Assembly (NCBI GenBank): GCA_021783095.1
Contig: JAJXUG010000010.1
Span: 1-64,000 of the forward strand
DNA length: 64,000 nt
From: Chloroflexota bacterium
GTDB taxonomy: Bacteria > Chloroflexota > Limnocylindria > Limnocylindrales > CSP1-4
Reading direction: 5' to 3'
This document shows positions 1-64,000 of the stretch, piece after piece. Numbering within the stretch: the stretch's first letter is position 1; the number at the start of each line of letters is the position of its first letter. The notes under the pieces were generated by a model. The model had not been told where the DNA came from and searched no databases. It saw only the letters and a list, made by a program, of their open reading frames with translations. Both the position numbers and the translations under genes were made by a program.

Positions 1-34
1 GGTGACCGGACGGGGAGGGGAACCGGCTCGGCGG

Positions 35-262
35 TCACCGCGGCACCCCGGCGGCCATGCGGTCGAAGTTGGCATCGTCGGGGACCACCCCGGCGGCCTC
101 GAGCTCGCGGATGCGGGCGGTGTGGGTCCGCCAGGGGAGCCGGGCGGCGATGATCGCCCACTCGACGTTGGCGAGCCGGCAGGCGAGCTCGGGGTCAGGT
201 GTTGCCACGGCCGCGGCCAGCGCGCTACGCTGAGGGTCGGGGCTCGGCGTGGTGGCGTCCAC
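35..262 (-). CDS. small hypothetical protein of the integrated element
   Basis: A 75-residue protein starting at ATG, with no family I recognise. It is alanine- and arginine-rich and probably helical. It is last in a run of minus-strand genes that begins with the integrase at 1967, and its start overlaps the end of the gene before it by 38 bp, which suggests co-transcription. Position next to a tyrosine recombinase makes it a likely passenger of the integrated element. No function can be inferred. Confidence 0.5.
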   Translation of the reverse strand: MDATTPSPDPQRSALAAAVATPDPELACRLANVEWAIIAARLPWRTHTARIRELEAAGVVPDDANFDRMAAGVPR

Positions 263-572
263 GTTGTGCCTCCTGCCCGCTCCCGGTCATCTCACCGACG
301 GGGGCGGGCTTCTTGTTGCCGCGGGCGCGCGAGCTCGCGAGCGCGAGGCGGGCGAAGTGGGCGCGCCGGAGCAGTTGCGCCCGGCGCTCTGTCTCGGCGG
401 GCGCAAGCGTCTCGCCCCTTGCCGCCGCGGCCGCCTCCACCTCGCGGGTGAAGCGAGCGAGGAAGGCCGCGGTCCCGGCGCGCGTGGAGGTGCCGCCCTG
501 CGCGTGGAGCGCGAAGGCGCCGATCCTCGCCCGTATGGACCGCTGTTCGGGGGTGAGCGTCGTGCCAGCCAT
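225..572 (-). CDS. small hypothetical protein, element passenger
   Basis: A 115-residue basic, helical protein whose N-terminus reads MAGTTLTPEQRSIRARIGAF. Short proteins with this kind of start are familiar to me as uncharacterised genes in high-GC bacterial genomes, but I know no function. I use the ATG at 572; a TTG two codons upstream is possible. The C-terminal third is rich in Arg, Lys and Gly and may bind nucleic acid (inference only). It lies downstream of the integrase in the same orientation. Confidence 0.55.
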   Translation of the reverse strand: MAGTTLTPEQRSIRARIGAFALHAQGGTSTRAGTAAFLARFTREVEAAAAARGETLAPAETERRAQLLRRAHFARLALASSRARGNKKPAPVGEMTGSGQEAQRGRHHAEPRPSA

Positions 573-654
573 CGCCAAGATGGTCGGCCGGGCCTACCCC
601 GCGCGTCCCAGTGTCAGGCCCGCAGAATCCCGCAGGACTCCGCGGATGGTCCGG

Positions 655-1065
655 CTAGGGCTCGGACGCCACCAGGGCGTGCACGCCGTGCCAGTCGGCC
701 ACTCCGAGGCGGCGAAGATGCCTCGCGAGCGTGTCAGCGGATCGGTTTCCCCACTCCCTCGCGACAGCATCCTGCGAGGGAAGGGGCTTGTCCGGCCCCC
801 CCTGAGCCCGACGGTAGGCCCGCACGATCGCGATCCACTCCGCGCCCGAGGGGCGATGCTCGGCGGCCGCCACGGATGGCTGCGTGAGGGGCCCGCGCTT
901 CGCACGGTCCGACTCCCGCTCCCCGCGATCGAACTCCTCGGGCGTCCATGTCCGGCCCTGAGGGTCCGTGTACCACTCGCGGCCGCCGCGTCCGCCGAGG
1001 CGGTGCCAGTACCAGCCGCTCCCGACCGGCCCGATCTCCTCAGCGTCTTCCGGCACGGGGCTCAT
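655..1065 (-). CDS. hypothetical protein translationally coupled to the integrase
   Basis: A 136-residue protein whose ATG at 1065 overlaps the integrase stop codon in an ATGA arrangement, so the two are almost certainly translated together. An upstream in-frame start exists but would overlap the integrase much more. The N-terminal half is aromatic-rich ([22 protein letters not shown]). The C-terminal half, around [20 protein letters not shown], looks like a helix-turn-helix. A DNA-binding accessory of the recombinase, such as a directionality factor, is plausible but unproven. Confidence 0.55.
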
Positions 1066-1967
1066 AGCCGGTCCGCCGGGCTCTTGTAGGCCGCGCGGGC
1101 GCGCTCGTCGGCCAGGGACGCCCCGTAGCGCCTCAGCATCGCCGGGGAGCGCCACCCGGCCAGCCGCTGGAGGTCGCCCTCGTTGCCGCCGTTGGCGAGG
1201 TACTCGTGCGCGAAGGTGTGCCGGAGCTGGTGCGGGTGGATGCGCCCGAGCCCGGCGGCCTCCGATCGCTTGGCGACCATCTGCGCGAACGCCGACGCCC
1301 GCAGCGGTCCGTCCTGCCCGAGCCAGAGCGCCGGGTCGTCGGCGTACCGGTGGCCGCGCCGGAGGCGGAGGTAGCGGTCGATCGCGACGGCAGTCTTCGC
1401 GCCGAACCGGACCGCGCGGACGTCCTTGCTCTTGGACCCCGTGACGTAGACCAGGCGCGCCCGGAGGTCGACGTCGGCGAGCAGCATCCCCGCGACCTCG
1501 GAGAGCCGGGCGCCCGTGTCATAGAACACCATCAGGATCGCGGTGTCGCGCCGGGACCGGAAGTCCGTTCCCTCGGCGTTGCGCAGCAGGGCGCGGAACA
1601 CGTCGGGAGAGATGACCGGGACGGGCGTCTCGGGGACCCTCGGCGGCGTCATCTTCGCCATCGGCGAGGCCTTCACCTCGTCCTCGTCCACGGCCCAGCG
1701 CCAGAACTTCGCCAGGGCCCGGTACTCGATGCTGAGCGTCGCCGGCTTGACGGTCTGGCGGCGCGCCCCGAGGTAGCTCTCGACGTGCTCCCGGCGGATC
1801 GCCCCGACGGCCGTCGGCATCCCGCTGGCCTCGAGGTGCCGGATGAGCCCGTCGAGCGCGTCGAGGTAGATCCGGGCGGTGGACGGCCGCCGCGTCGCCT
1901 CGAGGTGCAGCGCGAACGAGTCGCGTAGACTCGACACATGGTCAGGAGCGCGCGTCACGGTCCCCAC
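1062..1967 (-). CDS. tyrosine recombinase / phage-type integrase
   Basis: A 301-residue site-specific recombinase. The N-terminal SAM-like core-binding domain covers about residues 10-100 and the catalytic domain about 115-290. Catalytic residues are visible: Arg154 ([10 protein letters not shown]), a beta-hairpin Lys near 178-181, His246 and Arg249 (HPHQLRHTF), Trp272 and the nucleophile Tyr281 (MLRRYGAS), so it should be active. The GTG start at 1967 follows an AGAGG ribosome site. It reads away from tRNA-Arg(UCU), which begins 107 bp upstream. The 15-bp inverted repeat at 1980-2070 fills that space. It probably moved the small genes at 35-1065; the other end of the element is outside the window. 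A chromosomal XerC/D-like role is less likely given the passenger genes. Confidence 0.92.
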
Positions 1968-1979
1968 GGGTCAACCTCT

Positions 1980-2070
1980 GTTAGCTGCTCAGTCAAGCGG
2001 CGTGCTAACAGTACGCAGGTGATAACGTCCCGTCAAGTCGCCCGTTTCGTGCGTGGACTGAGCAGCTAAC
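1980..2070. repeat. perfect 15-bp inverted repeat between integrase and tRNA-Arg
   Basis: GTTAGCTGCTCAGTC (1980-1994) is repeated as its exact reverse complement at 2056-2070, with 61 bp between. The left arm abuts the integrase ribosome site; the right arm ends 3 bp before the tRNA. The loop is too long for a terminator. Binding sites for the integrase, an attachment-site arm, or an operator of the integrase promoter are the sensible readings. Confidence 0.7.
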
Positions 2071-2073
2071 CGG

Positions 2074-2149
2074 GCCCCCGTAGCTCAGCGGATAGAGCGG
2101 CCGCCTTCTAAGCGGCTGGTCGCAGGTTCGATTCCTGCCGGGGGCGCCA
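2074..2149 (+). tRNA. tRNA-Arg (anticodon UCU)
   Basis: A full cloverleaf can be drawn: acceptor GCCCCCG paired with CGGGGGC, D stem GCTC/GAGC, anticodon stem GCCGC/GCGGC with loop CTTCTAA giving anticodon TCT, T stem GCAGG/CCTGC with loop TTCGATT, discriminator G and an encoded CCA end. It decodes AGA, a rare codon in such GC-rich DNA. Its 5' side faces an integrase, whereas most tRNA-integrating elements use the 3' end. Confidence 0.97.
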
Positions 2150-2280
2150 CTGCCGGGGTGCCACCACAACGCAACCAGATGGCTCGATCGCGCTACCGCG
2201 AGCAGGTGGCCTGGCGCTCGTCCTCGACCTCGGTGCCCGCGTCCGCGTATGCTCGCGCTTCGGAGGTGACTGTCGGCACC

Positions 2281-5115
2281 GTGAGTGGGAGCAGCTTCAG
2301 GTTCGTGGGGCGCTCCACCGAGCTCGAGGCGCTTCGCGCCCTCGGGTCGGTCACGGCGCACGGCCGAATCTCGGCAGCGATCGTCGTCGCGGAGCCGGGC
2401 CTCGGCAAGTCGTGGCTCCTGGCGAAAGCGGTGTCGCAGATCGGGCTGCCGGCCCTCTATGCGCAGGGCTACGAACCCGGACGCGAGATCGCGTTCGCGG
2501 CAGCCGGCGGCCTCCTGCGCGAGCTGTCCCGCGCTCCGAGCGGAGGCGGGCGGCTCGAGGCGATGCTCCTCGGCGAGGCCGGAACCTCCGGCACCTTCAA
2601 CACGGTCCGGCTCTTCGAGGTCGCCTTCCGATGCCTCGCTGAGCTGGCCCCGGTCGCCATTCTCGCGGACGACCTCCAGTGGGCGGACACCGAGACGCTC
2701 GCGCTCCTGCACTACCTCGTCACGGCGGCCCGGGCCGACGACGTGCCGCTGGTCCTCCTGTGCGCCAGCCGCCCCTCGGACGTCGCCGAACCGTTCGCCG
2801 CGAGCCTGGCGGAGATGATGGCGCCCGAGTGCTTCCGGCGCATCGAGCTGGGACCGCTGGAGCGAGACGAGGGGATCGAGCTCGTTTCGCAGGTCGCGCC
2901 GGGTGTGGGTCACGAGGCGGCCGACCGGCTGTGGCTGCGCTCTCAGGGGTCGCCGTTCTGGCTGGCCGCGCTGGCGACCGAGAGTGGCGGAGGGCCCGAC
3001 CCGACGCGGCTGATCCGCAGCCGGTGCGCGGGTCTCGACGTCGACGCGCGCCACCTCTTCGCCCTGTTGGTCGTAGCGGGCGAGCCGATGACGGTCGAGG
3101 GCCTCGCGGCGGCCCTCGGCTGGCCGGACGAGCGTGCCAGCCGCGCGGGTCGCGTCCTCGTCGACCGCGGGCTCGGGCTCATGAGCGGCTCACTCCGGGT
3201 TGCCCATGACCTGATCCGCGAGTCGGCCCTCGTGACGCTCGCGGAGGACGAGCGCCGGAGCCTGCAGCGCCGGCTTGCCGGGTGGCTCGAGGGGTCCGCG
3301 GGAGATGACGTTCGAGCGCTGTCGCACGCGCTCGAGCACCGCCTCGCGGCCGGACTGCCGGGCGACGAGCTCGCGCTCCGCATCGCCGCCTCACCGCAAC
3401 GACGGCTGCTCGGCGGCGAGGGCCTGGCTGCCCTCGCCGCCGTCGCGGACACGGCCACGGGCGACATGGGGTCGTTCCTGCAGCGCGCAGGCGCACGTCT
3501 GGCCAGCGAGCTGGGCCAGTGGCACATCGCGCTCGAACGTTGGGGCGAGCTTGTCGACCGCCTCCCCGGAGACGGCGACCGCGCCGAGGCTGCCCTCGCC
3601 GCTGCGACGGCGGCCTTCCGTCTCGGGCTGCCCGGCGACGTGCACTCGTTCGCGAGCCGCGCCCGGGCGGCCGGCCGATCAGACCCCCGCGTTGCGATCG
3701 AGGCCGATTGCCGTGATGTGCAGGCGTTCAACTGGCTGGAAGGTCGCCCGGCTGAAGCGCAGCCACTCGTCGATCGGGCGGTCGAGTCCGCCGAAGCGCT
3801 GGCCGAGCGGGCAGGCGGCGTTGAGGGGCTCGATGATGCCACCTGTCGTGCCTACGTCAGGGCCGTCCGCGGGAAGCTCGACGCCGCGATCCGCCTGGCC
3901 GATGCCGAGACGGTCGCCGCCTCCGCCGACCTGATCCAGCGGGCCGCCCGCGACCCCGCCGAAGCGCTGGCGGCGGCGTCGGACGCGATCTTCTCGGTCC
4001 TCCAGTTCGAGGGGCTGCCTGGACCTGCCGAGCCGCGGGCTCGCCGGGCCCTCGAGGAGGCGCGGCGTCTCGTGCTGCCGAACCTCGAGGTGGAGGCGAC
4101 GCACTGGGCGGGTTGGAGCGCGCAGCATCGGGGACGCCTCGACGAGGCGAGCGAGCTGCTGCGCGAGGCGATCAGCCTCGCCCAGCGCGTCGAGCCGCCG
4201 CGCCGCTTCACCCTTGCGCAACTTCGCGCCATCGCGGCCAGCGTGGAGGCGAGTCGAGGCGACTGGCGCAGCGCGGTCGACGAGATCGAACAGGCGATTG
4301 CCGACGAGGCAAATCCGCACTTCAGGCTGGTGATCCACGCGCTGCACCTCTGGGTGCTCGGGCGATTCGCCGCCGCGGGAACGGTTCGGCTCGACGCGCT
4401 CATGGCGGAGATCGCACCGGCCATCGATGCTGCCGGCTGCGGCCGTTGTCGCTGGGAGGTCGTCCTCCACGGCGCCGAGGCTGCGGCCCGGCTTGGCGAG
4501 CTCGACTTGGCGGATGCACTGCTCCGCGACTGGGACGCCGCGCAGCCGCGGCCCCGTCCCGGCCCGGCGGCGCGACGCGCGTACGCGGCGGCACTCGTCG
4601 CCGCGCCACGAGATCCGGCCGGCAGCCTGCCGATGTTCGACCGCGCCGCCGAGCTGGCGACGGCGGCCGGGCACGACCTGATGGGGCTCTGGATCGGGCT
4701 CGACCGGGCGATCGCCCTCGTCCGTGTCGACCGGGCCCGCGCGGTGAGCATGCTCCGGGGCCTGGCAGGCGAGGCCGAGGCGATGGGGGCCGCCAGCGAG
4801 CGCCAGCTCGTCACCAGGGAGCTCCGAGCGCTGGGCGTGCGCACGTGGCGGCGCGCGCGGACGGCGGGGTGGGGCGAACTCACGGCGCGCGAACGCGAGG
4901 TCGCCGCGCTGGTCGCCGCGGGGGCCAGCAACCCGGAGATCGCGCAGGCGCTGTTCCTGTCGCGGAAGACCGTGGAGCGCCACGTCTCGAACATCCTCGT
5001 CACGCTCGGAGTGCGCAACCGCGCCGAGCTGGCCGCGCGGACTGCAAGGAGCGAGGCCGCTGTGGGCCGAAGCGATGATCGATTCCCGCGGAAAGATGCG
5101 GGAGTTGCCCGATGA
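2281..5115 (+). CDS. LuxR-family transcriptional regulator with N-terminal AAA ATPase (LAL/MalT-like)
   Basis: A 944-residue signal-integrating regulator. From the GTG at 2281 (Shine-Dalgarno GGAGGTGA, 11 nt upstream) the protein begins [20 protein letters not shown], the usual start of this family. Walker A is EPGLGKS near residue 40 and Walker B is AILADDLQW near 128. A long helical, TPR-like region fills the middle. The C-terminal LuxR helix-turn-helix carries [15 protein letters not shown] and [13 protein letters not shown]. An in-frame ATG at 2158 would start 9 bp after the tRNA without a ribosome site and is rejected. Three small genes follow closely, and this protein is their likely regulator, but the ligand is unknown. 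Confidence 0.9.
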
Positions 5116-5149
5116 TCGCCCGCTGAATGCCCGGCATCGTGGCCCACCG

Positions 5150-5428
5150 ATGGGGTTGCTCGTCGTTCTCGTACCAGCCGATCTCAAAGGCCTGACGCTC
5201 GGCACTTCCGCGCTCGACGCCTTCGCGCGCCTCGGAGTGACCAGCGTGTCGCTCGCTCGGGACGAGAACACGGCGGCCGTCATTCTCGAGGGCTGGGGGT
5301 TCGACGCCGGACGCGCGGACGCGGTGCTTGCCGCGCTCGGTGCGATTCCGGGCGAAGCGCGGACGCTGCAGCCGGTGGCGCAACTGGCGGTCATGGCCGC
5401 CTCGACCGAAGGAGGAGTTCTCGAATGA
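5150..5428 (+). CDS. small conserved-looking protein of unknown function
   Basis: A 92-residue protein starting MGLLVVLVPADLKGLTLGTS. It has an alternating hydrophobic N-terminal strand and later a helical repeat, suggesting a small alpha/beta fold. An in-frame ATG at 5075 overlaps the end of the LuxR gene; I prefer 5150 because the hydrophobic strand begins there. Its stop overlaps the start of the secreted protein gene (ATGA). The run LuxR regulator, this gene, secreted peptide, DUF1059-like gene looks like one unit. No function is recognised. Confidence 0.6.
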   Translation: MGLLVVLVPADLKGLTLGTSALDAFARLGVTSVSLARDENTAAVILEGWGFDAGRADAVLAALGAIPGEARTLQPVAQLAVMAASTEGGVLE

Positions 5429-5685
5429 AGCGCCTCGCACTGGGAATCGCGCTCATCGCCACGCTGGCGTTCGCGGGCACTGCCGCCGCGGCCGACCCGC
5501 CGACCACGCCGACCGGCTACGCCGGAGCGGCGAACATGGTCAACGTCAACGCCCGGCCGGGCATGATGAACGCGATGACGCACGATGCGAACGGCCACGG
5601 GAACGGGGGCATGTGGTGCGCGGTGTACATCACGAACGGCGTTCAGGCGCCCAGCACCTGTTCGGCAGTCAACGCCAGCCGTTAG
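5425..5685 (+). CDS. small secreted protein
   Basis: An 86-residue precursor with a clear Sec signal peptide: MKR, a hydrophobic core LALGIALIATLAFAGTAAAA, and an AAAAD-type cleavage site. The mature part is about 60 residues, rich in Asn, Gly, Met and His (NMVNVNARPGMMNAMTHDAN), with two cysteines that could form a disulfide. The Met/His content would allow metal binding, but that is a guess. It overlaps the upstream gene by 4 bp and sits in the LuxR-associated cluster. Confidence 0.7.
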   Translation: MKRLALGIALIATLAFAGTAAAADPPTTPTGYAGAANMVNVNARPGMMNAMTHDANGHGNGGMWCAVYITNGVQAPSTCSAVNASR

Positions 5686-5703
5686 GACGGGGAGGAGCTG
5701 AGC

Positions 5704-5916
5704 GTGCGCGCAATCGAATGCGTGGCGCCGAACTGCGCCCACCTCCACGCGCGAACCGATGAGCTGCTCGTGAGCGAAGCGATGCGCCACGCCCAGGAGG
5801 TCCATCCGGGGATGGACTTCCCCGAGCCGGCGGCGCGGGACTTCGTCCGAGCGGGCGCCTACGACGACAGCGAGCATGCCGCGCACGAGTCCGCCGAATC
5901 CGTGACGCGTCAGTAG
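5704..5916 (+). CDS. DUF1059-like small protein
   Basis: A 70-residue soluble protein. The start is a GTG preceded by a strong GGGGAGGAG site. Features of the DUF1059 type are visible: an N-terminal Cys pair (IECVAPNCAHLH), a central helix, and HAQEVHPGMDF followed by an acidic helix. The family has no firm biochemical role. Its position after the secreted peptide suggests membership of the LuxR-controlled group. Confidence 0.65.
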   Translation: MRAIECVAPNCAHLHARTDELLVSEAMRHAQEVHPGMDFPEPAARDFVRAGAYDDSEHAAHESAESVTRQ

Positions 5917-6447
5917 CTGGACAAGCGCGGGCGGGTCTCGCACCAGCGGTGCGCGTCCCGCCCGCTCGTCGCGCCCGGGTCGAGACCCGCCTCCAGCGCG
6001 GGGCGCCGAGACAGCTGCCAGGGAGCCTTCGTCAGCTCGCGGCGAGCTCAGCAACCCCTGACCCGGGGGCCGCCCAAACCGCTGGTCCGGCGCCCGACCC
6101 CTCGACGCCCGTGTCCGCCTGCCTGCTGAGCTTCCGGGCCGTCAAGCCGGCGGAGCAGCCCTTGCATTCGAGGGAGTCCGTGGGGCAACGGATCTCGCAG
6201 CCGGAACCCCTCCCTCTTTGGGGCCAATCGTCTTCGGGCGCCCGAGCGAACCGAGCCACAACCGCGAGCTGATGCAGCCAAGACCCGACTCCGCGCCAGT
6301 GGTTGCTCGACCGCTCAACATGGGTGCTGGTGCTGCGGCGCTTGATACCCTTGCCTGCTCCGCCGGCCGTTGCCTCCTTCCTATGGCGACCGGTGCTCAC
6401 TCCCGCAGCTGTCGACCCCGATCCCGCCAACTGGAACCGGAGCCTTG
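5917..6447. other. 531-bp gap before the TMEM165/GDT1 gene
   Basis: No open frame here looks like a protein. I searched by eye for the conserved core of the yybP-ykoY manganese riboswitch, which often precedes this transporter family, and did not find it. The stretch may carry the 5' region of the transporter, but I see no clear promoter or terminator. Confidence 0.4.
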
Positions 6448-7026
6448 GTGAACGCCTTCCTCCTCGCGCTCGGCGTCGTCTTCCTTGCTGAGCTCGGCGA
6501 CAAGAGCCAGCTCATGGCGCTCGCGTTCGCCGCCCGTTACCGCGCGCTGACGGTCCTCGTCGCCGTGTCGATCGCGACCCTGCTGGTCCACGCAGGCTCG
6601 GTCCTGCTGGGGCGCGTGTTCGCGCTCGCCCTGCCGACGAACGTGATCCTCGTCGTGGCCGGCCTCGCGTTCTTCGGCTTTGCCGCCTGGACGCTGCGCG
6701 GCGACAAGCTCGGCGAGCAGGAGGAGGAGCGCGCGCAGCAGACCGGGCGCTGGGCGCTCGTCACCATCGGCACGGCCTTCTTCCTGGCCGAGCTGGGCGA
6801 CAAGACGATGCTCGCCACGATGGCGCTCGCGACGACGGAGGAGCCCATCGGCACCTGGCTGGGCTCGACGGTCGGCATGGTGGCGGCCGACGCCATCGCG
6901 ATCGCCATCGGCGCGCTGCTGGGGGCCCGGCTGCCCGAGCGAGCGATCAAGGTGCTGGCCGCCGGTGCGTTCGTCGTCTTCGGCGTCCTCCTCGTGGCCG
7001 AGGGGCTCGGGCTGCTCCCGCGCTGA
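6448..7026 (+). CDS. TMEM165/GDT1 family (UPF0016) cation transporter
   Basis: A 192-residue integral membrane protein with six predicted helices in two homologous halves. Each half carries the family signature: FLAELGDKSQL in helix 1 and FLAELGDKTML in helix 4. The acidic residue and lysine of these motifs form the cation path. Characterised members move Mn2+ (or Ca2+) out of the cytoplasm in exchange for protons. The GTG at 6448 is chosen because the preceding in-frame codons from an ATG at 6370 are Pro/Ser/Thr-rich and not membrane-like. Mn2+ efflux is the most likely role. Confidence 0.9.
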   Translation: MNAFLLALGVVFLAELGDKSQLMALAFAARYRALTVLVAVSIATLLVHAGSVLLGRVFALALPTNVILVVAGLAFFGFAAWTLRGDKLGEQEEERAQQTGRWALVTIGTAFFLAELGDKTMLATMALATTEEPIGTWLGSTVGMVAADAIAIAIGALLGARLPERAIKVLAAGAFVVFGVLLVAEGLGLLPR

Positions 7027-7121
7027 CGCCGGCGGCGCTTGCCAGAACCTGCGACAAAACCGACACCGGGGCGCCCGGCGAACTCCCCCGTGCTCGCATC
7101 GCCCCAGCGTTGTGGTTCACT

Positions 7122-7238
7122 GGCGGTCGGCATCGCGGGCATGGTGGCCTCGGCGGTGACCGGTGCGTCCGACGCGGCAGCGGCGGTCGGCATCGCGGGC
7201 ATGGTGGCCTCGGCGGTGACCGGGGCGTCCGACGCGGT
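7122..7238. repeat. two tandem 57-bp near-identical copies, 60-bp period
   Basis: Positions 7122-7178 and 7182-7238 are the same apart from one base (7164 T versus 7224 G). The pair lies between the convergent ends of the transporter gene and the DegT-like gene. The 60-bp period is a multiple of three, but neither neighbouring frame is a credible gene, so it looks like a recent slippage or unequal-crossover duplication in spacer DNA. Confidence 0.85.
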
Positions 7239-7263
7239 GGACGCCGTAGTGCCGCCTCCCGGG

Positions 7264-8358
7264 TCAAGCCGAGCGCAGCGCCTCCTGGAGGATGGCTCCC
7301 AGCACGAGCATGTCCGACGCGTCGAAGCGCTGGTCGGCGTGGATGGACAGGATCCGCCGCGAGAGGTCGGCGTCCGCGTCGCTCGTTCCGGTGTCGAGCG
7401 CCGGGTCCAGCGGCCAGAGCACCGTCGGCACCACCGCCCGCGCCCGCAGGGCCTCCTGGGCACGCGCTCTGGCCTGCGCGGTGTCGAACACCAGCGTGAG
7501 CGCGAATGCGACGCCACCCTCGGGTGTCGGCAGGATCCGGGCGTGGGCAGGGGTGCCGACGGCCTCGGCAAGCCCCTCGATGTTCGCCCGCCGCCGTTCG
7601 CGCCAGGCCTGCAGCGGCATCTGTGCCACGAGCGCCCTCGACACCGGCGAGATCCCCGGCCGCTCGGGCGATCCGGGCGGTGACGGTGCTGCGGCTGCGG
7701 TCGGCTCCCCGGTCGCCGCCGCCGCGATCCGGGCAAGCGCCCGAAGCCGGAGGCGTTCGCCCGCGACCGCCCCACCCGCGCGATGCCGGCGCTCGATCGC
7801 GCTCGCAAGGCGCTGCGCCGCAGGGCCGCCCCCCGGCGTCCCCGGCTCGGGCGGCAGCTCGTGGCCGCGCGGCGACCAGACGACTCCGCCGTCGGGGATC
7901 GGGAGCGTCTTGCGCAGCGACGCGAATGCGAAGTCGGCGACGCTGTTCCGCGCCCAGTCGGACCCGAGGTCGTGCGAGTGGTCCTCGACGACGGGAGCGC
8001 CGCGGCGCGCGGGGCGGCCCGCGGCTGGCCGCCGGCGGACGCCCAGCTGGTTGGCCACGACCACGACATCGCCTTCGACGGCAGGGACCCCGCGAGGCTC
8101 AGGCGCCGCCCACAGCTCATGGTCGGGATAGACGAGGACCTCGACGCCGGCCGGGAACGCCCGGAGCGCGGCCGGGACCTCGGGGCAGTAGTAGCTCGGC
8201 AGCCAGACGCGGGACCAGCCGCGATGCTCGGCGCCCCACCGCAGGAGCGCGGCCAGCGCGTCGGTGCCCGACGCGAACAGCGGAGCGTCGCCGGGCCATG
8301 GGAGGTCGGTGGCCCGCGCGCTCACCGCATCATCCTGAGCCGCCTCCGCGTCCTGCAC
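7264..8358 (-). CDS. DegT/DnrJ/EryC1-like PLP-dependent protein
   Basis: About 364 residues. Early motifs match the sugar-aminotransferase fold: LFASGTDALAALL (cofactor phosphate site), VWLPSYYCPEV, GDVVVVANQLGV, VVEDHSHDLGSDW (Asp for the pyridine nitrogen) and FAFASLRKTLPIPDGG, whose Lys would bind PLP. The family makes amino sugars or related amines. The GTG at 8358 follows GGGAGG closely (4 nt); another GTG at 8325 is possible. Longer frames upstream would run into the divergent J-domain gene and are Pro/Arg-rich. No other sugar genes are nearby, so the substrate is open. Confidence 0.75.
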   Translation of the reverse strand: MQDAEAAQDDAVSARATDLPWPGDAPLFASGTDALAALLRWGAEHRGWSRVWLPSYYCPEVPAALRAFPAGVEVLVYPDHELWAAPEPRGVPAVEGDVVVVANQLGVRRRPAAGRPARRGAPVVEDHSHDLGSDWARNSVADFAFASLRKTLPIPDGGVVWSPRGHELPPEPGTPGGGPAAQRLASAIERRHRAGGAVAGERLRLRALARIAAAATGEPTAAAAPSPPGSPERPGISPVSRALVAQMPLQAWRERRRANIEGLAEAVGTPAHARILPTPEGGVAFALTLVFDTAQARARAQEALRARAVVPTVLWPLDPALDTGTSDADADLSRRILSIHADQRFDASDMLVLGAILQEALRSA

Positions 8359-8530
8359 CTGACCTCCCGGCGGTCCGCTCGCGACCGACGCAGGCCGCCC
8401 CGTCAGCGTACCCCCGGGCCGGGACTGCCCTGCCTCTCGTCTGGGGGCGCTGGCCCGCCCGCCCAGTCTCCCACCGCGAATGAGGGGCAACCCGTTGACC
8501 AGGCGCCCTCCAGGCGCGCACCGTACGGCC

Positions 8531-8872
8531 ATGCGTCCCAGCCGTCGGCCCGCCGACCCCCATGCCGTGCTCGGCGTCGAGCCGAGCGCCACCCGCGCCG
8601 AGATCCGCCGCGCCTACCGCCGCCGCGCGCTCGAGATCCACCCCGACGTCGCCGAGACGGACACCACGGCCGAGATGGCCGCCCTCAACCAGGCGCGCGA
8701 CGAGTTGCTGGGGAGGGTGCCGAGGGCCGGCACGACGCGCGACGAGCCCGATCCGGCATCCCCGCCCGGTCCGCGGCACGGCCCGGCGGCCGGGCGCGGC
8801 TACGACCACGCGCCAGCCTGGGACGACTACTGGTCCGCCTGGAACGACCCGCCCCGCCGCCCGCCGCGCTGA
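8531..8872 (+). CDS. small J-domain protein
   Basis: A 113-residue protein. Residues 8-60 form a J domain: HAVLGVEPSATRAEIRRAYR and LEIHPDVAE, where the HPD tripeptide that stimulates DnaK ATPase is intact. The rest is a low-complexity Pro/Gly/Trp tail without a zinc finger, so it is not DnaJ itself but a specialised co-chaperone. The start is preceded at 6 nt by a CACCGT -10-like box. A second J-domain protein is encoded at 27312. Confidence 0.8.
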   Translation: MRPSRRPADPHAVLGVEPSATRAEIRRAYRRRALEIHPDVAETDTTAEMAALNQARDELLGRVPRAGTTRDEPDPASPPGPRHGPAAGRGYDHAPAWDDYWSAWNDPPRRPPR

Positions 8873-9144
8873 CCCGCCCCGCTGACCGGCGCCGCTGACC
8901 GGCTGCGCGCCCGCGCCGACGCGCCCCGCTGAGGTCGCTGGTGCTCGCCCGGTCCGATGGTCCCGTCGGGACGGCCCTTCCGGCCCGGGACCCGCATCGA
9001 ACCGCAACCGCGGCGCCGGGTCTGGCGGCAGGCGCCGCGAGCGCCCCCCTCCCGTACCGTCGGCACTGGGCCCGCCGGGTCCCGCAAGCCAGCCCACTCG
9101 CGCCCGCGCCCCCGGCGTCTGTCCCAATCGCACGGAGGGACCGC

Positions 9145-9636
9145 ATGCCCGCCCTGTACAAGAAGCCGTCGCCGCCGAGCGACGACAAGCGCTGGAAGAT
9201 CGTGGAGACGCGGATGCGCCGCATGGGCGACCGGCCCGCGGCGCTGATCGAGGCCCTCCACGCCGCCCAGGAGGCGTTCGGCTACCTCGACGCGGACGCA
9301 CTCCACTTCGTGGGCGACACGCTGGGCGTGCCCCACTCGCGCGTCTACGGCGTGGCGACCTTCTACTCGTTCTTCACGCTCAAGCCGCAGGGCGAGCACA
9401 CGTGCGTGGTCTGCACGGGCACCGCCTGCTACATCAACGGCGCCAAGGACATCCTCGCGGGGCTGGAGCGGGAGCTCGGCGTCAAGCCCAAGCAGACCAC
9501 CCCGGACAACAAGGTGTCGGTCCTGACCGCCCGGTGCCTCGGCGCGTGCAGCCTCGCCCCGGCGGTCATCGTGGACGGTGAGGTGGCCGGCAAGGTCAAG
9601 ACGGGCGAGCTGATCGCCCGACTGGAGGCGATGTGA
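9145..9636 (+). CDS. hoxE: NAD-linked [NiFe] hydrogenase subunit HoxE (NuoE-like)
   Basis: A 163-residue thioredoxin-fold [2Fe-2S] protein, first gene of hoxEFUYH. The cluster ligands are visible as CTGTACY and later RCLGACSLAPAV, the usual four-cysteine pattern of NuoE/HoxE. The ATG at 9145 follows CGGAGGGA. HoxE joins the diaphorase module that moves electrons between NAD(H) and the hydrogenase. The gene overlaps hoxF by GTGA. The full order E-F-U-Y-H defines a group 3d bidirectional hydrogenase rather than complex I. Confidence 0.93.
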   Translation: MPALYKKPSPPSDDKRWKIVETRMRRMGDRPAALIEALHAAQEAFGYLDADALHFVGDTLGVPHSRVYGVATFYSFFTLKPQGEHTCVVCTGTACYINGAKDILAGLERELGVKPKQTTPDNKVSVLTARCLGACSLAPAVIVDGEVAGKVKTGELIARLEAM

Positions 9637-11288
9637 GCGAGCCCAACGGCGCGGCGCGCCCGACCCGCCGCCGCCCGAACGAGGAGATCCACGAGGGACC
9701 CGTGCGCGCCAGCGCGTACGTGTGCGAGGCCGCGAGCTGCATGTCGCTCCAGGCGCACGACATCACGGTCCGCCTGGGCGAGGCGACCGCCGACGCGGGC
9801 ATGAGCGACGTCGTGGTCAAGCGCGTGGGCTGCATGGGCCTGTGCGCGGCCGGGCCGCTGGTCCAGATCCCGCAGACCGGCGAGCTGTTCAGCGCCGTCA
9901 CCCCCGACAACCTCGAGCCGATCGTGCAGGCCCTCGACAAGGTGACCGATGCGCCGGTCCGCCTGCCGCTGGGCCCCTTCTTCGAGCACCAGATCCGGGT
10001 CGTCACCGAGAACTTCGGCGAGATCGACCCCGAGAGCCTCGACGACTACGTCGCGCGCGGCGGCTACGAGGCGCTCCAGCGGGTCCTGGCCGAGATGACC
10101 TCGACGCAGGTGCGCGAGGAGATCACCAAGAGCGGGCTCCGCGGCCGCGGCGGGGCCGGCTACCCGACCGGCCTCAAGTGGACCACGGTCGCCAAGGCGG
10201 CCGGCACCCGGAAGTACGTCATCTGCAACGCCGACGAGGGCGACCCGGGCGCGTTCATGGACCGCTCAGTCCTCGAGAGCGACCCGTTCCGCGTCCTCGA
10301 GGGGATGGCGGTCGCCGCCTTCGCGGTCCACGCCAACGAGGGCTACATCTACTGCCGAGCGGAGTACCCGCTCGCGGTTGCGAGGCTCCGGGGGGCGATC
10401 CGACAGGCGCAGAAGGCCGGCTTCCTGGGCCAGGGGATCGCGGACACGTCGTTCAACTTCGACATCCAGATCCGCCTCGGTGCCGGCGCCTTCGTCTGCG
10501 GCGAGGAGACCGCGCTCATCGCGTCGGTCGAGGGCAAGCGCGGCACCCCGCGTCCCCGCCCGCCGTACCCGGCAGTCGAGGGCCTCAACGGCTGCCCGAC
10601 GCTGATCAACAACGTCGAGAGCTTCGCCAATGTGCCGGCCATCCTGCGCAAGGGCAGCGAGTGGTACGCAGGCCTGGGCTCGGGCAGGAGCAAGGGCACC
10701 AAGGTGTTCGCGCTCGCCGGCCGAATCGTGAACACGGGGCTCGTCGAGGTCCCGATGGGCATGTCGCTGCGCGAGATCGTGTACGACATCGGCGGCGGCA
10801 TCATCGACGGCCGGCCCTTCAAGGCCGTGCAGACCGGCGGCCCCTCCGGCGGCTGCATCCCGGCCCAGCACCTCGACATGCCGATGACCTATGAGGCGCT
10901 CATCGAGGTCGGCTCGTTCATGGGCTCGGGCGGGCTCATCGTCATGGACGACACGTCCTGCATGGTGGACGTGGCCAAGTACTTCATGGACTTCTGCCGC
11001 GACGAGTCGTGCGGCAAGTGCGTGCCGTGCCGCGTCGGCACCACCCAGATGTGGATGCTGCTCGACAAGATCACGCGCGGCAGGGCCGACCTGATCGACC
11101 TGGCCCAGCTGGAGCGCCTCGCGGGCGTCGTCCAGCGCATGAGCCTGTGCGGCCTCGGCCAGGGCGCCCCCAACCCGATCTTCTCCACCCTCCGCTACTT
11201 CCGGGATGAGTACATGGCCCACATCGTCGATCGGCGGTGCCCGGCCGGCGTCTGCGAGATCGAGCAGACGGAGGAGGTGCCGGCATGA
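9633..11288 (+). CDS. hoxF: NAD-linked hydrogenase diaphorase subunit HoxF (NuoF-like)
   Basis: A 551-residue flavoprotein that oxidises or reduces NAD(H). An N-terminal thioredoxin-like [2Fe-2S] domain (about residues 25-110) holds CEAASC and GCMGLCAAGP. The NuoF core follows: RGRGGAGYPTGLKW (FMN/NADH glycine-rich loop), CNADEGDPGAFMDR, FVCGEETALIASVEG and the C-terminal [4Fe-4S] motif SCGKCVPCR. Length and domain order fit HoxF. It starts at GTG in a GTGA overlap with hoxE and ends in ATGA with hoxU. Confidence 0.95.
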   Translation: MSEPNGAARPTRRRPNEEIHEGPVRASAYVCEAASCMSLQAHDITVRLGEATADAGMSDVVVKRVGCMGLCAAGPLVQIPQTGELFSAVTPDNLEPIVQALDKVTDAPVRLPLGPFFEHQIRVVTENFGEIDPESLDDYVARGGYEALQRVLAEMTSTQVREEITKSGLRGRGGAGYPTGLKWTTVAKAAGTRKYVICNADEGDPGAFMDRSVLESDPFRVLEGMAVAAFAVHANEGYIYCRAEYPLAVARLRGAIRQAQKAGFLGQGIADTSFNFDIQIRLGAGAFVCGEETALIASVEGKRGTPRPRPPYPAVEGLNGCPTLINNVESFANVPAILRKGSEWYAGLGSGRSKGTKVFALAGRIVNTGLVEVPMGMSLREIVYDIGGGIIDGRPFKAVQTGGPSGGCIPAQHLDMPMTYEALIEVGSFMGSGGLIVMDDTSCMVDVAKYFMDFCRDESCGKCVPCRVGTTQMWMLLDKITRGRADLIDLAQLERLAGVVQRMSLCGLGQGAPNPIFSTLRYFRDEYMAHIVDRRCPAGVCEIEQTEEVPA

Positions 11289-12001
11289 GCACGGTCTACA
11301 CGCTGACCATCGACGGCCGCGACGTGGCCGGCAACGAGGGCCAGACGATCATGGAGGTGGCCGAGGAGAACGGGATCGACATCCCGGGCCTGTGCCACCT
11401 GCCCGGCATCCACGACCGCGGCGCCTGCCGTCTGTGCGTCGTGGAGATCGAGGGCTCACCCAAGCTCGCGGCGGCCTGCGTCACGCAGATCTCCGAGGGC
11501 ATGCACGTCACCGCGCACAACGAGAAGCTCGAGGACTACCGGCGCGCGGCGACCGAGATGATCTTCTTGGAGCGCAACCACGTGTGCGCCGTGTGCGTTG
11601 CCAACAACCACTGCGAGCTCCAGGACCTCGCGGACGAGCTTCGTGTGACCCACTTCGACCTGCCGCGGATCAGCCCGGCGGTCGACATCGACGCCAGCCA
11701 CAAGCTGTTCACGATCGACCACAACCGCTGCATCCTGTGCCTGCGCTGCGTGCGCGTCTGCGACGAGATCGAGGGCGCCCACACGTGGGACGTGATGCAC
11801 CGCGGTCTCGAGACCCGCGTCCAGACGGACATGGGCATCCCGTGGGGCGAGTCGCCGACCTGCACCAGCTGCGGCAAGTGCGTCCAGGTGTGCCCCACCG
11901 GCGCCCTGTTCGAGAAGGGCCGGCCGGTCGCGGCCGGCTCCAAGACCAAGCGCCCGTTCCTGCCCTGGCTGCGGGTCCACCGGGAGGAGCGAGGGCTGTG
12001 A
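11285..12001 (+). CDS. hoxU: NAD-linked hydrogenase iron-sulfur subunit HoxU
   Basis: A 238-residue electron-wire subunit related to the N-terminus of NuoG. In order: a plant-type [2Fe-2S] domain (GLCHLPGIHDRGACRLC and a later Cys), a NuoG-type His/Cys cluster (HVCAVCVANNHC), and two [4Fe-4S] ferredoxin motifs, CILCLRCVRVCDE and CTSCGKCVQVCPTG. It links HoxF to the hydrogenase module HoxYH. Overlaps of 4 bp on both sides imply coupled translation and fixed stoichiometry. Confidence 0.95.
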   Translation: MSTVYTLTIDGRDVAGNEGQTIMEVAEENGIDIPGLCHLPGIHDRGACRLCVVEIEGSPKLAAACVTQISEGMHVTAHNEKLEDYRRAATEMIFLERNHVCAVCVANNHCELQDLADELRVTHFDLPRISPAVDIDASHKLFTIDHNRCILCLRCVRVCDEIEGAHTWDVMHRGLETRVQTDMGIPWGESPTCTSCGKCVQVCPTGALFEKGRPVAAGSKTKRPFLPWLRVHREERGL

Positions 12002-12528
12002 GCAAGCCGCGTGTCGCCACTGTCTGGCTCGACGGGTGCTCGGGCTGCCACATGAGCCTCGTCGACCTCGACGAGCGGCTGCTCGACATCTTCGGCCGCG
12101 CCGACCTCGTCTACGGGCCGCTCGTGGACGTCAAGGAGTTCCCCGAGAACGTCGACGTCTGCCTCGTCGAGGGGTCCGTCTCGTCCGAGGACGACCTCGA
12201 GCGGCTCATGAAGGTCCGGGAGCGGACCAAGGTGCTGATCGCCTTCGGCGACTGCGCCGTGACGTCCAACGTGCCCGGCATGCGCAACCCCATCGGGGTC
12301 CAGGCGCTCCTGGCCCGCGCGTACCTGGAGAATGCGGACGTCAACAAGGGCATCCCCGACCAGATCATCCCCAAGCTGCTGCCCACCTCGCAGCCGGTCA
12401 ACCGGTTCGTGGACGTGGACGTGTTCCTGCCGGGCTGCCCGCCGCATGCGGACCTGATCTACACCCTGCTCGACGACCTGCTGTCCGGCCGGACCCCCGA
12501 GGTCGCTGGCGCCCGGTTCGGGCGCTGA
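11998..12528 (+). CDS. hoxY: NAD-linked hydrogenase small subunit HoxY
   Basis: A 176-residue small subunit carrying the single proximal [4Fe-4S] cluster. Ligands are seen in WLDGCSGCHMSLVD, in AFGDCAVTSNVPG and in FLPGCPPHAD. It lacks the medial and distal clusters of membrane-bound enzymes, as expected for HoxY. The gene begins with GTG overlapping the hoxU stop (GTGA). It pairs with HoxH 14 bp downstream. Confidence 0.94.
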   Translation: MSKPRVATVWLDGCSGCHMSLVDLDERLLDIFGRADLVYGPLVDVKEFPENVDVCLVEGSVSSEDDLERLMKVRERTKVLIAFGDCAVTSNVPGMRNPIGVQALLARAYLENADVNKGIPDQIIPKLLPTSQPVNRFVDVDVFLPGCPPHADLIYTLLDDLLSGRTPEVAGARFGR

Positions 12529-12541
12529 GGAGGCCGACGCC

Positions 12542-13963
12542 ATGAGCCAGACCATCGTCATCGATCCGGTCACCCGGATCGAGGGCCACTCCAAGATCAC
12601 CATCCAGGTGGACGATCACGGCGAGGTCGTCGACGCGCACTTCCACGTCACCCAGTTCCGGGGGTTCGAGCGGATCACCCAGGGCCGGCCCGTCCACGAG
12701 ATGCCCGCCCTCATGGCCCGCATCTGCGGCATCTGCCCGGTCAGCCACCTGATCGCGAGCAGCAAGGCCGTCGACGACATCATGGCCGTCGAGCCCACGC
12801 CCACCGGCGCGGACCTGCGGCGCGTGATCAACCTGGGCCAGATCGTCCAGAGCAACGCGCTCTCGTTCTTCCACCTCTCGTCGCCGGACCTGCTGTTCGG
12901 CTTCGACGCCGACCCGGCGAAGCGCAACATCGTGGGCGTCGCGCAGGCCAACCCGGGCCTCGCCAAGGACGGCATCGCGCTGCGCAGGTGGGGCCAGCAG
13001 ATCATCGAGTGGATGGGCGGCAAGCGGATCCACCCCGAGGGCATCGTCCCCGGCGGCATGGCATCCCAGCTCACCGCCGAGATCCGGGACCGGATCCTCG
13101 CCGGCGTGCCCGAGGCGATCGCCGCCACCGAGCGCGCCATCGCCTGGTACAAGAGCGACATGGTCCGCTGGGAGGAGGAGGCGTCCACCTTCGGCAACTT
13201 CCGCTCGGCGTTCATGGGCCTCGTCGACCGCCACGGCAACGTGGACCACTACGGCGGCTGGATCCGCGTCGTGGACGCGGACGGCCGCCACCTGGCCGAC
13301 AAGGTGGACCCGAAGACGTTCAACGACTACATCGGCGAGGCCGTGGAGCCGTGGTCGTACCTCAAGTCCACGTACTGGAAGCCGATGGGCTACCCCGACG
13401 GGATCTACCGCGTGGGTCCGCTGGCGCGCCTCAACGTGGCCGAGAGGACCGGCACGCCGCGGGCCGACGAGGAGCTCGAGAAGTTCCGCTGGCGCGTCGG
13501 CCGGATCGCCGGCTCCTCCTTCCACTACCACTACGCCCGCCTGATCGACACCCTGCACGCGATCGAGAAGATCGAGGAGCTGCTGCGCGGCCCCGACATC
13601 CTCTCGCCGCACGTCCGCTCGGTGGCCGGCATCAACCGCAACGAGGGCATCGGCGTGTCCGAGGCCCCGCGCGGAACGCTGATGCACCACTACAAGGTGG
13701 ACGACAACGGCCTTGTCACCTGGGCGAACCTCGTGATCGCCACAGGCCACAACAACATGGCGATGAACCGCGCGGTCCTCCAGGTGGCGCGCAAGCACGT
13801 CAAGGCGGACCGGCTCGAGGAGTCGATGCTCAACCGGGTCGAGTCCGTCATCCGCTGCTACGACCCGTGCCTGTCGTGCTCCACGCACGCGCTCGGGCAC
13901 ATGGCGCTCCGCGTGCAGCTGCTCGCACCCGACGGGCACGTGCTCTCGGAGCTGGTCCGCTGA
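12542..13963 (+). CDS. hoxH: NAD-linked hydrogenase large subunit HoxH
   Basis: A 473-residue catalytic subunit carrying the NiFe(CN)2CO site. The N-terminal ligand pair is RICGICP (Cys62, Cys65) and the C-terminal pair is DPCLSC (Cys443, Cys446) followed by STH449, after which an endopeptidase should remove the last 24 residues. The proton-path Glu14 in VTRIEGH is present, so the site looks fully canonical, unlike the second enzyme at 58067. GAGG upstream of the ATG serves as ribosome site. Reaction: reversible H2 oxidation with NAD+. Confidence 0.96.
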   Translation: MSQTIVIDPVTRIEGHSKITIQVDDHGEVVDAHFHVTQFRGFERITQGRPVHEMPALMARICGICPVSHLIASSKAVDDIMAVEPTPTGADLRRVINLGQIVQSNALSFFHLSSPDLLFGFDADPAKRNIVGVAQANPGLAKDGIALRRWGQQIIEWMGGKRIHPEGIVPGGMASQLTAEIRDRILAGVPEAIAATERAIAWYKSDMVRWEEEASTFGNFRSAFMGLVDRHGNVDHYGGWIRVVDADGRHLADKVDPKTFNDYIGEAVEPWSYLKSTYWKPMGYPDGIYRVGPLARLNVAERTGTPRADEELEKFRWRVGRIAGSSFHYHYARLIDTLHAIEKIEELLRGPDILSPHVRSVAGINRNEGIGVSEAPRGTLMHHYKVDDNGLVTWANLVIATGHNNMAMNRAVLQVARKHVKADRLEESMLNRVESVIRCYDPCLSCSTHALGHMALRVQLLAPDGHVLSELVR

Positions 13964-13965
13964 CG

Positions 13966-14646
13966 ATGGCGGCCGACTCTGGCGCGCGCGCCGCCTCGTC
14001 GCCCAGCGACGGCTCGGCTGCGCGTATCGGCGCTTCGCCGGGGCCCGCACTCGCGCCGTCGCCGGGCTCGGGCTCCGCCGAGCCCGGCGCCCCCTCGCCG
14101 GGCTCGGGCGTCGACTCCGGGCCGGCCGAGGGCGTGCTCGTCGTGGGGTACGGCAACCCGCTTCGGTCCGACGACGGCGTCGGGCCCGTGGTGGCCGAGC
14201 GCCTCGCCTCGGACCCGCGGTTCGCGGGCGCCGATGTCCGGGCCGAACACCAGCTGACACCGGAGCTCGCGCTCGACGCGAGCCGCTCGTGGCTGCTGGT
14301 GCTGGTCGATGCCGCCGAGGGGGTGGCGGCAGGGGAGGTGGTCATCCGCGAGCTGGGTCCGGCGGGCCCGGCGGGCGCGGAGGGTGGGCTGGCGGGCTGC
14401 ATCGAGGAGGGCGGCCCGCCGCTGACGCACCACGTCAACCCAACGGCGCTGCTCGGCCTCGCCGCCGAGCTGTGGGGCGCTGCGCCGCGGACGATCCTGG
14501 CGGGCATCGGCCCGGGCTCGCTGGAACTGGGCGAGGAGCTCACGCCGGAGGTCGAGGCGGCCGTGCCGCGGGCGATCGACGCGGTGGCGGACGCGATGGC
14601 CGCGCTTCGCGATGCGCGAACCGGCGGCGGGGCAGGGGAGGGCTAG
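13966..14646 (+). CDS. hoxW: hydrogenase maturation endopeptidase HoxW
   Basis: A 226-residue HyaD/HoxW-type protease that trims the HoxH tail after nickel insertion. The conserved core begins at VLVVGYGNPLRSDDGVGPVV, where the Asp near residue 70 would sense nickel, and HHVNPTALLGL supplies the later His. The first 55 residues are a Ser/Pro/Gly-rich low-complexity extension not typical of the family; the true start may be a later codon, for example a GTG near the core. It starts 2 bp after hoxH and abuts hypA. Confidence 0.88.
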   Translation: MAADSGARAASSPSDGSAARIGASPGPALAPSPGSGSAEPGAPSPGSGVDSGPAEGVLVVGYGNPLRSDDGVGPVVAERLASDPRFAGADVRAEHQLTPELALDASRSWLLVLVDAAEGVAAGEVVIRELGPAGPAGAEGGLAGCIEEGGPPLTHHVNPTALLGLAAELWGAAPRTILAGIGPGSLELGEELTPEVEAAVPRAIDAVADAMAALRDARTGGGAGEG

Positions 14647-14988
14647 ATGCACGAAGTCGGGATGGTGGCGCAGTTGGTCGATGCGGCGTTGGCGACCGCC
14701 GCCGGACGCCCCGTTGCCGCTGTCCGGATCCGGTACGCGACCACGGTGCCCGAGGACGTCCTGCGCCAGGCGTTCGAGATGCTGACCGGTGACGGCCCAC
14801 TGGCGTCGGCGGTCCTCGAGGCCGAGCCGTTCGACGTCCGGCTCGCCTGCCCCTGCGGCTTCAGCGGGGCGCTCGAGCACGACGATGTCATCGGACCGGG
14901 GCAGGCGGTCTGCCCGTCCTGCGGGGAGCTGCGGTCCTTTCCGCCCACGCCCGAGCTCGAGCTGGTCGAGGTCCGCTGCTCGCCCTGA
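14647..14988 (+). CDS. hypA: hydrogenase nickel-insertion protein HypA
   Basis: A 113-residue nickel chaperone. It begins MHEVGMVAQ, so the N-terminal amine and His2 that bind Ni are present. The zinc site is CPCGF...CPSCGE. It directly follows hoxW. No hypB, C, D, E or F gene is in the window, so those must lie elsewhere; HypA presumably also serves the second hydrogenase. Confidence 0.92.
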   Translation: MHEVGMVAQLVDAALATAAGRPVAAVRIRYATTVPEDVLRQAFEMLTGDGPLASAVLEAEPFDVRLACPCGFSGALEHDDVIGPGQAVCPSCGELRSFPPTPELELVEVRCSP

Positions 14989-15265
14989 CCGCCCGCCTCG
15001 TCGGTGCCCAGCAGCCCGCCGTCGGGTGGATCGTTGCCGCGCCGCAACGCTGTTCTGCGAAATGCGCGTGCGCGGGGCCACGGAGGGCGGCACAATCCGA
15101 CGCGCTCCCCGGCCCGGACCTCCAGGTGGGGAGAAAGCCCCGGGGGCCGGCGATCGCGATCGATCGACGCATGGATGTGCCCCCACGCGCCGTTCTGCGC
15201 GGCGCCGGCCCACGGCGCGGTCGTGTCGCCTATCGCTTGGTCCAGCGACATGGCAACGTAGCGCC

Positions 15266-15955
15266 ATGCCCCGAACCCGTCCTGCCCTGCCGCTCGAGGT
15301 GGAGCTCTACCCGCCGGTCAAGGCGCTCCTGGAGGACCAGGGGTACGAGGTCAAGGCCGAGGTCGGCGGCTGCGACGTGGTGGCCGTGCGCGGGGACGAA
15401 CCGCCGGTCATCGTCGAGCTCAAGCGGACGTTCGGGCTCGGCGTCGTCCTCCAGGGGATCGACCGGCTGGCGGTCACCGATGCCGTCTATGTCGCCGTCG
15501 GCGTCTGGCCGCCCAGACTCGATGACGTGCGGCGGCTGCTGCGTCGGCTGGGCCTGGGGTTGATCGTGGTGAGCCACGGCGACGCCGCGGTGGTGCTCGA
15601 CCCCGGTCCCTACCTGCCGCGCCGCAACCGCCGCCGGGCGGCGCGGCTGCTCGGCGAGCACCAGCGGCGGGTGGGCGATCCGAACACGGGCGGCTCGACG
15701 CGCCGGCCGATCATGACCGCCTACCGCCAGGAGGCCGAGCGCTGCGTGGCGCACCTCGCTGCGGGCCCTGCGCACCTGCGCACGCTCCGCGCCGCGGGAG
15801 ACGTCCCCAACGCGCCCTCGATCCTGCGCCGCGACGTCTACGGCTGGTTCGAGCGGGTGGACCGCGGCGTCTACGGCCTCACGCCCAGGGGCGAGCAAGT
15901 CGCCTCCGAGCGCGTGCCGGTGCCGCGCGGGACGGGCGACTGCGAGATCCCGTGA
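15266..15955 (+). CDS. DUF2161-type putative PD-(D/E)XK phosphodiesterase
   Basis: A 229-residue protein. The N-terminal half has the nuclease-like pattern GYEVKAEVGGCDVVAV then PPVIVELKRTFG, matching the D...ExK arrangement of PD-(D/E)XK enzymes, followed by LQGIDRLAVTDAVYVAV. The C-terminal part contains a winged-helix-like region (ILRRDVYGWFERVDRGVYGL). The family is uncharacterised; DNA processing is inferred only from the fold. A CAACGT box 6 nt before the ATG suggests a leaderless transcript. A 277-bp spacer separates it from hypA. Confidence 0.72.
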   Translation: MPRTRPALPLEVELYPPVKALLEDQGYEVKAEVGGCDVVAVRGDEPPVIVELKRTFGLGVVLQGIDRLAVTDAVYVAVGVWPPRLDDVRRLLRRLGLGLIVVSHGDAAVVLDPGPYLPRRNRRRAARLLGEHQRRVGDPNTGGSTRRPIMTAYRQEAERCVAHLAAGPAHLRTLRAAGDVPNAPSILRRDVYGWFERVDRGVYGLTPRGEQVASERVPVPRGTGDCEIP

Positions 15956-16017
15956 CCTCCCGGGAGGGCTCCGTCGGCGGCGGCTGACCCCTCTGCACCG
16001 CACCCCCGGCCACCGAA

Positions 16018-16109
16018 GCGCTCCGGTTGGTACCACCGGCTCACCGAGAGTACGGGTTGTCCCGAGCGCTCCGGACTCCGACACTCCATACAGCAAGCAG
16101 CCGGAGCGC
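16018..16109. promoter_or_regulatory. three GCGCTCCGG motifs upstream of the HTH gene
   Basis: GCGCTCCGG occurs at 16018-16026 and 16066-16074 and in reverse orientation at 16101-16109, 52-143 bp before the small HTH gene. Repeats placed so close to a DNA-binding protein gene could be its own operators. This is inference from position only. Confidence 0.35.
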
Positions 16110-16160
16110 ACCGAAGTGCCCTCAACGCAACGACCCGGCTCGGCATAAGGGAAGCAACCG

Positions 16161-16355
16161 ATGGCGTCCATGGCAATGCACGAACTCGGGCCGATGCTCA
16201 CCGCGAGCGAAGTGGCCGAGATGCTCCACCTCCACGTGAACACCGTGAAGCGGCTCGGCGATCGCGGCGAGCTCCCGTACTACCGCGTCTGCAAGCGTGG
16301 CGACCGTCGCTTCCGGCTCGAGGACGTCATGCAGTTCCTCGCCCGGAACCGCTGA
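16161..16355 (+). CDS. excisionase/MerR-like helix-turn-helix protein
   Basis: A 64-residue DNA-binding protein made almost entirely of one winged helix-turn-helix: MLTASEVAEMLHLHVNTVKR, then YYRVCKRGDRRFRLEDVMQF, the usual HTH_17 (AlpA/Xis-type) layout. ATG at 16161 is used, with GGGAAG upstream; internal ATGs at 16170 and 16194 are possible. It is isolated in a repeat-rich spacer, so it could be a plasmid- or element-derived regulator, or a chromosomal one. Confidence 0.8.
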   Translation: MASMAMHELGPMLTASEVAEMLHLHVNTVKRLGDRGELPYYRVCKRGDRRFRLEDVMQFLARNR

Positions 16356-16731
16356 ACCCCGGCTCCGTTGGCGGGCGGCGGATCCGCCGCAATAACGGCG
16401 TTGTCGCCTGCGGTGCACTCACGCACCTTGGCGCACGCCCCGCCTGGAGTCATGCACCAACACGGCTTCAGTCCGAGGCCCTTCCGCAAGGAGGGGCCCT
16501 TCGATTCCCCGGCATCCTCTCGAGCGGCGGCTTGCCGCTGGGCGGCTCAGGGCGCTGGGTTCAGGCTGATGGGCGCCGCCCTGCGGCGCGAGGGGCGTTG
16601 GCGCGACGCCACCAAATCGGCGGCCATTGTCGCTTGGGTGACTCGTCGCGTTGGCGCCTCGCCGGCGGGTTCCGGCGTTGGTGGTACCGCGCCACCGATC
16701 AGAGGCGAAGACCGCCCCCCGGCGGCGATCT
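16356..16731. other. non-coding spacer with an inverted copy of the 52-bp repeat core
   Basis: No credible gene. Positions about 16599-16618 hold the reverse complement of the repeat core found at 16782-16801, with one mismatch. Several GGCGCC palindromes and a GC-rich dyad near 16480-16500 are present. Open frames on both strands are Arg/Ala/Gly-rich and unlike proteins. Confidence 0.5.
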
Positions 16732-16852
16732 GGTGGCGCCGCGCCAACGGGCCGCTGCCGGCCTGCGCGGGGGCCCGGCGTTTGGTGGCGCCGCGCCAAC
16801 GGGCCGCTGCCGGCTCGCGCGGGGGCCCGGCGTTTGGTGGCGCCGCGCCAAC
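16732..16852. repeat. 52-bp tandem repeat, about 2.3 copies
   Basis: Units start at 16732, 16784 and 16836, each opening with GGTGGCGCCGCGCCAAC. The first two are nearly identical over 52 bp, the third is cut after 17 bp. The core can fold on itself (TTGG...CCAA around GCG/CGC), as REP-type sequences do. There is no constant-spacer pattern, so this is not a CRISPR array. Confidence 0.8.
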
Positions 16853-16931
16853 ACCGGCGAGGCCCGGGTGCGGAGGGCGGCTCGCCGGAGCCGTGGCAGG
16901 CGCCGCTGGCCGCCTGGTCTGCTGAGCAGCC

Positions 16932-18221
16932 TCAGCCCCGCAGCGCGCCCTCGAAGATCCGCAGCGACTCCTCGACCTCGGGCACCGTCACGTCGAGCGG
17001 CGGGATCCACCGGATGACCTGGTGGGCCGTGCCGCACGAGAGCAGCAGCAGCCCGGCGTCGCGGGCGCGCGCGATCACCGCTTCGGCGGCCTGCCCGTCC
17101 GGCGTTCGCGTCGAGCGGTCCTTCACGAACTCGACCCCGATCATGAGGCCGCGCCCGCGGACGTCGCCGATCTCGTCGTGGTCCGCCAGCAGCTCGCGCA
17201 GGCCGCCCAGCAGCTCGAGGCCCCGCGCCTTGGCGTTCGCCAGCAGCCCCTCCTCCTGGATCGTCTCGAGCACGGCCACCCCCGCCGCGCAGGCGACGGG
17301 GTTGCCGCCGTACGTGGTGCCGTGGGCGCCCTTGCCCCAGGCGGTCATGATCTCCTTGGTCGAGACGATCGCCGAGAGCGGCAGGCCGTTGGCGATGGCC
17401 TTGGCGACGCAGACGACGTCCGGGACGATGCCCGACGCCTCGAATGCCCACATGTCGCCGGTCCGGCCGTATCCCGACTGGACCTCGTCGACCACGAGCA
17501 TGATCCCGAAGCGGTGGCAGCGGTCCTGGAGGCCCCGCAGGAAGGCCGGCGGGGCGGGGTAGTAGCCGCCCTCGCCCTGGACGGGCTCGACCACGATCGC
17601 GGCCACCTCGTCCGGGGCGACCGTGGTCATGAGCAGCCCGTCGAGGTGCTTGAGCGCGTCCGCGATGGCCCGCTCCTCGTCGCCCGCGTAGTAGCGGTAC
17701 ACGGCCGGGAAGACGCTGGTGTAGACGCTCGGCAGGAGCGGCTCGTACCCCATCCGATAGTTGAGCGACGACGTGGTGATGCTGGTCGCCCCGATGGTGC
17801 GGCCGTGAAAGGCGCCCCGGAACGCGATGATCGCGGCCCGGCCGGTCACGCGCCGGGCGAGCTTGATCGCCCCGTCGATGGCCTCGGAGCCGGAGTTGAG
17901 GAACAGGACGCTGTCGAGGCCCTCGGGCATCGTGTCCGCGAGCATGCTGGCGAGCTTGACGGTGGGCTCCGAGAAGCCGATCGCGTGGACCGGGCCCATG
18001 AGCCTGTCCACCTGCGCATGGACGGCCGCGGTGACCCGCGGGTGGGCGTGCCCGAGCGCGGTGACGGCGATGCCGTTCGCGAAGTCGAGGTACGCGTTGC
18101 CGGCCGTGTCGTACAGGCGGTGGCCGATCCCGTGGGACCAGCTCTTGTCCATGTACCGGCCGAGGATGGGGCTGATGTTGGCCGCCTGCGCGGCGAGATC
18201 GAGCGACTTGTTCGTGTCCAC
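16932..18221 (-). CDS. class III aminotransferase, 4-aminobutyrate aminotransferase-like
   Basis: A 429-residue PLP enzyme. Class III signatures: FLNSGSEAIDGAIKLAR, FRGAFHGRTIGATS, VVEPVQGEGGY, LVVDEVQSGYGRTG (Asp for the PLP ring) and CVAKAIANGLPLSA with the PLP lysine, then HGTTYGGNPVACAA. It moves an amino group from an omega-amine, most likely 4-aminobutyrate, to 2-oxoglutarate; ornithine or acetylornithine cannot be excluded. The start is GTG at 18221 with a TATACT box exactly 6 nt upstream. Confidence 0.9.
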   Translation of the reverse strand: MDTNKSLDLAAQAANISPILGRYMDKSWSHGIGHRLYDTAGNAYLDFANGIAVTALGHAHPRVTAAVHAQVDRLMGPVHAIGFSEPTVKLASMLADTMPEGLDSVLFLNSGSEAIDGAIKLARRVTGRAAIIAFRGAFHGRTIGATSITTSSLNYRMGYEPLLPSVYTSVFPAVYRYYAGDEERAIADALKHLDGLLMTTVAPDEVAAIVVEPVQGEGGYYPAPPAFLRGLQDRCHRFGIMLVVDEVQSGYGRTGDMWAFEASGIVPDVVCVAKAIANGLPLSAIVSTKEIMTAWGKGAHGTTYGGNPVACAAGVAVLETIQEEGLLANAKARGLELLGGLRELLADHDEIGDVRGRGLMIGVEFVKDRSTRTPDGQAAEAVIARARDAGLLLLSCGTAHQVIRWIPPLDVTVPEVEESLRIFEGALRG

Positions 18222-18586
18222 GGGCCGAGTATAGGCACGGCCCCTTACCCCGGATCCACCGAACCGAAACGCCTGACGGCTCGATGACGACTGCAGGGAG
18301 ACGGTCGACCGCGATGCAGGTCGAGACCGGCTTTTAGCCGGCGCGGGTGACGTCCATCCTGCGGCGCACCGCCTGGACCTCGGAGGCGTGGAAGCCGCCG
18401 TCGGCCCCGAGGGTGTGCTCGCCGGTCATCAGGACGTCGCCCGCGCCCGCGGCGACCGCGAGCAGCGCAGTCCGCCATGGCGTGCAACGGCCGCGGGCCG
18501 GCCGCTGGCGGGCGGTAGCATGGCCGGGCCGGACCCGCCCTGACCCCTCGCGCGGCGGGAGGCCACCAGCCCGAGGCGCAACCATC
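18222..18586. promoter_or_regulatory. divergent promoter region with TATACT box for the aminotransferase
   Basis: On the minus strand TATACT (18233-18228) is followed by 6 nt and the GTG start, predicting a leaderless message. The remaining space toward the plus-strand acyl-CoA dehydrogenase holds the protein-like remnant listed at 18334 and no clear plus-strand promoter. Confidence 0.5.
18334..18480 (-). pseudogene. possible gene remnant
   Basis: A minus-strand frame ends with a protein-like stretch (AAGAGDVLMTGEHTLGADGG and HASEVQAVRRRMDVTRAG) but loses this character upstream, where it becomes Arg/Pro-rich and has no convincing start. It looks like the preserved C-terminus of a lost gene. 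I do not recognise the family. Confidence 0.3.
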
Positions 18587-19789
18587 GTGATCGACTTCAC
18601 CCTGTCCGACGAGAACAAGCTCGTCCGCGACGCCGCCCGCTCGTTCGCCGAGGCCGAGATCCTGCCCTACATCCGGGAGTGGGACGCCAGCGGCGAGACC
18701 CATCGCGAGGTCTTCGCCAAGATGGGCGAGATGGGCTTCCTGGGCGCGCCGATCCCCGAGCAGTACGGCGGGTCGGGGATGGACTACATCAGCTTCGCGA
18801 TCCTCTGCGAGGAGCTGGAGCGCGCCGACACCGCCTTCCGCGTCGTCCAGAGCGTCCACGTGGCGCTCAACAGCCTGACGCTCCTCCAGTGGGCCACCGA
18901 GGAGCAGAAGCAGCGCTGGCTGGTCCCGCAGGCGAAGGGCGAGAAGCTCGCGACCTTCGGCCTGACCGAGCCCGGCGCTGGCACCGACGCCGGCAATCTC
19001 GCGACGACCGCCCGGCGCGACGGCGACAGCTACGTCCTCAACGGCCACAAGCTCTGGATCAGCCTCGCCGACCTCGCGGACCACTTCCTCGTGTTCGCCT
19101 CCGTCGACCGCGCCAAGAAGCACAAGGGCGTCACGGCGTTCGTGGTGGAGCGCGGGATGCCCGGGCTCACCACCGGCACGCTCCACGGCAAGCTCGGGAT
19201 CCGGGCGGGCAACACCGGGCTCATCGACTTCGAGAACGTGCGCGTCCCGGTCGAGAACCGGATCGGCGATGAGGGCGAGGGCTTCCTCATCGCGATGAGC
19301 GCCATCGACCAGGGCCGCTACACCGTCGCTGCCGGCGCCGTTGGCCTCGCACAGGCCTGCCTCGACGCGTCGGTCAAGTACGCGCACGAGCGCCACACGT
19401 TCGGCAAGGAGATCGGCGAGCACCAGCTGGTCAAGCAGATGCTCGCGAACATGGCGAAGGGCACCGAGATCGGCCGGCTGCTGGTGTGGCAGGCGGGGGC
19501 GCTCAAGAACCGCGGTCTGCGCAACACGCGCGAGACGTCGCTTGCCAAGTGGCACGCGACCGAGCACTCGGTCCAGGCCGCGCTCGACGCCATCCAGATC
19601 CACGGCGCCAGCGGCTACTCCAACGAGTTCCCCGTGGAGCGGTACCTCCGCAACTCGAAGGCCGCGGTCATCTACGAGGGCACGAGCCAGCTCCACACGC
19701 TGATCCAGGCCGACTACGCGATGGGCTATCGCCACGACCGGCCGCTGCGCTGCGAGCCGTGGCCGGCCCAGGGGTTCGAGCGCGGCTAG
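18587..19789 (+). CDS. acyl-CoA dehydrogenase
   Basis: A 400-residue FAD enzyme of beta-oxidation or amino-acid breakdown. Features in order: N-terminal helical domain, FGLTEPGAGTDAGN (FAD/substrate loop), KLWISLADLADHFLVFASVD, the adenine-binding region QRHTFGKEI-like (ERHTFGKEIGEHQLV), and AVIYEGTSQLHTL, whose Glu is the catalytic base position in glutaryl- and short-chain dehydrogenases. The GTG at 18587 begins MIDFTLSDENKLVRDAARSF. No electron-transfer flavoprotein genes are nearby. Substrate chain length cannot be set from sequence alone. Confidence 0.92.
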   Translation: MIDFTLSDENKLVRDAARSFAEAEILPYIREWDASGETHREVFAKMGEMGFLGAPIPEQYGGSGMDYISFAILCEELERADTAFRVVQSVHVALNSLTLLQWATEEQKQRWLVPQAKGEKLATFGLTEPGAGTDAGNLATTARRDGDSYVLNGHKLWISLADLADHFLVFASVDRAKKHKGVTAFVVERGMPGLTTGTLHGKLGIRAGNTGLIDFENVRVPVENRIGDEGEGFLIAMSAIDQGRYTVAAGAVGLAQACLDASVKYAHERHTFGKEIGEHQLVKQMLANMAKGTEIGRLLVWQAGALKNRGLRNTRETSLAKWHATEHSVQAALDAIQIHGASGYSNEFPVERYLRNSKAAVIYEGTSQLHTLIQADYAMGYRHDRPLRCEPWPAQGFERG

Positions 19790-19822
19790 CGCACAGGTTG
19801 GAGCGGGCGGTGGCCGGGACGG

Positions 19823-20638
19823 CTAGGCCGCCGTGAGCGCGACCGGACGGCACACCTTGCACGGCCGGTAGCCCCGGGCGTCGGCCTCGCGAAGCGAGTG
19901 GAATGTCACGCGGTGCCCTGGCGCGACCCGCCGGGCGTGGCGGCACGTGGGCCAGCAGACGATGCGCGTGGTGTCCGAGCCCACGAGGCGCTCGCCCCGA
20001 TGCGCAGCGTCCTCGAGCGCCTCGGGGTCCAGGCCCTCCGCCGCGAGGATCGCCCGCTTGTTGTGGGGCCCGCCGAGCGAGTAGTTGCCGATCGACCCGT
20101 CTGACCGGACGACGCGGTGGCAGGGGACCACCAGGGGCACAGGGTTGTGGCCGAGCGCGGTGCCCACGGCCCGGACCGCCCTCGGCTTGCCGATCTCGGC
20201 GGCGATCCAGCCGTAGGGGCGCACCTCGCCGAACGGGATCTCGAGCGCCTTGCGCCAGACCGCAACCTCGAAGCGCGTGCGGCCGCGCAGGTCGAGCCCG
20301 ATGGGCACGTGGCGGTCCCCGGCCAGGCGACGCGAGACAGCCGAGGCCAGCGCGGGCGGCAGCGCATCGGCGAGCAGCGTCCGGCGGCCGGTCTGCGCCT
20401 CGTGCGCGGCGGCCATCGTCGGGCCGTCATCGCCCAGGTCGACGGTCGCGACGCCGCGCCCGTTCCAGGCCACCCACAGCGTCCCGATCGCCGCGGCGAC
20501 CGGCGCGATCCGGTCGGCCAGGCCGACCTCGACCAGCACCTCGTCGGCCAGGCCCACGGGCGCCGGCTCGGCGAGGCCCGAGAGCAGGCCCGGGGATCCG
20601 TCGGCAGCCGCCATCTCGAGACTCCGATTCACCATCAT
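19823..20638 (-). CDS. Ada-like DNA repair protein with reversed domain order (MGMT core, then Ada zinc domain)
   Basis: 271 residues. The central O6-alkylguanine-DNA methyltransferase domain has the RIPFGEVRPYG-type helix (IPFGEVRPYGWIA) and the active site VVPCHRVV with acceptor Cys173, then GGPHNKRAILAAEG. The C-terminus is an Ada metal-binding domain with four cysteines (228, 232, 260, 263) in the spacing seen at the N-terminus of E. coli Ada, where the first Cys accepts methyl groups from phosphotriesters. The AraC helix-turn-helix of Ada is absent. It overlaps the upstream ECF sigma gene by ATGA, so sigma and repair protein are co-translated. Dual repair is likely; the regulator may be the sigma factor. 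Confidence 0.88.
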   Translation of the reverse strand: MMVNRSLEMAAADGSPGLLSGLAEPAPVGLADEVLVEVGLADRIAPVAAAIGTLWVAWNGRGVATVDLGDDGPTMAAAHEAQTGRRTLLADALPPALASAVSRRLAGDRHVPIGLDLRGRTRFEVAVWRKALEIPFGEVRPYGWIAAEIGKPRAVRAVGTALGHNPVPLVVPCHRVVRSDGSIGNYSLGGPHNKRAILAAEGLDPEALEDAAHRGERLVGSDTTRIVCWPTCRHARRVAPGHRVTFHSLREADARGYRPCKVCRPVALTAA

Positions 20639-21213
20639 GCGATCGCCTCCTCGAGCCCCGCCTGCGCCGCGGCGACCCGCAGCATCGCGAGCCCTCGGTG
20701 GACCTGGGCCTTGAGCGTGCCCTCGGGGCGGCCGAGGACCTCGGCCAGCTCCGCGTACGAGAGGTCGCCCACGTGCCGGAGCACCACCGGCACCCGATAG
20801 CGCTCGGGCAGGGCGGCGAGGAGCCTCGCCAGCTGCTCGCGCTCAACCGACCGCTCGGCCACGGCGACCGGTCCGTGCTCCGCCGGGGCTGCCGGCTCAC
20901 GCCCGATCTCGGCCAGGCCGTCGAGCGGCGTGGTCGCGGGCCGGCCCCGACGGAGGCGGTTGCGGCACTGGTTGACGACGATCGTCGCCAGCCACGGACG
21001 CAGCCGGATATCCCGGATCCGCGCCTGTTCATACCCCGCCAGCGCGCGGTAGGCGCGGACGAGCGCATCCTGCGCCACCTCCTCGGCGTCGTGGGGATCG
21101 CCCAGGACGCGGAGCGCGATCGCGTAGCACCGGTCAGCGTGGGCGAGCACCAGCGGCTCGAAGGCGGCGTCGAGATCGCGGGCGAGGGCGTCGGCGAGGG
21201 TCGGGTCGTCCAT
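20635..21213 (-). CDS. ECF RNA polymerase sigma factor
   Basis: 192 residues with region 2 (YAIALRVLGDPHDAEEVAQDAL and YRALAGYEQ) and region 4 (LPERYRVPVVLRHVGDLSY and LGRPEGTLKAQVHRGLAML). No anti-sigma gene is adjacent; its only partner is the Ada-like repair gene with which it overlaps by 4 bp. The natural inference is a sigma factor serving an alkylation response, activated in a way not visible here. The ATG at 21213 is preferred over upstream starts whose residues are Arg/Pro-rich. Confidence 0.9.
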   Translation of the reverse strand: MDDPTLADALARDLDAAFEPLVLAHADRCYAIALRVLGDPHDAEEVAQDALVRAYRALAGYEQARIRDIRLRPWLATIVVNQCRNRLRRGRPATTPLDGLAEIGREPAAPAEHGPVAVAERSVEREQLARLLAALPERYRVPVVLRHVGDLSYAELAEVLGRPEGTLKAQVHRGLAMLRVAAAQAGLEEAIA

Positions 21214-21332
21214 CACACCTGTTGAACACGCGCGGCACGGGCGCGGTTGCATGCCTGCTCGCGCCGCAACCGCCACCGGGCGGCGACCGCGCGGCATGCC
21301 GGGGAGCCATCGTCGCATGTCACAATCCGGGC

Positions 21333-22343
21333 ATGCGCCTCGACGACCGCTTCGAAGAACTCGTCGCCAGCCTCCGCGGCTTCTACAGGACCTGGTACGT
21401 GTTCGTCGGCCTGGAGCTCCGGCTCTTCGATGCGCTCCGCGATGCGGGCCGCGCCGGGCTCACCGCGGGCGACCTGGCGGCGAAGTGTGGCACCGAGCCG
21501 TCGCTGACCGCCCGATGGGCCTGGGGCGCGGACGCGCACGGCCTGGTCGAGGTGGTTGCGGGCCGGATCGTGATCCCCGCCGACGTGGCCGCGATCCTGC
21601 TCGACGCCAACCGGCCGGAGTTCTTGGGCGGGCAGTTCCAGTTCGCCGCCGTCGGCAGCCTCGACTACGACGCCCTGCCCGCGGTCTTCCGCACCGGCCG
21701 GTCGAACAGCGCCAGGCCGGACCGGTATCGCATCGCGATCGAGCGGCTGACGGTCCAGGACGTGGCGGTGTTCTTCACCGAGGTGCTGGGCACCTTCCCG
21801 CAGCTCGTCGCTGACCTTCGGCCGGGCTCGCGCGCCATCGACGTGCACTGTGGCGGCGGGCGCTGGCTGATCGCGATGGCTCAGCGCTTCCCCGGCATCG
21901 CCCTGACGGGCATCGAGTTCGAGCCCGACTCGGTCGAGCGGGCGCGCGACAACGTCGCCGAGGCGGGGCTCGCCGACCGGATCGCGGTCGAGCAGGGGTC
22001 GATGATCTCGGTCGGCCACGCCAACGAGGCCGACCTCGTCTACTTCCAGTACGCCCTCCACCAGCTGCCCGACCCGATCGGCACGCTGCGCTCGGCATGG
22101 GAGGCCGTCGGGCCTGGCGGCTGGCTGGTCGCGCTCGACTGGCACCTGCCCACCGACCCCGACGAGCTGCACTCCCCGCAGGGCGAGCTGATCGCGGGCT
22201 TCCAGCTCGACGAGGCCGTCCAGGGGACGCGGCTGGTCACGGCCTCCGAGGCGCTCGGCTGGTTCTCGTCCGCCGGCCTGCCCGTGCCCGAGCTGGTCGA
22301 CCTGCCCTCGGGCGCGAGCGCGATCGTCCTGCGCCGGCGCTGA
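21333..22343 (+). CDS. SAM-dependent methyltransferase (O-methyltransferase-like)
   Basis: 336 residues. An N-terminal winged-helix dimerisation domain (GLELRLFDALRDAGRAGLTA and DLAAKCGTEPSL) resembles plant-type and antibiotic O-methyltransferases. The Rossmann SAM domain begins SRAIDVHCGGGRWLIAMAQR, followed by ALTGIEFEPDSVERAR and LVYFQYALHQLPDP. Substrate unknown. A CACAAT box ends 6 nt before the ATG, predicting a leaderless message divergent from the sigma gene. Confidence 0.82.
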   Translation: MRLDDRFEELVASLRGFYRTWYVFVGLELRLFDALRDAGRAGLTAGDLAAKCGTEPSLTARWAWGADAHGLVEVVAGRIVIPADVAAILLDANRPEFLGGQFQFAAVGSLDYDALPAVFRTGRSNSARPDRYRIAIERLTVQDVAVFFTEVLGTFPQLVADLRPGSRAIDVHCGGGRWLIAMAQRFPGIALTGIEFEPDSVERARDNVAEAGLADRIAVEQGSMISVGHANEADLVYFQYALHQLPDPIGTLRSAWEAVGPGGWLVALDWHLPTDPDELHSPQGELIAGFQLDEAVQGTRLVTASEALGWFSSAGLPVPELVDLPSGASAIVLRRR

Positions 22344-22462
22344 CCTCGGGCGCCGGGGCGGCGGCGGCTTCGCCAGCGAGAGGGCGGCTTTGGGTCGAGA
22401 CGCCCGTCGCATCGGCCGACCCTCCGCGTCGAGGGCGTCGCCAATCCCGCTATGGTGGGCCC

Positions 22463-23308
22463 GTGACCCGCCGCCTCGCCATCGACGCAGCCACCATGAC
22501 CGCCATCGAGCGGCACGAGCTCCTCGCCCATGCCATCCCGTCGCGCGAGACGCGTGACCTGGGAGACGCCCTGCTGCTCCACGACCGGCGCGACCGGGAG
22601 CCGTTCTGGAACCGCCTCCAGGCGGTTCGCTGGCCCGACGACCCGGCTGCCTTCGACCGCCGGCTGGCCGAGACCCTCGTCCTGTTCGCAATCCTCGGAC
22701 GGCAGCCCCACGTGTGGCCGTCGCCCGTGCACGCCGGCCCGCCCGACCTCGCGCTGCGGCTGCAGGGCAACGGGTTCATCGACGTCGGCGGCGGGCACCT
22801 CATGGTGATGGCCGATCCGGAGGCCGCGCCGCCCGTGCGCTCCGGCGAGCCGGCCCAGGGGGTGACGCTGCACTCGTTCGCGCGGCCCGAGGACGCGCGG
22901 CCGCTCGATCTCGAGGATGCGGGCTTCGTGCTCGCGCTGTCGTTCGGGGCGCCGCTGGCGCGTGCGGCGGGGCTGGCGGCCGACCTCGAGCGCACGCTCC
23001 CGGACCCGCGGGTGGTGCTCGTGCTGGTCCGTGTCGACGGAGCCGCCGCCGCGGTCGCCAAGTCGACCACGTTCGACGGCTGGACGTACCTCTCGTCGAT
23101 CGGCGTGCTGCCCGGGTTCCGTGGCCGCGGGCTGGCGGCCCTCGCGACTCGCCAGGCGATCGCGAGCGCAGCGGCAGTCGAGCCGGGCCGGCCCTACCTC
23201 GGCGTGTTCAGCGGCAACGACACCGCCATCCGCCTGTACGAGAGGCTGGGGTTCCGCTCGGTGGGGGAGTCGCCGGACCTGCTGCTCGAGACGCTGCCGC
23301 TCCGATGA
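22463..23308 (+). CDS. GNAT-family N-acetyltransferase
   Basis: 281 residues. The C-terminal GNAT fold carries the acetyl-CoA loop SIGVLPGFRGRGLAALATR and the final strand GVFSGNDTAIRLYERLGFRS. The N-terminal 110 residues are a separate domain I do not recognise. GTG at 22463 follows TATGGT by 6 nt (leaderless pattern); an ATG at 22496 is the alternative. Substrate unknown. Confidence 0.82.
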   Translation: MTRRLAIDAATMTAIERHELLAHAIPSRETRDLGDALLLHDRRDREPFWNRLQAVRWPDDPAAFDRRLAETLVLFAILGRQPHVWPSPVHAGPPDLALRLQGNGFIDVGGGHLMVMADPEAAPPVRSGEPAQGVTLHSFARPEDARPLDLEDAGFVLALSFGAPLARAAGLAADLERTLPDPRVVLVLVRVDGAAAAVAKSTTFDGWTYLSSIGVLPGFRGRGLAALATRQAIASAAAVEPGRPYLGVFSGNDTAIRLYERLGFRSVGESPDLLLETLPLR

Positions 23309-23638
23309 GCCGCCGGTCCTTCCCGCCCCCTTCGCCACCTCGCACCCGCCGCGCTCCGACGGCACGTCGGGCCGGGGCCACCGCCACCGCTGCGCGATCT
23401 CCGTCGGGCGTGCACCCAGCGGCCCTGCCGGCGCTTCGTCCGCTGGATGGGCCGGACGGTGCTGCATTCCGAGGCACCGGCCATCGATCGGGCGCACCGG
23501 GCGGCCGGTCGGGCGGCGCGACCTCCGGCAGAGCCGCTGGGTGCGCGCGCATCGCGGAATCGCCCGTGGGTGCACGCGCATCGCGGCATCGCCCGTGGGC
23601 GCCAACGATGAAGGCCGGTCGATGACGAGCGAGGCTCG
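23309..23638. other. 330-bp spacer with a short tandem repeat
   Basis: Pro/Arg-rich open frames only, none protein-like. Two 29-bp copies lie at its right end (separate entry). No terminator or promoter is obvious. Confidence 0.4.
23539..23596. repeat. 29-bp tandem repeat, two copies
   Basis: 23539-23567 and 23568-23596 are identical except for two bases; each begins GGGTGC and ends GCATCGCCCGT or GAATCGCCCGT. They lie in spacer DNA just before the gene at 23639 and have no coding sense. Confidence 0.8.
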
Positions 23639-24370
23639 ATGACGGGCATCCGCTGGGCGCGCCTCACCTGGCAGGCAGCCGACCCGGGCGCGCTCGCGAA
23701 CGATCTCGCTCGACGGCTGGGCCATCAGCCCGGGCCGATCGACGGCGGGGCATGGCGGTTCGACCTGGGGGGCGATGCCCTCGAGGTCGTCCCGTGGCGC
23801 CGCGAGGGGCCGCGCGACGACCCGGCGCCCGACGGACGCCTGGTGTTCGAGCCCATCGGCGGCGGCGCGCCGGTCGCACGGCCCGCGTTCGACGCGCCCG
23901 GGGCCCCAGGCGCCCTCGACGCCCCGCTCGTGCTGGTCGGGGTCGCATGGTCGACGGTCGAGCTCGACCGGGCCGAGCAGGAGCTCGACCCCTGGCTGTT
24001 CCCGGCCGATCGGTCCCTCGGCGACGGCGACGCGCGCCCTGACCCACACCTCGGCGCCCTGACGCGGCTCCGCCGCGGCGCTTCGCTCCCGGGCGACACG
24101 CTGGTGCTGGCGGAGCCGAACACGGAGGGGCGGCTTGCGGGATCGCTTGCGCGCGACGGCGAGGGTCCGTGCGCGCTGTACCTGCGGCCAGCGGGGGGCC
24201 TCGGCGACTGGGCGGCGGCTGCCCGGGAGCGCGGCGTTCAGCTGTCAGCACGACGGCGGGGCCCGCTCGGCAGCGCGGTCCTGTTGCTGGGCCGAAGCCT
24301 GGCCGGCCCGCACCTCATGGTGGTTGACGGCCCCGCAGCGCCGGCCCGCCCGAGTACCATCGCGCCATGA
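23639..24370 (+). CDS. hypothetical VOC/glyoxalase-like protein
   Basis: 243 residues starting MTGIRWARLTWQAADPGALA, close in style to glyoxalase-like (VOC) N-termini where a first strand is followed by a helix. The metal-binding residues of true glyoxalases are not evident, so the assignment is weak. The sequence is rich in Ala, Pro and Gly. Its stop overlaps the ATG of the acetyltransferase gene (ATGA), pointing to an operon. Confidence 0.55.
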   Translation: MTGIRWARLTWQAADPGALANDLARRLGHQPGPIDGGAWRFDLGGDALEVVPWRREGPRDDPAPDGRLVFEPIGGGAPVARPAFDAPGAPGALDAPLVLVGVAWSTVELDRAEQELDPWLFPADRSLGDGDARPDPHLGALTRLRRGASLPGDTLVLAEPNTEGRLAGSLARDGEGPCALYLRPAGGLGDWAAAARERGVQLSARRRGPLGSAVLLLGRSLAGPHLMVVDGPAAPARPSTIAP

Positions 24371-24804
24371 ACGATGCCAACGTGACCGTCCGCCCGGCGA
24401 CGACGGACGATGCAGAGCGCCTCGCCTCGCTGCTCACCGACGAGGGCTACCCCGCCGGCAGCTCCGACCTCGCGGCGCGCATCGAGCGGTACGCGTCGCT
24501 CGGCTCGCAGGTGCTCGTGGCGGACGCGGCCGGCGACGTGGTCGGACTTGTCACGATCCTCGTCCTGCCGCGGTTCGAGGTGGACGACCTGTTCGCCCGC
24601 GTGACCTCGCTGGTCGTCGACGCTGGGGTCCGCGAGCGCGGCATCGGCCGGCTGCTGATGCTGGCCGCGGAGGAGCAGGCGAAGGCCGCCGGCGCGGCCT
24701 GGCTCGAGGTGACCGCAGGCCACCACCGCCCCGACGCGCGCCGTCTGTTCGAGTCGCTGGGCTACGACCCGGGCGTCGCCGCCTACTTGCGCAAGCGGGT
24801 CTGA
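24367..24804 (+). CDS. GNAT-family N-acetyltransferase
   Basis: 145 residues, the usual single-domain length. Core motifs: VTVRPATTDDAERLASLL at the start, VTSLVVDAGVRERGIGRLLM for acetyl-CoA binding, and ARRLFESLGYDP at the end. A TACCAT box lies 6 nt before the ATG inside the upstream gene, so it may also be transcribed alone. Substrate unknown. Confidence 0.88.
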   Translation: MNDANVTVRPATTDDAERLASLLTDEGYPAGSSDLAARIERYASLGSQVLVADAAGDVVGLVTILVLPRFEVDDLFARVTSLVVDAGVRERGIGRLLMLAAEEQAKAAGAAWLEVTAGHHRPDARRLFESLGYDPGVAAYLRKRV

Positions 24805-24847
24805 CCGGTCTGCGCCACTTGGGACTGACCAGCACGGCGGCCAGGGA

Positions 24848-26131
24848 GTGAGCCTGCCGCGTCTCCGCCTGCGCGATGAGGTTGCGGGCCTCCTCGACCT
24901 GCCCTGGGAGCACCCGCTCGACGGCTGGGAGGACATCGGGCACCGCTTCCAGGAGCTGCCGGTTGGCCCGTCGCGCCACCTCGTCCGGTTCCTCGTCCAC
25001 GGAGGCATCGTCTACGCGCTCAAGGAGCTGCCCGAGGACGTGGCCGAGCGCGAGTTCGAGGTCCTGCGGCGGCTCGAGGAGGCCCGCCTGCCGAGTGTGC
25101 GCGCAGTGGGCCTGGCGATCCGCCCCGAGCGCCACGACGCCATCCTCGTGACCGAGTACCTCCGGCACTCGATGCAGTATCGGCGGCTGCTCATGCGCTT
25201 CCGCGGCGTCACCCCGATGTACCGCGACCGGCTGCTCGACGCGATGGCGCTGCTCCTCGTGGACCTCCACCGTGGCGGCGTCTACTGGGGCGACTGCTCG
25301 CTCGCCAACACGCTGTTCCGGCGAGACGGGGACCGGATCCAGGCCTACCTCGTCGACGCCGAGACGAGCGAGATCCACGAGATGCTCTCGGATGGGCAGC
25401 GCGCCTACGACCTCGACATCCTCGTGGAGAATGTGGCATTCGGTCTCGCCGACCTCGCCGCGTACCTGGGTCGGCCCGACGAGATGGAGGTGTCGATCGA
25501 TGCCGCCGAGTCGGTCCGCGCCCGGTACGGAGCCGTCTGGTCAGAGCTCCACGACCAGCCCGACCTGGTGCCCGGCGACCGCCAGTCGATCCGAGCGCGG
25601 CTGCGCCGGCTCAACGACCTCGGGTTCTCGGTGGACGTCGAGGTGGACCCGGTGTCCGTTGGCTCGGTCCGGCTGAGGACGAGCGTCACGACGCGCCGGT
25701 ACCACGCCAACGAGCTGGAGCGCCGGACGCGGCTCCGCGCGCTCGAGGGCCAGGCGCGGATCCTGCTCAACGACCTCGCGGAGTACGGAACCTGGCTCGA
25801 GTACTACGAGAAGCGTGTGATCGAGCCCGACGAGCAGGCCGACCGCTGGCTGCGCGAGGTGTACCGGCCCACCCAGGCTCGGATCGCCCGTGAGGTGGGC
25901 CCCAATCGCGACCTCGTGCAGGCGTACTGCGACGTGCTCGAGCACAAGTGGCTTCACTCGGAGGAGATGGGGTTCGACGTGGGCCTCGACGCGGCGATCG
26001 AGTCGTACCTCGCGGCAGGCGCCCCGGCGCCCGAGGTTGTGGTCACCCCGGCGGGCGACGTCCTGGACCCGCTGTCGGGACTGGACGTGGAGATGGAGGC
26101 CGGGCTGACCGACGAGGGGATCTCGAGCTAG
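24848..26131 (+). CDS. DUF4032 protein with kinase-like domain
   Basis: 427 residues. The N-terminal half resembles LPS-kinase/Rio-type folds: VYALKELPEDVAEREFEVLR supplies a candidate ATP-binding Lys and a Glu, YWGDCSLANTLFRRDGD is the catalytic-loop equivalent (D...N) and AYLVDAETSEI the metal-binding Asp. The C-terminal half is the uncharacterised DUF4032 region. The start is GTG at 24848. The stop overlaps the convergent nitroreductase stop through a shared CTAG (26128-26131). Phosphotransfer is inferred from the motif pattern. Confidence 0.78.
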   Translation: MSLPRLRLRDEVAGLLDLPWEHPLDGWEDIGHRFQELPVGPSRHLVRFLVHGGIVYALKELPEDVAEREFEVLRRLEEARLPSVRAVGLAIRPERHDAILVTEYLRHSMQYRRLLMRFRGVTPMYRDRLLDAMALLLVDLHRGGVYWGDCSLANTLFRRDGDRIQAYLVDAETSEIHEMLSDGQRAYDLDILVENVAFGLADLAAYLGRPDEMEVSIDAAESVRARYGAVWSELHDQPDLVPGDRQSIRARLRRLNDLGFSVDVEVDPVSVGSVRLRTSVTTRRYHANELERRTRLRALEGQARILLNDLAEYGTWLEYYEKRVIEPDEQADRWLREVYRPTQARIAREVGPNRDLVQAYCDVLEHKWLHSEEMGFDVGLDAAIESYLAAGAPAPEVVVTPAGDVLDPLSGLDVEMEAGLTDEGISS

Positions 26132-26706
26132 CTCCGACTCGAGCCGCCCTCGGTCGTCGGTCCCGCCTCCGCCTGGACCACCGACGACCACGCCTCCCTG
26201 TGCACGAGGTCCTCGGCCGGCTTGCGCCCACCGGCCCGGTTGGGCTTCGTGAGCACGTCAGGGTTGGCCGGGTACCCGAACGAGAGCATGAACTCGCAGT
26301 GCATGTCGGCTGGGTAGCCGAGGACCGCGCGGGCGCGGTCCGCCTCGTAGACGGTGGCCGGGCAGCTGCCGACGCCGAGCTCCCACGCGACGAGCATCAT
26401 CTGCGCCGCCGCTCCGCCGAGGTCCCACATGATCGAGAGGGGAGCGTCCTCCGCCTTCGGGTCCGGTGTGACCAGCGCCACCGCCGCGGCCGCCCCGCCG
26501 ACGTGGCTGCACCACGGGCCCAGTGTCGCCATCTGCTTGAGCCGCGCGCGGTCGCGGACCACGATGAACGCCCAGCGCTGGCCGTTCTTCGCGCTGTGGG
26601 CGCGGCGCCCGGCCTCGAGGATCGCGGCGAGGTCCGCCTCGGCAAGTGGGCGGTCGGCGAACTCGCGCACGGCGCGCTTGGTGTGGACGGCGTCGCGGAC
26701 GTTCAC
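26128..26706 (-). CDS. nitroreductase-family FMN oxidoreductase
   Basis: 192 residues. Typical N-terminus (AVHTKRAVREFADRPLAEAD), SAKNGQRWAFIVV for FMN contact, a central dimer helix (WDLGGAAAQMMLVAWELGVG) and LGYPADMHCEFMLSFGYPA near the end. The family reduces nitro groups, quinones or flavins with NAD(P)H. It is convergent with the DUF4032 gene, and its ATG overlaps the stop of a small upstream frame (ATGA). Confidence 0.85.
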   Translation of the reverse strand: MNVRDAVHTKRAVREFADRPLAEADLAAILEAGRRAHSAKNGQRWAFIVVRDRARLKQMATLGPWCSHVGGAAAAVALVTPDPKAEDAPLSIMWDLGGAAAQMMLVAWELGVGSCPATVYEADRARAVLGYPADMHCEFMLSFGYPANPDVLTKPNRAGGRKPAEDLVHREAWSSVVQAEAGPTTEGGSSRS

Positions 26707-26951
26707 GGCAGGGCCTCCGGATGGGTTGGGATGGCGGGGGTGGCGAGTGGACCGGGGGTGCCGACGTCCGGCGAAGCGGCCGATTGGCGCCCGAAGACCC
26801 CGAGGAGCGAGCGAACGCCGCCGGGCTCCTCGTCGAGGGTCGTCAGCCGCTCTGGCTCCGGCAGGCGGGCGGCGGGGATCGCCGCCGCTGTCCGGGCGGC
26901 GGAGTCCGGGTCGAGCGGTCCGCCCAGCGCGGCGGCGAAGAGTGGGGCCAT
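26703..26951 (-). CDS. possible small protein upstream of the nitroreductase
   Basis: 82 residues from the ATG at 26951. The ATGA overlap with the nitroreductase start is the main reason to accept it. The middle has a moderately hydrophobic helix, the end is Pro-rich. No family is recognised. It might instead be a translated leader. Confidence 0.4.
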   Translation of the reverse strand: MAPLFAAALGGPLDPDSAARTAAAIPAARLPEPERLTTLDEEPGGVRSLLGVFGRQSAASPDVGTPGPLATPAIPTHPEALP

Positions 26952-27311
26952 CGCCGAATGGGACCCCGGCGAGGCCGGGCTGTCAAGCGGGCGCGTCGCC
27001 GGCCGGTCACCGGGGCCACGTCCTGTCCCGTGGGCTCTGGTGGGCAACGCGCCGTAGGCTTCCTCGTCTGTGCGTCCGCAGCCGAACGCCGGCCTCGGCC
27101 CGGCACCGTGCCACACGGCCGGGGTCTTGCCGCAAGCCCCCCTGTGCCGTGTGCGCTGGGGAGCAGGGGAGCACAGGGAGCCGTCCAGCCGCACGCCCGT
27201 TGTCCAGTCGCCGGCCGGGCCGGCGACCATCGTGCGGCGCGCCGCGGCGAGCGGCCCGCGTTCGGCATCGCCCCCCGCCGATCACGCGCGCCGCATCGGT
27301 ACACTGGGCAG
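26952..27311. promoter_or_regulatory. divergent spacer with TACACT box for the J-domain gene
   Basis: TACACT (27300-27305) ends 6 nt before the ATG at 27312, the leaderless arrangement. The rest of the 360 bp shows no credible gene. Confidence 0.5.
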
Positions 27312-28043
27312 ATGCCCGGTCGCGATCCCCACGACGTCCTCGGAGTGGCGCCCGGCGCCTCGCACGAGGAGGTGCGGGCAGCCTGGCGGTCGCTCGCCCG
27401 CCAGCACCACCCCGACCTCACCGCCGACGATCCCGACGCCGCGCGCCGGGCCACCCGGAAGATGGCCGAGATCAACGCCGCCTACGCGTCGCTCACGCGG
27501 TCGGCGGGACGGCGACGACGCCAGGCCGCGGCCGACGACGCAGCCGCCAGAGCCAGGCCGGCGCCCACGCCTCGGGCCGGGGCCGGCCCGCCGCCCCCGC
27601 CGCGGACCAAGCCCGTGACCGGCCGCCTCGACACGTCGGCGACCTACGTGCCGCGCAACCAGACCACGACGCCGCCGGGGCTCCGCATCCCCCTCACGGG
27701 CCAGCCGCCGCTGCGCCTCGGCCGCTCGCGGCCCGAGCTCCGCGCCTCCAAGCCGTCCGGCCCGCTCGAGCGCGGCCAGCTGGCCGGGCACCCGGTCGCC
27801 GAGCCGCCGTGCCTGGACGATGCGCTCGACATGGAGCTGACGTTCGGCAAGTTCCACGGCCACACGCTGGGCGAGGTGGCCGCCTTCGAGCCCTCGTACA
27901 TCGACTGGCTGGCGGGGACGCTCACGCGCGAGCCCGACGTCACGCTGGCCGCCCGCGTGATCCGCGACGAGCTGGACCGCCAGGGCATCCGTCGAGAGCA
28001 CCGCCCGATGCGACCGGGCTGGCAGTCCAACCCGTTCCGCTGA
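27312..28043 (+). CDS. J-domain protein with ExoX-C-like C-terminal module
   Basis: 243 residues. Residues 5-65 form a J domain (DPHDVLGVAPGASHEEVRAA, QHHPDLTADD) with HPD intact. A Pro/Arg-rich linker follows. Near the C-terminus MELTFGKFHGHTLGEVAAFE and PSYIDWLAG match the small module found at the end of exonuclease X and related proteins, thought to be a nucleic-acid or protein contact element. Together they suggest a DnaK co-chaperone acting on nucleic-acid enzymes; that is inference. Confidence 0.75.
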   Translation: MPGRDPHDVLGVAPGASHEEVRAAWRSLARQHHPDLTADDPDAARRATRKMAEINAAYASLTRSAGRRRRQAAADDAAARARPAPTPRAGAGPPPPPRTKPVTGRLDTSATYVPRNQTTTPPGLRIPLTGQPPLRLGRSRPELRASKPSGPLERGQLAGHPVAEPPCLDDALDMELTFGKFHGHTLGEVAAFEPSYIDWLAGTLTREPDVTLAARVIRDELDRQGIRREHRPMRPGWQSNPFR

Positions 28044-28521
28044 GCGGCCCTGCGGCCGCCACCCGCCGCGCACCGGACATGACAACGCCCCCGGCGGAGA
28101 CGCACCGGGGGCGATGAAGACGATCAGTCCTGCCGCCCCACCACCGGGCCTGCTGGCCGGAAGGTCCATGGTTACTCGGCTCGTGACCGCGGCTTTGGTT
28201 CCCTCGTGCCGCCGAGCGTCCCCGACGGTCGAGTCGTCCTGCCCTCCGGTCCGTGACCGACGCCCCAGGATGTTGCCCCGGTTGGTCGTGGACGGCGCGT
28301 ATCGAACGCATTTCGAACGTTAGGAGCGTGGTCGCCGGTTGGAAATGGGTCGGCGGTACGGATCGATCGGACCGATAGGTCAGGCGCACGCGCGCACCGC
28401 CGGGACCATCGGCTGGACGGGGCGTCTGACCATCAGACACCCCGGGCGAATGCCCTATCGGCCCCTGCTCGGTCCTGCGGCAGCCACTCGGGAGGCCGCG
28501 CCGAGGTGTAGAGTCGCGCCG
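28044..28521. other. 478-bp spacer with terminator hairpin and mutase promoter
   Basis: Holds the hairpin at 28086-28113 and, at its right end, TAGAGT (28509-28514) 7 nt before the mutase ATG. No B12 riboswitch box was seen. Open frames here are not protein-like. Confidence 0.45.
28086..28113 (+). terminator. GC-rich hairpin after the J-domain gene
   Basis: CGCCCCCGG (28086-28094) pairs perfectly with CCGGGGGCG (28105-28113) across a 10-nt loop, 43 bp after the stop codon. There is no U tract, as is common in high-GC genomes. Confidence 0.55.
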
Positions 28522-30300
28522 ATGAGCGAGCGTCCCGACCCTTGGCGCGACCACCGCCGCCGCTGGCGCGTGGAGCGCCTCGACCCCACCCTCGACCGCC
28601 TGCCCGAGCGTCGCGACCGCTTCGCCACGATGGGCGACCTGCCGATCGAGCGCCTCTACGGCCCGTGGGAGCTCGAGGCCGGGCCCGACGGCGAGCCGGC
28701 CGGCCCGGGCGGCCCGACGGCCGTCGACCAGCGCGGCGAGCCGCTCCGTGAGGGCGCCGGCGAGTACGCCGACTTCGACGCCGACCGCGACGTCGGATTC
28801 CCGGGGGAGCCGCCCTTCACCCGCGGCGTCCACCCGACCGGCTACCGCAGCCGCCCCTGGACGATGCGGATGTTCGCGGGCTTCGGCTCGGCCGAGGACA
28901 CGAACGCCCGGTTCCGCCAGCTGCTCGCCGCAGGGCAGACGGGCCTGTCGATCGCCTACGACATGCCGACGCTGTACGGCTACGACACCGACGACCCCGA
29001 GGCCGAGGGCGAGTTCGGCACCTGCGGTGTTGCGGTCAGCAGCGTCGCCGACATGGAGGTCCTGCTCGGCGGCCTGCCGCTCGACCGCGTGAGCACCTCG
29101 ATGACCATCAACTCGCCGGCCGCGCCGATCTGGGCGATGTACATCGTGGCGGCCGAGAAGACCGGCGTGCCGCGCGGGCGGCTCGAGGGCACCACCCAGA
29201 ACGACATCCTCAAGGAGTACGTGGCCCAGAAGGAGTTCCTGTTCCCGCCCGAGCCCTCGATGCGCATGGTCGTGGACACGATCGAGTTCGGGACGCGCGA
29301 GCTGCCGCGCTGGAACACGGTCTCGATCAGCGGGTACCACATCCGCGAGGCCGGCTCCACCGCGGTCCAGGAGCTGGCGTTCACGATCGCCGACGGGATG
29401 GCCTACGTGGAGGCGGCGATGGCCCGCGGCCTCGACCCCGACGAGTTCGCGCCGCGCCTCTCGTTCTTCTTCAACAGCCACTCGGACTTCTTCGAGGAGA
29501 TCGCCAAGTTCCGGGCCTCGCGGCGGATCTGGTGGAAGCTGATGCGCGAGCGCTACCGCGCGAAGGACGAGCGCTCCACGTGGATGCGCTTCCACACCCA
29601 GACCGCGGGCGTCAGCCTCACACCACAGCAGCCGCTCAACAACCTCACGCGCGTCGCCACCCAGGCGCTGGCGGCGATCCTCGGCGGGACGCAGAGCCTC
29701 CACACCGACGCCTTCGACGAGGCGCTCGCGGTGCCGACCGCCGAGGCCGCGCTGCTCGCCCTGCGCCAGCAGCAGATCCTGCTCGAGGAGACGGGCGTCG
29801 CGTCCACGGTGGACCCGCTGGGCGGCTCGTGGTTCGTGGAGGCGCTCACCAACCGCGTGGAGCGCGAGGTGTGGCGCTACCTCGACGAGATCGACCGGCG
29901 GGGCGGGATGGTGGCCGCGATCGCGGAGGGCTACCCGCAGCGCGAGATCGCCGATTCAGCCTACCGCTTCCAGCGCGAGCTCGACGCGAACGACCGCGTG
30001 ATCGTGGGCGTGAACCGCTATGTCGCGGGCGGACCCGTCGCGGTGCCGGTGCTGTCGGTGCCGGAGGGGTCGCTCGAGCGGCACCTCGCCCGGCTCGAGC
30101 GGACGCGTCGCGAGCGCGATGCCGCAGAGGTCGAGTCAGCCCTGGCCGGCCTGCGCGAGGCGGCCTCCCGGCCCGGCACCTCCGAGACGAACCTGATGCC
30201 GCACTTCATTCGCTGCGCCGCCGCCTACGCCACGCTCGGGGAGCAGTGCCGGGTCCTGCGCGAGGTCTTCGGCGAGTACCGGGAGCCCGTGGCGGTCTGA
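28522..30300 (+). CDS. methylmalonyl-CoA mutase, large (catalytic) subunit
   Basis: 592 residues, a TIM-barrel subunit without the B12-binding domain. Signatures include [77 protein letters not shown] and [16 protein letters not shown]. It converts methylmalonyl-CoA to succinyl-CoA; isobutyryl-CoA or ethylmalonyl-CoA mutase are related alternatives. The cobalamin-binding partner is encoded alone at 49945, about 20 kb away, beside meaB. TAGAGT lies 7 nt before the ATG. Confidence 0.92.
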
Positions 30301-30552
30301 GCCCTGGCGCCACGACCCGCTGTCGTGCACCCCGGTGCCCGCGGCCCTGGCATGCGGCGGAGGCGCCGCGGCTCACGCTCGGGACCGGGCGATTCGAGTC
30401 CACCCTGACTCGCCGCGACCGGGGACCCGGGATTGACCGCGGCCGGCCGAGGCAAGGATCACGTCAGCCACGGCCAAGCGGGGGCGGGTCGCCGGTCTGG
30501 GTCTCGTGCCGATCCTGCCGTCGGGCCGCAGCTCGGGCGTTACGATGCATGC

Positions 30553-31047
30553 ATGTACTTCGACGCCCTCTCCTTCCTCGAGGACGAACGCGACGGGTTC
30601 CGCGCCTACGAGGCGCTGCTGGAGCTGACCGACGAGCAGCTGGACCGCCCCGTCGACGCGGCCGGGGGCTGGTCCGGGCGCGACCTCATGGGCCACATCG
30701 TCCTGTGGCAGGAGGCGGCGCTCGCGGCGGCCAAGGAGCTCGCGGTGAACGAGGGCAGCCCGTCGATGGAGCGCATCGAGGCGCAATGGGCCGCCGGCGG
30801 CGGCGACGAGATGAACGCCCAGGGCCTCGCCCGCTTCCGGGCGCTTCCGATGGACGAGGTCCGCTCGACCTTCCGCACGACGGCCGGCGAGCTGCGGGGC
30901 TACCTCACCGTGGTCCCGGAGTCGCGGTGGATCAAGCACGCCGAGCACCAGGAGTACTTCTTCGGCGAGATGACGGAGCACTACGAGGACCACGCGAAGG
31001 AGCTTCGCGCGATCCTGGACGCGGCCGCCGGGTTGTCCGCCGGATAG
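30553..31047 (+). CDS. DinB/maleylpyruvate-isomerase-like four-helix protein
   Basis: 164 residues forming a predicted four-helix bundle. GWSGRDLMGHIVLWQEAAL provides the first His of the DinB-type metal site and MTEHYEDHAKELR the later pair. The family includes thiol-dependent transferases and many uncharacterised proteins. TACGAT ends 6 nt before the ATG (leaderless pattern). Substrate unknown. Confidence 0.75.
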   Translation: MYFDALSFLEDERDGFRAYEALLELTDEQLDRPVDAAGGWSGRDLMGHIVLWQEAALAAAKELAVNEGSPSMERIEAQWAAGGGDEMNAQGLARFRALPMDEVRSTFRTTAGELRGYLTVVPESRWIKHAEHQEYFFGEMTEHYEDHAKELRAILDAAAGLSAG

Positions 31048-31145
31048 CCTCGCGGGCGCAGGCGCTCCGGGGGCGGGGCGGCGTCCGGTGGCCCGCGGAC
31101 CGGGGCCGGCGGGCCGGGCGGAGGCCTGGCCGGTGGCCGCGCCAC

Positions 31146-31472
31146 TCAGCTCTCGGGCGGCAGCAGGTACAGGGCCATCACCAGCGGCGTGCGCGCCACC
31201 ACGCTGTGCTTCGTGTTGGCCGGCATCCGGAGCCACGCCCCAGCCCCGGCGGCCCACGCATCGCCGCCCGCGGTGAGGTCACACTCGCCGGAGAGGATGT
31301 GGATGATCGCCGGGCGCGCCGAGGTGTGCTCGGAGAGGCGCTCGCCGGCGGCGAAGGCGAACAGGACCAGCTCGACACCGGCCTCGTCGGAGAGCGTCTG
31401 GCTGTGGATCCCCCGCGCCGGCAGGGGCGCCTCGGCGAGGAGGCTCGGGAAGAACGTGTGGGACGTTGTCAT
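31146..31472 (-). CDS. small cupin protein
   Basis: 108 residues, one cupin barrel. Motif 1 region: FAAGERLSEHTSARPAIIHI; motif 2 region: AWLRMPANTKHSVVA with the His. Several metal ligands of typical cupins are present (His, Glu, His). TATCGT on the minus strand ends 6 nt before the ATG. Function is not predictable; such proteins bind metals or small molecules. Confidence 0.8.
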   Translation of the reverse strand: MTTSHTFFPSLLAEAPLPARGIHSQTLSDEAGVELVLFAFAAGERLSEHTSARPAIIHILSGECDLTAGGDAWAAGAGAWLRMPANTKHSVVARTPLVMALYLLPPES

Positions 31473-31535
31473 GCCCCCACGATAGGCCCGTCTTGCGGGA
31501 AGCGTGGCCGGCCGGGAGGGGGAGCGCGGTCGATC

Positions 31536-33227
31536 TCAGGAGAGCGCCCCCAGTCGCTCCGTCAGGCGCAGGTTCTCCCGGTAGTCGATGGGCACGTCCA
31601 CGACCGACGGGCCGTCGTGCTCGAGTGCGCGCATCAGGGTGGGGTAGAGGTCCGCAGCGGACGTCGGCCGAAAGCCGGCGATCCCGAACGAGCGCGCATA
31701 GTCGACCAGGTCGGGGTTCGTGAAGGCCACGCCGAACGCCTCGCCGAACTCGACCTGCTGCTTCCAGTCGATCAGGCCGTACCCCTCGTCCCGCCACACC
31801 ACGACCGTGATGTTCGCGCCGATCCGCCGGGCGGTCTCGAGCTCCTGGGAGTTCATGAGGAACCCGCCGTCGCCGCAGAGCGCAACGACGCGCCGGTCCG
31901 GGTGGACGAGCTTGGCCGCGATGGCTCCGGGCAGGGCGATCCCCATCGCCGCGAAACCATTCGAGATGACGACGGTGTTGGGCTCGTACGTCGGGTACAG
32001 CCGGGCGAGCCACACCTTGTGGGCCCCGACGTCGCTCACGACGATGTCGTGAGGCCCGAGCGCGCGGCGCAAGTCCGCGATCGCCTTCTGGGGTCGGATC
32101 GGCCAGCCGCCGTCCTCCTCGAACGCGTGGAGGTCGGCGAGGATCGCGTTGCGCAGGTCCTGGTGGGCCGCCGTCTCGTGGGCGGCGTGGCGCGCTCGCG
32201 CGTCCTGTCCGCCGATCCCCGATGGCAGGACGGCGGCGAGGAGTCGTCGCAGGGTCCCCTCGATGTCGCCGATCAGCTCCACGTCGGGCCGGTACGCCGC
32301 GTCCACCTCGGCCGGCGCCGTGTCGATGTGGATGATCCGCTTGCGGCCGTCCGGGTTCCAGCGCGACGGCGCGTACTCCACGAGGTCGTAGCCCACCGCG
32401 ATCACGAGGTCGGAGCGGTCGAACCCCGTGAGGACGTGGTCGCGTGCCTGGAGGCCCACCGCGAGCAGCGAGAGGTGGCTCCGGTCGTCGATGGCACCCT
32501 TGCCCATGAAGGTCGCCGCCACGGGCACGTGGAGGCCCTGGGCGAACGCACGGAGCTCCGGCGCGGCGCTCCGGCGCAGGACGCCGTTGCCGGCGAGGAC
32601 GATGGGCCGACTTGAGCCGGCGATCAGCCTCGCGGCGTGGGCGATCGCCTCGTCCGTGGGCTCCGGGAAGTAGGCCTGCGTCGGCGCGAGGGGGCGGAGG
32701 TCGTCGTCCACCGGCGTCGCGGCGATGTTCTCAGGCAGCTCCACGTGGGTGGGCCCCGGCTTCTCGAGGCGCGCCACGCGGAACGCCGTGCTCACGATCT
32801 CCGGGATCGCGCCCGCCTGCTCCACGCGCTGGTTCCACTTGGTCACCGGCTCGAGCATGCGCACGATGTCCACGAACTGGTGCGCGACCTTGTGCGTGCG
32901 GTCCAGTCCCGCCTGCCCGGTGAGCGCCACCATGGGGGCGTGGTCGAGGAAGGCGTCGGCGATGCCTGTCACGAGGTTCGTCGCGCCGGGTCCGAGGGTG
33001 GCCATGGCCACCGCGGCGCGTCCGGTGAGCCGGCCGTAGACGTCGGCCATGAAGGCCGCGCCCTGCTCGTGGCGCGTGGTCACGTGGCGGACGGCGTCCT
33101 GGCGGCCGAGGGCGTCGAGCACGTCCATGGTCTCCTCGCCGGGGACGGAGAAGACGTACTCGCAGCCCTCGACGGCGAGGCACTCGACGAGCAGCGCGGC
33201 TGCCGTCCGATCGCCGGCGCCCGCCAC
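31536..33227 (-). CDS. acetolactate synthase-like thiamine diphosphate enzyme
   Basis: 563 residues with the three ThDP-enzyme domains. The N-terminal Pyr domain has VFSVPGEETMDVLDALG (catalytic Glu) and GPGATNLVTGIADAFLDHAP; the C-terminal PP domain has ALCGDGGFLMNSQELETARR with GDG...N for ThDP-Mg2+. It most likely condenses two pyruvates into 2-acetolactate. No IlvN regulatory subunit or ilvC is nearby, and the sequence reads like the catabolic (AlsS) or a related oxalyl/glyoxylate branch, so branched-chain synthesis is not certain. Confidence 0.85.
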   Translation of the reverse strand: MAGAGDRTAAALLVECLAVEGCEYVFSVPGEETMDVLDALGRQDAVRHVTTRHEQGAAFMADVYGRLTGRAAVAMATLGPGATNLVTGIADAFLDHAPMVALTGQAGLDRTHKVAHQFVDIVRMLEPVTKWNQRVEQAGAIPEIVSTAFRVARLEKPGPTHVELPENIAATPVDDDLRPLAPTQAYFPEPTDEAIAHAARLIAGSSRPIVLAGNGVLRRSAAPELRAFAQGLHVPVAATFMGKGAIDDRSHLSLLAVGLQARDHVLTGFDRSDLVIAVGYDLVEYAPSRWNPDGRKRIIHIDTAPAEVDAAYRPDVELIGDIEGTLRRLLAAVLPSGIGGQDARARHAAHETAAHQDLRNAILADLHAFEEDGGWPIRPQKAIADLRRALGPHDIVVSDVGAHKVWLARLYPTYEPNTVVISNGFAAMGIALPGAIAAKLVHPDRRVVALCGDGGFLMNSQELETARRIGANITVVVWRDEGYGLIDWKQQVEFGEAFGVAFTNPDLVDYARSFGIAGFRPTSAADLYPTLMRALEHDGPSVVDVPIDYRENLRLTERLGALS

Positions 33228-33400
33228 CTAGCGGCGGACCTTGCTGCGCGGGATGGCGCCCGGGGCGAAGGGCGCGACGTGGACGATGGGGACGATCGTC
33301 TGGGTGTCCGTGTGGGTGGGACCTCCTGCCGCCGACACTGTACGCCGCGGACGCCGAGATGAGGTCCTCGGCGCCCGGGCGGGGCAGGGGAGCGTCCCGG

Positions 33401-33808
33401 TCAGCTCGCGAGCGCGCTGCCGACGCGGATCTTCGGCGGGTTCTCGAAGTGCTTCTTCACCGCGCACTGCTCGGCGGCCCGCACGACCGCGTCGGCGTAC
33501 TTCTCGGGGAAGGCGGCGGGGAGCTCGATCGTCACGTCCACCTGGCTCACCAGGTGCGTGCTCGGGTCGAACTGCATGTTCTGGACCAGTCGGACCCCGT
33601 CGGTCGGGATGCCGCGCTGGCGGCAGAAGCCGAGCACGTAGATGCCCGCGCAGGTCCCGATCGTCGAGAGGAAGGTCGCGAACGGCGTCGGCGCCGAGCT
33701 CTGACCGCCGCCGGACGGCGGCTGGTCGGTGGGCACGACGAAGCCGCCGAAGTGGGCGTCCACGCGGGCGCCGCCGGGGAAGTCGACGATCATTTCCATT
33801 TGCAACAC
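33401..33808 (-). CDS. OsmC-family peroxide/thiol protein
   Basis: 135 residues. Two reactive cysteines of the OsmC/Ohr fold are visible: FLSTIGTCAGIYVLGFC and AAEQCAVKKHFENPP. Members reduce organic hydroperoxides or react with sulfur species. Upstream, a complete promoter (TTGCGC-N18-TATGCT) contains an operator of the TTGCG-N6-CGCAA type that is shared with the ArsR gene, placing it in that regulon. The leader is about 130 nt. Confidence 0.85.
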   Translation of the reverse strand: MLQMEMIVDFPGGARVDAHFGGFVVPTDQPPSGGGQSSAPTPFATFLSTIGTCAGIYVLGFCRQRGIPTDGVRLVQNMQFDPSTHLVSQVDVTIELPAAFPEKYADAVVRAAEQCAVKKHFENPPKIRVGSALAS

Positions 33809-33946
33809 CTCTTCATGCCGGCGCCCTCGGGTGGTCCCCGGACCGCAGGTCCCTGCTCACTCGGGCGTCGTCGCCGTCGTTCGAGCTCGCGTCGTTCCGC
33901 GGCCGCCGTGGGGCGGTTCCCCCATCGCAGGCCGTTCGCTGGCAGA

Positions 33947-33976
33947 AGCATAGGCGAAAGTTGCGTACTTGCGCAA
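33947..33976 (-). promoter_or_regulatory. OsmC promoter with ArsR-type operator (site A)
   Basis: Minus strand: -35 TTGCGC (33976-33971), 18-bp spacer, -10 TATGCT (33952-33947). The operator TTGCGCAAGTACGCAA occupies 33976-33961 and so covers the -35 box and spacer. It differs from the ArsR-gene site by one base. Confidence 0.75.
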
Positions 33977-34027
33977 GTGTGCATCCCGACACATGCTGAC
34001 CGCCCGGTCGCGATGGGCCGAACGACG

Positions 34028-34426
34028 TCAGGGGGTGGCGGCGCTGCGGGCCTCAAGCCAGTCCCGGAGCGCCGTGACCGAGAACAGGTCGCTCTCGAGG
34101 TCCTTGAGGGCTGTCGTGGGCTGCGTGTCGGCGGGCAGCTCGAAGGCGGCGAGCACTTCGGGGAGCGGGACGTTCCAGGCGGCGGCGACGTCACCGAGCG
34201 CCATCCAGCCCTTGATCTCGGTGACGGCCGCGCCATCGAGGGTGACGGGCTCTCCGCCCGCCGTCGTCCGGCCCGACGTCTGGAAGGTGCCGGTGGCCAT
34301 GCCCAGCCCGATCGCGCCCGCGAACACCGCGACGACGAGGAGCCCGAAGGCGACAGGGGGTATCCGCCGGCGCCGGACCGGGCGTACGACGGGCGTGCTG
34401 GTCTCCATGATGGTCTCCTTGCTCAT
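34028..34426 (-). CDS. single-pass membrane protein, partner of the polyferredoxin
   Basis: 132 residues. A basic N-terminus (VRPVRRRRIPP) precedes one membrane helix (about residues 24-45), so the rest should be outside. The external part, from TLDGAAVTEIKGWMALGDVA to FSVTALRDWLEA, is a small helical domain ending in a pattern I have seen next to NapH/NosR-like proteins, but I know no name for it. It follows the polyferredoxin gene by 8 bp. Electron transfer support is inferred from context. Confidence 0.6.
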   Translation of the reverse strand: MSKETIMETSTPVVRPVRRRRIPPVAFGLLVVAVFAGAIGLGMATGTFQTSGRTTAGGEPVTLDGAAVTEIKGWMALGDVAAAWNVPLPEVLAAFELPADTQPTTALKDLESDLFSVTALRDWLEARSAATP

Positions 34427-34434
34427 GCCCGGCC

Positions 34435-35355
34435 TCAGACCGGGAGTCCGACGTGGAGTTCGAGCGCGTCCGCGCGCGGGCACGCCTCCACGCATTCCAG
34501 GCAGCCGATGCAATCGGCCGAGGTGATGGCGGCCGCCTTCGCGACGTCGATGCCCATCGGGCAGCTCCTGGTGCACAGGCTGCAGTCGACGCAGGCGGCC
34601 GCTGACCGCTCGAGCCGCACGGGGCTGAAGCGGGCGACGATGCCGTTGACGGCGCCCAGCGGGCAGGCGTAGCGGCACCACGGCCGAGCGACGAACAGCG
34701 CCCCGACCAGCAGCAGCGCGAGGACGACGAGGCCGAACCCGGTGCTCTCCCGGCCGATGTCGAGCAGGGCGATCCATGGGTCGACGTCCCGGAAGACCAT
34801 GAGGCCGAACGTGGCGGTGCCCCAGACGGCCCAGGCCAGCACCGCATACTTGAGGAACCGGAGCGGCCGGTCGAGGACGGCCAGCGGGGCAGCCCTCCGG
34901 CGGAGCGCGCGCATCGCGCGGAAGACCGCGGGCACGCGGTGCTGGACGAGGGAGCTGATGCCGGCGACCACGTCCTGGAGGAACCCGAGCGGGCAGATCC
35001 AGCCGCAGAAGGCGCCGCGGGCGAAGAAGGCCAGGAGCAGCACCGCGCCGGCCAGCACCAGGTTGGACGAGTGCACGTGGGCCACGAAGAAGCCCCCGGT
35101 CAGGAACGTGACCAGCGTTTCGACGCCGCCGAACGGGCAGAGGGCCTCCGGGCTCGCCCCGATCGCGTCCGCCGCCGCCACGACCGCCCGGTCGATGACG
35201 GCCCACAGGATGGAGAGCGCAACCGCGAGCTGGATCCCCCGGCGGAGTCCCTGGATCCCGCGCAGGGCGGCGAACCCGCGGCGGGGCCGCCGCGCGGCCA
35301 CGGTCCGCCGGGGTCGCGGTTGCGCGTCGCGGATCACGAGCGGCTGCCCGGTCAC
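34435..35355 (-). CDS. NapH/NosR-like membrane polyferredoxin
   Basis: 306 residues. Several membrane helices alternate with the two loop motifs CGWICPLGFLQD and CRYACPLGA, typical of NapH, NosR and RdxA proteins. The C-terminus has two [4Fe-4S] motifs: CVDCSLCTRSCPMG and CIGCLECVEACPR. It should carry electrons from the membrane quinone pool to a partner outside. Longer upstream frames lack protein character; the GTG at 35355 overlaps the stop of a 25-codon leader (GTGA). Confidence 0.85.
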   Translation of the reverse strand: MTGQPLVIRDAQPRPRRTVAARRPRRGFAALRGIQGLRRGIQLAVALSILWAVIDRAVVAAADAIGASPEALCPFGGVETLVTFLTGGFFVAHVHSSNLVLAGAVLLLAFFARGAFCGWICPLGFLQDVVAGISSLVQHRVPAVFRAMRALRRRAAPLAVLDRPLRFLKYAVLAWAVWGTATFGLMVFRDVDPWIALLDIGRESTGFGLVVLALLLVGALFVARPWCRYACPLGAVNGIVARFSPVRLERSAAACVDCSLCTRSCPMGIDVAKAAAITSADCIGCLECVEACPRADALELHVGLPV

Positions 35356-35429
35356 CGCCGCGCTCCCGAGGGGCGAGCCGTGCCCGCGAGGGCCGGCGGG
35401 CGGGGGACTGCGGTGGGCAGCGATCTCAT
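35352..35429 (-). CDS. 25-residue leader peptide coupled to the polyferredoxin
   Basis: ATG at 35429 has an AAGGAG site at 9 nt, better than anything at the polyferredoxin GTG. The peptide MRSLPTAVPRPPALAG... ends in a TGA that shares bases with that GTG. It therefore probably delivers ribosomes to the main gene. No amino-acid bias suggests attenuation. Confidence 0.5.
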   Translation of the reverse strand: MRSLPTAVPRPPALAGTARPSGARR

Positions 35430-35766
35430 GGCGTGGCTCCTTGGGCTGGAGGCGCCGCGTGGGATCCGTTGTCCCGCGGTGCCGTCCCGAACAGGCTCCG
35501 GGCGCACGGTGAACCGCCCGTGGAGACGCGATGGAGATTGCGGCGTCGCACGTGCGGTTTTGATGGACGCGGTCGCCGCGGGCGCTGGACTGCTCGGGCT
35601 CCCGCCTCCCGGCCGGGCCCGTGAGCCCCGCCCGCGTGAGCGACGCGGCAACCGACATTCCCGCGCGATTTCCACCCGGGCTCCACGAGGCGTCCACGAA
35701 CGCCGATGACGATGGCTCCTGTCAGCGCCCCGACCGGGACCCTCCCACCAATCGGGCGCGGCACCG
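35430..35766. other. 337-bp divergent spacer
   Basis: Separates the polyferredoxin leader from the plus-strand secreted protein. No credible gene and no copy of the TTGCG-N6-CGCAA operator. Promoters for both directions must lie here, but none stands out. Confidence 0.35.
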
Positions 35767-36366
35767 ATGGAGGCCACAGACGTGAAGAAGCTCCTCACAC
35801 CGATCGCAGGCGCCAGCCTGTTCCTCATGGTCGCGGCAGGCGCGGCCGCCGCCGCCACGCCCGCCACGCCCGCTCCGGCGATCACGGCGCCGAGCGCCAC
35901 GACCGCACCGACGGCCGCCCCGACCGTCGCGCCCGGCCCCCTCGCCGCGATCCTCGGCCTCACGGACGCGGAGGTGGCGACGCTTCGCCAGCAGGGCCTC
36001 AGCCTGGCCCAGATCGCTGCGCGCCAGCACGTCGACCCGCAGAAGCTGATCGACGCCCTCGTCGCCCAGTGGTCCTCGCGCATCGACGCCCGGCTCGCGG
36101 TCGGCGCGATCACCGCGGACCGGGCCAAGACGCTCAAGGACAACCTCGCCGCACAGGCCAAGGCGATGGTCAACCAGACCACGCTCGGCGGCATGCGCGG
36201 TGCGGCGGTCGGCGCGGGCCCGAACGGGACCGCGCGGGGCATGGGCGCCGGTCCGGCGGCCAATGGCGCGCCCCGAGCGGCCGGGGCGGGCCGGGGCGGG
36301 GCGATGCGGGGTGCCGGCTACGGCACCGGCGTGTGCCCCCTGCCCACGACGGCGCCCTCGAACTGA
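35767..36366 (+). CDS. secreted helical protein of unknown function
   Basis: 199 residues. Signal peptide VKKLLTPIAGASLFLMVAAG with cleavage after an Ala run, then an Ala/Pro/Thr-rich linker. A helical domain (LGLTDAEVATLRQQGLSLAQ to ITADRAKTLKDNLAAQA) resembles DUF2680-type repeats, where a LysM-like short motif is followed by helices. The tail is Gly/Ala-rich. It immediately precedes a two-component system whose sensor also has a Gly/Met-rich extracytoplasmic loop, so it may be a ligand or target of that system. Confidence 0.6.
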   Translation: MEATDVKKLLTPIAGASLFLMVAAGAAAAATPATPAPAITAPSATTAPTAAPTVAPGPLAAILGLTDAEVATLRQQGLSLAQIAARQHVDPQKLIDALVAQWSSRIDARLAVGAITADRAKTLKDNLAAQAKAMVNQTTLGGMRGAAVGAGPNGTARGMGAGPAANGAPRAAGAGRGGAMRGAGYGTGVCPLPTTAPSN

Positions 36367-36424
36367 GCCAGTCGGCAGGGCGGGCGCCTCAGCGCGGGGC
36401 GCCCGCCCTACCATGGTCTGCGCC

Positions 36425-37126
36425 ATGAGCACCATCCTCGTCGTCGATGACGAGCCCCACATCCGCGAGATCGTCGGCTCGTACCTCGCCCGCGAGGGCC
36501 ACGAGGTCCGCTACGCAGCGGACGGCAACGAGGCCCTGGCGTCCGCTCTCGAGGCCGAGCCCGACCTGATCGTCCTCGACCTCATGCTCCCCGGGCGCTC
36601 CGGGTTCGACGTCCTGCGCGAGCTCCGCGCCGCCGGCCGCCGCCCGGCCCTCATCATGCTCACCGCCCGCGACGAGGTGATCGACCGGGTCGCGGGGCTC
36701 GAGATCGGGGCCGACGACTATGTCACCAAGCCGTTCGAGCCGCGCGAGCTCGTCGCCCGCGTCGGCGCCGTGCTGCGTCGCGTGACCGCGTCGGGGTCGG
36801 CAGCTCCCGCGCTGGCCGCTGCGCCCACCCGCGCCTACCTCGACCTCGAGATCGACGAGCCGGCGCGCGAGGTCCGTCGAGAACGCGTGGACCTGGGCCT
36901 CACGCGCGCCGAGTTCGACCTGTTCGTCGCGCTCGCCGAGGTCCCCGGCGTCACCTGGACGCGGGCGCAGCTCGGCGAGCGGGTGTTCGGCGAGGAGTTC
37001 GACGCCTTCGACCGGACCATCGACAGCCACGTCAAGAACCTGCGGCGCAAGCTCGGCGGACGGGCGGGGGGCCGCGACTACGTCGAGACCATCCGCGGCG
37101 TGGGCTATCGGGCGGCACGCGAATGA
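36425..37126 (+). CDS. OmpR/PhoB-type response regulator
   Basis: 233 residues. Receiver domain: ILVVDDEPHIREIV (acidic pair), LIVLDLMLPGRSGFD with phospho-acceptor Asp, MLTARDE (Thr) and DDYVTKPFEP (Lys). The C-terminal winged helix ends IDSHVKNLRRKLGG and VETIRGVGYRAA. It overlaps the sensor kinase gene by ATGA. Targets are unknown; the upstream secreted protein and the nearby redox genes are candidates. Confidence 0.94.
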   Translation: MSTILVVDDEPHIREIVGSYLAREGHEVRYAADGNEALASALEAEPDLIVLDLMLPGRSGFDVLRELRAAGRRPALIMLTARDEVIDRVAGLEIGADDYVTKPFEPRELVARVGAVLRRVTASGSAAPALAAAPTRAYLDLEIDEPAREVRRERVDLGLTRAEFDLFVALAEVPGVTWTRAQLGERVFGEEFDAFDRTIDSHVKNLRRKLGGRAGGRDYVETIRGVGYRAARE

Positions 37127-38277
37127 ACGCCCCCCGGTTCGCCCACACCGGCCTCGCGGTCCGGCTGGCGCTGGCGTTCGCCGGGGTTGCGCTCGCCGCG
37201 GCGCTGGCCGTCGCAGTCGCCGCTCCCCCCATCGTCGGGCGCGGGTTCGCCGCCATGCAGGCAGGCGAGGGGTCGCTCGGGCTGGGCCCGGGGCGCGGGC
37301 CGGGCATGGGTGCCGGCGCGGGCGGTCCGGGTGCGTATGCCGCGCAGGTCCAGCAGGACACGACGATGACGATCGTGCTCGTGGCCGTCGTCGCGGCGGT
37401 CCTCGCGTCGATCCTCGGCGCCTACCTCGCGCGCCGGGTCGCCCAGCCGCTCGTCCGCCTCGAGGCGACCGCCGCCGCCGTCGCGCAGGGCAACCTTGCC
37501 GCCAGGTCGGGCCTCGCGGACCGCGCCGACGAGATCGGCTCGCTCGGGCGCTCCTTCGATGCCATGGCCGCGGACCTCGAGCGCCTCGAGGTGTCCCGGC
37601 GGCGCTTCTTCCAGGACGCGGCCCACGAGATGAAGACGCCGCTGGCGGTGATCGACGCCACCGCCGCCGCCGTGATGGACGGCGTCTACGCCCACGACGA
37701 CCGCCACCTCGCGACGATCCGTGAGCAGGCGCGCGTCCTCGGCCGTGTGGTCGACGACCTGCGCACGATCAGCCTCGCGGACACCGGCGGCCTGGCGCTC
37801 GAACTCGGTTGCGTCAGGCTGGGCGAGGTGCTCGCCGCCGTTGCGTCGGCCTTCGCGGTGCGGGCGGAGGCCGGCGGCGTGGCGCTGTCCGTGTCGCCGG
37901 CGCCCGGTGGCGATCCGGTGGTCCGCGTGGACCGCGACCGGTTCGCCCGGGCCCTCGCGACGATGGTCGACAACGCCATCCGCTTCGCACCCGCGGGCGG
38001 CCACGTCGTGATCCGGGGGAGCAGCCCAACCGCCGCCACGGCGCGGGTCGAGGTCCTCGACGACGGGCCGGGCGTGGCCGCCGAGGATGTCCCGCGGGTC
38101 TTCGACCGGCTCTACCAGGCGGACGTCAGCCGCGACCGGTCGTCCGGGACGTCGGGGCTCGGCCTCGCCATCGCCCGCGCGATCGCGGAGGCGCACGGCG
38201 GGCGCGTGGGGCTGGACAACCGCGAGGGCGGCGGCGCGGCCTTCTGGATCGAGGTCCCGCGGGCCGCGGTCCGCTGA
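37123..38277 (+). CDS. sensor histidine kinase
   Basis: 384 residues. Two membrane helices (about 15-35 and 82-103) enclose a Gly/Met-rich loop. A HAMP domain follows (ARRVAQPLVRLEATAAAVAQ). The H box is FFQDAAHEMKTPLAVID, then N box MVDNAIRFAPAG, G1 VLDDGPGVAAEDVPRVFDR and G2 GTSGLGLAIARAIAEAHGG. All catalytic parts are intact. It pairs with the overlapping response regulator. Confidence 0.94.
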   Translation: MNAPRFAHTGLAVRLALAFAGVALAAALAVAVAAPPIVGRGFAAMQAGEGSLGLGPGRGPGMGAGAGGPGAYAAQVQQDTTMTIVLVAVVAAVLASILGAYLARRVAQPLVRLEATAAAVAQGNLAARSGLADRADEIGSLGRSFDAMAADLERLEVSRRRFFQDAAHEMKTPLAVIDATAAAVMDGVYAHDDRHLATIREQARVLGRVVDDLRTISLADTGGLALELGCVRLGEVLAAVASAFAVRAEAGGVALSVSPAPGGDPVVRVDRDRFARALATMVDNAIRFAPAGGHVVIRGSSPTAATARVEVLDDGPGVAAEDVPRVFDRLYQADVSRDRSSGTSGLGLAIARAIAEAHGGRVGLDNREGGGAAFWIEVPRAAVR

Positions 38278-38370
38278 CGCGTGTCGCGCCACGGTCGGCC
38301 GTGGCGCCTGAGCCGGCGGGATCGCGCCGGCCCGTCACCGCGTCGGCTCACGCCGCTGTTAGTCGCGGAC

Positions 38371-38399
38371 TTGCGCAAACGCGCAAGCGCCACTACGCT
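38371..38399 (+). promoter_or_regulatory. glutaredoxin-operon promoter with ArsR-type operator (site B)
   Basis: -35 TTGCGC (38371-38376), 17-bp spacer, -10 TACGCT (38394-38399). The operator TTGCGCAAACGCGCAA (38371-38386) covers the -35 box and spacer, the same geometry as site A. The glutaredoxin ATG is at 38460. Confidence 0.72.
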
Positions 38400-38459
38400 T
38401 GTGGCCATCGGCGACCCCACGACACGAAGCGGCCGCCGCCATGACCAGGAGCACGCTCG

Positions 38460-38735
38460 ATGGCAACCGTCGCCCCCGACCGAACCCCGACACCCCACCG
38501 CGTGATCGTCTTCTCGACGCCCACCTGCCCGTGGTGCACGAGGGCCAAGACGTACCTGCGCGGCAGGGGCGTGCCCTTCCGGGACGTCGACGTGAGCCGC
38601 GACCCCGCCGCGGCCCGCGACCTGGTCCGGCGCACCGGGCAGATGGGCGTCCCGGTCATCGAGATCGACGGCCGGCCCATCGTCGGGTTCGACCGGGCGC
38701 GCATCGACGCCGCCCTCGGCCTCCGGCCCAACTGA
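38460..38735 (+). CDS. glutaredoxin-like protein
   Basis: 91 residues, thioredoxin fold. The active site is CPWC in VFSTPTCPWCTRAKTYL; the cis-proline loop is QMGVPVIEIDG. It resembles NrdH/MauE-linked glutaredoxins that reduce disulfides or handle persulfides. It is first in a plus-strand operon with GroES-like and SQR-like genes and is preceded by operator site B. Confidence 0.9.
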   Translation: MATVAPDRTPTPHRVIVFSTPTCPWCTRAKTYLRGRGVPFRDVDVSRDPAAARDLVRRTGQMGVPVIEIDGRPIVGFDRARIDAALGLRPN

Positions 38736-38785
38736 TCCCGGGCCTTCCCAACTCGTCAACTGCGTCCCTCCAGGAGCATTCCGTC

Positions 38786-39085
38786 ATGTCCGAGACCGTC
38801 CAGCCGCTTGGAAGCCGCGTCCTCGTCCGCGTCATGGTCCAGGAGAGCGTCACCGCCTCCGGCCTGTACGTCCCCGATACCGCCAAGGAGAAGCCGCAGC
38901 GCGGCGAGGTGGTCGCCGTGGGCGACGACACCGAGCTCATCAAGGTCGCCGTGGGCGATCGGGTGCTGTTCCCCAAGTACACCGGCACCGAGATCCGCGT
39001 GGCCGACGCCGACCACCTGATCATCGAGAGCGCCGACCTCCTCGCGATCCTCCGCGACGCCCCCGTCGAGTCCGTGGCGGCCTGA
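38786..39085 (+). CDS. GroES-like co-chaperonin
   Basis: 99 residues, the normal GroES length. VQPLGSRVLVRVMVQESVTA, a mobile-loop region GLYVPDTAKEKPQRGEVVAV, and VGDRVLFPKYTGTEIRV are recognisable. No groEL adjoins it, so this is a solitary copy in a redox operon, possibly a second paralogue. GGAG upstream serves as ribosome site. The next gene begins 1 bp after its stop. Confidence 0.88.
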   Translation: MSETVQPLGSRVLVRVMVQESVTASGLYVPDTAKEKPQRGEVVAVGDDTELIKVAVGDRVLFPKYTGTEIRVADADHLIIESADLLAILRDAPVESVAA

Positions 39086-39086
39086 G

Positions 39087-40298
39087 GTGGCGGACCCCGC
39101 GGCCGACAAGACCGCGGCGCCGGGAAGGGGGCGCAGGCGGGCGCTGGTGATCGGCGGCGGGTTCGCCGGCGTCGAGGCCGCGACCGCCCTCCAGAGGGCC
39201 GGCGGGTTCGACGTCACGCTGGTGTCGGACCGCGACTTCCTCTACCTCTTCCCGATCTCGGTCTGGGTGCCGGTCCGCGGCATCCCGTTCGGCCGCGCGC
39301 AGGTGTCGCTGTACGAGATCGCCCGGCGGCGCGGCTTCCGGGTGGTCGTCGACACCGTCGAGGAGGTCTGCTCAGCCGAGAACGTGGTCCGGGGCGCTGC
39401 GGGGACCTATGCCTACGACTACCTGGTCGTGGCGATGGGCGCCGAGAAGCTCCGGCCCTCGGGGGTGGACCATACCCTCTCGATCTGCGGCCGGCCCCAG
39501 ACGGGCCTCGAGATCCGCGACCGTCTCGACGCGCTGATCGCCAAGGGGAGCGGCTCGATCGCGGTGGGCTTCGGGGGCAACCCCAAGGACTGCTCGGCGG
39601 TGCGCGGCGGTCCGGCCTTCGAGCTGCTGTTCAACATCCACGCGCTCCTCGAGCGCAAGAAGATCCGCGACCGGTTCGAGCTCACGTTCTTCGCCCCGAT
39701 GGCCGAGCCGGGCGAGCGGATGGGCCGGCGAGCCCTCGCGATGACCGACGCGATGTTCGCCAAGCACGGCATCGGGAAGCGCGTCGGGACGCCGATCGCC
39801 GGTTTCGACGAGGCGGGTGTCGCCTTCGCCGACGGTTCGCGCCTCGACGCCGACCTGGTCCTGTTCATCCCGGGCGCCGCCGGCCACCACGTCATGGCCG
39901 TCTCGGACCTGCCGCTCAACGAGGCGGGCTTCATCCGCATCGATGACCACGGCCTGGTCGAGGGCACGACGAATGTCTACGCGGCCGGCGACGCCGCCGC
40001 CCTCGAGGGTCCCGACTGGCGGGCGAAGCAGGGGCACACCGCCGAGGTGATGGCCCGCAACGCGGCCTTCAACATCGTCGCCTCCGAGGCAGGGCGGCCC
40101 GAGCGCAAGGGATACCAGGCGCACCTCTCGATCGTGTGCCTGATGGACACGGGCGACGGCGCCGCGATGGTCTACCGCGGTCGCACGCGCAACGTGGTCG
40201 TCCCCCTGCCGCTCGTCGGCCACTGGATGAAGCAGGCCTGGGGACGCTATGCGCGGGCGGTCAAGCTCGGCCGGATCCCCCGCGTGCCCGGCCTGTAG
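39087..40298 (+). CDS. sulfide:quinone oxidoreductase-like flavoprotein
   Basis: 403 residues. The FAD site is ALVIGGGFAGVEAATAL, the second nucleotide motif is around GTTNVYAAGDAAALEGPDW. Two cysteines sit where SQR enzymes keep redox pairs: Cys169 (GNPKDCSAVRGGPAFELL) and Cys351 (SIVCLMDTGDGAAMV). NADH dehydrogenase type 2 is the related alternative. The C-terminus LVGHWMKQAWGRYARAVKLG could be the membrane-associating helix. The GTG start lies 1 bp after groES, so translation is coupled. Oxidation of sulfide to persulfide with quinone reduction is the likely reaction. Confidence 0.8.
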   Translation: MADPAADKTAAPGRGRRRALVIGGGFAGVEAATALQRAGGFDVTLVSDRDFLYLFPISVWVPVRGIPFGRAQVSLYEIARRRGFRVVVDTVEEVCSAENVVRGAAGTYAYDYLVVAMGAEKLRPSGVDHTLSICGRPQTGLEIRDRLDALIAKGSGSIAVGFGGNPKDCSAVRGGPAFELLFNIHALLERKKIRDRFELTFFAPMAEPGERMGRRALAMTDAMFAKHGIGKRVGTPIAGFDEAGVAFADGSRLDADLVLFIPGAAGHHVMAVSDLPLNEAGFIRIDDHGLVEGTTNVYAAGDAAALEGPDWRAKQGHTAEVMARNAAFNIVASEAGRPERKGYQAHLSIVCLMDTGDGAAMVYRGRTRNVVVPLPLVGHWMKQAWGRYARAVKLGRIPRVPGL

Positions 40299-40391
40299 CC
40301 GAGCGCGATGTATCCCTTTCGGAGCTCGTCTCGTCAATAGGGCAGAGGGGTCGCAAGCACGGCCCCGACGCACGATCACGGAGCAACTGCC

Positions 40392-40598
40392 ATGAAGACC
40401 AACGAATCCACCGCCGACCGGATCATCCGGATCGTCGTCGGCGCCATCCTCGCGGTGCTCGCCATCACCGGCGTGGCGACGGGCGCGCTCGCCATCGTCG
40501 CCTGGGTCCTCGCGGCGCTCCTGCTGGTGACCGGCGTCGTGGGCTTCTGCCCGGCGTACGCGCTCCTCCACCTCAGCACCAAGCCGGCCTCGCGCTGA
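40392..40598 (+). CDS. DUF2892 small membrane protein
   Basis: 68 residues with two membrane helices. NESTADRIIRIVVGAILAVL and GFCPAYALLHLSTK match the DUF2892/YgaP membrane module, which is often fused or adjacent to rhodanese and other sulfur-transfer proteins. The conserved Cys in GFCP is present. It follows the SQR-like gene by 93 bp. Confidence 0.85.
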   Translation: MKTNESTADRIIRIVVGAILAVLAITGVATGALAIVAWVLAALLLVTGVVGFCPAYALLHLSTKPASR

Positions 40599-40621
40599 CC
40601 CCGAGGGGAGCCGAACCGGCC

Positions 40622-41416
40622 GTGATCCCGGCGCTCGAGAGCCATGAGGGCGACGGCGAGGGCGACGCCTTCGCCGTCGCCCTCATGGCCGAGCTCCCGC
40701 GGCTCGTCCACTTGGCGGCCCGGCTCGTCCGGGATCCCGACCAGGCGCAGGACTGCGCCCAGGAGACGATCGTCGGGGCGTGGCGCCGTCGGGACCAGCT
40801 GCGCGACGGTCAGGCCCTCGGCGCCTGGCTGCGGCGGAGCCTGGTCAACCGGGTCATCGACCGGTCGCGCGTCCACCACGAGGAGCTCGACCTCGAAGCC
40901 GTCGAGGCGGACTGGCACGACGACGACTGGTCCGTGGTGCCGGAGCGGGTCCTGGAGCGGGCGGAGCTCCGCGACGAGCTCGAGGACGCGCTGGCCCGCC
41001 TGCCCGCCGTGTACCGCGTGGCGGTGGTCCTCCACGACGCCCTCGCCTGGACGGCCTCCGAGATAGCGTCCGCGACGGGCGCCAGCCTGCCGGCGACCAA
41101 GCAGCGCCTGCGGAGAGGACGGATGATGCTCGTGAGCGCACTCGCGGCGGACGACGAGCGCAGACTCGCCTCCGAGGCGCAGCCCCTGCGGTGCTGGCGC
41201 GCCCGGCGCCACATCTCGGGCTACCTCGACGGGGAGTTGGACGAGGCGACCAAGAGCGCCGTGGAGGCGCACCTCGAGGACTGCCCGACGTGCCCGCCGC
41301 TGTACGCGAGCCTGGTCGGCGTCCGCGCCACGCTCGGGGGACTCCGCGACCCGGACTCCGTGGTCGAGGCCGAGATGGCCGACCGGATCCGATCGCAGGT
41401 CAGCCTGCGGACCTGA
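40622..41416 (+). CDS. ECF sigma factor fused to a C-terminal zinc-finger anti-sigma-like domain
   Basis: 264 residues. Sigma region 2 spans RLVHLAARLVRDPDQAQDCA and AWRRRDQLRDG; region 4 includes LPAVYRVAVVLHDALAWTAS and GASLPATKQRLRRGRMM. The last 70 residues look like a zf-HC2/ZAS domain: CWRARRHISGYLDGELDEAT and AVEAHLEDCPTC, giving the His-x3-Cys-x2-Cys style ligand set. Sigma and inhibitor in one chain could sense oxidants or metals directly. GTG at 40622 is used. A perfect 19-bp hairpin lies at codons 7-23. Confidence 0.82.
   Translation: MIPALESHEGDGEGDAFAVALMAELPRLVHLAARLVRDPDQAQDCAQETIVGAWRRRDQLRDGQALGAWLRRSLVNRVIDRSRVHHEELDLEAVEADWHDDDWSVVPERVLERAELRDELEDALARLPAVYRVAVVLHDALAWTASEIASATGASLPATKQRLRRGRMMLVSALAADDERRLASEAQPLRCWRARRHISGYLDGELDEATKSAVEAHLEDCPTCPPLYASLVGVRATLGGLRDPDSVVEAEMADRIRSQVSLRT
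40641..40689. repeat. perfect 19-bp inverted repeat inside the ECF sigma gene
   Basis: GCCATGAGGGCGACGGCGA (40641-40659) pairs fully with 40671-40689 around an 11-nt loop. It starts 19 bp after the GTG start codon. The folded mRNA would hinder ribosomes at the start of the gene, so translational control is plausible. Confidence 0.9.
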
Positions 41417-41502
41417 AGCGCGGCGCACCGCTGCGCTCTGGAGCGAGGGACGAGGTCGGGCGCACCCGCCCGGGCGGTCCCGCCCCGGCCCGCGTCCGTC
41501 GG

Positions 41503-41862
41503 CTACCGCAGCCAGAACAGGCTGACCAGGAGGATCCCCAGCACGGTCAGCGTGAGCGCCGCGTACAGACGGTCGCCCTCGAGGGCGAACGCGAGGCTCG
41601 ACGCGGCGACGCGCAGGACCGGGGTGGCGAGGAGCACCACCAGCCCGAGCTGGGCGATGCCCACCGGCCGGAGGGCCACGAGGGAGCTGCCCATGGCGGA
41701 GAAGTCCGCGAGCCCGGACGTCCCGGGGGCGGCGCCCGTGAGGGCACCCTCCCAGCCGACGAGCAGGGAGGCGGCGAAGCCGAGGACCATCAGCGTCGCG
41801 GCCAGGGTCACGCCGACGATGAGGATCCCGCTGACGAGCGTGCGGAAGCGCTCCGGTGTCAC
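41503..41862 (-). CDS. DUF1634 membrane protein
   Basis: 119 residues with three membrane helices. DUF1634 proteins are found with TauE/SafE exporters, as here: its GTG at 41862 overlaps the exporter's stop (GTGA). PVGIAQLGLVVLLATPVLRV and FALEGDRLYAALTLTVLGIL are characteristic. It is presumed to be an accessory of the exporter; no activity is known. Confidence 0.82.
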   Translation of the reverse strand: MTPERFRTLVSGILIVGVTLAATLMVLGFAASLLVGWEGALTGAAPGTSGLADFSAMGSSLVALRPVGIAQLGLVVLLATPVLRVAASSLAFALEGDRLYAALTLTVLGILLVSLFWLR

Positions 41863-42701
41863 AGCCCCACCCCCAGTCCGCGTAGCAGCGTCTCCACGCC
41901 GACCGCCACCAGCACCGGCAGGAAGACCAGCCGGACGGATCGGTTGGACAGATGGGGCAGGACTCGCGCGCCGACCGTTGCGCCCGCCAGGACCCCCAGG
42001 GCGACCGGCACGGCGATCGTGGGGTCCACGTCGCCGCGCCCGAGGTAGATCCCGGCGGAGGCCGCGGCAGTGACGCCGATCATGAAGTTGGATGTCGCCG
42101 ACGAGACCTTCATCGGCAGCCGCATGGCGCCGTCCATGGCCAGGACCTTGAGCGCGCCGGAGCCGATGCCCAGGAGACCGGACACCAGGCCCGCGCCCCC
42201 CATCATCACGAACCCCAACGGGACGTGCTGGGCGGCGTACGCCACCTCGGTGCCGAGCCGGGGGTCCGGGTACGAGCTGACCAGCCGGAGCCTGTTCGCG
42301 ATGGGGGACACGCGCGTCTCGGGCGGCAGCTCCTCGCCCAGGCGAAGCACCTGCTGGAGCGCCGAGAACAGCAGGACCAGGCCCAGGAGGACGTACAGGA
42401 GGGCCGCGGCCACGACTGCGGCCAGGAGCGCTCCGGCCACTGCGCCCGAGGTTGTCGCGAGCTCCAGGAACATCCCGACCCGCATGTCGGTGATCCGGTC
42501 CTTGACGTAGGCTGCGGCCGCGCCCGAGCTCGTGGCGATCACGCTCACGATGCTGGCGCCGATCGCGAGCCGGATGTCGACGCCGAACAGGATGGTCAGG
42601 GCGGGGATCACGAGGATGCCGCCGCCGACCCCCGCGAGCGCCCCGATCACCCCGGCGAGGAGCGACACCGCGAAGATCCCGATATCCGCACCGAGAGTCA
42701 T
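41859..42701 (-). CDS. TauE/SafE-family sulfite or sulfur-anion exporter
   Basis: 280 residues, eight predicted helices in two repeats. The first begins SLLAGVIGALAGVGGGILVI, the second GFVMMGGAGLVSGLLGIGSG, both carrying the family's Gly-rich half-helix. Members move sulfite, sulfoacetate, thiosulfate or related anions. It is read with DUF1634. Location between an SQR-like gene and the ArsR/thioredoxin pair supports sulfur export, though no copy of the shared operator was found next to it. Confidence 0.87.
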   Translation of the reverse strand: MTLGADIGIFAVSLLAGVIGALAGVGGGILVIPALTILFGVDIRLAIGASIVSVIATSSGAAAAYVKDRITDMRVGMFLELATTSGAVAGALLAAVVAAALLYVLLGLVLLFSALQQVLRLGEELPPETRVSPIANRLRLVSSYPDPRLGTEVAYAAQHVPLGFVMMGGAGLVSGLLGIGSGALKVLAMDGAMRLPMKVSSATSNFMIGVTAAASAGIYLGRGDVDPTIAVPVALGVLAGATVGARVLPHLSNRSVRLVFLPVLVAVGVETLLRGLGVGL

Positions 42702-42937
42702 GTGGACAGACCTTCGCTCCCAGCCATCGTCCGGGCATGCGGCCCGGCCTGCACTCCAAGCCTACCGGGAGTTCGGCGCGTCGGCGCAGTCCGCTCGTCA
42801 AGCGGGGCTTGGTTCGGACGCCCCCGGCGCAGGGGCTGCGCGGACCGCCGCTGGCCGGGCAGGCGGCGGGGTTGCCACATCGTCGTACTCTGCCCGCAGG
42901 TGGTCGCCCTCGTCCCCGGCGCACCCATGGGGGCGAG

Positions 42938-43075
42938 AGGAATCTCAACAGCATCCTCATCGGATCCGAGGATCCCGACCGCCTCAGCGCGTACAAGGCG
43001 CCCAACCTGATCTGCACGTTCGCCGACCCGGACGGCAACCTGTTCCAGATCCTCGGCCCGATGCCGACGCCGTAG
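42938..43075 (+). pseudogene. VOC/glyoxalase gene with internal deletion
   Basis: A plus-strand frame reads NLNSILIGSEDPDRLSAYK and then at once APNLICTFADPDGNLFQILG. These are the first and last strands of a VOC domain; some 70 residues normally between them are missing, although the frame is kept. No start codon remains in a proper position. It is best read as a decayed gene. Confidence 0.65.
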
Positions 43076-43126
43076 GCGCGTCCCGACGGCACGCGGCCGG
43101 CCAGTCCGTGTGGCACCCTGTGCCCG

Positions 43127-43528
43127 ATGGATCAGCCCGGCCGCCACCCCGACGAGAACGACGACGACGCCCCGCTCGACGAGGCGGAGGCCGCCGCGGG
43201 CGCCGCCGCAGCCGAGGAGGCGCTCGACGAGAGCCTCGACGAGCGCGCGGAGCTGGTCCTCGAGGACCTGCCCGGGGTGACGCGGCGCCGCGACGGCGAG
43301 GTGGTGCTGCTCGCGGTCCGCGAGCGGGTGTTCGCCGTGTTGGGGGCGGACCTGCTCGAGGTGGCGCTCGACGCCCCGGTGGCCGCGGCTGCCCTGCGCA
43401 CGCCCGACACCCGACCGTCGCCCCGAGGGGCCGGCTGGATCGCCTTCACGCCCAAGGCGCCGGACAGGTTCGCGCTGGACCGCGCGGAGGCCTGGCTGCG
43501 ACTCGGGCACCGCCGCGCGGCGGGATAG
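43127..43528 (+). CDS. hypothetical acidic protein
   Basis: 133 residues. The first 50 are strongly acidic and Ala-rich (about DENDDDAPLDEAEAAAG). The rest, including GVTRRRDGEVVLLAVRERVF and GWIAFTPKAPDRFALDRAEA, looks like a small alpha/beta domain of the MmcQ/YjbR type, but I am not sure. A CACCCT box is 7 nt before the ATG. A bidirectional terminator hairpin follows. Confidence 0.6.
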   Translation: MDQPGRHPDENDDDAPLDEAEAAAGAAAAEEALDESLDERAELVLEDLPGVTRRRDGEVVLLAVRERVFAVLGADLLEVALDAPVAAAALRTPDTRPSPRGAGWIAFTPKAPDRFALDRAEAWLRLGHRRAAG

Positions 43529-43566
43529 GGACACAGTCACCGACGTCTGGGCTCGCATGGAAACGA

Positions 43567-43585
43567 CCCCGGTCGATGACCGGGG
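43567..43585. terminator. bidirectional hairpin between convergent genes
   Basis: CCCCGGTC (43567-43574), loop GAT, GACCGGGG (43578-43585): a perfect 8-bp stem located between the convergent ends at 43528 and 43612. It can stop transcription from both sides. Confidence 0.65.
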
Positions 43586-43611
43586 CCGCGGTGGCTCAAG
43601 GGTGATCCGGA

Positions 43612-43962
43612 TCAGCTCGCCGGCGCGGCAAGCTTCTCGAGGCCGAATTCCTGCTCCAGCTGCTGGAGCGGGCGGAAGCCGGCGACGCGGCGGAGGAGTT
43701 TGGGCTGCTCGCCCGGCTCGACGAGCGCGATGGTTGGGATGCTCATCACGGCGAACGCCTGCGAGATGCCCGGGTTCGCGTCGACGTCCACCTTGGCAAC
43801 GTCGACCACGCCGTCGTACTTGGCGGCGAGCTTCTCGATCTCCGGCGCGACCATCTTGCAGGGCCCGCACCAGGCGGCCCAGAAGTCGATGACCAGCGGC
43901 CGGCTCCCGTTGATGAGGAAGTCCGAGAAGTTGGCGTCGGTGATGTGCTTGATCTCCGCCAT
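43612..43962 (-). CDS. thioredoxin
   Basis: 116 residues. Active site WCGPCK in VIDFWAAWCGPCKMVAPEIE, the buried Asp before it and the cis-Pro loop MSIPTIAL are all present. It lies 37 bp after the ArsR gene on the same strand, so it is most likely in the ArsR operon and under operator site C. It would reduce disulfides or persulfides formed in this pathway. Confidence 0.95.
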   Translation of the reverse strand: MAEIKHITDANFSDFLINGSRPLVIDFWAAWCGPCKMVAPEIEKLAAKYDGVVDVAKVDVDANPGISQAFAVMSIPTIALVEPGEQPKLLRRVAGFRPLQQLEQEFGLEKLAAPAS

Positions 43963-43999
43963 GGGGCGGCTCCTTTCTCCCGCGAGGGCGGGACACCCG

Positions 44000-44293
44000 T
44001 CAGCGGGCGATGGACATGAGGAGCTGACACGCCTCGAGGACGCGCGGGTCCGAGAGGCGGTAGTAAACGGTGTTCCCGTCTCGGCGAGCCGCGACGAGGC
44101 CGGCGGCGCGCAGCACCGAGAGGTGCTGGCTCATGTTCGGCACCTGGCAGGCGACCCGCATGGCCAGGTCGCCAACCGAGACCTCGCCCGCGGCGAGGGA
44201 CTCGAGGACGCACAGGCGCTTCGGGTCGCCGAGGGCTCGGGCGACGGCAGCCGACCTGGCGCGCTCGTCCTCGGTAGTTGCGATGTCGATCAC
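44000..44293 (-). CDS. ArsR/SmtB-family repressor, possible persulfide sensor
   Basis: 97 residues, one winged helix-turn-helix: AGEVSVGDLAMRVACQVPNM, SQHLSVLRAAGLVAARRDGN and TVYYRLSDPRVLEAC. Metal sites of SmtB or ArsR are not evident. Cys28 (helix 2, PKRLCVLESL) and Cys89 (last helix, VLEACQLL) are placed like the two cysteines that cross-link in SqrR/BigR-type sulfide sensors; Cys49 is extra. The GTG at 44293 is 20 bp from operator site C, so it probably represses itself. A persulfide-sensing role is inference. Confidence 0.85.
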   Translation of the reverse strand: MIDIATTEDERARSAAVARALGDPKRLCVLESLAAGEVSVGDLAMRVACQVPNMSQHLSVLRAAGLVAARRDGNTVYYRLSDPRVLEACQLLMSIAR

Positions 44294-44313
44294 GTCGGTT
44301 AGTGTCTCATCAA

Positions 44314-44329
44314 TTGCGCAAGAACGCAA
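44314..44329 (-). promoter_or_regulatory. ArsR autoregulatory operator (site C)
   Basis: TTGCGCAAGAACGCAA on the plus strand, again TTGCG-N6-CGCAA. On the minus strand TTGCGT (44329-44324) as -35 and GACACT 17 bp on as -10 would start transcription near the GTG itself. Confidence 0.7.
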
Positions 44330-44581
44330 GTACCTTGGCCCAACTGCAGGCCGAGACCGCCTGACGCCGGCCTTCGGCGCTCGATTCCCTCGCATCGGCG
44401 GCTCCGCGGCGTCTGTCCAACCGCCCGAGCGGGGCTCGTGCGTTGGGGAGCTGGCGACGTCCTCGACGGAAGCGCCGCGTGGCCGCGTCACGGGCGTTGC
44501 CGGGGCGGGGTGCCGCGGAAGCTGGTGCGCCGTCGCGCACCGGCGCCGTCCTGGGCGCTCCCTGGGCGCCATACTCCAGTC

Positions 44582-45598
44582 GTGAGCGAGTCGCCCGTCA
44601 CCCTGTCCGCCATCCGCGCCACGCGCCGCATCCTCGACGGGCGCATCCACCGCACGCAGATCCTCTCGTCCGCCACCGCCGCCCGGGTCGCGCGTGACGC
44701 CTGCGGCGTCCGGCTCGCCGACGACCGGCTCTACCTCAAGGCGGAGCACCTCCAGAAGACGGGCTCGTTCAAGCCGCGCGCGGCCCTGGCGCGCATCGCG
44801 TCGCTCTCCGCGGACGAACGGCGCCGCGGCGCGATCACGATCTCCGCGGGCAACGCCGGACAGGCGTACGCGTGGGCCGCCCGCGAGGCCGGCGTCCCGA
44901 TGACGGTCGTCATGCCCGAGGGCGCCGATGCGTCCAAGGTGGCCGCATGCGTCGGCTACGGCGCGGAGGTGGTCCTCCACGGCAGGCACGTCGGGGAGTC
45001 GCTCGAGCACCTGCACCGCCTCCGCGACGAGCGCGGCCTGACGCTCGTCCACCCGTATGACGACCCCGAGGTCCTGCTGGGCAACGGCTCGTGCGGCCTG
45101 GAGATCCTCGAGGACCTGCCCGACGTCGACGTCGTGGTGGTGGCCGTGGGCGGGGGCGGGCTGATTGGCGGCGTGCTGGTGGCGCTGCGCGAGAGCCGGC
45201 CGCGAATTCGCGTGTACGGCGTGGAGCCCGAGGGCTCGGACGCCCTGCACCAGGCGATCGCCGCGGGCGCGCCCGTGCCCCTGACGCCCAGGAGCGTCGC
45301 CGACGGCCTCAACGCGCCCTCGGCCGGGCGGCTGGCCACCTCGATCGCCCGCCACTACCTCGAGGACGTCCTGCTCCTCCCCGACGCCGCCATCCTGGCC
45401 GGCCTCCGCTTCTCGGTCGAGCGCCTCAAGCAGGTGGTGGAGCCGGCGGGCGCAGCCGCGCTGGCGGCGGTGGTGACAGGGGCCGTGCCGCTTCGCGCGG
45501 GCGACCGCGTGTGCGTGATCCTGTCCGGCGGGAACGTGGCCGTCGATCGGCTTGGCGACCTGCTGGCGGGCGCCGCGCCGCTGGGGCCCGCGGCATGA
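44582..45598 (+). CDS. threonine/serine dehydratase-like PLP enzyme
   Basis: 338 residues of the fold-type II PLP group. The PLP lysine is in LQKTGSFKPRAAL, the Asn/Gly loop is ISAGNAGQAYAWAA, and the phosphate cup is VVAVGGGGLIGGVLVAL; SGGN near the end contacts the ring. Threonine dehydratase (2-oxobutanoate from threonine) is most likely; serine racemase is an alternative. It lacks the C-terminal ACT-like regulatory domain, as in catabolic forms. GTG at 44582 follows CATACT by 6 nt. Confidence 0.87.
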   Translation: MSESPVTLSAIRATRRILDGRIHRTQILSSATAARVARDACGVRLADDRLYLKAEHLQKTGSFKPRAALARIASLSADERRRGAITISAGNAGQAYAWAAREAGVPMTVVMPEGADASKVAACVGYGAEVVLHGRHVGESLEHLHRLRDERGLTLVHPYDDPEVLLGNGSCGLEILEDLPDVDVVVVAVGGGGLIGGVLVALRESRPRIRVYGVEPEGSDALHQAIAAGAPVPLTPRSVADGLNAPSAGRLATSIARHYLEDVLLLPDAAILAGLRFSVERLKQVVEPAGAAALAAVVTGAVPLRAGDRVCVILSGGNVAVDRLGDLLAGAAPLGPAA

Positions 45599-46761
45599 CC
45601 GACGGAGGTGGGACACCGCCGGATCTGCCGCCGCCTCCGCCGCCCGCCTTCGTCCCGCCGCCGCCGCCCAGCTTCGTGGCGGGCGGATTCGCCGCCGGCC
45701 CCCAGCCCGTGCCGGCGGCCCGCGTGCCGCCCCCGCCCACCGCCGAGACGCTCGCGATCCCGCTCGGCCCGCGGCGCTTGGTGGGGATGGCGCTCGACCT
45801 GCTGACGCGCCCCGACGCCGGGCTCCGCGGCGCCTCGTTCTACATCGGGCTCATCCTGCTCGTGACCGTCGCCCCGGCGGTGATCCTGTTCGGCGTCGCG
45901 ATGGTCAACGGCGCCTTCGACGCCTACGCGAACGACAGTTCGTTCACGCGCGAGCCGCCCACCTGGTTCTGGTGGCTGGTCCTGGCGCTCATCCCGGCGG
46001 CCCTCGGGTTCCTCGCAGCCGGGGTGGAGGCGAGGGCCCTCGCGTCGGCCGTGATCGGCGGGCGGGCCGAGGGTCGGCCGCTTCGCCTGCGCGAGTCGAT
46101 CGCGGTGGCCCGCGCGCGGTTCTGGCCGGTGCTCGGCGCGCAGATCCTGGTCGGCATCCTGTCGATCGGCATCGAGCTCGTGCTCACCGCGGTGCTCAGC
46201 ACCGCCATCGGGAGCGTGGACGCGCTCAGCTACGCGTTGTCGGTTGCCGTCGGCGTGGTCGTCGGGACGCCGTTCATCTACGCGGCCGCCGGCATCGTGC
46301 TGGGCGAGGCTGACGCCATCGAGGCCCTCCGCCGCTCGGTCCGCCTGGCGCGCGCCCGCAAGCAGCTCGCGGTGGTCATCACGCTGTTCTCCGTGCTCGC
46401 CGGCCTGGTGGTGCAGTTCGGCATCGGGGTCGCCATCGACACCGTCGATCGGGTCGCGTCGGGGGCGGGTCTCGTCGACCACTTCCCGACGGTCCTCGTC
46501 GTGCCGCTGGCCGCCGCCCTCGTGTTCGCGTACGGCACCCTGATGCTGCTCGCCGAGGCGATCGCCGCGGCCCCCGCTGTCCACGCCTTCGTGGCGCTGA
46601 CCCACTACACGGCCGGGCTCGAGCAGGGACGGCGCGAGCCCCTGGCGATCCGCCACGTGTGGGACCCCTGGGTCACCCCGGGTCTGTGCGCGACCGCGGC
46701 CCTCGGCCTCGTCGCGCTGCTGCTCGGCCTGGCGTCGATGCCCTGGACCGGGGGCGGGTAG
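45595..46761 (+). CDS. multi-pass membrane protein with proline-rich N-terminus
   Basis: 388 residues. The first 45 are mostly proline with Phe and Ala, an extended cytoplasmic tail. Six or so membrane helices follow (IGLILLVTVAPAVILFGVAM and TWFWWLVLALIPAALGFLAA are the first two), with an amphipathic region EADAIEALRRSVRLARARKQ. It resembles uncharacterised glycerophosphoryl-diester-phosphodiesterase-type membrane domains, but this is a weak match. It overlaps the dehydratase by ATGA. Confidence 0.72.
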   Translation: MTDGGGTPPDLPPPPPPAFVPPPPPSFVAGGFAAGPQPVPAARVPPPPTAETLAIPLGPRRLVGMALDLLTRPDAGLRGASFYIGLILLVTVAPAVILFGVAMVNGAFDAYANDSSFTREPPTWFWWLVLALIPAALGFLAAGVEARALASAVIGGRAEGRPLRLRESIAVARARFWPVLGAQILVGILSIGIELVLTAVLSTAIGSVDALSYALSVAVGVVVGTPFIYAAAGIVLGEADAIEALRRSVRLARARKQLAVVITLFSVLAGLVVQFGIGVAIDTVDRVASGAGLVDHFPTVLVVPLAAALVFAYGTLMLLAEAIAAAPAVHAFVALTHYTAGLEQGRREPLAIRHVWDPWVTPGLCATAALGLVALLLGLASMPWTGGG

Positions 46762-46844
46762 GCGACGCAGGGCGACGGCCGCCCCTCGCCCTGGCGCTGT
46801 CCCGGCTTGGGTTGTGCCGCGCCCGCCCGCCGACGCTGACCGTC

Positions 46845-47264
46845 CTAGTCGATCCCGAGCTCGCGCAGCCGGTCCTCGTCATGGATCCCGAGGTGGTGCG
46901 CGAGCTCGTGGAGCACCGTGATCCGCACCTCGTCGGCGAGGTCGTCGGGGTCCGGGAAGTCCTCCTCGAGCGGCAGGCGGAAGATCAGGATGCGCGTCGG
47001 GACGGGCAGCCAGTCCCCGCCCCACTCGTCGAGCGGCACGCCCTCGTACAGGCCGTACAGGGTCTCTTCGCGGCCCAGGCCGTTCTCGCGCAGCTGCTCG
47101 GGGGTGGGCTCGTCGGCGATGACCACGGCCACCCCGTCGAGCGCGGTGCGGAACCGGGTCGGGATGGATGCGATCGCGCGGTCGACGAGGCGATCGAAGC
47201 CGACGTGGACCGAGCGCCGGGCACGCTGCCGCGCGAACCTGGAGCCGCGGCGTTGCTTGACCAT
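46845..47264 (-). CDS. small zincin-like metallopeptidase family protein
   Basis: 139 residues. VLHELAHHLGIHDEDRLRE contains the HExxH zinc motif with a third His four residues on, and the layout EWGGDWLPVPTRILIFRLPL fits the DUF1025/zincin-like family of small cytosolic proteins. The N-terminus is very basic. It is divergent from the hydrolase with only 21 bp between the two ATGs, sharing an overlapping pair of -10 boxes. Confidence 0.82.
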   Translation of the reverse strand: MVKQRRGSRFARQRARRSVHVGFDRLVDRAIASIPTRFRTALDGVAVVIADEPTPEQLRENGLGREETLYGLYEGVPLDEWGGDWLPVPTRILIFRLPLEEDFPDPDDLADEVRITVLHELAHHLGIHDEDRLRELGID

Positions 47265-47272
47265 TGCGCCCG

Positions 47273-47279
47273 TATCCTA
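47273..47279. promoter_or_regulatory. overlapping divergent -10 boxes
   Basis: TATCCT on the plus strand (47273-47278) is 7 nt before the hydrolase ATG; TAGGAT on the minus strand (47279-47274) is 9 nt before the metallopeptidase ATG. Both messages would be leaderless or nearly so. Confidence 0.5.
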
Positions 47280-47285
47280 GCCGCC

Positions 47286-48236
47286 ATGGCCCTCCCCGCC
47301 GCAGCGCCGGTGCAGCCGCTCGAGATCGACCTCGTGCTCGCGCCGCCGCCCGACCCCTCGCTCGAGCCGGAGGGCTTCCTCGTCGGCGAGGGAGGCGTGC
47401 GACTGCACTTCCTCGACTGGGGCCCGTCCGCGGCATCCGCAGACGGGCCGGGTGTCCTCCTCGTGCCCGGCCTGCTGACCCCGGCCTGGTCCTGGGCCCC
47501 CGTGGCCCGGCGGCTGGCCCGGGTGCGGCGGACGTGCGTCATGGACCTGCGCGGGCACGGGCTGTCGGACTCGCCGCCGGACGGGTACGACCTCGACACG
47601 ATGGCCGAGGACGCGGCGATGGTCGCCGAGGCGTCGGGGGTGGCCGGCGCGGACGGTCGGGTGGTCTTGGCTGGCCACGGCTTCGGTGCGTGCGTCGCGG
47701 CGGTCGCGGCCGCGGCGATGGGCGAGAGGTGCGCAGGCCTGGTGCTGGTGGACGGCGGCATCGAGCGGCTCGCCGAGACCTCCGGGCTCGACGCTGAGGA
47801 GCTGCTGCGGTCGCTGGAGGAGCCGCCGGAGATCCTCCGCTCGATGGACTCGTGGCTGGCCGACCGGCGCGCCTTCGATGTCGCCAGCTGGGACGCGGAC
47901 CAGGAGCACGCCGCGCGCGACGCCGTGGTCCAGACCGCGGCCGGGCACGTGGTTCGGGCGGTCCGGCCGTTCGTCGTGGCGGCCCTCGCGCCGACGCTGC
48001 TCGCCTACGACCCGGCCGAGGTGCTGTCCCGCGTGTTCGCGCCCGTGACGGCGCTGGTCGCCATGGCGGCGGGTGATCCCGGCCCTCGGCTGGTGGAGCT
48101 CAGGCGGGCGGCTTCGGGGCGGGTCGCGGCCGGCTTGGGCCCCGTCGGTGTCGCGGGCTTCGATGGCGCTGCCCACAACCTGCCCCGATACCGACCCGCG
48201 GAGGTGACCGCGGCGATCCTCGGCGTCGCGGGCTGA
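47286..48236 (+). CDS. alpha/beta-hydrolase fold protein lacking the nucleophile serine
   Basis: 316 residues. The fold is clear: GVLLVPGLLTPAWSWAPVAR (oxyanion region), TCVMDLRGHGLSDSPPDGYD, and near the end GFDGAAHNLPRY with the catalytic-type His. The nucleophile elbow, normally G-x-S-x-G, reads GHGFGA with Gly132 in place of Ser. So it is unlikely to be an ordinary esterase; non-catalytic or cofactor-free dioxygenase-like roles are possible. TATCCT precedes the ATG by 7 nt. Confidence 0.82.
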   Translation: MALPAAAPVQPLEIDLVLAPPPDPSLEPEGFLVGEGGVRLHFLDWGPSAASADGPGVLLVPGLLTPAWSWAPVARRLARVRRTCVMDLRGHGLSDSPPDGYDLDTMAEDAAMVAEASGVAGADGRVVLAGHGFGACVAAVAAAAMGERCAGLVLVDGGIERLAETSGLDAEELLRSLEEPPEILRSMDSWLADRRAFDVASWDADQEHAARDAVVQTAAGHVVRAVRPFVVAALAPTLLAYDPAEVLSRVFAPVTALVAMAAGDPGPRLVELRRAASGRVAAGLGPVGVAGFDGAAHNLPRYRPAEVTAAILGVAG

Positions 48237-48724
48237 GACGCCCGCCTGCCTCGGCCGGCCATTCCCACGCGGCTGTGTCCAGTGGCAGGATGGCCGCGTG
48301 AGGTTCTTGCCGAGGCTCCGCACTGGTCCGGTCGACTCCTGGTACTGGAGTGGCGACGCGTTCCCTCCGGTCTCGTTCTGGTTCGCGCCCTCGTCCTCGA
48401 CGGACTGGCGATCCCGCCGTTCGATCAGCACCCCGACGGCGATGGCCGCTGCCGCCGACGACGTGTCTCGTCGCGCCGGAGGTTGGTCCCGATGGGTTCA
48501 GGCGGCAGGTCGTGGCCGACGCCGAGGCCCTCGATCCGATGAGGGTGGCCGCACCGGGATGACCGCCACGCGGGTGCAGGCGTGACCGGCGGCGGTCCTG
48601 CGAACAGTGCACCGGACGGACTGGCCTGCCGCCGCCTGAGCTGTCAGCAAGGATCCAGCGCCTGCTGGCCCGCCCGCCCGCGTGGCGGTGGCTCGACCCG
48701 CCCGCCCCGAACGGCGAGCTCACC
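48237..48724. other. 488-bp spacer
   Basis: Frames here are Arg/Ser-rich with no family resemblance. A plus-strand frame from about 48300 begins MRFLPRLRTGPVDSWYWSGD, which is slightly protein-like, but decays after 50 residues. It may be old coding DNA. Confidence 0.35.
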
Positions 48725-48862
48725 ATGGCGAGCCTCGAGGCGGCCGCGGAACTGCCGGACCCCGCCCTGGCGCGTGCGATCGAGGCGTACGTGCGCAGCG
48801 TCTGGAGTGCCTGGGCGCCGCACCACACGCAGGCAAGGGCATGGTCGGAGGGGGCGCGCTGA
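48725..48862 (+). CDS. possible short gene before folE
   Basis: From ATG at 48725 the frame gives 45 residues ([20 protein letters not shown], then [14 protein letters not shown]) with good helix character. In-frame codons upstream ([20 protein letters not shown]) also look coding but have no ATG or GTG start, so the gene may be truncated or begin at CTG. It ends 20 bp before folE. Confidence 0.3.
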
Positions 48863-48882
48863 GCGGGGGTACCATCGCGCTG

Positions 48883-49560
48883 ATGCCGCGCAACAACCCG
48901 CCCGAGCTGCCCGACCACGTTCGCCGGATCGTGGACGAGATCGAGACCGACAGTGGCGACGACGCGCCCCTGACCCTCGGCGACGGGCATTCCAACGGGC
49001 GGATCGAATCGGCCGTGCGCCAGATCCTGGTCGAGATCGGCGAGGACCCGCGGCGCGACGGCCTGCTCGACACGCCGGCCCGGATGCACCGCATGTACCG
49101 CGAGCTCACGGCGGGCTACCACGTGGACGTCGAGCGCCTCATCAACCGCGCGATCTTCGAGGTCGACTACTCGGAGATGGTCGTGGTCAAGGACATCGAG
49201 TTCCACTCGCTGTGCGAGCACCACCTGCTGCCCTTCTTCGGCCGCGCCCACGTGGCGTACATCCCCAAGGGCCACGTGATCGGGCTGTCCAAGATTCCGC
49301 GGATCGTGGAGATGTACGCACGCCGCCTCCAGGTGCAGGAGCGGATGACGACGCAGATCGCCGAGCTCCTCATGGAGCGCCTCCAGCCCGATGGCGTGGG
49401 CGTGGTGCTCGAGGCGACCCACCTGTGCGCCGCGATGCGCGGTGTGCGCAAGCCCGGGACGGTCATGACGACGGCCGCGGTCCTGGGCCTGTTCCGGCGC
49501 AACGACAAGACCCGCGCCGAGTTCTTCGCGCACATCGGCCGCCGGCCGCCCGAGGCCTGA
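48883..49560 (+). CDS. folE: GTP cyclohydrolase I
   Basis: 225 residues. It opens the GTP ring to make dihydroneopterin triphosphate for folate. Zinc and active-site residues are in [14 protein letters not shown] and [36 protein letters not shown] is the GTP-contact helix. The N-terminal 45 residues are a variable extension. TACCAT lies 7 nt before the ATG at 48883, which fixes this start over upstream ATGs. Confidence 0.95.
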
Positions 49561-49944
49561 CCAGGCGCGTCTTCCCCTCCATTGGCGGGCCCGGTCCGCC
49601 CTGGCGTCCGCGGCGCCGGTCCCCATGGCGGCCCTGTGGGCGCCTGACGCGCCGGGAGGTGGCACGGCGCGGCCATGGCGGCGGTCCGACCCCCATTCGG
49701 GCGCACGGTCCGGCCGGCGCGGCGCTCGAACCGCCCGCAGGGCCGCTCCGTGCACCGGGCTGGCGGGGAGCTGGCGGCGGGACGGCCGGGACGAGCGAAG
49801 CGCCGGCACCGGTGCCGCCGGCCCTTGTGGCGAACCCGACCTTGCGGAGGGCCGCAGCGACCACGTGCGAGTGGCGAGACGTTCGCCCCCTGAGTGGCGC
49901 GATCGCGCGGACGGACGGCCTCCCGCTGCAACTACAATCGCCGC
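49561..49944. promoter_or_regulatory. 384-bp spacer with TACAAT box for the mutase small subunit
   Basis: TACAAT (49933-49938) ends 6 nt before the ATG at 49945, a near-consensus -10 in a leaderless position. The remainder is GC-rich without a credible gene. Confidence 0.55.
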
Positions 49945-50352
49945 ATGACCGACCGACCGCTGAAGGTGCTGATCGCCAAGCCCGGGCTCGATGGCCACGA
50001 CCGCGGCGCGAAGGTGCTCGCGCGAGGCCTCCGCGACGAGGGCTTCGAGGTTGTCTACACCGGCCTCCGCCAGACGCCCGACATGATCGTCACCGCCGCG
50101 CTCCAGGAGGACGTGGACGTGGTGGGCATGTCCATCCTCTCGGGCGCCCACATGACGCTGGTGCCGCGGGTCCTCGACCTGCTTCGGGCTCGGGGCATGG
50201 GCGACGTGCTGGTGACCGTGGGCGGGATCATCCCCGACGACGACGTGGAGCAGCTCCGCGTGGCCGGCGTGGCCGGCGTGTTCGGCCCGGGCACGACGAT
50301 CCGCGAGGTCGCCGACTTCATCCGCGCCAACGCGACGCCGCGCGAGGCGTGA
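49945..50352 (+). CDS. methylmalonyl-CoA mutase B12-binding subunit
   Basis: 135 residues, a free-standing cobalamin domain. [20 protein letters not shown] holds the DxHxxG motif whose His replaces the base of B12; [14 protein letters not shown] and [11 protein letters not shown] complete the fold. It must associate with a separate catalytic subunit, most simply the one at 28522. It overlaps the chaperone gene by GTGA. Confidence 0.93.
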
Positions 50353-51344
50353 CCGACCTCGCCGGGTCGCCGGCCGAGCGCGCCGCGGCCCTCGCCGACG
50401 CGTCCCGAGCCGGGGACCGCCGAGCCCTCGCGAGGCTCCTGACCGCCGTCGAGAACCACACGGCCGTCGCCGAGCAGGCCCTGCGACGCCTCTACCCGCT
50501 GGCCGGCGGCGCCCATCTCGTCGGGATCACCGGGCCGCCCGGCGCGGGCAAGTCCACGCTCGTGGCCGCGCTCATCGCGCATCTCCGGGCCGCCGGCCGG
50601 ACCGTCGCCGTCGTCGCTGTGGACCCCTCGTCGCCCATCACCGGCGGCGCGCTGCTGGGCGACCGGGTCCGCATGCAGGGCTACGCGCAGGATGACGGCG
50701 TGTTCATCCGCTCAATGGCGTCGCGCGGGCACGCGGGCGGGCTCGCGGCCACGTCCACGTCGGCTGCCGCCGTGCTCGACGCAGCGGGTTTCGACATCGT
50801 CCTGCTCGAGACGGTCGGGACGGGCCAGAGCGAGGTCGAGGTGGCCGCCGCAGCCGACACGACGGTCGTGCTCGAGGCGCCCGAGATGGGCGACGAGGTA
50901 CAGGCGATCAAGGCGGGCCTGCTCGAGGTGGCCGACATCATCGTGGTGAACAAGGGCGACCGGCCCGGGGCGCAGCGGACGGCGGCCCAGCTCCGCGCCA
51001 TGCTCGCCCCGGCCGGCGAGGTCCACGGGGATCGCCCGCCGGCCAAGCGCCCGGACGTCCTGATCACCACGGCAGTCTCCGGGGACGGCGTGCCGGAGCT
51101 GGTGGCCGCACTCGACCGCCACCGGGCCGCGGGGGCCACCGAGGCCACGCCGGCCGCACGCCGGGCCAGGGCGGCGGCGCAGGTCCGGGCCGTCCTCGTG
51201 GAGCGGCTGTGGCACCGCCTCGCGTCGCCCGCGCTCACCGGCGAGACCGACGCCGCCCTCGAGGGCGTCGCCCGCCACGACATCGACCCGTATACGGCCG
51301 CCGACGCGCTGCTCGCCGCGCTGGGCCGTGAGGAGACGCCATGA
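50349..51344 (+). CDS. meaB: MeaB/ArgK-type G-protein chaperone of B12 mutase
   Basis: 331 residues. Walker A is [18 protein letters not shown]; switch and Walker B regions include [20 protein letters not shown] and [17 protein letters not shown]; base recognition is VVNKGDRPG. MeaB proteins guard the mutase and gate B12 loading. The GTG start overlaps the mutase subunit and the stop overlaps the dehydrogenase gene, so all three form one operon. Confidence 0.94.
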
Positions 51345-52201
51345 GCATCGACCACGTCTTCGTCGCCGGCGCCGGCCTCATGGGCCACGGCATCGCCCAG
51401 GTGCACGCCGCGATCGGCAAGCGCGTGACGCTCTACGAACCCGACCTCGCGCGCGCCGAGGCCGGCCGGGCGCGGATCGCGGCCAACCTCGAGCGGTCCG
51501 TCGCCAAGGGCCGGATCTCGCAGGCCGACCGCGACGCCAGCCTCGGCAACCTCACCGCCACGGACGACCTCTCCGCCGCCGCCGACGCCGACCTGGTCGT
51601 CGAGGCCGTGTTCGAGGACGAGGCCGTCAAGACCGCGCTCTGGTCTAAGCTCGACGCCATCGCGCCCGCCCGGGCCATCTTCGCGTCCAACACCTCGTCG
51701 ATCTCGATCGACCTCCTCGCCGCCGCCACCGCCGAGGCGCGCCGCGCGCAGTTCGTGGGGATGCACTTCTTCAGCCCCGTCCCGGTCATGCCGCTCATCG
51801 AGCTGATCCGCGGCGCGGCCACCAGCGACACGACCGAAGCCGCGATCCGCGCCCTCGCCGCCGAGCTCGGCAAGCAGGTGATCGTGAGCGCGGACCGGCC
51901 GGGCTTCCTCGTCAACCGCGTGCTGATGCCGCTCCTCGCAGAGGCGATGCGCGCCTACGAGGAGGGGACCGGCACGGCCGAGGACATCGACACGGGCGCC
52001 AAGGTGGGCCTCAACCACCCGATGGGACCGCTCGAGCTCGCCGACTTCATCGGGCTCGACGTGTGCCTCGGGGTCATGCGCGTGCTGCACGAGGGCCTGG
52101 GGGGCCAGCAGTTCGAGCCGCCGCGCGTGCTCGTGGAGCTGGTCGAGGCCGGGCACCTGGGCCAGAAGACGGGGCGGGGGTTCCACACCTACCCGCGCTG
52201 A
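51341..52201 (+). CDS. 3-hydroxyacyl-CoA (3-hydroxybutyryl-CoA) dehydrogenase
   Basis: 286 residues, the short monofunctional form. NAD site: VFVAGAGLMGHGIAQVHAAI. FASNTSSISIDLLAAAT and FVGMHFFSPVPVMPLIELIR contain the catalytic Ser and His region, and GLNHPMGPLELADFIGLDV the C-terminal dimer part. It interconverts 3-hydroxyacyl- and 3-ketoacyl-CoA and works with the thiolase gene at 52647. Confidence 0.93.
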   Translation: MSIDHVFVAGAGLMGHGIAQVHAAIGKRVTLYEPDLARAEAGRARIAANLERSVAKGRISQADRDASLGNLTATDDLSAAADADLVVEAVFEDEAVKTALWSKLDAIAPARAIFASNTSSISIDLLAAATAEARRAQFVGMHFFSPVPVMPLIELIRGAATSDTTEAAIRALAAELGKQVIVSADRPGFLVNRVLMPLLAEAMRAYEEGTGTAEDIDTGAKVGLNHPMGPLELADFIGLDVCLGVMRVLHEGLGGQQFEPPRVLVELVEAGHLGQKTGRGFHTYPR

Positions 52202-52232
52202 GCCCCGCGGCCCGGACCCGCCGCGCCGGCAG

Positions 52233-52490
52233 TCAGCGCTCGATGGCGTCGCGGACGAGCTGCTGCCGGCCGGCGTTGTCGAAGGGCTTGGGGAGCACCA
52301 GCACGCCCGTCCGGCGGACGAACTCGGCAAGCTTGGCATTGCCCGGGTCGCCGGGGCGATGTCGTCCGGCCCGGCGCCCTTGTCGCCCGGCGCCCAGACG
52401 TGCAGCGTCCCGCTGCATCCTCCGGGGGCTCCAGCAACGCCTGCTCGGCGGGGCTCCACGCCCCGACGTTGCTGCTCGAGTCCCACGATG
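52233..52490 (-). pseudogene. frameshifted response-regulator receiver domain
   Basis: On the minus strand the end of a receiver domain is clear (AEFVRRTGVLVLPKPFDNAG, with the conserved Lys-Pro, then QQLVRDAIER). Upstream sequence of the same kind (AAVIVGLEQQRRGVEPRRAG and WAPGDKGAGPDDI) is in another frame. At least one frameshift separates them and no start is left. A broken gene between two metabolic genes. Confidence 0.6.
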
Positions 52491-52646
52491 ACCGCCGCAT
52501 CGGCGACAGCGGCGAGAGGGCTCAGGGCTCCTGCTTCACCCGGCGCGATGGGCATCGGCTGGACCCCCTCATGGTCGGATGGCCCCTCGAATCGCACCGG
52601 GGCCGTCGAGGGCTGGCCGTCCTGCATCGAGGTGTACAGTCGGCCG

Positions 52647-53882
52647 ATGGAACAGCTCTCCGGACCCGACGGGCACGTCTACATCGTCGCCGCCGCCAGG
52701 ACGCCCATCGGCAAGTTCGGCGGGGCGCTCTCGGGCACGCCCGCCGTCGAGCTGGGTGCAACGGCAATCCGCGCGGCCGTCGAGCGCTCGGGCCTGCCGG
52801 CCGATGCCGAGGTCGCCGAGGTGATCATGGGCCAGGTGCTCCAGGCCGGGTCGGGCCAGGCACCGGCGCGCCAGGCGCTGCTCCGGGCCGGGCTCGCCGA
52901 CACCGTGCCCGCAACCACGATCAACCGCGTGTGCGGCTCGGGGCTCAAGGCGATCATGTTCGCGGCGGCGGGGATCCGCGCGGGCGACGGCGACCTGTAC
53001 GTGGCCGGCGGCATGGAGTCGATGAACCAGGCGCCCTTCCTGCTCCGCAAGGCCCGGTTCGGCTACCGCCTGGGGCAGGGGACGCTCGACGATTCGGCGG
53101 TGCTCGACGGGCTCTGGTGCTCCATCGACGACTGCCACATGGGGACGCACGCCGAGCGGGTCGCCATCGGCAGGTCCATCTCCCGCGAGGACCAGGACGC
53201 GTTTGCGCTCGAGAGCCACCGGCGCGCAGTCGCGGCGATCGACGCCGGCCGCTTCGATGATGAGATGGCGCCGGTGTCCATCCGGGACGCCAAGGGACGC
53301 GAGACGCTCGTGACGGTCGACGAGGGCCCGCGGCGCGACACCTCAGCCGAACTGCTCGCGAAGCTGCCAGCCGTCTTCCCGCTGCCGGAGGGCGAGGACC
53401 GGGGCCAGGCGACGAAGGGGACGGTCACGGCGGGCAACGCGCCCGGGATCACTGACGGGGCGGCGGCGACGGTCGTCGCCTCGGAGCGGGCGGTGGAGCG
53501 ATACGGCCTGACGCCGCTGGCCCGGATCGTCGGGTATGCGCAGGCCGAGACGACGCCGCGCTGGCTGTTCCTCGCGCCGATCGAGGGCATCCGCGCCCTG
53601 GAGCGCCGAACGGGCCTCGCGCCTGCCGACTACGACCTCGTCGAGGTCAACGAGGCGTTCGCAGCGCAGGTCCTCGCCGACGGGCGCGAGCTCGGCTTCG
53701 ACTGGTCGAAGGTCAACGTGAACGGCGGCGCGATCGCCCTGGGCCACCCGATCGGCGCCTCGGGGGCGCGCATCGTGGCCACGCTGCTCCACGAGCTCCG
53801 GCGTCGAGGCGGGCGGTATGGACTCGCCACGCTGTGCCTCGGCGGTGGCGGCTCGGTGGCCATGGCCTTCGAGCGCGTGTGA
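52647..53882 (+). CDS. acetyl-CoA acetyltransferase (thiolase)
   Basis: 411 residues. Nucleophile Cys in [20 protein letters not shown], second-half motifs [33 protein letters not shown] and the catalytic [16 protein letters not shown]. It cleaves or forms acetoacetyl-CoA and related 3-ketoacyl-CoAs. TACAGT ends 6 nt before the ATG, so it has its own leaderless promoter despite standing after the dehydrogenase. Confidence 0.94.
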
Positions 53883-54355
53883 CGGGCCGTCCGGCCCTAA
53901 CCGCCGGCGCGGGACCCGGGCAGCCTCTGCATGTCGACAGGGTGGCAGCGCGCCGCCTCTGCCGATCGTGCCCAACCCGGCTCCGCGACGACCGGATCGC
54001 CCTGACAACGCCTCAGGCGCCGCTCCTGATCCCCGCACCTGCCCCCTGCGCTTGAGACTGACCCAGGCCCGCCCTCGATCCGGGCGTCGCGCCGCCGCCC
54101 CGTCAAGCCGCCAATCACCCCGCAAGGGTCAGGCCTGCCCGGCGATGTCGCCACCCATCTCCACGACGGCGTCGCAGGCGAGGCGGAGCAGCAGCTCCCG
54201 GCCCGTCGCGTGGCCCTGCCAGTTCCGGTGGTCCCCCAGCGGGGCGTCTTGGGGAATGGCGCCCCGGCCATCGCCGCAACGGCCGGCCCGAGTTTGACGC
54301 GGCCGGGGGCGACGCCCGACGATCGGCGCGCCGTCGTCATCCCCGGAGGTCCCCG
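53883..54355. other. 473-bp spacer with a possible gene tail
   Basis: On the minus strand, a frame ending at 54129 reads LGDHRNWQGHATGRELLLRL and ACDAVVEMGGDIAGQA, which is protein-like, but upstream it has no start and becomes low complexity. I cannot name the family. GGAGG before the aldehyde dehydrogenase ATG is at the right edge. Confidence 0.35.
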
Positions 54356-55852
54356 ATGCCCGAGCCCGCCGTCCATCAACAGTTCATCGCCGGCCGCTGG
54401 GTCGATTCGGTCTCCGGCGCGACCTTCGAGAGCGTCAACCCCGCCGACACCCGCGACGTGGTGGGACGCTTCCAGGCGGGCACCGCCGCCGACGTCGCGA
54501 TGGCCGTCCGCGCCGCGGACGAGGCGTCGAAGGGCTGGAAGGCGACGCCAGCCCCGAAGCGCGGCGAGATCCTCTACCGCTTCGGCGCGCTGATGGCCGA
54601 GCACAAGGAGCGCCTCGCCAGAGCGATGACCCGAGAGATGGGCAAGGTGCTGGCGGAGGCGCGCGGCGACGTCCAGGAGGGGATCGACATCGCGTTCCTC
54701 ATGGCGGGCGAGGGGCGGCGGCTGTTCGGCGACACCGTCCCGTCCGAGCTCCCCGACAAGTGGGCGATGAGCATCCGCCAGCCGCTGGGGATCGCCGGCA
54801 TCGTCACGCCGTGGAACTTCCCGATGGCGATCCCGTGCTGGAAGATGATGCCCGCGCTCGTGGCCGGCAACACCGTCGTGTTCAAGCCCAGCTCGGACGC
54901 GCCGCACTGCGCCACGCTCCTCGTCGAGCTGCTTGAGCAGGCGGGCTTCCCGGCGGGCGTGGTGAACCTCGTCACCGGTGGCGGGGGCGAGGTGGGCGAT
55001 GCGATCGTCGAGAACCCCGACGTCTCGGTGATCTCGTTCACCGGCTCCAGCACCACGGGCCGCACCATCGCGGAGCGGGCCGGCCGCCGCCTCACGCGCC
55101 TCAGCCTCGAGCTCGGCGGCAAGAACGCGGTGGTCGTGCTGCGCGACGCCGACCTCGACCTCGCGGTCGACGGGATCCTGTGGTCCGCGTTCGGGACCAC
55201 CGGCCAGCGGTGCACGGCATGCTCCCGGGTCATCGCCGACAAGCCCATCGCCGATGAGCTGGTGCGGCGCCTGGCGGAGCGCACGGAGCGGCTCCGGCTG
55301 GGCTCGGGTCTCGACGAGTCGGTCGAGGTGGGGCCGCTCGTCAACGCGCCGGCGGTGCGCAAGGTGGAGTCGTACGTCGAGATCGGCCGCGGCGAGGGCG
55401 AGCTCGTGTGCGGCGGCGAGCGCGAGACGGCCGGAGACCTCGCCAACGGGCACTTCTACCAGCCCACGATCTTCGCCGGGGTCGGGCCGATGGCCCGCAT
55501 CGCGCAGGAGGAGATCTTCGGCCCGGTGCTCTCGGTGATCCCAGTGGACGGCTACGAGGAGGCGCTCACGGCCGCGAACGGCACCCACTACGGCCTCTCG
55601 GCATCGATCTACACCCGCGACGTCAACACGGCGTTCCGCGCGATGCGCGACTTCGAGACCGGCATCGTCTACATCAACGCCGGCACGACCGGCGCCGAGA
55701 CGCACCTCCCGTTCGGCGGCTGGAAGGACACCGGCAACGGCCACCGCGAGGCCGGCCACGTCGCGCTCGACACCTTCACCGAGTGGAAGGCGGTCTACGT
55801 GGACTTCAGCGGCAGGCTCCAGCGCGCGCAGATCGACAACCAGCCGGGCTAG
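54356..55852 (+). CDS. NAD(P)-dependent aldehyde dehydrogenase
   Basis: 498 residues. Signatures: GIAGIVTPWNFPMAIPCWKM (nucleotide site), SFTGSSTTGRTIA, the general-base Glu in LSLELGGKNAVVV, and the nucleophile Cys in GTTGQRCTACSRV, all intact. GAETHLPFGGWKDTGNGHRE near the end is typical of semialdehyde/aminoadipate-type members. The substrate is probably a small aliphatic semialdehyde, which would fit the GabT-like enzyme at 16932; that link is inference. Confidence 0.92.
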   Translation: MPEPAVHQQFIAGRWVDSVSGATFESVNPADTRDVVGRFQAGTAADVAMAVRAADEASKGWKATPAPKRGEILYRFGALMAEHKERLARAMTREMGKVLAEARGDVQEGIDIAFLMAGEGRRLFGDTVPSELPDKWAMSIRQPLGIAGIVTPWNFPMAIPCWKMMPALVAGNTVVFKPSSDAPHCATLLVELLEQAGFPAGVVNLVTGGGGEVGDAIVENPDVSVISFTGSSTTGRTIAERAGRRLTRLSLELGGKNAVVVLRDADLDLAVDGILWSAFGTTGQRCTACSRVIADKPIADELVRRLAERTERLRLGSGLDESVEVGPLVNAPAVRKVESYVEIGRGEGELVCGGERETAGDLANGHFYQPTIFAGVGPMARIAQEEIFGPVLSVIPVDGYEEALTAANGTHYGLSASIYTRDVNTAFRAMRDFETGIVYINAGTTGAETHLPFGGWKDTGNGHREAGHVALDTFTEWKAVYVDFSGRLQRAQIDNQPG

Positions 55853-55898
55853 ACGCCTCGCCGGCCCCTCCGGCCCTTCCGGCACGGGGTCCGGCGTT

Positions 55899-56030
55899 CA
55901 TGGCCGAGGGCATTGTCACGCTCGCCGGCAGCCCGCTGTACACGAGCATGGCCGACACCGACGCCGTGGTCGACGAGGCGCTCGGGGCGTTCGGGCGGGT
56001 GCTGTCGAGCGCGGAGGGGGTGGGGCAAGG
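55899..56030 (+). pseudogene. C-terminal remnant of a class III aminotransferase
   Basis: A frame after the aldehyde dehydrogenase reads FMAEGIVTLAGSPLYTSMAD then TDAVVDEALGAFGRVLSSAE, resembling the last strand and helix of glutamate-semialdehyde-type aminotransferases. Nothing of the preceding 380 residues remains. Beyond 56030 the frame is not protein-like. Confidence 0.4.
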
Positions 56031-56087
56031 TCGCGCCGCAGTCGTTCGGCGCCGTCGGCTCGCGCGGCGCGTTTCGTGGTCGCCCAC

Positions 56088-56249
56088 TGGCATCCCATGC
56101 CATGGATCTGGCCCACTGGTGTCGGTTCGTGGCCCCCGATGCCACGACCCGACCCATCCGGCGACCTCGACGGCCAGGATCACGTCACCTCTTGGCACCG
56201 CATGCCACGAGGTGACGGGCGACTCGCGGATCCATGGCACGGGATGCCA
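56088..56249. repeat. four phased TGGCA-N5-TGCCA palindromes within a larger inverted repeat
   Basis: Palindromes at 56088-56102 (TGGCATCCCATGCCA), 56130-56144 (one arm base changed), 56193-56207 (TGGCACCGCATGCCA) and 56235-56249 (TGGCACGGGATGCCA). Centres are 42, 63 and 42 bp apart, all multiples of 21. The outer pair are part of 21-bp arms (56088-56108 and 56229-56249) complementary but for one wobble pair. The third is enlarged by GTCACCTC/GAGGTGAC. It ends 89 bp before tRNA-Lys. Confidence 0.85.
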
Positions 56250-56338
56250 CGCCCGACCAGTCGGCCCGGTTCCCTTCGCTGATCGGGGACCGCCGGCCGC
56301 GCGCGGCGTGCGACATGCGCTACCATTCCGGCGGTTCC

Positions 56339-56413
56339 GGGCCCGTAGCTCAACGGTAGAGCGGGGGACTCTTAATCCCTAGGTTCAGGGTTCGAATCCC
56401 TGCGGGCTCACCA
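56339..56413 (+). tRNA. tRNA-Lys (anticodon CUU)
   Basis: Acceptor GGGCCCG pairs with CGGGCTC (one G-U), D stem GCTC/GAGC, anticodon stem GGGGA/TCCCT with loop CTCTTAA giving anticodon CTT, T stem CAGGG/CCCTG with loop TTCGAAT, discriminator A and encoded CCA. Confidence 0.96.
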
Positions 56414-56429
56414 ACCTCTGCTCGAGCCA

Positions 56430-56460
56430 GCCCTCTTCCGGTAGCGGAAGGGGGCTTCTC
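56430..56460 (+). terminator. terminator after tRNA-Lys
   Basis: GCCCTCTTCCG (56430-56440) pairs with CGGAAGGGGGC (56445-56455) around GTAG, an 11-bp stem with one G-U, followed by TTCTC. It starts 17 bp after the tRNA. Confidence 0.75.
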
Positions 56461-56608
56461 TGTGAGCCGGAGCGGCTCCTCCATCTGGACGACGAGGTTC
56501 CTCGCGCCGGGCAGCGACATGACCACGGCGTGTGGATCAGGCACCCGGGTGCGGTGGGGCGCGTCTACCCGACGGCAGGTCAACTCGCCGCAACCGGCCC
56601 GTCGCGCG

Positions 56609-56643
56609 GTGCCCTTGGCACCCATGCGGCGTGCCCTTGGCAC
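56609..56643. promoter_or_regulatory. two GTGCCCTTGGCAC dyads upstream of the hydrogenase operon
   Basis: The palindrome GTGCC-CTT-GGCAC occurs at 56609-56621 and again at 56631-56643, 22 bp apart on the same face of the helix, 136 bp before the small-subunit ATG. A dimeric regulator binding two adjacent sites is the simplest reading. Confidence 0.5.
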
Positions 56644-56778
56644 CCCGGCGCGGGGACGATCGGGTCTGAGCCACGGCACCCACGTCACCCATGATGGACA
56701 TCGGCGTCCCCATGCCGCGCCGTTCGCCGCTGCGGGACCACCCGCGGCCGAAGGCGCTGGCTCGTGCGAGGAAGCCGG

Positions 56779-58065
56779 ATGCAGGACGACGGGCTGTACG
56801 CCGCGCTGCTGCGGCGGGGAATGACGCGCCGTTCGTTCCTCGGCTTCTCAGCCGCGATGGCCGCCGCCCTCGCCCTCCCCGCCAGCTTCGCCCCGCAGAT
56901 CGCCACGGCCGTCGAGGGCGCGAAGCGCCTGCCGGTCATCTGGGTCCGCGGCCAGTCCTGCGGCGGCGACACGGAGGCGCTCCTGCGCTCCGGCGACCCG
57001 ACGGCCGTCTCGCTGTTCCTGGACGTGCTCGCGGTCGAGTACCACGATTCGCTGCTCGCGGTCGCCGGGGCCGATGCGGAGCTGGCGCGGACGAGCGCGA
57101 TGCAGCTCTACCCCAACGGCTACCTCGCCGTCGTGGAGGGCTCGATCCCCGACGGCGCGTCGGGCGCCTACTGCCTCATCGGCGGGCGGCCCGCGGCAGA
57201 CGTCGTCCGTGAGGTCAGCGCCGGCGCGCTCGCGACCATCGCGGTGGGCTCCTGCGCCTGCGACGGCGGCGTCGCGGCTGCCGGCTGGAACACCACGCAC
57301 GCGGGCGGGGTGAAGGGCCTGGTGGGCGGCGGCAAGTACATGGCCCTGCCGGGCTGCCCGGTCAACCCGGTCAACCTGGCATCGGTGATCGTCCACTGGA
57401 TCACGTTCAGTGCCCTGCCTGCGGCCGACCTGGCCGGGCGTCCGCTGTCGGCGTACGGGAACCTGATCCACAACCAGTGCGAGCGTCGGCCCCACTTCGA
57501 GTTCGGCGAGTTCGCCACCGAGTGGGGCGACCAGGGTGCGCAAGAGGGCTGGTGCCTGTACAAGCTCGGCTGCAAGGGCCCCGAGACGATGGGCAACTGC
57601 CCGACCGTCAAGTACGGCGAGAAGATCAGCTGGAACGTCCGCGCGGGTCACGGCTGCATCGGCTGCATGACGCCGAGCTTCTGGAACGAGATGGGCTCCG
57701 CGCACAAGCGCCTGCCGGCACCTGTGTTCTTCCTTCCCAACCTCACGGCCGACATGATCGGCGGGGGGCTGCTGGCCGGGATCGGCGGGGTCGCCGGCCT
57801 GCACGCGGTGGGCATGGGGATGCGGTTCAAGCGACGCCGGGTCATCGCCGCCCGCGACAAGGCCATGGCGGCGGTGGGGTCGGCGGTCGCCTCGCCCGCT
57901 GCCCTCGAGACCGAGGGGCCCCAAGCGGAAGCCGGTCCCGATGGCGGGCGGGCGCCCGAGGCGGGAGGAGCGAGCCCGGCCGGCACCCTCGACGCCGCCG
58001 AGCGCGGGGCCGCCGCCGAGGCGGCTCTCGACTCCGGGGCCCCCGCTGGTCCGGAGGAGCGCTGA
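56779..58065 (+). CDS. membrane-bound [NiFe] hydrogenase small subunit with Asp at the proximal cluster
   Basis: 428 residues. Tat signal MTRRSFLGFSAAMAAALALP. Iron-sulfur ligands: proximal Cys61, Asp64 (SCGGDTEALL; usually C-x2-C), Cys159 and Cys193, with extra Cys161; distal His231, Cys234, Cys259, Cys265; medial Cys274, Cys293, Cys296. A C-terminal membrane helix (about 327-348) anchors it outside the membrane, then an unusual 80-residue Ala/Pro/Gly tail. An Asp at this position is known from the structurally characterised actinobacterial-type hydrogenase of Ralstonia eutropha. It leads an operon of five overlapping or adjacent genes. Confidence 0.93.
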   Translation: MQDDGLYAALLRRGMTRRSFLGFSAAMAAALALPASFAPQIATAVEGAKRLPVIWVRGQSCGGDTEALLRSGDPTAVSLFLDVLAVEYHDSLLAVAGADAELARTSAMQLYPNGYLAVVEGSIPDGASGAYCLIGGRPAADVVREVSAGALATIAVGSCACDGGVAAAGWNTTHAGGVKGLVGGGKYMALPGCPVNPVNLASVIVHWITFSALPAADLAGRPLSAYGNLIHNQCERRPHFEFGEFATEWGDQGAQEGWCLYKLGCKGPETMGNCPTVKYGEKISWNVRAGHGCIGCMTPSFWNEMGSAHKRLPAPVFFLPNLTADMIGGGLLAGIGGVAGLHAVGMGMRFKRRRVIAARDKAMAAVGSAVASPAALETEGPQAEAGPDGGRAPEAGGASPAGTLDAAERGAAAEAALDSGAPAGPEER

Positions 58066-58066
58066 C

Positions 58067-59839
58067 GTGGCCAGGATCGTCATCGACCCCGTCACTCGCG
58101 CCGGCGGCAACCTGCGCGTCGAGTTCACCCGGGCCGGCTCTGTGATCGACGACGCCTGGGTCTCGGGCATGAGCTTCCGGGGCATCGAGCTCGCGCTCGC
58201 CGGCCGCGACCCGCGCGACGCCTGGACGCTCGCGGAGCGCATCTGCGGCACCTGTTCGGGCGTCCACGCGCTCGCCTCGGTCCGGGCCGTGGAGAACGCG
58301 CTCGGGATCCGGATCCCGGTCAACGCCCGGATCATCCGCAACCTGCTGGCGGGGACGCTGCTCGTCCGCGACCACGTCATGAGCCTCTACCTGGGTCAAC
58401 TGGCCGACTTCGTCGACCTGAAGTCGGCCACCGCGGCGGACCCCGCCGCCGCGGCCGCCCTCGCCGCCAAGCAGGCCGACCGCCCGAACGCGACCGCCGC
58501 CGACTTCGCGACGGTGCGCGACCGCATCGCGGCCGAGATCGGCAGCAGCCACCCGAGCGTGATCGGCAACGGCTGGTGGGGCCATCCCGCCTACCGCCTC
58601 GCGCCGGAGCAGAACCTGCTGCTCGCGGCCCACATGCTCGAGGCGCTCGACTGGCAGCACGAGTTCATGCGGCTCCATGCGCTCCTCGGCGGCAAGGATC
58701 CGCATCCCCAGACGTACCTCGTGGGCGGCATGGCGGTGACCCCGCCGTGGGGCGGCCCAACCGGCACGGCAGGTCGGGACCACCCCCAGGTCCCGGATCG
58801 CAACGCGCCCGAGCCGCTGAGCTCGGAGGGCTTCGCGTTCATGGAGGGCCTGGTCAAGACCGGGCGCGACTTCGTGACGCAGGTCTTCGCGCCGGACGTC
58901 GCGCTCCTCGCCGGCGCCTATTCGGACTGGGTGGAGCTGGGTGTCGGCCCCGGCGGCTACCTCTCCGCGGGCGAGTACCCGGCCAACGACGCCTCGCCGC
59001 CCGAGCTGCTCTTCCCGACCGGGCGCCTGGACGACGGCAACCTCGAGGCGTCGCAGCCGGTCGCCGACGGCGAGTTCACCGAGGCCGTGGGCAGCAGCTG
59101 GTACCGCTACCAGGCCGGGGCCGACACGCTCCTCGGCGGCGGGAGCGGCGAGACCGCGCCGGCGTGGCCGGGCCTGCCCCTGCCGCTCACGACCCTTGAC
59201 GGGGCCGCCGCCTACTCGTGGGTCAAGTCGGCCCGTTACCGCGGCGTGCCGATGGAGGTCGGGCCCCTGGCCCGCGTGCTCGTGGGCGTCGCGAACGGCC
59301 GGGAGGATATCGTCCAGACGCTCGCCACGGCGCTGGATCCGCTCAACCTCCAGGTCGACAAGCTGCCGGGCGTGATCGGCCGGCTGGTGGCCCGCTCGGT
59401 CGAGGCCGACGTGGTGATCGGACACGCCGCGATCTGGCTCTCGGACCTCAAGGCGAACCTCGCCACGGGCGACCTCGCGGTGGCCGACGTCACGTCCTGG
59501 GACCCGGAGTCGTGGCCCGCTGAGGCGCACGGCTTCTCGCTCGGCGAGGGACCGCGCGGCGCCGTCGGCCACTGGGTGACGATCCGCGACAAGGTGGTCG
59601 CCGACTATCAGGTGATCGACGCCTCCACTTGGAACCTCGCCCCGCGCGACGTCACCGGCAGCCGCGGCCCGCTCGAGGCGGCGCTCCGCAATACCCCCGT
59701 GGCGGATGCCAAGCGGCCGCTCGAGGCCCTGCGGGTCGTCCACTCCTTCGCTCCCTGCGCGGGCTGCGCCGCGCACACCTTCGGCCCCCGCCGGGACACC
59801 CCCGCGGAGCGCACCGCACGCCCGGAGGCCACCCGATGA
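58067..59839 (+). CDS. membrane-bound [NiFe] hydrogenase large subunit, divergent active-site surroundings
   Basis: 590 residues. Nickel ligands are present: Cys60 and Cys63 in RICGTCSGVH, Cys564 and Cys567 near the end. However, the C-terminal motif reads SFAPCAGCAAH, with Ala562 where nearly all relatives have Asp, and the N-terminal RIEGH motif is RAGGN, so the proton-relay Glu is absent. HyaD-type cleavage after His570 would remove 20 residues. GTG start 1 bp after the small-subunit stop; ATGA overlap with cytochrome b. Oxidation of H2 in the periplasm-equivalent space is likely, but the chemistry near the metal must differ. Confidence 0.92.
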   Translation: MARIVIDPVTRAGGNLRVEFTRAGSVIDDAWVSGMSFRGIELALAGRDPRDAWTLAERICGTCSGVHALASVRAVENALGIRIPVNARIIRNLLAGTLLVRDHVMSLYLGQLADFVDLKSATAADPAAAAALAAKQADRPNATAADFATVRDRIAAEIGSSHPSVIGNGWWGHPAYRLAPEQNLLLAAHMLEALDWQHEFMRLHALLGGKDPHPQTYLVGGMAVTPPWGGPTGTAGRDHPQVPDRNAPEPLSSEGFAFMEGLVKTGRDFVTQVFAPDVALLAGAYSDWVELGVGPGGYLSAGEYPANDASPPELLFPTGRLDDGNLEASQPVADGEFTEAVGSSWYRYQAGADTLLGGGSGETAPAWPGLPLPLTTLDGAAAYSWVKSARYRGVPMEVGPLARVLVGVANGREDIVQTLATALDPLNLQVDKLPGVIGRLVARSVEADVVIGHAAIWLSDLKANLATGDLAVADVTSWDPESWPAEAHGFSLGEGPRGAVGHWVTIRDKVVADYQVIDASTWNLAPRDVTGSRGPLEAALRNTPVADAKRPLEALRVVHSFAPCAGCAAHTFGPRRDTPAERTARPEATR

Positions 59840-60648
59840 CCGCGCTCGACGACGTCCGGATCACCCCCGCGGCAGCGCCCGCCCCGCCCACGGCCTCCAC
59901 GGAGGCGACGGCCGCGCACGGGCACCCGGTCATCGACCGGCCGCACGACCGGGTTGGCGTCTACATCTGGCAGGTGCCGGTCCGCATCACGCACTGGGTC
60001 ACCGCATTCTGCATCGTGACCCTCAGCCTGACCGGCGGGTACATCGCGGACCCGTTCCTCATCCCGCCCGGCGGCCACGTGATGACCACGATCCGGATGA
60101 TCCACATCATCGCGGCGCTCACGTTCCTGGTGTCGGGCGCCATCCGGACGGTGTACCTGCTGTTCGGCAACCGGTTCGCGCGCTGGACCGCGTTCATCCC
60201 CACCAACCGCAAGCAGTTCACCGAGCTGTTCCGCCAGGCTGGCTTCTACGGCTTCGTCAAGAGCGAGATCCCCAAGGTGCTGGGGCACAACCAGCTGGCG
60301 GCCGCCGCGTACCTCGCGCTGTTCGCGCTGCTGCTGGTCGAGACCGTCACGGGCTTCGCGCTCGACGGCCTGATGGGCGCCGAGCCCGGCGCGACGGGGT
60401 TCGCCTGGCTGCGCGAGCTCTTCGGCCCGCAGATGCTCCGGCTGGTCCACCACCTCTCGATGTGGCTGATCCTCGCCATCGCCCTGTTCCACGTCTACAG
60501 CTGCGTGCTCGTCGACCACATCGAGAACGTGGGCGTCGTGACCAGCATGTTCACCGGCTTCAAGTTCCCGACCCGTGAAGAGGTCGTCGAATCCCGCGAC
60601 GGCGGGGTCGAGGTCCTGGAGCAGGCCGTCAAGAGGGCCGAGGGATGA
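59836..60648 (+). CDS. hydrogenase-associated b-type cytochrome (HyaC-like)
   Basis: 270 residues with four membrane helices after a 40-residue Ala/Pro tail. Candidate heme ligands: VRITHWVTAFCIV, MIHIIAALTFLVSG, and LVHHLSMWLILAIALFHVYS. The order of these segments matches Ni/Fe-hydrogenase cytochrome b subunits that pass electrons from the small subunit to quinone. Overlaps of 4 bp on both sides fix its place in the operon. Confidence 0.9.
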   Translation: MTALDDVRITPAAAPAPPTASTEATAAHGHPVIDRPHDRVGVYIWQVPVRITHWVTAFCIVTLSLTGGYIADPFLIPPGGHVMTTIRMIHIIAALTFLVSGAIRTVYLLFGNRFARWTAFIPTNRKQFTELFRQAGFYGFVKSEIPKVLGHNQLAAAAYLALFALLLVETVTGFALDGLMGAEPGATGFAWLRELFGPQMLRLVHHLSMWLILAIALFHVYSCVLVDHIENVGVVTSMFTGFKFPTREEVVESRDGGVEVLEQAVKRAEG

Positions 60649-61199
60649 TGGCCCCGCTCGACGGCCCGGCGGTCGTTCTCGGCGTGGGCAACATCCTGCT
60701 TCGCGACGACGGCGTCGGCGTGCGCGTCGTGCGCGGGCTCCGGTCACTTGTGGAGCACGACCCGTCCGCGCTCCCGGAGGGGACCCGGCTGGTGGACGGC
60801 GGGACGCTCGGGCTGGACCTCCTGCGGACCGTCGACGGCGCGCGCTGCCTGCTGCTGCTCGACGCGGTCGACCTCGGCCAGCCGGCCGGCACCGTGAGCG
60901 TGCTGCGCGGCGACGCGGTCCTCGCCGCCGGCGGCGCCTGGGGCCGGAGCGTCCCCGGCGGGGTGGGCGAGCTCCTCGCGGCGGCGCGGCTGATGGGCTG
61001 GCTGCCCGACCCAGTCGCCATGGTCGGCATCCAGGTCCACGACACCAGCTTCGGCGTCGGGCTGTCCGAGCACGTGGCCGCAGCCCTGCCGCCCGCGATC
61101 GCCACCGCCCGCCACGAGCTGCACGAACTCCACAGGCTGGCGCACGCAGCCACGTCCCGGACTGCCGGGGCGGGCGAGGCGGAAGGGGCGATGGCATGA
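60645..61199 (+). CDS. hydrogenase maturation endopeptidase HyaD-like
   Basis: 184 residues. VVLGVGNILLRDDGVGVRVV opens the domain with the nickel-sensing acidic residue, and LVDGGTLGLDLLRTVDG and VGIQVHDTSFGVGLSEH supply the further conserved positions. It should cut the large-subunit tail after His570. A separate enzyme, HoxW, serves the Hox hydrogenase, as expected because these proteases are specific. Confidence 0.9.
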   Translation: MMAPLDGPAVVLGVGNILLRDDGVGVRVVRGLRSLVEHDPSALPEGTRLVDGGTLGLDLLRTVDGARCLLLLDAVDLGQPAGTVSVLRGDAVLAAGGAWGRSVPGGVGELLAAARLMGWLPDPVAMVGIQVHDTSFGVGLSEHVAAALPPAIATARHELHELHRLAHAATSRTAGAGEAEGAMA

Positions 61200-62041
61200 A
61201 GCGACGCATGGACAGGACGCTGCGCCTGCTGATCCTGCTCAACCTGGCCGTCATCGCGATGCTCGCCGCGATCATGATCGCGAACTGGCTCGAGCTGATC
61301 CCTGCCCGCGGCACCTTCCCGGCCAGCACCTCCGGCACGGCCGGGTCCCCACTCGCCCCCGGCGCCTCCGCGTCGCAGCAGGTGTTCCAGATGGGCCTCG
61401 CCCACATCCCCACCTCCAACGACTGCCTGCTGTGCCACACCTCGGGCGGGTCCGCGGGCATCAAGCCCATCCCGGCGATGGGCCATCCGCTGGCGGGCTG
61501 GACGGCCTGCCTGACCTGCCACACCAACGAGAAGCTGGGGCGCGAGGCGCCGGGCCACGAGGGCATCGCCGAGAGCGAGTGCACCAACTGCCACAAGGAG
61601 CCCACTCAGGGCCCGGCCATCACGCAGGCCCACGCCAACCTCAACAAGCCCTGCCTGAGCTGCCACGGCTCGGTGGCCCACCTGCCGACATCGATGGTTG
61701 GCCGCAGCCAGGACGAATGCTGGCTGTGCCACAAGCCGAACCCGTCGCCGCCGCCCATCAAGCCGCACCCGGATCCGCAGAACCTCGCGTGTCGCGACTG
61801 CCACAAGTCGTCGTCCGTGGGCAGCCTGCCGATCGACCACGCGCTCCGCGGCGATGACACGTGCGTGCTGTGCCACGACATCGGCACCGGCTCGAAGGCG
61901 TCTCCGGGGGCGAGCCCGTCGTCGGGCGCGAGTGCCTCGGCGTCGCCGGTCACCTCGCCGCTCGCGCCGACCCTCGCGCCGCCGTCCGCGCGGCCAGCCC
62001 TGTCGCCGATCGCGAGCCCGCTCGCCTCGACCTCGCCCTGA
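61196..62041 (+). CDS. membrane-anchored heptaheme c-type cytochrome
   Basis: 281 residues. An N-terminal membrane helix (LRLLILLNLAVIAMLAAIMI) anchors the protein; seven CxxCH motifs follow (CLLCH, CLTCH, CTNCH, CLSCH, CWLCH, CRDCH, CVLCH) in about 170 residues, then a Ser/Pro/Ala tail. It overlaps the endopeptidase gene by ATGA, so it belongs to the hydrogenase operon. A NapC/NrfH-like role, taking electrons from H2 to or from outer acceptors, is plausible; cytochrome b is already present for quinone. Confidence 0.92.
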   Translation: MKRRMDRTLRLLILLNLAVIAMLAAIMIANWLELIPARGTFPASTSGTAGSPLAPGASASQQVFQMGLAHIPTSNDCLLCHTSGGSAGIKPIPAMGHPLAGWTACLTCHTNEKLGREAPGHEGIAESECTNCHKEPTQGPAITQAHANLNKPCLSCHGSVAHLPTSMVGRSQDECWLCHKPNPSPPPIKPHPDPQNLACRDCHKSSSVGSLPIDHALRGDDTCVLCHDIGTGSKASPGASPSSGASASASPVTSPLAPTLAPPSARPALSPIASPLASTSP

Positions 62042-62089
62042 CGTCCGGGCGGGTCGCGCGGGGACCGCGACCTGTCCGATGATTGGGCC

Positions 62090-62545
62090 ATGCCGGAACC
62101 GCTGCTGCTGTCCTGGGACGACCTCGACCACCTCGTGGCCAAGCTGGCCGACGAGGTGGGGCGTGATCACGATCTCGTGCTCGCGATCACCCGCGGCGGG
62201 CTCGTGCCGGCCGGGATGCTCGCGTACCGCCTCGACCTGCGCGAGATCCTCGTCGCGGGCGTGGAGTTCTACCGGGCGGAGGGCGGTACCCACCCCGAGC
62301 CGCTGGTGCTGCACTTCCCCGACGCCACGCTGCTCGCGGGCAAGCGGATCCTGGTGGTCGACGAGGTCTGGGAGACCGGCGAGACGATGACGGAGGTCGT
62401 TGCGCGCGTTTGCGCAGCCGGCGGGACGCCGGTGTCGGCCGTGCTGCACTTCAAGCCCGGCCGGTCGCGCGTCTCGGGGCGGCCCGACCACCACGCGGCC
62501 ACGATCGAGGGCTGGGTGACCTACCCCTACAAGGCCGGCGGCTGA
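62090..62545 (+). CDS. purine-type phosphoribosyltransferase
   Basis: 151 residues of type I PRTase fold. The PRPP loop is KRILVVDEVWETGETMTEVV, and LVLAITRGGLVPAGMLAYRL is the early pyrophosphate loop. Xanthine/hypoxanthine transferase of the short kind is most likely, although archaeal-type regulatory PRTases look similar. GATGAT lies 6 nt before the ATG. It stands alone between the hydrogenase operon and the glycosyltransferase. Confidence 0.85.
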   Translation: MPEPLLLSWDDLDHLVAKLADEVGRDHDLVLAITRGGLVPAGMLAYRLDLREILVAGVEFYRAEGGTHPEPLVLHFPDATLLAGKRILVVDEVWETGETMTEVVARVCAAGGTPVSAVLHFKPGRSRVSGRPDHHAATIEGWVTYPYKAGG

Positions 62546-62626
62546 ACTGCAACGCTGCAGGAAGTGTCTCGCGGCTCCGCCGGTTCTCATGCGCCTCTCA
62601 GGCCGATCTGCTGAAGTACGTGTCAA

Positions 62627-62676
62627 CGCGGCGCTCTCGGTGGCTCCCTCCTCTCCTCCCCACCGAGAGCGCCGCG
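62627..62676. repeat. 17-bp perfect hairpin with CU-rich loop
   Basis: CGCGGCGCTCTCGGTGG (62627-62643) pairs perfectly with 62660-62676. The 16-nt loop contains only C and T (CTCCCTCCTCTCCTCC), complementary in part to Shine-Dalgarno sequences. It sits 25 bp before the glycosyltransferase GTG and 81 bp after the previous stop. Terminator or translational element. Confidence 0.8.
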
Positions 62677-62701
62677 AACGTCTGTCCTGACGGGAAGGCT
62701 G

Positions 62702-64000
62702 TGTGAGCCGCTCCGTGCACCTCGCGCCATCGCCGGCCCCGGAGGCCGTCAGCATCGAACGCCCGGCCTCGGCAGCGCGCTTGGCGGTCCCGCCCGTGTG
62801 GGCGGGCGCGGTGCTGGTGGGGCTGCTGGCGGCGGTCGTCGCGTTCTGGTCGCTCGACGTCAGCGGCTACGCCAACACCTACTACTCCGCCGCGGCGCAG
62901 GCAGCCGGCCAGAGCTGGTCCGCCATGTTCTTCGGCTCGATCGACGCGGCCGGGTTCATCACCGTGGACAAGCCGCCAGCCTCGCTCTGGGCGATGGGCC
63001 TCTCGGTGCGGCTGCTTGGGCTGAGCCCGTTCGCCGTGCTGCTGCCCGAGGCGCTGTACGGCGTGGCCTCCGCCCTCCTGCTGTACGACGCCGTCCGGCG
63101 CCAGGCTGGGGCCGCGGCGGGCGTGCTCGCCGGAGTGGCGCTGGCAGTGACCCCGGTCGCCGCCCTCATGTTCCGCTACAACAATCCCGACGCCCTGCTC
63201 GTGCTGCTGCTGGTGGCGGCGGCGTGGTCGCTGGTGCGGGCCCTGGAACGTGATCACCTGGCGTGGCTCGCGCTGGCCGGCGCGCTGGTGGGGCTCGGTT
63301 TCCTGACCAAGTACCTCCAGGCGCCCTTGGTGCTGCCCGGGTTCGCGCTGACGTACCTCGTCGCCGGGCGGGGTGGCCTTCGACGCCGAATGGCGGGGCT
63401 CGCCGTCACCGGGTTCGCGGCCTTCGCCGCGTCGGCGTGGTGGGTCGCGATCGTGGAGCTGGTCCCGCCCGGGTCGCGTCCGTACATCGGCGGGAGCAGC
63501 AACAACTCGGTGCTCGACCTCGTGTTCGGCTATGACGGCCTCGGCCGGATCTTCGGCCAGCGTCTCGGGGGTCCAGCGGCGGGTGCCGGGTTCCCGACGC
63601 CGGGCGGTGGCGGTGGGCCGGGCGGCTTCGGGGGGCCGGGAGCTGGCTTCGGCGGCGCCCCCGGCCTGCTGCGCATGTTCGACAGGCAGTGGGGGACCGA
63701 GATCAGCTGGCTGCTTCCGTCGGGCGCGATCGGGCTGGTCGTGGGGCTGGCGGCCCGCCTGCGCGCGCCGCGCACCGACCCGAGGCGCGCCGCGCTGCTG
63801 CTGTGGGGCAGCTGGGCCGGCATCCACGTCGTCGTGTTCTCGTTCATGTCGGGCATCGCGCACCCGTACTACTCATCGGCCATCGCGCCGGCGGCGGCCG
63901 CGCTGACCGGCATCGGCATCCTCGAGGCGTGGCGCCTTCGCGACCGGGCGCGCTGGGCGGGCCTGGCCCTCGGCGCGCTGCTGCTGGCGACGGCCTGGTG
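62702..64000 (+). CDS. GT39/ArnT-like membrane glycosyltransferase (partial, runs off the window)
   Basis: 433 residues are in the window and the frame remains open. It has at least eight membrane helices. The first loop has DVSGYANTYYSAAAQAAGQS and GFITVDKPPASLWAMG, the acidic Asp and DKPP signature of the PMT/ArnT superfamily that moves sugars from polyprenyl phosphate to an acceptor. A Gly-rich insert (about residues 297-320) precedes LRMFDRQWGTEISWLLP, as in actinobacterial relatives. GTG at 62702 with GGGAAGG upstream. Confidence 0.88.

Follow-up and report, generated by a model that had tools for sequence, protein, structure and literature searches.

In the textbook adaptive response to alkylation, the only output is a DNA-binding activator in its methylated form. 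Escherichia coli Ada consists of a zinc domain, an AraC helix-turn-helix (HTH) and a methyltransferase (MGMT), in that order, and its A-box is read by Arg45 and Arg71 (PMC4437013). Bacillus has an AdaA/AdaB system. Mycobacteria have AdaA-AlkA together with Ogt (PMC5751216). In both of these systems the Ada domains are split and recombined, as they are in the protein described here, but the HTH is kept, the regulators are DNA-binding activators and no sigma factor takes part. A second point of comparison is SigR-RsrA, a pair of an ECF sigma factor and a class I (zinc) anti-sigma factor. The open-access literature searched contains no description of an ECF sigma factor paired with Ada or MGMT, although a prior mention in 10.1093/nar/gkaa1229 is not excluded.

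The stretch of DNA analyzed (the window) is 64,000 nucleotides long and comes from a Chloroflexota bacterium (GenBank assembly GCA_021783095.1, contig JAJXUG010000010.1). It contains a leftwards-transcribed pair of genes encoding a sigma factor and a fusion of MGMT with an Ada zinc domain (Table 1). The sigma gene product matches sigma regions 2 (E 1.5e-15) and 4 (E 5.9e-16) and no other Pfam domain, and it is thus an ECF sigma factor (sigma-70 group 4) by the presence of these two regions only. In the fusion protein, the order is that of PF01035 (residues 123–202; E 2.4e-30) followed by PF02805, Ada_Zn_binding (residues 210–265; E 2.7e-10, above the cut-off), and no HTH_18/AraC domain is found by Pfam. 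The PCHR motif within an MGMT fold identifies it as an O6-alkylguanine-DNA alkyltransferase (MGMT/Ogt). An AlphaFold model of the fusion (pLDDT 89) is matched by Foldseek to C-Ada (1sfe; E 1.7e-11) and only weakly to methylated N-Ada (1u8b; E 1.5e-2). The overlap of the two genes likely couples their translation. A sequence-only reading of this locus had placed the methyltransferase (Cys173) first and the four-Cys zinc domain last, with an ECF sigma gene overlapping the fusion by ATGA, and all of this is confirmed at the same coordinates. Its further statement that the DNA-binding part is missing holds only partly, as the AraC-type reader alone is absent and the methyltransferase retains its own DNA-binding domain.

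Table 1. Positions of the sigma–fusion operon features within the window.
Feature	Position	Strand	Remarks
ECF sigma factor gene, regions 2 and 4	20635..21213	-	192 aa
MGMT-AdaZn fusion gene	19823..20638	-	271 aa; Pfam and structural model
ATGA shared by the sigma stop codon and the fusion start codon	20635..20638	-	four shared bases
Promoter-like site, ECF-type, GCAAC-N16-GTGTT	21225..21250	-	11 nt 5′ of sigma ATG
N-terminal extension of fusion, ~residues 1-45, motif AP..L...V....GLAD	20504..20638	-	
PF01035 methyltransferase active-site/DNA-binding domain, residues 123-202	20033..20272	-	Pfam
Codon of Cys173 (PCHR, methyl-accepting)	20120..20122	-	
C-terminal Ada zinc domain, Cys228/232/260/263	19844..20011	-	Pfam

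Three other features of the window and its genome were noted. An acyl-CoA dehydrogenase gene (18518–19789, +) was considered as AidB, a member of the Ada regulon, and rejected; with PRK11561, which we take to be the AidB model and whose cut-off is 545, its product reaches 66.8 bits, and the gene is convergent to the operon and lies outside it. A GC-rich repeat stretch (16419–16900) in which peptide phrases recur in several frames lies beside an aminotransferase gene. A second MGMT-Zn copy in the same genome (contig C60, 4277–4753; L002/L233) is truncated by the contig end, lacks upstream DNA and has 82% identity to the window fusion over residues 112–270; it could be a paralogue or come from a co-binned strain (genome contamination 3.72%).

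The sigma–fusion pair is widely conserved. A first search with the fusion protein gave 39 related loci in one collection, and matches are present in 54 of 61 genomes (its own and relatives), many of the weaker ones being ordinary MGMTs. With a fusion taken to be a single open frame that an MGMT-Zn profile covers, the collection comprises 115 distinct fusions; PCHR is present in every one and the four-Cys pattern CxxxC..CxxC in all but one (114/115). A sigma gene lies directly upstream on the same strand in 96 of the 107 distinct fusions with at least 650 nt of upstream sequence; the junction has a 4-nt overlap in 68 of 99 sigma-linked fusions and an 8-nt overlap in 14. Several of the 11 fusions with no sigma gene upstream are additional copies, a linked one being present in the same genome, and at least one of the 11 (L281) has a sigma ORF downstream instead. 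Synteny extends to the neighboring genes in some members of the family, but the pair persists beside other neighbors across two phyla, Chloroflexota and Actinomycetota. The cross-phylum evidence comes from named records in a plasmid collection, with pairs in Nonomuraea gerenzanensis, Rubrobacter radiotolerans, and Streptomyces sp. NBC_00503 and NBC_01022. In Streptomyces sp. NBC_00212 (L315:1829–3175) sigma region 4, MGMT and the zinc domain are joined in one 448-aa chain; because sigma region 2 escapes Pfam in this protein and no matching promoter-like site was found for its gene, it is possibly decaying or differently used. Absence of conservation of the pair had been named in advance as part of what would refute a rewired adaptive response; the same fusion and gene pair were sought in related genomes and found, so that this condition is not met.

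A promoter-like site, GCAAC-N16-GKGTT (K = T or G), is conserved 5′ of the sigma gene. When the loci of the genus are aligned it is exact in 10 of 11 (including L010, with unrelated DNA further upstream) and a one-base variant in the other (L005). With its spacing fixed at 16 nt, the exact site precedes the sigma start in 38 of the 49 loci of the first set, as compared with 0.0005 per mononucleotide shuffle. These 49 include one near-duplicate (L044/L004) and four loci (L040, L069–L071) whose examined frame has no zinc domain; these four pairs lack the site, and most of the zinc-fusion misses are visible near-variants. In the wider set the site is present in 70 of 96, and it occurs with exact spacing also in Nonomuraea and in Streptomyces NBC_00503 and NBC_01022, while Rubrobacter has GAAAC in place of GCAAC with the spacing unchanged. 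The sigma transcript may be leaderless and the sigma factor may recognize GCAAC-N16-GKGTT. Both are inferred from sequence alone; recognition of an AAC-containing promoter of its own, as expected of an ECF sigma factor, rests here on the conserved motif without transcription data.

In the genus to which the window belongs, and in sister genera, the same site stands before other genes as well, namely a second MGMT gene and an EamA-type exporter gene. A large regulon was not found in the window's own genome, where GCAACS-N14..16-GKGTT, with no start codon demanded, has 13 matches versus 6 for the reversed pattern. The leaderless layout precedes a recognizable intact gene only at the operon (L115) and at the EamA gene (L118); another match (L111), at a GTG inside an apparent oxidase frame, was taken as chance. 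The stand-alone MGMT gene of this genome (contig C34) has no motif, and the visible regulon is therefore the operon plus EamA. Across 12 genomes of the genus, the leaderless pattern (the site with a start codon within 4–14 nt) yields 37 rows versus 4 in the reversed control. Of these rows, 10 are sigma genes, 3 a stand-alone MGMT, 4 an EamA transporter (one truncated at a contig end) and 20 have no evident connection with alkylation, several of the 20 falling within the coding frames of other genes. Orthologues of the stand-alone MGMT identified by protein search have the exact site in six of seven instances and a variant in the seventh, three of the seven being in genomes already in the pattern search; an eighth, more distant orthologue (49% identity) also has the exact site.

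The EamA-type exporter of the window's genome is encoded on contig C105 (L234:1811–2755; homologues L210–L226), and homologues are present in 17 of 107 family genomes. Three of the five in the genus have the site; of the others, two lie directly behind sigma–MGMT-Zn, two after MGMT and two behind an AdaZn protein, four are divergent from classical Ada, and four show no link. In 13 of the 17 genomes the gene thus either adjoins alkylation genes or has the site in common with them. Homologous exporters adjoin classical Ada in a sister genus, and the same exporter is therefore associated with the classical system as well as with the sigma-type one. It is tentatively regarded as an alkylation-defense exporter of unknown substrate.

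The fusion and the classical regulators exclude one another within the family. Any Ada zinc domain is encoded in 88 of 107 genomes and the fusion in 60, including 59 of those 88; 29 genomes encode an N-terminal AdaZn, 20 of the Ada type (genus g2) and 9 of the AdaZn-HTH-AlkA type. The fusion and a classical Ada/AdaA do not occur together in any of the 107 genomes. The counts of 60 and 29 were made by hand and are uncorrected for descent; Pfam confirmed the classical architecture of three proteins, and in additional Ada loci it was checked from the order of the domains. Within the window's own genus, one genome (G005) lacks the fusion and has AdaZn-HTH-AlkA adjoining MGMT instead, such that a system of the AdaA-AlkA type stands in its place.

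The residues with which Ada reads DNA are lost from the fusions. The equivalents of Arg45 and Arg71 in the window protein are Ala235 and Val262, and arginine is present at these positions in 0 and 6 of 108 fusions, respectively, versus 9 of 9 at both positions in Ada proteins of the same family (L037, a fragment of a fusion with a frameshift that had been sorted with the classical proteins, was left out of this comparison). Retention of the cysteines with loss of DNA reading is as expected if the signal passes through protein contact. The fusion and E. coli Ada both have the two methyl-accepting domains, and a proposed role as autoregulated alkylation sensor is common to both, but the fusion has the reverse domain order, no AraC HTH and no A-box arginines, and its output is a separate sigma factor; a true Ada of the same family (L235) does have HTH_18. 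Of the features that define the Ada regulatory protein, the window fusion therefore has the zinc domain, for which methyl transfer is inferred, and lacks the HTH, the order and the two arginines.

The absence of a separate anti-sigma gene, pointed out in the sequence-only reading, is confirmed. However, relatives have a zinc anti-sigma domain fused to MGMT, and the repair protein itself is therefore the likely anti-sigma factor. The clearest example is a sigma-linked MGMT (L289) with zf-HC2 at its N-terminus (E 1.8e-8, above the cut-off; 5.9e-6 and below the cut-off with the RsrA model). The zf-HC2 match is weaker in L288 and L038, the latter a single chain in which a zf-HC2-like part is combined with MGMT and AdaZn, and L307 was recognized by motif. 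This evidence comes from relatives and not from the window protein, whose N-terminus matches no anti-sigma family or other Pfam domain. It thus meets the expectation that the gene of a class I anti-sigma factor follow that of its sigma factor and be coupled to it, but fails that of a recognizable domain, and its anti-sigma role, including binding and inhibition of sigma, is inferred. Foldseek gave no anti-sigma match with the window fusion model or with a poor model of HR23 (pLDDT 73, pTM 0.35), and comparison of the L289 N-terminus with PDB sequences gave nothing relevant.

An N-terminal extension is present in 91 of 96 sigma-linked fusions and in none of 11 unlinked ones (hypergeometric 3.7e-14, phylogeny ignored). 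The contrast is weaker than it appears, because sigma-linked sequences had served to build the profile and unlinked fusions are more distant from it. This extension in the window fusion could be the sigma-binding part, for which there are no binding data. A tree of sigma factors, sampling 40 fusion-linked sigmas (random), 4 from zf-HC2 pairs and 24 from non-zinc pairs, has two supported clades (99/96). The first contains 21 of the 24 non-zinc pairs and three zf-HC2 pairs, and the second contains the fusions, L038 and the other three non-zinc pairs; three of the four zf-HC2-bearing pairs are thus outside the fusion clade. Many sigma-linked MGMTs have no zinc domain, which is accordingly not essential to the pairing. 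Examples of such proteins with a long N-terminal region (about 80–100 aa) are L102, L103 and L106, from family genera g22, g7 and g23. As in SigR-RsrA-type pairs, the putative anti-sigma factor is encoded directly downstream and the ECF promoter appears autoregulated, and the ZAS motif HxxxCxxC that is carried on MGMT in the window's relatives recalls these pairs. The window system differs in that its sensor is a suicide methyltransferase with a short N-terminal extension and no recognizable ZAS.

The locus is likely a self-contained alkylation switch in which a suicide repair protein acts as an anti-sigma factor and methylation releases the sigma factor. In this view, the unmethylated fusion would hold the co-translated sigma factor through its N-terminal extension or its zinc domain. 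The repair protein would take a methyl group irreversibly from O6-methylguanine onto Cys173 and, by analogy with N-Ada, a zinc cysteine would accept one from methylphosphotriesters. The methylated fusion would let the sigma factor go, and this would then transcribe its own leaderless operon from GCAAC-N16-GKGTT together with a small regulon, which in the genus of the window and its relatives would consist of the second MGMT and the EamA exporter. Fresh unmethylated protein would be made until the damage is gone, whereupon the sigma factor would be held again. The sigma factor would thereby likely replace the DNA-binding output of Ada. Induction, methyl transfer, binding of the two proteins and polarity (release rather than activation) are all inferred. 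The earlier proposal of a rewired adaptive response, with the repair protein as sensor and the sigma factor as output, is supported in silico by the conserved pair, the promoter-like site and its sharing by MGMT and EamA genes, the lack of co-occurrence with classical Ada/AdaA, and the lost DNA-reading arginines, with sensing and binding again inferred. A bolder reading, that covalent, irreversible methylation of a suicide repair enzyme and anti-sigma factor frees the ECF sigma factor and so counts lesions singly, is as likely to be wrong as right. On that reading the system would be a sigma-based counterpart of the Ada response in use across Chloroflexota and Actinomycetota, with an EamA exporter in its regulon.

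The first alternative is the opposite polarity, in which methylation turns the repair protein into a co-activator that binds sigma or holoenzyme only in this state. It is favored by the behavior of E. coli Ada, which when methylated is an activator working with polymerase (PMC4437013), by the zinc-domain cysteines kept in 114 of 115 fusions, and by a window N-terminus not recognizable as an anti-sigma domain. However, a zf-HC2 anti-sigma domain occupies the equivalent place in relatives and it is common for sigma-linked MGMTs to have no zinc domain at all, and this polarity is considered unlikely.

Simple co-expression, in which the sigma factor answers another signal or autoregulates and MGMT-Zn is its first target with no regulatory role, is also improbable. 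Operons of ECF sigma factors often contain target genes, direct evidence for interaction of sigma and fusion is lacking, and the Actinomycetota non-zinc pairs belong to longer repair operons that also encode AlkB-like proteins and methyladenine glycosylases. Against this, the N-terminal extension tracks sigma linkage, zf-HC2–MGMT fusions and a single-chain sigma–MGMT-Zn protein exist, genomes with the pair lack Ada-type regulators, and the zinc domain keeps its cysteines despite the lost DNA reading.

That the zinc domain is a relic of a broken Ada aiding only repair or stability, the pair reflecting a vertically inherited chromosomal block, agrees with the partial synteny of neighbors and the lost DNA-reading arginines but is very unlikely given the persistence of the pair beside other neighbors in two phyla, the four-Cys pattern in 114 of 115 fusions, and the promoter-like site with exact spacing in Streptomyces and Nonomuraea.

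If release by methylation is correct, members of two large phyla use an ECF sigma factor, probably inhibited by the repair protein, as the output of the adaptive response, and irreversible protein methylation by damaged DNA would be a new class of signal for ECF sigma and anti-sigma factors. It would also explain Streptomyces and Rubrobacter genes annotated merely as 'sigma factor' and 'methylated-DNA-cysteine methyltransferase', and would implicate an exporter family in alkylation defense.

Related ECF–MGMT repair operons without the MGMT-Zn fusion are present on Actinomycetota plasmids of Tsukamurella (L312; MGMT-sigma-MGMT-oxygenase-AlkB), Arthrobacter (L313; MGMT-sigma-MGMT-AlkB-like-methyladenine glycosylase) and Rhodococcus antarcticus (L317; sigma-MGMT-oxygenase-AdaZn). 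As in the window pair, the ECF sigma gene of non-zinc operons overlaps that of an MGMT bearing an N-terminal extension. Unlike it, their MGMT has no Ada zinc domain, and AlkB-like or glycosylase genes follow; the Chloroflexota non-zinc pairs are mostly in another sigma clade than the fusions. Two non-zinc operons examined had no match to the fusion-type promoter-like site. By eye, a CGTCTA-like element precedes the first MGMT gene in both L312 and L313. On two Streptomyces plasmids (L314 and L316) the fusion is followed by a second, stand-alone MGMT, and the MGMT domain of the L314 fusion scores weakly (PF01035, about 40 bits); a division of labor between a sensing fusion and a repairing stand-alone MGMT is possible.

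Follow-up and report, generated by a model that had tools for sequence, protein, structure and literature searches.

Within the 64,000-nucleotide stretch of Chloroflexota DNA that we analyzed (the window; G000:C28), the locus under study is a five-gene operon that encodes, in order, the small and large subunits of a [NiFe] hydrogenase, a cytochrome b, a HyaD-type endopeptidase, and a heptaheme cytochrome (Table 1). The ATG of the cytochrome b gene overlaps the stop codon of the large-subunit gene, the start of hyaD overlaps the end of the cytochrome b gene, and the start of the heptaheme cytochrome gene falls within the hyaD stop codon. A tRNA-Lys gene lies upstream of the operon, and HypD was found elsewhere in the window's genome. 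The window also carries genes for a soluble Hox-type hydrogenase, whose HoxH reads RIEGH, CGIC, and DPCLSC and is canonical, as a preliminary description of this DNA had stated.

Table 1. Features of the hydrogenase operon and other features of the window (HyaB, large subunit of E. coli Hyd-1)
Feature	Position	Strand	Evidence or remark
tRNA-Lys (CTT)	56339-56413		upstream of hydrogenase operon
Small subunit gene	56779-58065	+	translation; TIGR00391, 365 bits; ligand table; 43 PDB matches
Large subunit gene	58067-59839	+	GTG start at 58067; PF00374, 1.2e-155
Gly13 codon	58103-58105	+	HyaB E28 lost
Asp518 codon	59618-59620	+	HyaB V530D, gained clade-specific Asp
Ala562 codon	59750-59752	+	GCT; replaces Asp of DPC (HyaB D574); relatives compared
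b-type cytochrome gene (Ni_hydr_CYTB)	59836-60648	+	TIGR02125, 124.9 bits; PF01292
HyaD/HybD-type maturation endopeptidase gene	60645-61199	+	TIGR00072; PF01750
Membrane-anchored heptaheme c-type cytochrome gene	61196-62041	+	seven CXXCH
Soluble Hox-type hydrogenase genes	9633-13963		
HoxH gene	12542-13963		canonical motifs

The large subunit reads DPVTRAGGNLRV and VVHSFAPCAGCAAH in translation, with AERICGTCSGVH as its L1 motif and SFAPCAGC as its L2 motif, and the PF00374 profile covers 508 of 508 positions. All four nickel cysteines are present (C60, C63, C564, and C567), and a C-terminal extension continues past H570. We used E. coli HyaB as the numbering reference for residue comparisons across relatives. 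On this basis, two second-shell residues of group 1 enzymes are absent from the window's protein, with G13 at the position of the relay Glu (E28) and A562 at that of D574, the Asp of the DPC motif. D518 stands at the position of V530, T62 at that of V78, and G110 at that of L126. The latter two correspond to V74 and L122 of Desulfovibrio fructosovorans, which have been described as a gas-tunnel bottleneck (PMC11134402); this correspondence was taken from the PDB alignment offset (query 4 equals chain 16 of 1frf), with the stretch assumed to be ungapped. The pendant Arg (R497, HyaB R509) and its partner D102 (D118) are retained, as are H103 and E446. The preliminary description had reported the four cysteines, the missing Glu, and the Ala in place of a near-universal Asp, and all three hold in the translation. 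An AlphaFold2 model of the large subunit, built from a 5-row alignment, had a mean pLDDT of 62.8 with values below 50 in the active-site loops and was set aside.

The small subunit carries a Tat signal (RRSFLGF) and a C-terminal membrane helix. It reads QSCGGDTEAL, with C159 and C161, and the ligands of its proximal cluster are C61, D64, C159, and C193; the ligands of the medial and distal clusters are canonical. The proximal Asp and the added Cys161 had both been put forward as unusual, and both are present in the window. As distinguishing features they did not stand: across the relatives described below, position 64 is D, N, or E (Asn in the canonical paralogues), and either Asn or Asp has been documented there in group 1f (PMC5364354), so the proximal Asp is ordinary for that group. 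C161 is variable and occurs in only four species. We rejected C161 as a cluster ligand for this reason and because it appears, from the alignment, to lie off the position of HyaA C120.

We searched for related large subunits among the relatives, 107 genomes of the window's bacterial family, and 400 genomes of its phylum. These searches yielded a set of large subunits sharing 47 to 72% identity with that of the window. In a maximum-likelihood tree that included canonical sequences from the window's family and phylum, 16 of them formed one clade (support, 100/100) nested within the canonical hydrogenases of the family. Two further members, G072 (partial) and G123, were recognized by motif and operon. 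Across the family and the 400 phylum genomes, the divergent clade was restricted to the window's family. Scanning the 400 phylum genomes with a DNA pattern that covers the V530D segment gave matches in 8, all from this family and each a known clade member. The pattern HSFAPCxxC matched 11 of the 400, with hydrogenases only in four genomes from the window's genus; the matches in other families were rejected as clade members, as all lay outside hydrogenases. Named MAG relatives from other groups were canonical where readable. In the window's genus, a genome that carries the divergent copy usually has a canonical group 1 paralogue as well; in the window's genome this paralogue lies on contig C108 and reads RIEGH and DPC. 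In-frame TGA flags in G007, G008, G117, G119, G120, and G128 were considered as selenocysteine codons and rejected, as those that were translated proved to be ordinary C-terminal stops. These data suggest, at about even confidence, that the divergent copy arose once in the window's family as a lineage-specific paralogue of a group-1f-type membrane-bound enzyme. Among open-licence papers, we found no description of the clade.

Four traits define the clade: E28 is lost, an Asp is gained at V530, the gas gate is rebuilt, and a heptaheme cytochrome serves as partner. E28 is replaced by Gly or Asn in 19 of 19 readable members (Glu in 47 of 47 canonical enzymes), and V530 by Asp in 19 of 19 (Val in 48 of 48). 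P531 is Ala or Gly. The gate residues V78 and L126 are each replaced in 16 of 18 members and have turned polar or charged. The four nickel cysteines are unchanged in every readable member, and H119 is kept in 17 of 18, with most of the His-rich motif dropped. The canonical enzymes share 107 invariant columns. The clade preserves 60 of them without exception, and 12 have been lost by 75% or more of its members. Nine of the 12 fall in L0, L1, the His-rich segment, and the 530 segment (HyaB 27, 28, 30, 78, 80, 122, 126, 530, and 531), and this concentration in active-site and gate segments indicates that the change was targeted.

Other changes are confined to particular genera. None of the nine readable members from the window's genus has D574, which the other genera retain; the position holds Ala in six genomes (G000, G002, G004, G006, G008, and G009), Val in G007, Asn in G011, and Ser in G001. 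Since independent genomes of the same genus share a change here, Ala562 is not a sequencing error. The preliminary description had allowed for one at 59755-59757, and those positions also miss the codon, which is the GCT listed in Table 1. It had further offered the Asp-to-Ala change, combined with a Tat-type, membrane-anchored, cytochrome-linked layout, as the sign of a distinct subgroup; the change marks a single genus, which is one part of a wider clade. D118 and R509 are kept in the window's genus. Elsewhere, D118 is lost in G070, G117, G119, G120, and G123, and R509 is Gly in G117 and G120, which are sisters (support, 100/100). In these two (L060 and L059, respectively), the change of the "strictly conserved" pendant Arg to Gly occurs together with D118 to Ser or Gly. 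We also observed an Arg beside D118 in every readable member of the window's genus (R101 in the window's large subunit; HyaB H117), a possible charge compensation in the same lineages that lost D574.

Judged by sequence, the window's enzyme belongs to the [NiFe] hydrogenase family but lacks the residues that are canonical in L0 and L2, and it falls among the typical Tat-exported, membrane-bound group 1 enzymes. Its large subunit had its best PDB match (4.3e-139) in the membrane hydrogenase of Allochromatium vinosum/Thiocapsa (3myr), whose aligned L0 and L2 motifs are canonical, unlike those of the window's enzyme. E. coli Hyd-1 (HyaAB) and Hyd-2 share its fold, nickel ligands, and subunit plan but have canonical second-shell residues throughout and Cys at the proximal position. 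The closest resemblance is to group 1f (the Roseiflexus, Geobacter, and Frankia type), with its Tat-exported small subunit, C-terminal anchor, b-type cytochrome, HyaD, and proximal cluster of three Cys plus Asn or Asp (PMC5364354). The canonical sequences that surround the clade in the tree are of this kind, and the divergent enzyme most likely derives from group-1f-like enzymes. It departs from group 1f in the missing relay Glu, V530D, the replaced V74/L122 gate, an operon-encoded heptaheme cytochrome c, and, for the window's genus, the loss of D574. Group 1h (HofKG of Cupriavidus necator, 5aa5) also has a documented proximal Asp and a replaced relay Glu, and the earlier remark that this group varies at the Glu was borne out by the alignment (Val in HofG, Ile in S. 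cattleya). However, group 1h lacks the Tat signal and membrane helix (PMC5364354), is remote in sequence, keeps D574 and D118, and has Pro at 530 in HofG where the clade has Asp. We rejected membership of group 1h because the window's enzyme has both the Tat signal and the helix and reads AERICGTCSGVH at L1, where group 1h has TSRICGICGDNH (PMC5364354). Membership of groups 1l and 2a was rejected on L2 (SFAPCAGC versus S[FY]DSCLVC in the references). Group 1m clusters contain an FeS assembly protein, a CooC-type ATPase, a TPR protein, and a BirA homologue (PMC9561532), and group 1m was rejected because the operon has none of these marker genes.

The gene order (small subunit, large subunit, cytochrome b, HyaD where present, and heptaheme cytochrome) is conserved wherever contigs allow, and 14 of 14 operon cytochromes that were read contain seven CXXCH motifs. 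The window's heptaheme cytochrome matches a cytochrome c7-like PDB chain (8k9e) weakly. Cytochromes of the main type (E values up to 1.3e-62) were found in 19 of the 107 family genomes, in or beside the hydrogenase operon where the contig permits, except in G065. Maturation differs within the clade. The window's genus keeps the HyaD protease and a cleavable tail. In G117, G119, G120, G123, and G128 (loci L060, L065, L059, L147, and L067, respectively), the large subunit stops precisely at CxxCxxH (Q for H in G117) and the operon has no hyaD; the gene is present in 11 of 13 members with a tail (Fisher P = 0.0025, uncorrected for relatedness). The loss of tail and hyaD in these five members of one genus was possibly one event, and they have apparently lost the proteolytic maturation checkpoint.

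Pairwise dN/dS (Nei-Gojobori) was 0.10 to 0.33 for divergent large subunits, 0.06 to 0.25 for divergent small subunits, and 0.07 to 0.32 for canonical paralogues; these values are rough because of high GC content and high dS. Large-subunit frames were open throughout the clade. The divergent genes look functional and are under purifying selection. The G006 small subunit (L051, 2034-3109) and the G033 cytochrome b (L050, 1956-2665) show apparent frameshifts, possibly assembly errors. In G065:C96 (L146, about 8650-9502), a 47-residue small-subunit start stands directly before the heptaheme cytochrome with no other part of the hydrogenase operon present, through either natural deletion or misassembly.

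In the T. roseopersicina enzyme, about 50% of the activity survives the E14Q mutation of the relay Glu, H104 is the one important residue of the His-rich motif, and D103L and R487I are inactive, with R487I blocking maturation (PMC3325256). The D. fructosovorans enzyme is inactive without the relay Glu (cited in PMC3325256). In Hyd-1, the relay Glu is unnecessary for the first deprotonation (PMC10430524). The pendant Arg is kept in place by D118 and D574, and one cyanide ligand is bound by Thr532 (PMC5962704), which places V530D two residues from a second-shell contact.

The reading we prefer, held at a confidence near the midpoint, is that a group-1f-derived enzyme kept by selection still builds the NiFe site, has had its proton, gas, and electron paths rerouted, and most likely oxidizes H2. 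The enzyme would still assemble an NiFe(CN)2CO site facing the periplasm; protons would leave via D518, via the R497-D102-H103-E446 chain, or via both, rather than via E28, and this alternative chain is complete in the window's protein. Electrons would pass from the Fe-S chain to cytochrome b and on to the heptaheme cytochrome, and H2 oxidation may be slower than, or tuned to conditions other than, that of the canonical paralogue in the same genome. We consider H2 oxidation the likeliest function, with about half of our belief behind it, because the window's genus keeps the maturation system, nickel ligands, and alternative chain intact and because group 1f enzymes oxidize H2 (PMC6776052). Counting against it are the loss of D574 in the window's genus and of D118 or R509 in other members. 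In T. roseopersicina, loss of either of the latter two abolished activity (PMC3325256). Nor is a polar or charged gate an obvious fit for the entry of H2.

Because a related genus has lost R509, a role other than H2 turnover stays in play, as a tentative alternative: the NiFe(CN)2CO-type center may serve another small substrate, redox sensing, or an electron-transfer hub with the heptaheme cytochrome. Such a role would fit the lost relay Glu and the two altered gate residues, the absence of D574 from one genus and of D118 and R509 from another, the invariant nickel cysteines under purifying selection, and the canonical group 1 paralogue that could take over H2 oxidation in most carriers of the window's genus. 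However, it comes with no candidate substrate, the window's genus has an intact Arg-Asp-His-Glu chain and an intact system of HyaD and C-terminal tail, and group 1h enzymes function although they have no relay Glu. It is conceivable, though we rather doubt it, that the clade carries out a nonstandard reaction (another substrate, sensing, or electron storage) through a new Asp near the active site and the heptaheme cytochrome; as part of that doubtful proposal, the clade would have abandoned the standard proton relay and also, stepwise in different genera, the canopy Asp and Arg and the hydrophobic gate. It appears unlikely that relaxed selection is letting a redundant paralogue slowly decay. 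The clade has diverged faster than its sister paralogues (mean identity, 54% versus 77%), signs of relaxed selection have been reported for what is probably the window's family, CSP1-4 of the Limnocylindria (PMC13212565), and the G065 gap and the two apparent frameshifts point the same way, the latter with the caveat already given. But the selection data disfavor decay, with open large-subunit frames and dN/dS well below 1; moreover, the new Asp is fixed, the whole operon is kept over several genera, and the losses cluster around the active site rather than being scattered. That the enzyme is an ordinary member of a characterized subgroup (1f, or 1h-like by its proximal Asp) with unremarkable chemistry is very improbable. 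The documented proximal Asn or Asp of group 1f and the missing relay Glu of group 1h would allow it, but V530D occurred in 0 of 48 reference or canonical sequences checked, none of those checked had the altered gate pair or the loss of D574, the D530 DNA motif stayed within the window's family, and group 1h is remote. The proposal of a distinct subgroup is supported, on grounds that differ from those given in the preliminary description: the defining traits of the clade as a whole rather than the proximal Asp or the Ala. Of these traits, V530D, the rebuilt gate, and the heptaheme partner do not appear in that description.

What a [NiFe] hydrogenase requires of its second shell has been studied mostly through point mutations that abolish activity. 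The divergent clade offers a graded series produced by evolution, from canonical enzymes to those without E28 but with the new Asp, then to those without D574, with another branch lacking D118 and Arg509. The nickel cysteines are kept throughout, making this a natural test of which "essential" residues are essential. If active, these enzymes would use a substitute path for protons and an altered gas gate, which could inform catalyst design; if inactive on H2, they would represent a new use of the NiFe cofactor.

Beyond the operons, related cytochromes (35 to 48% identity) were found at other places in the genomes. The one canonical sister operon that was read, in G001 (L056), had no match to the heptaheme cytochrome. 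A second multiheme cytochrome type (40 to 48% identity) occurs at loci without hydrogenase genes (L149, L150, L151, L154, and L155), and G119 and G123 carry an extra related multiheme cytochrome immediately upstream of the small subunit.
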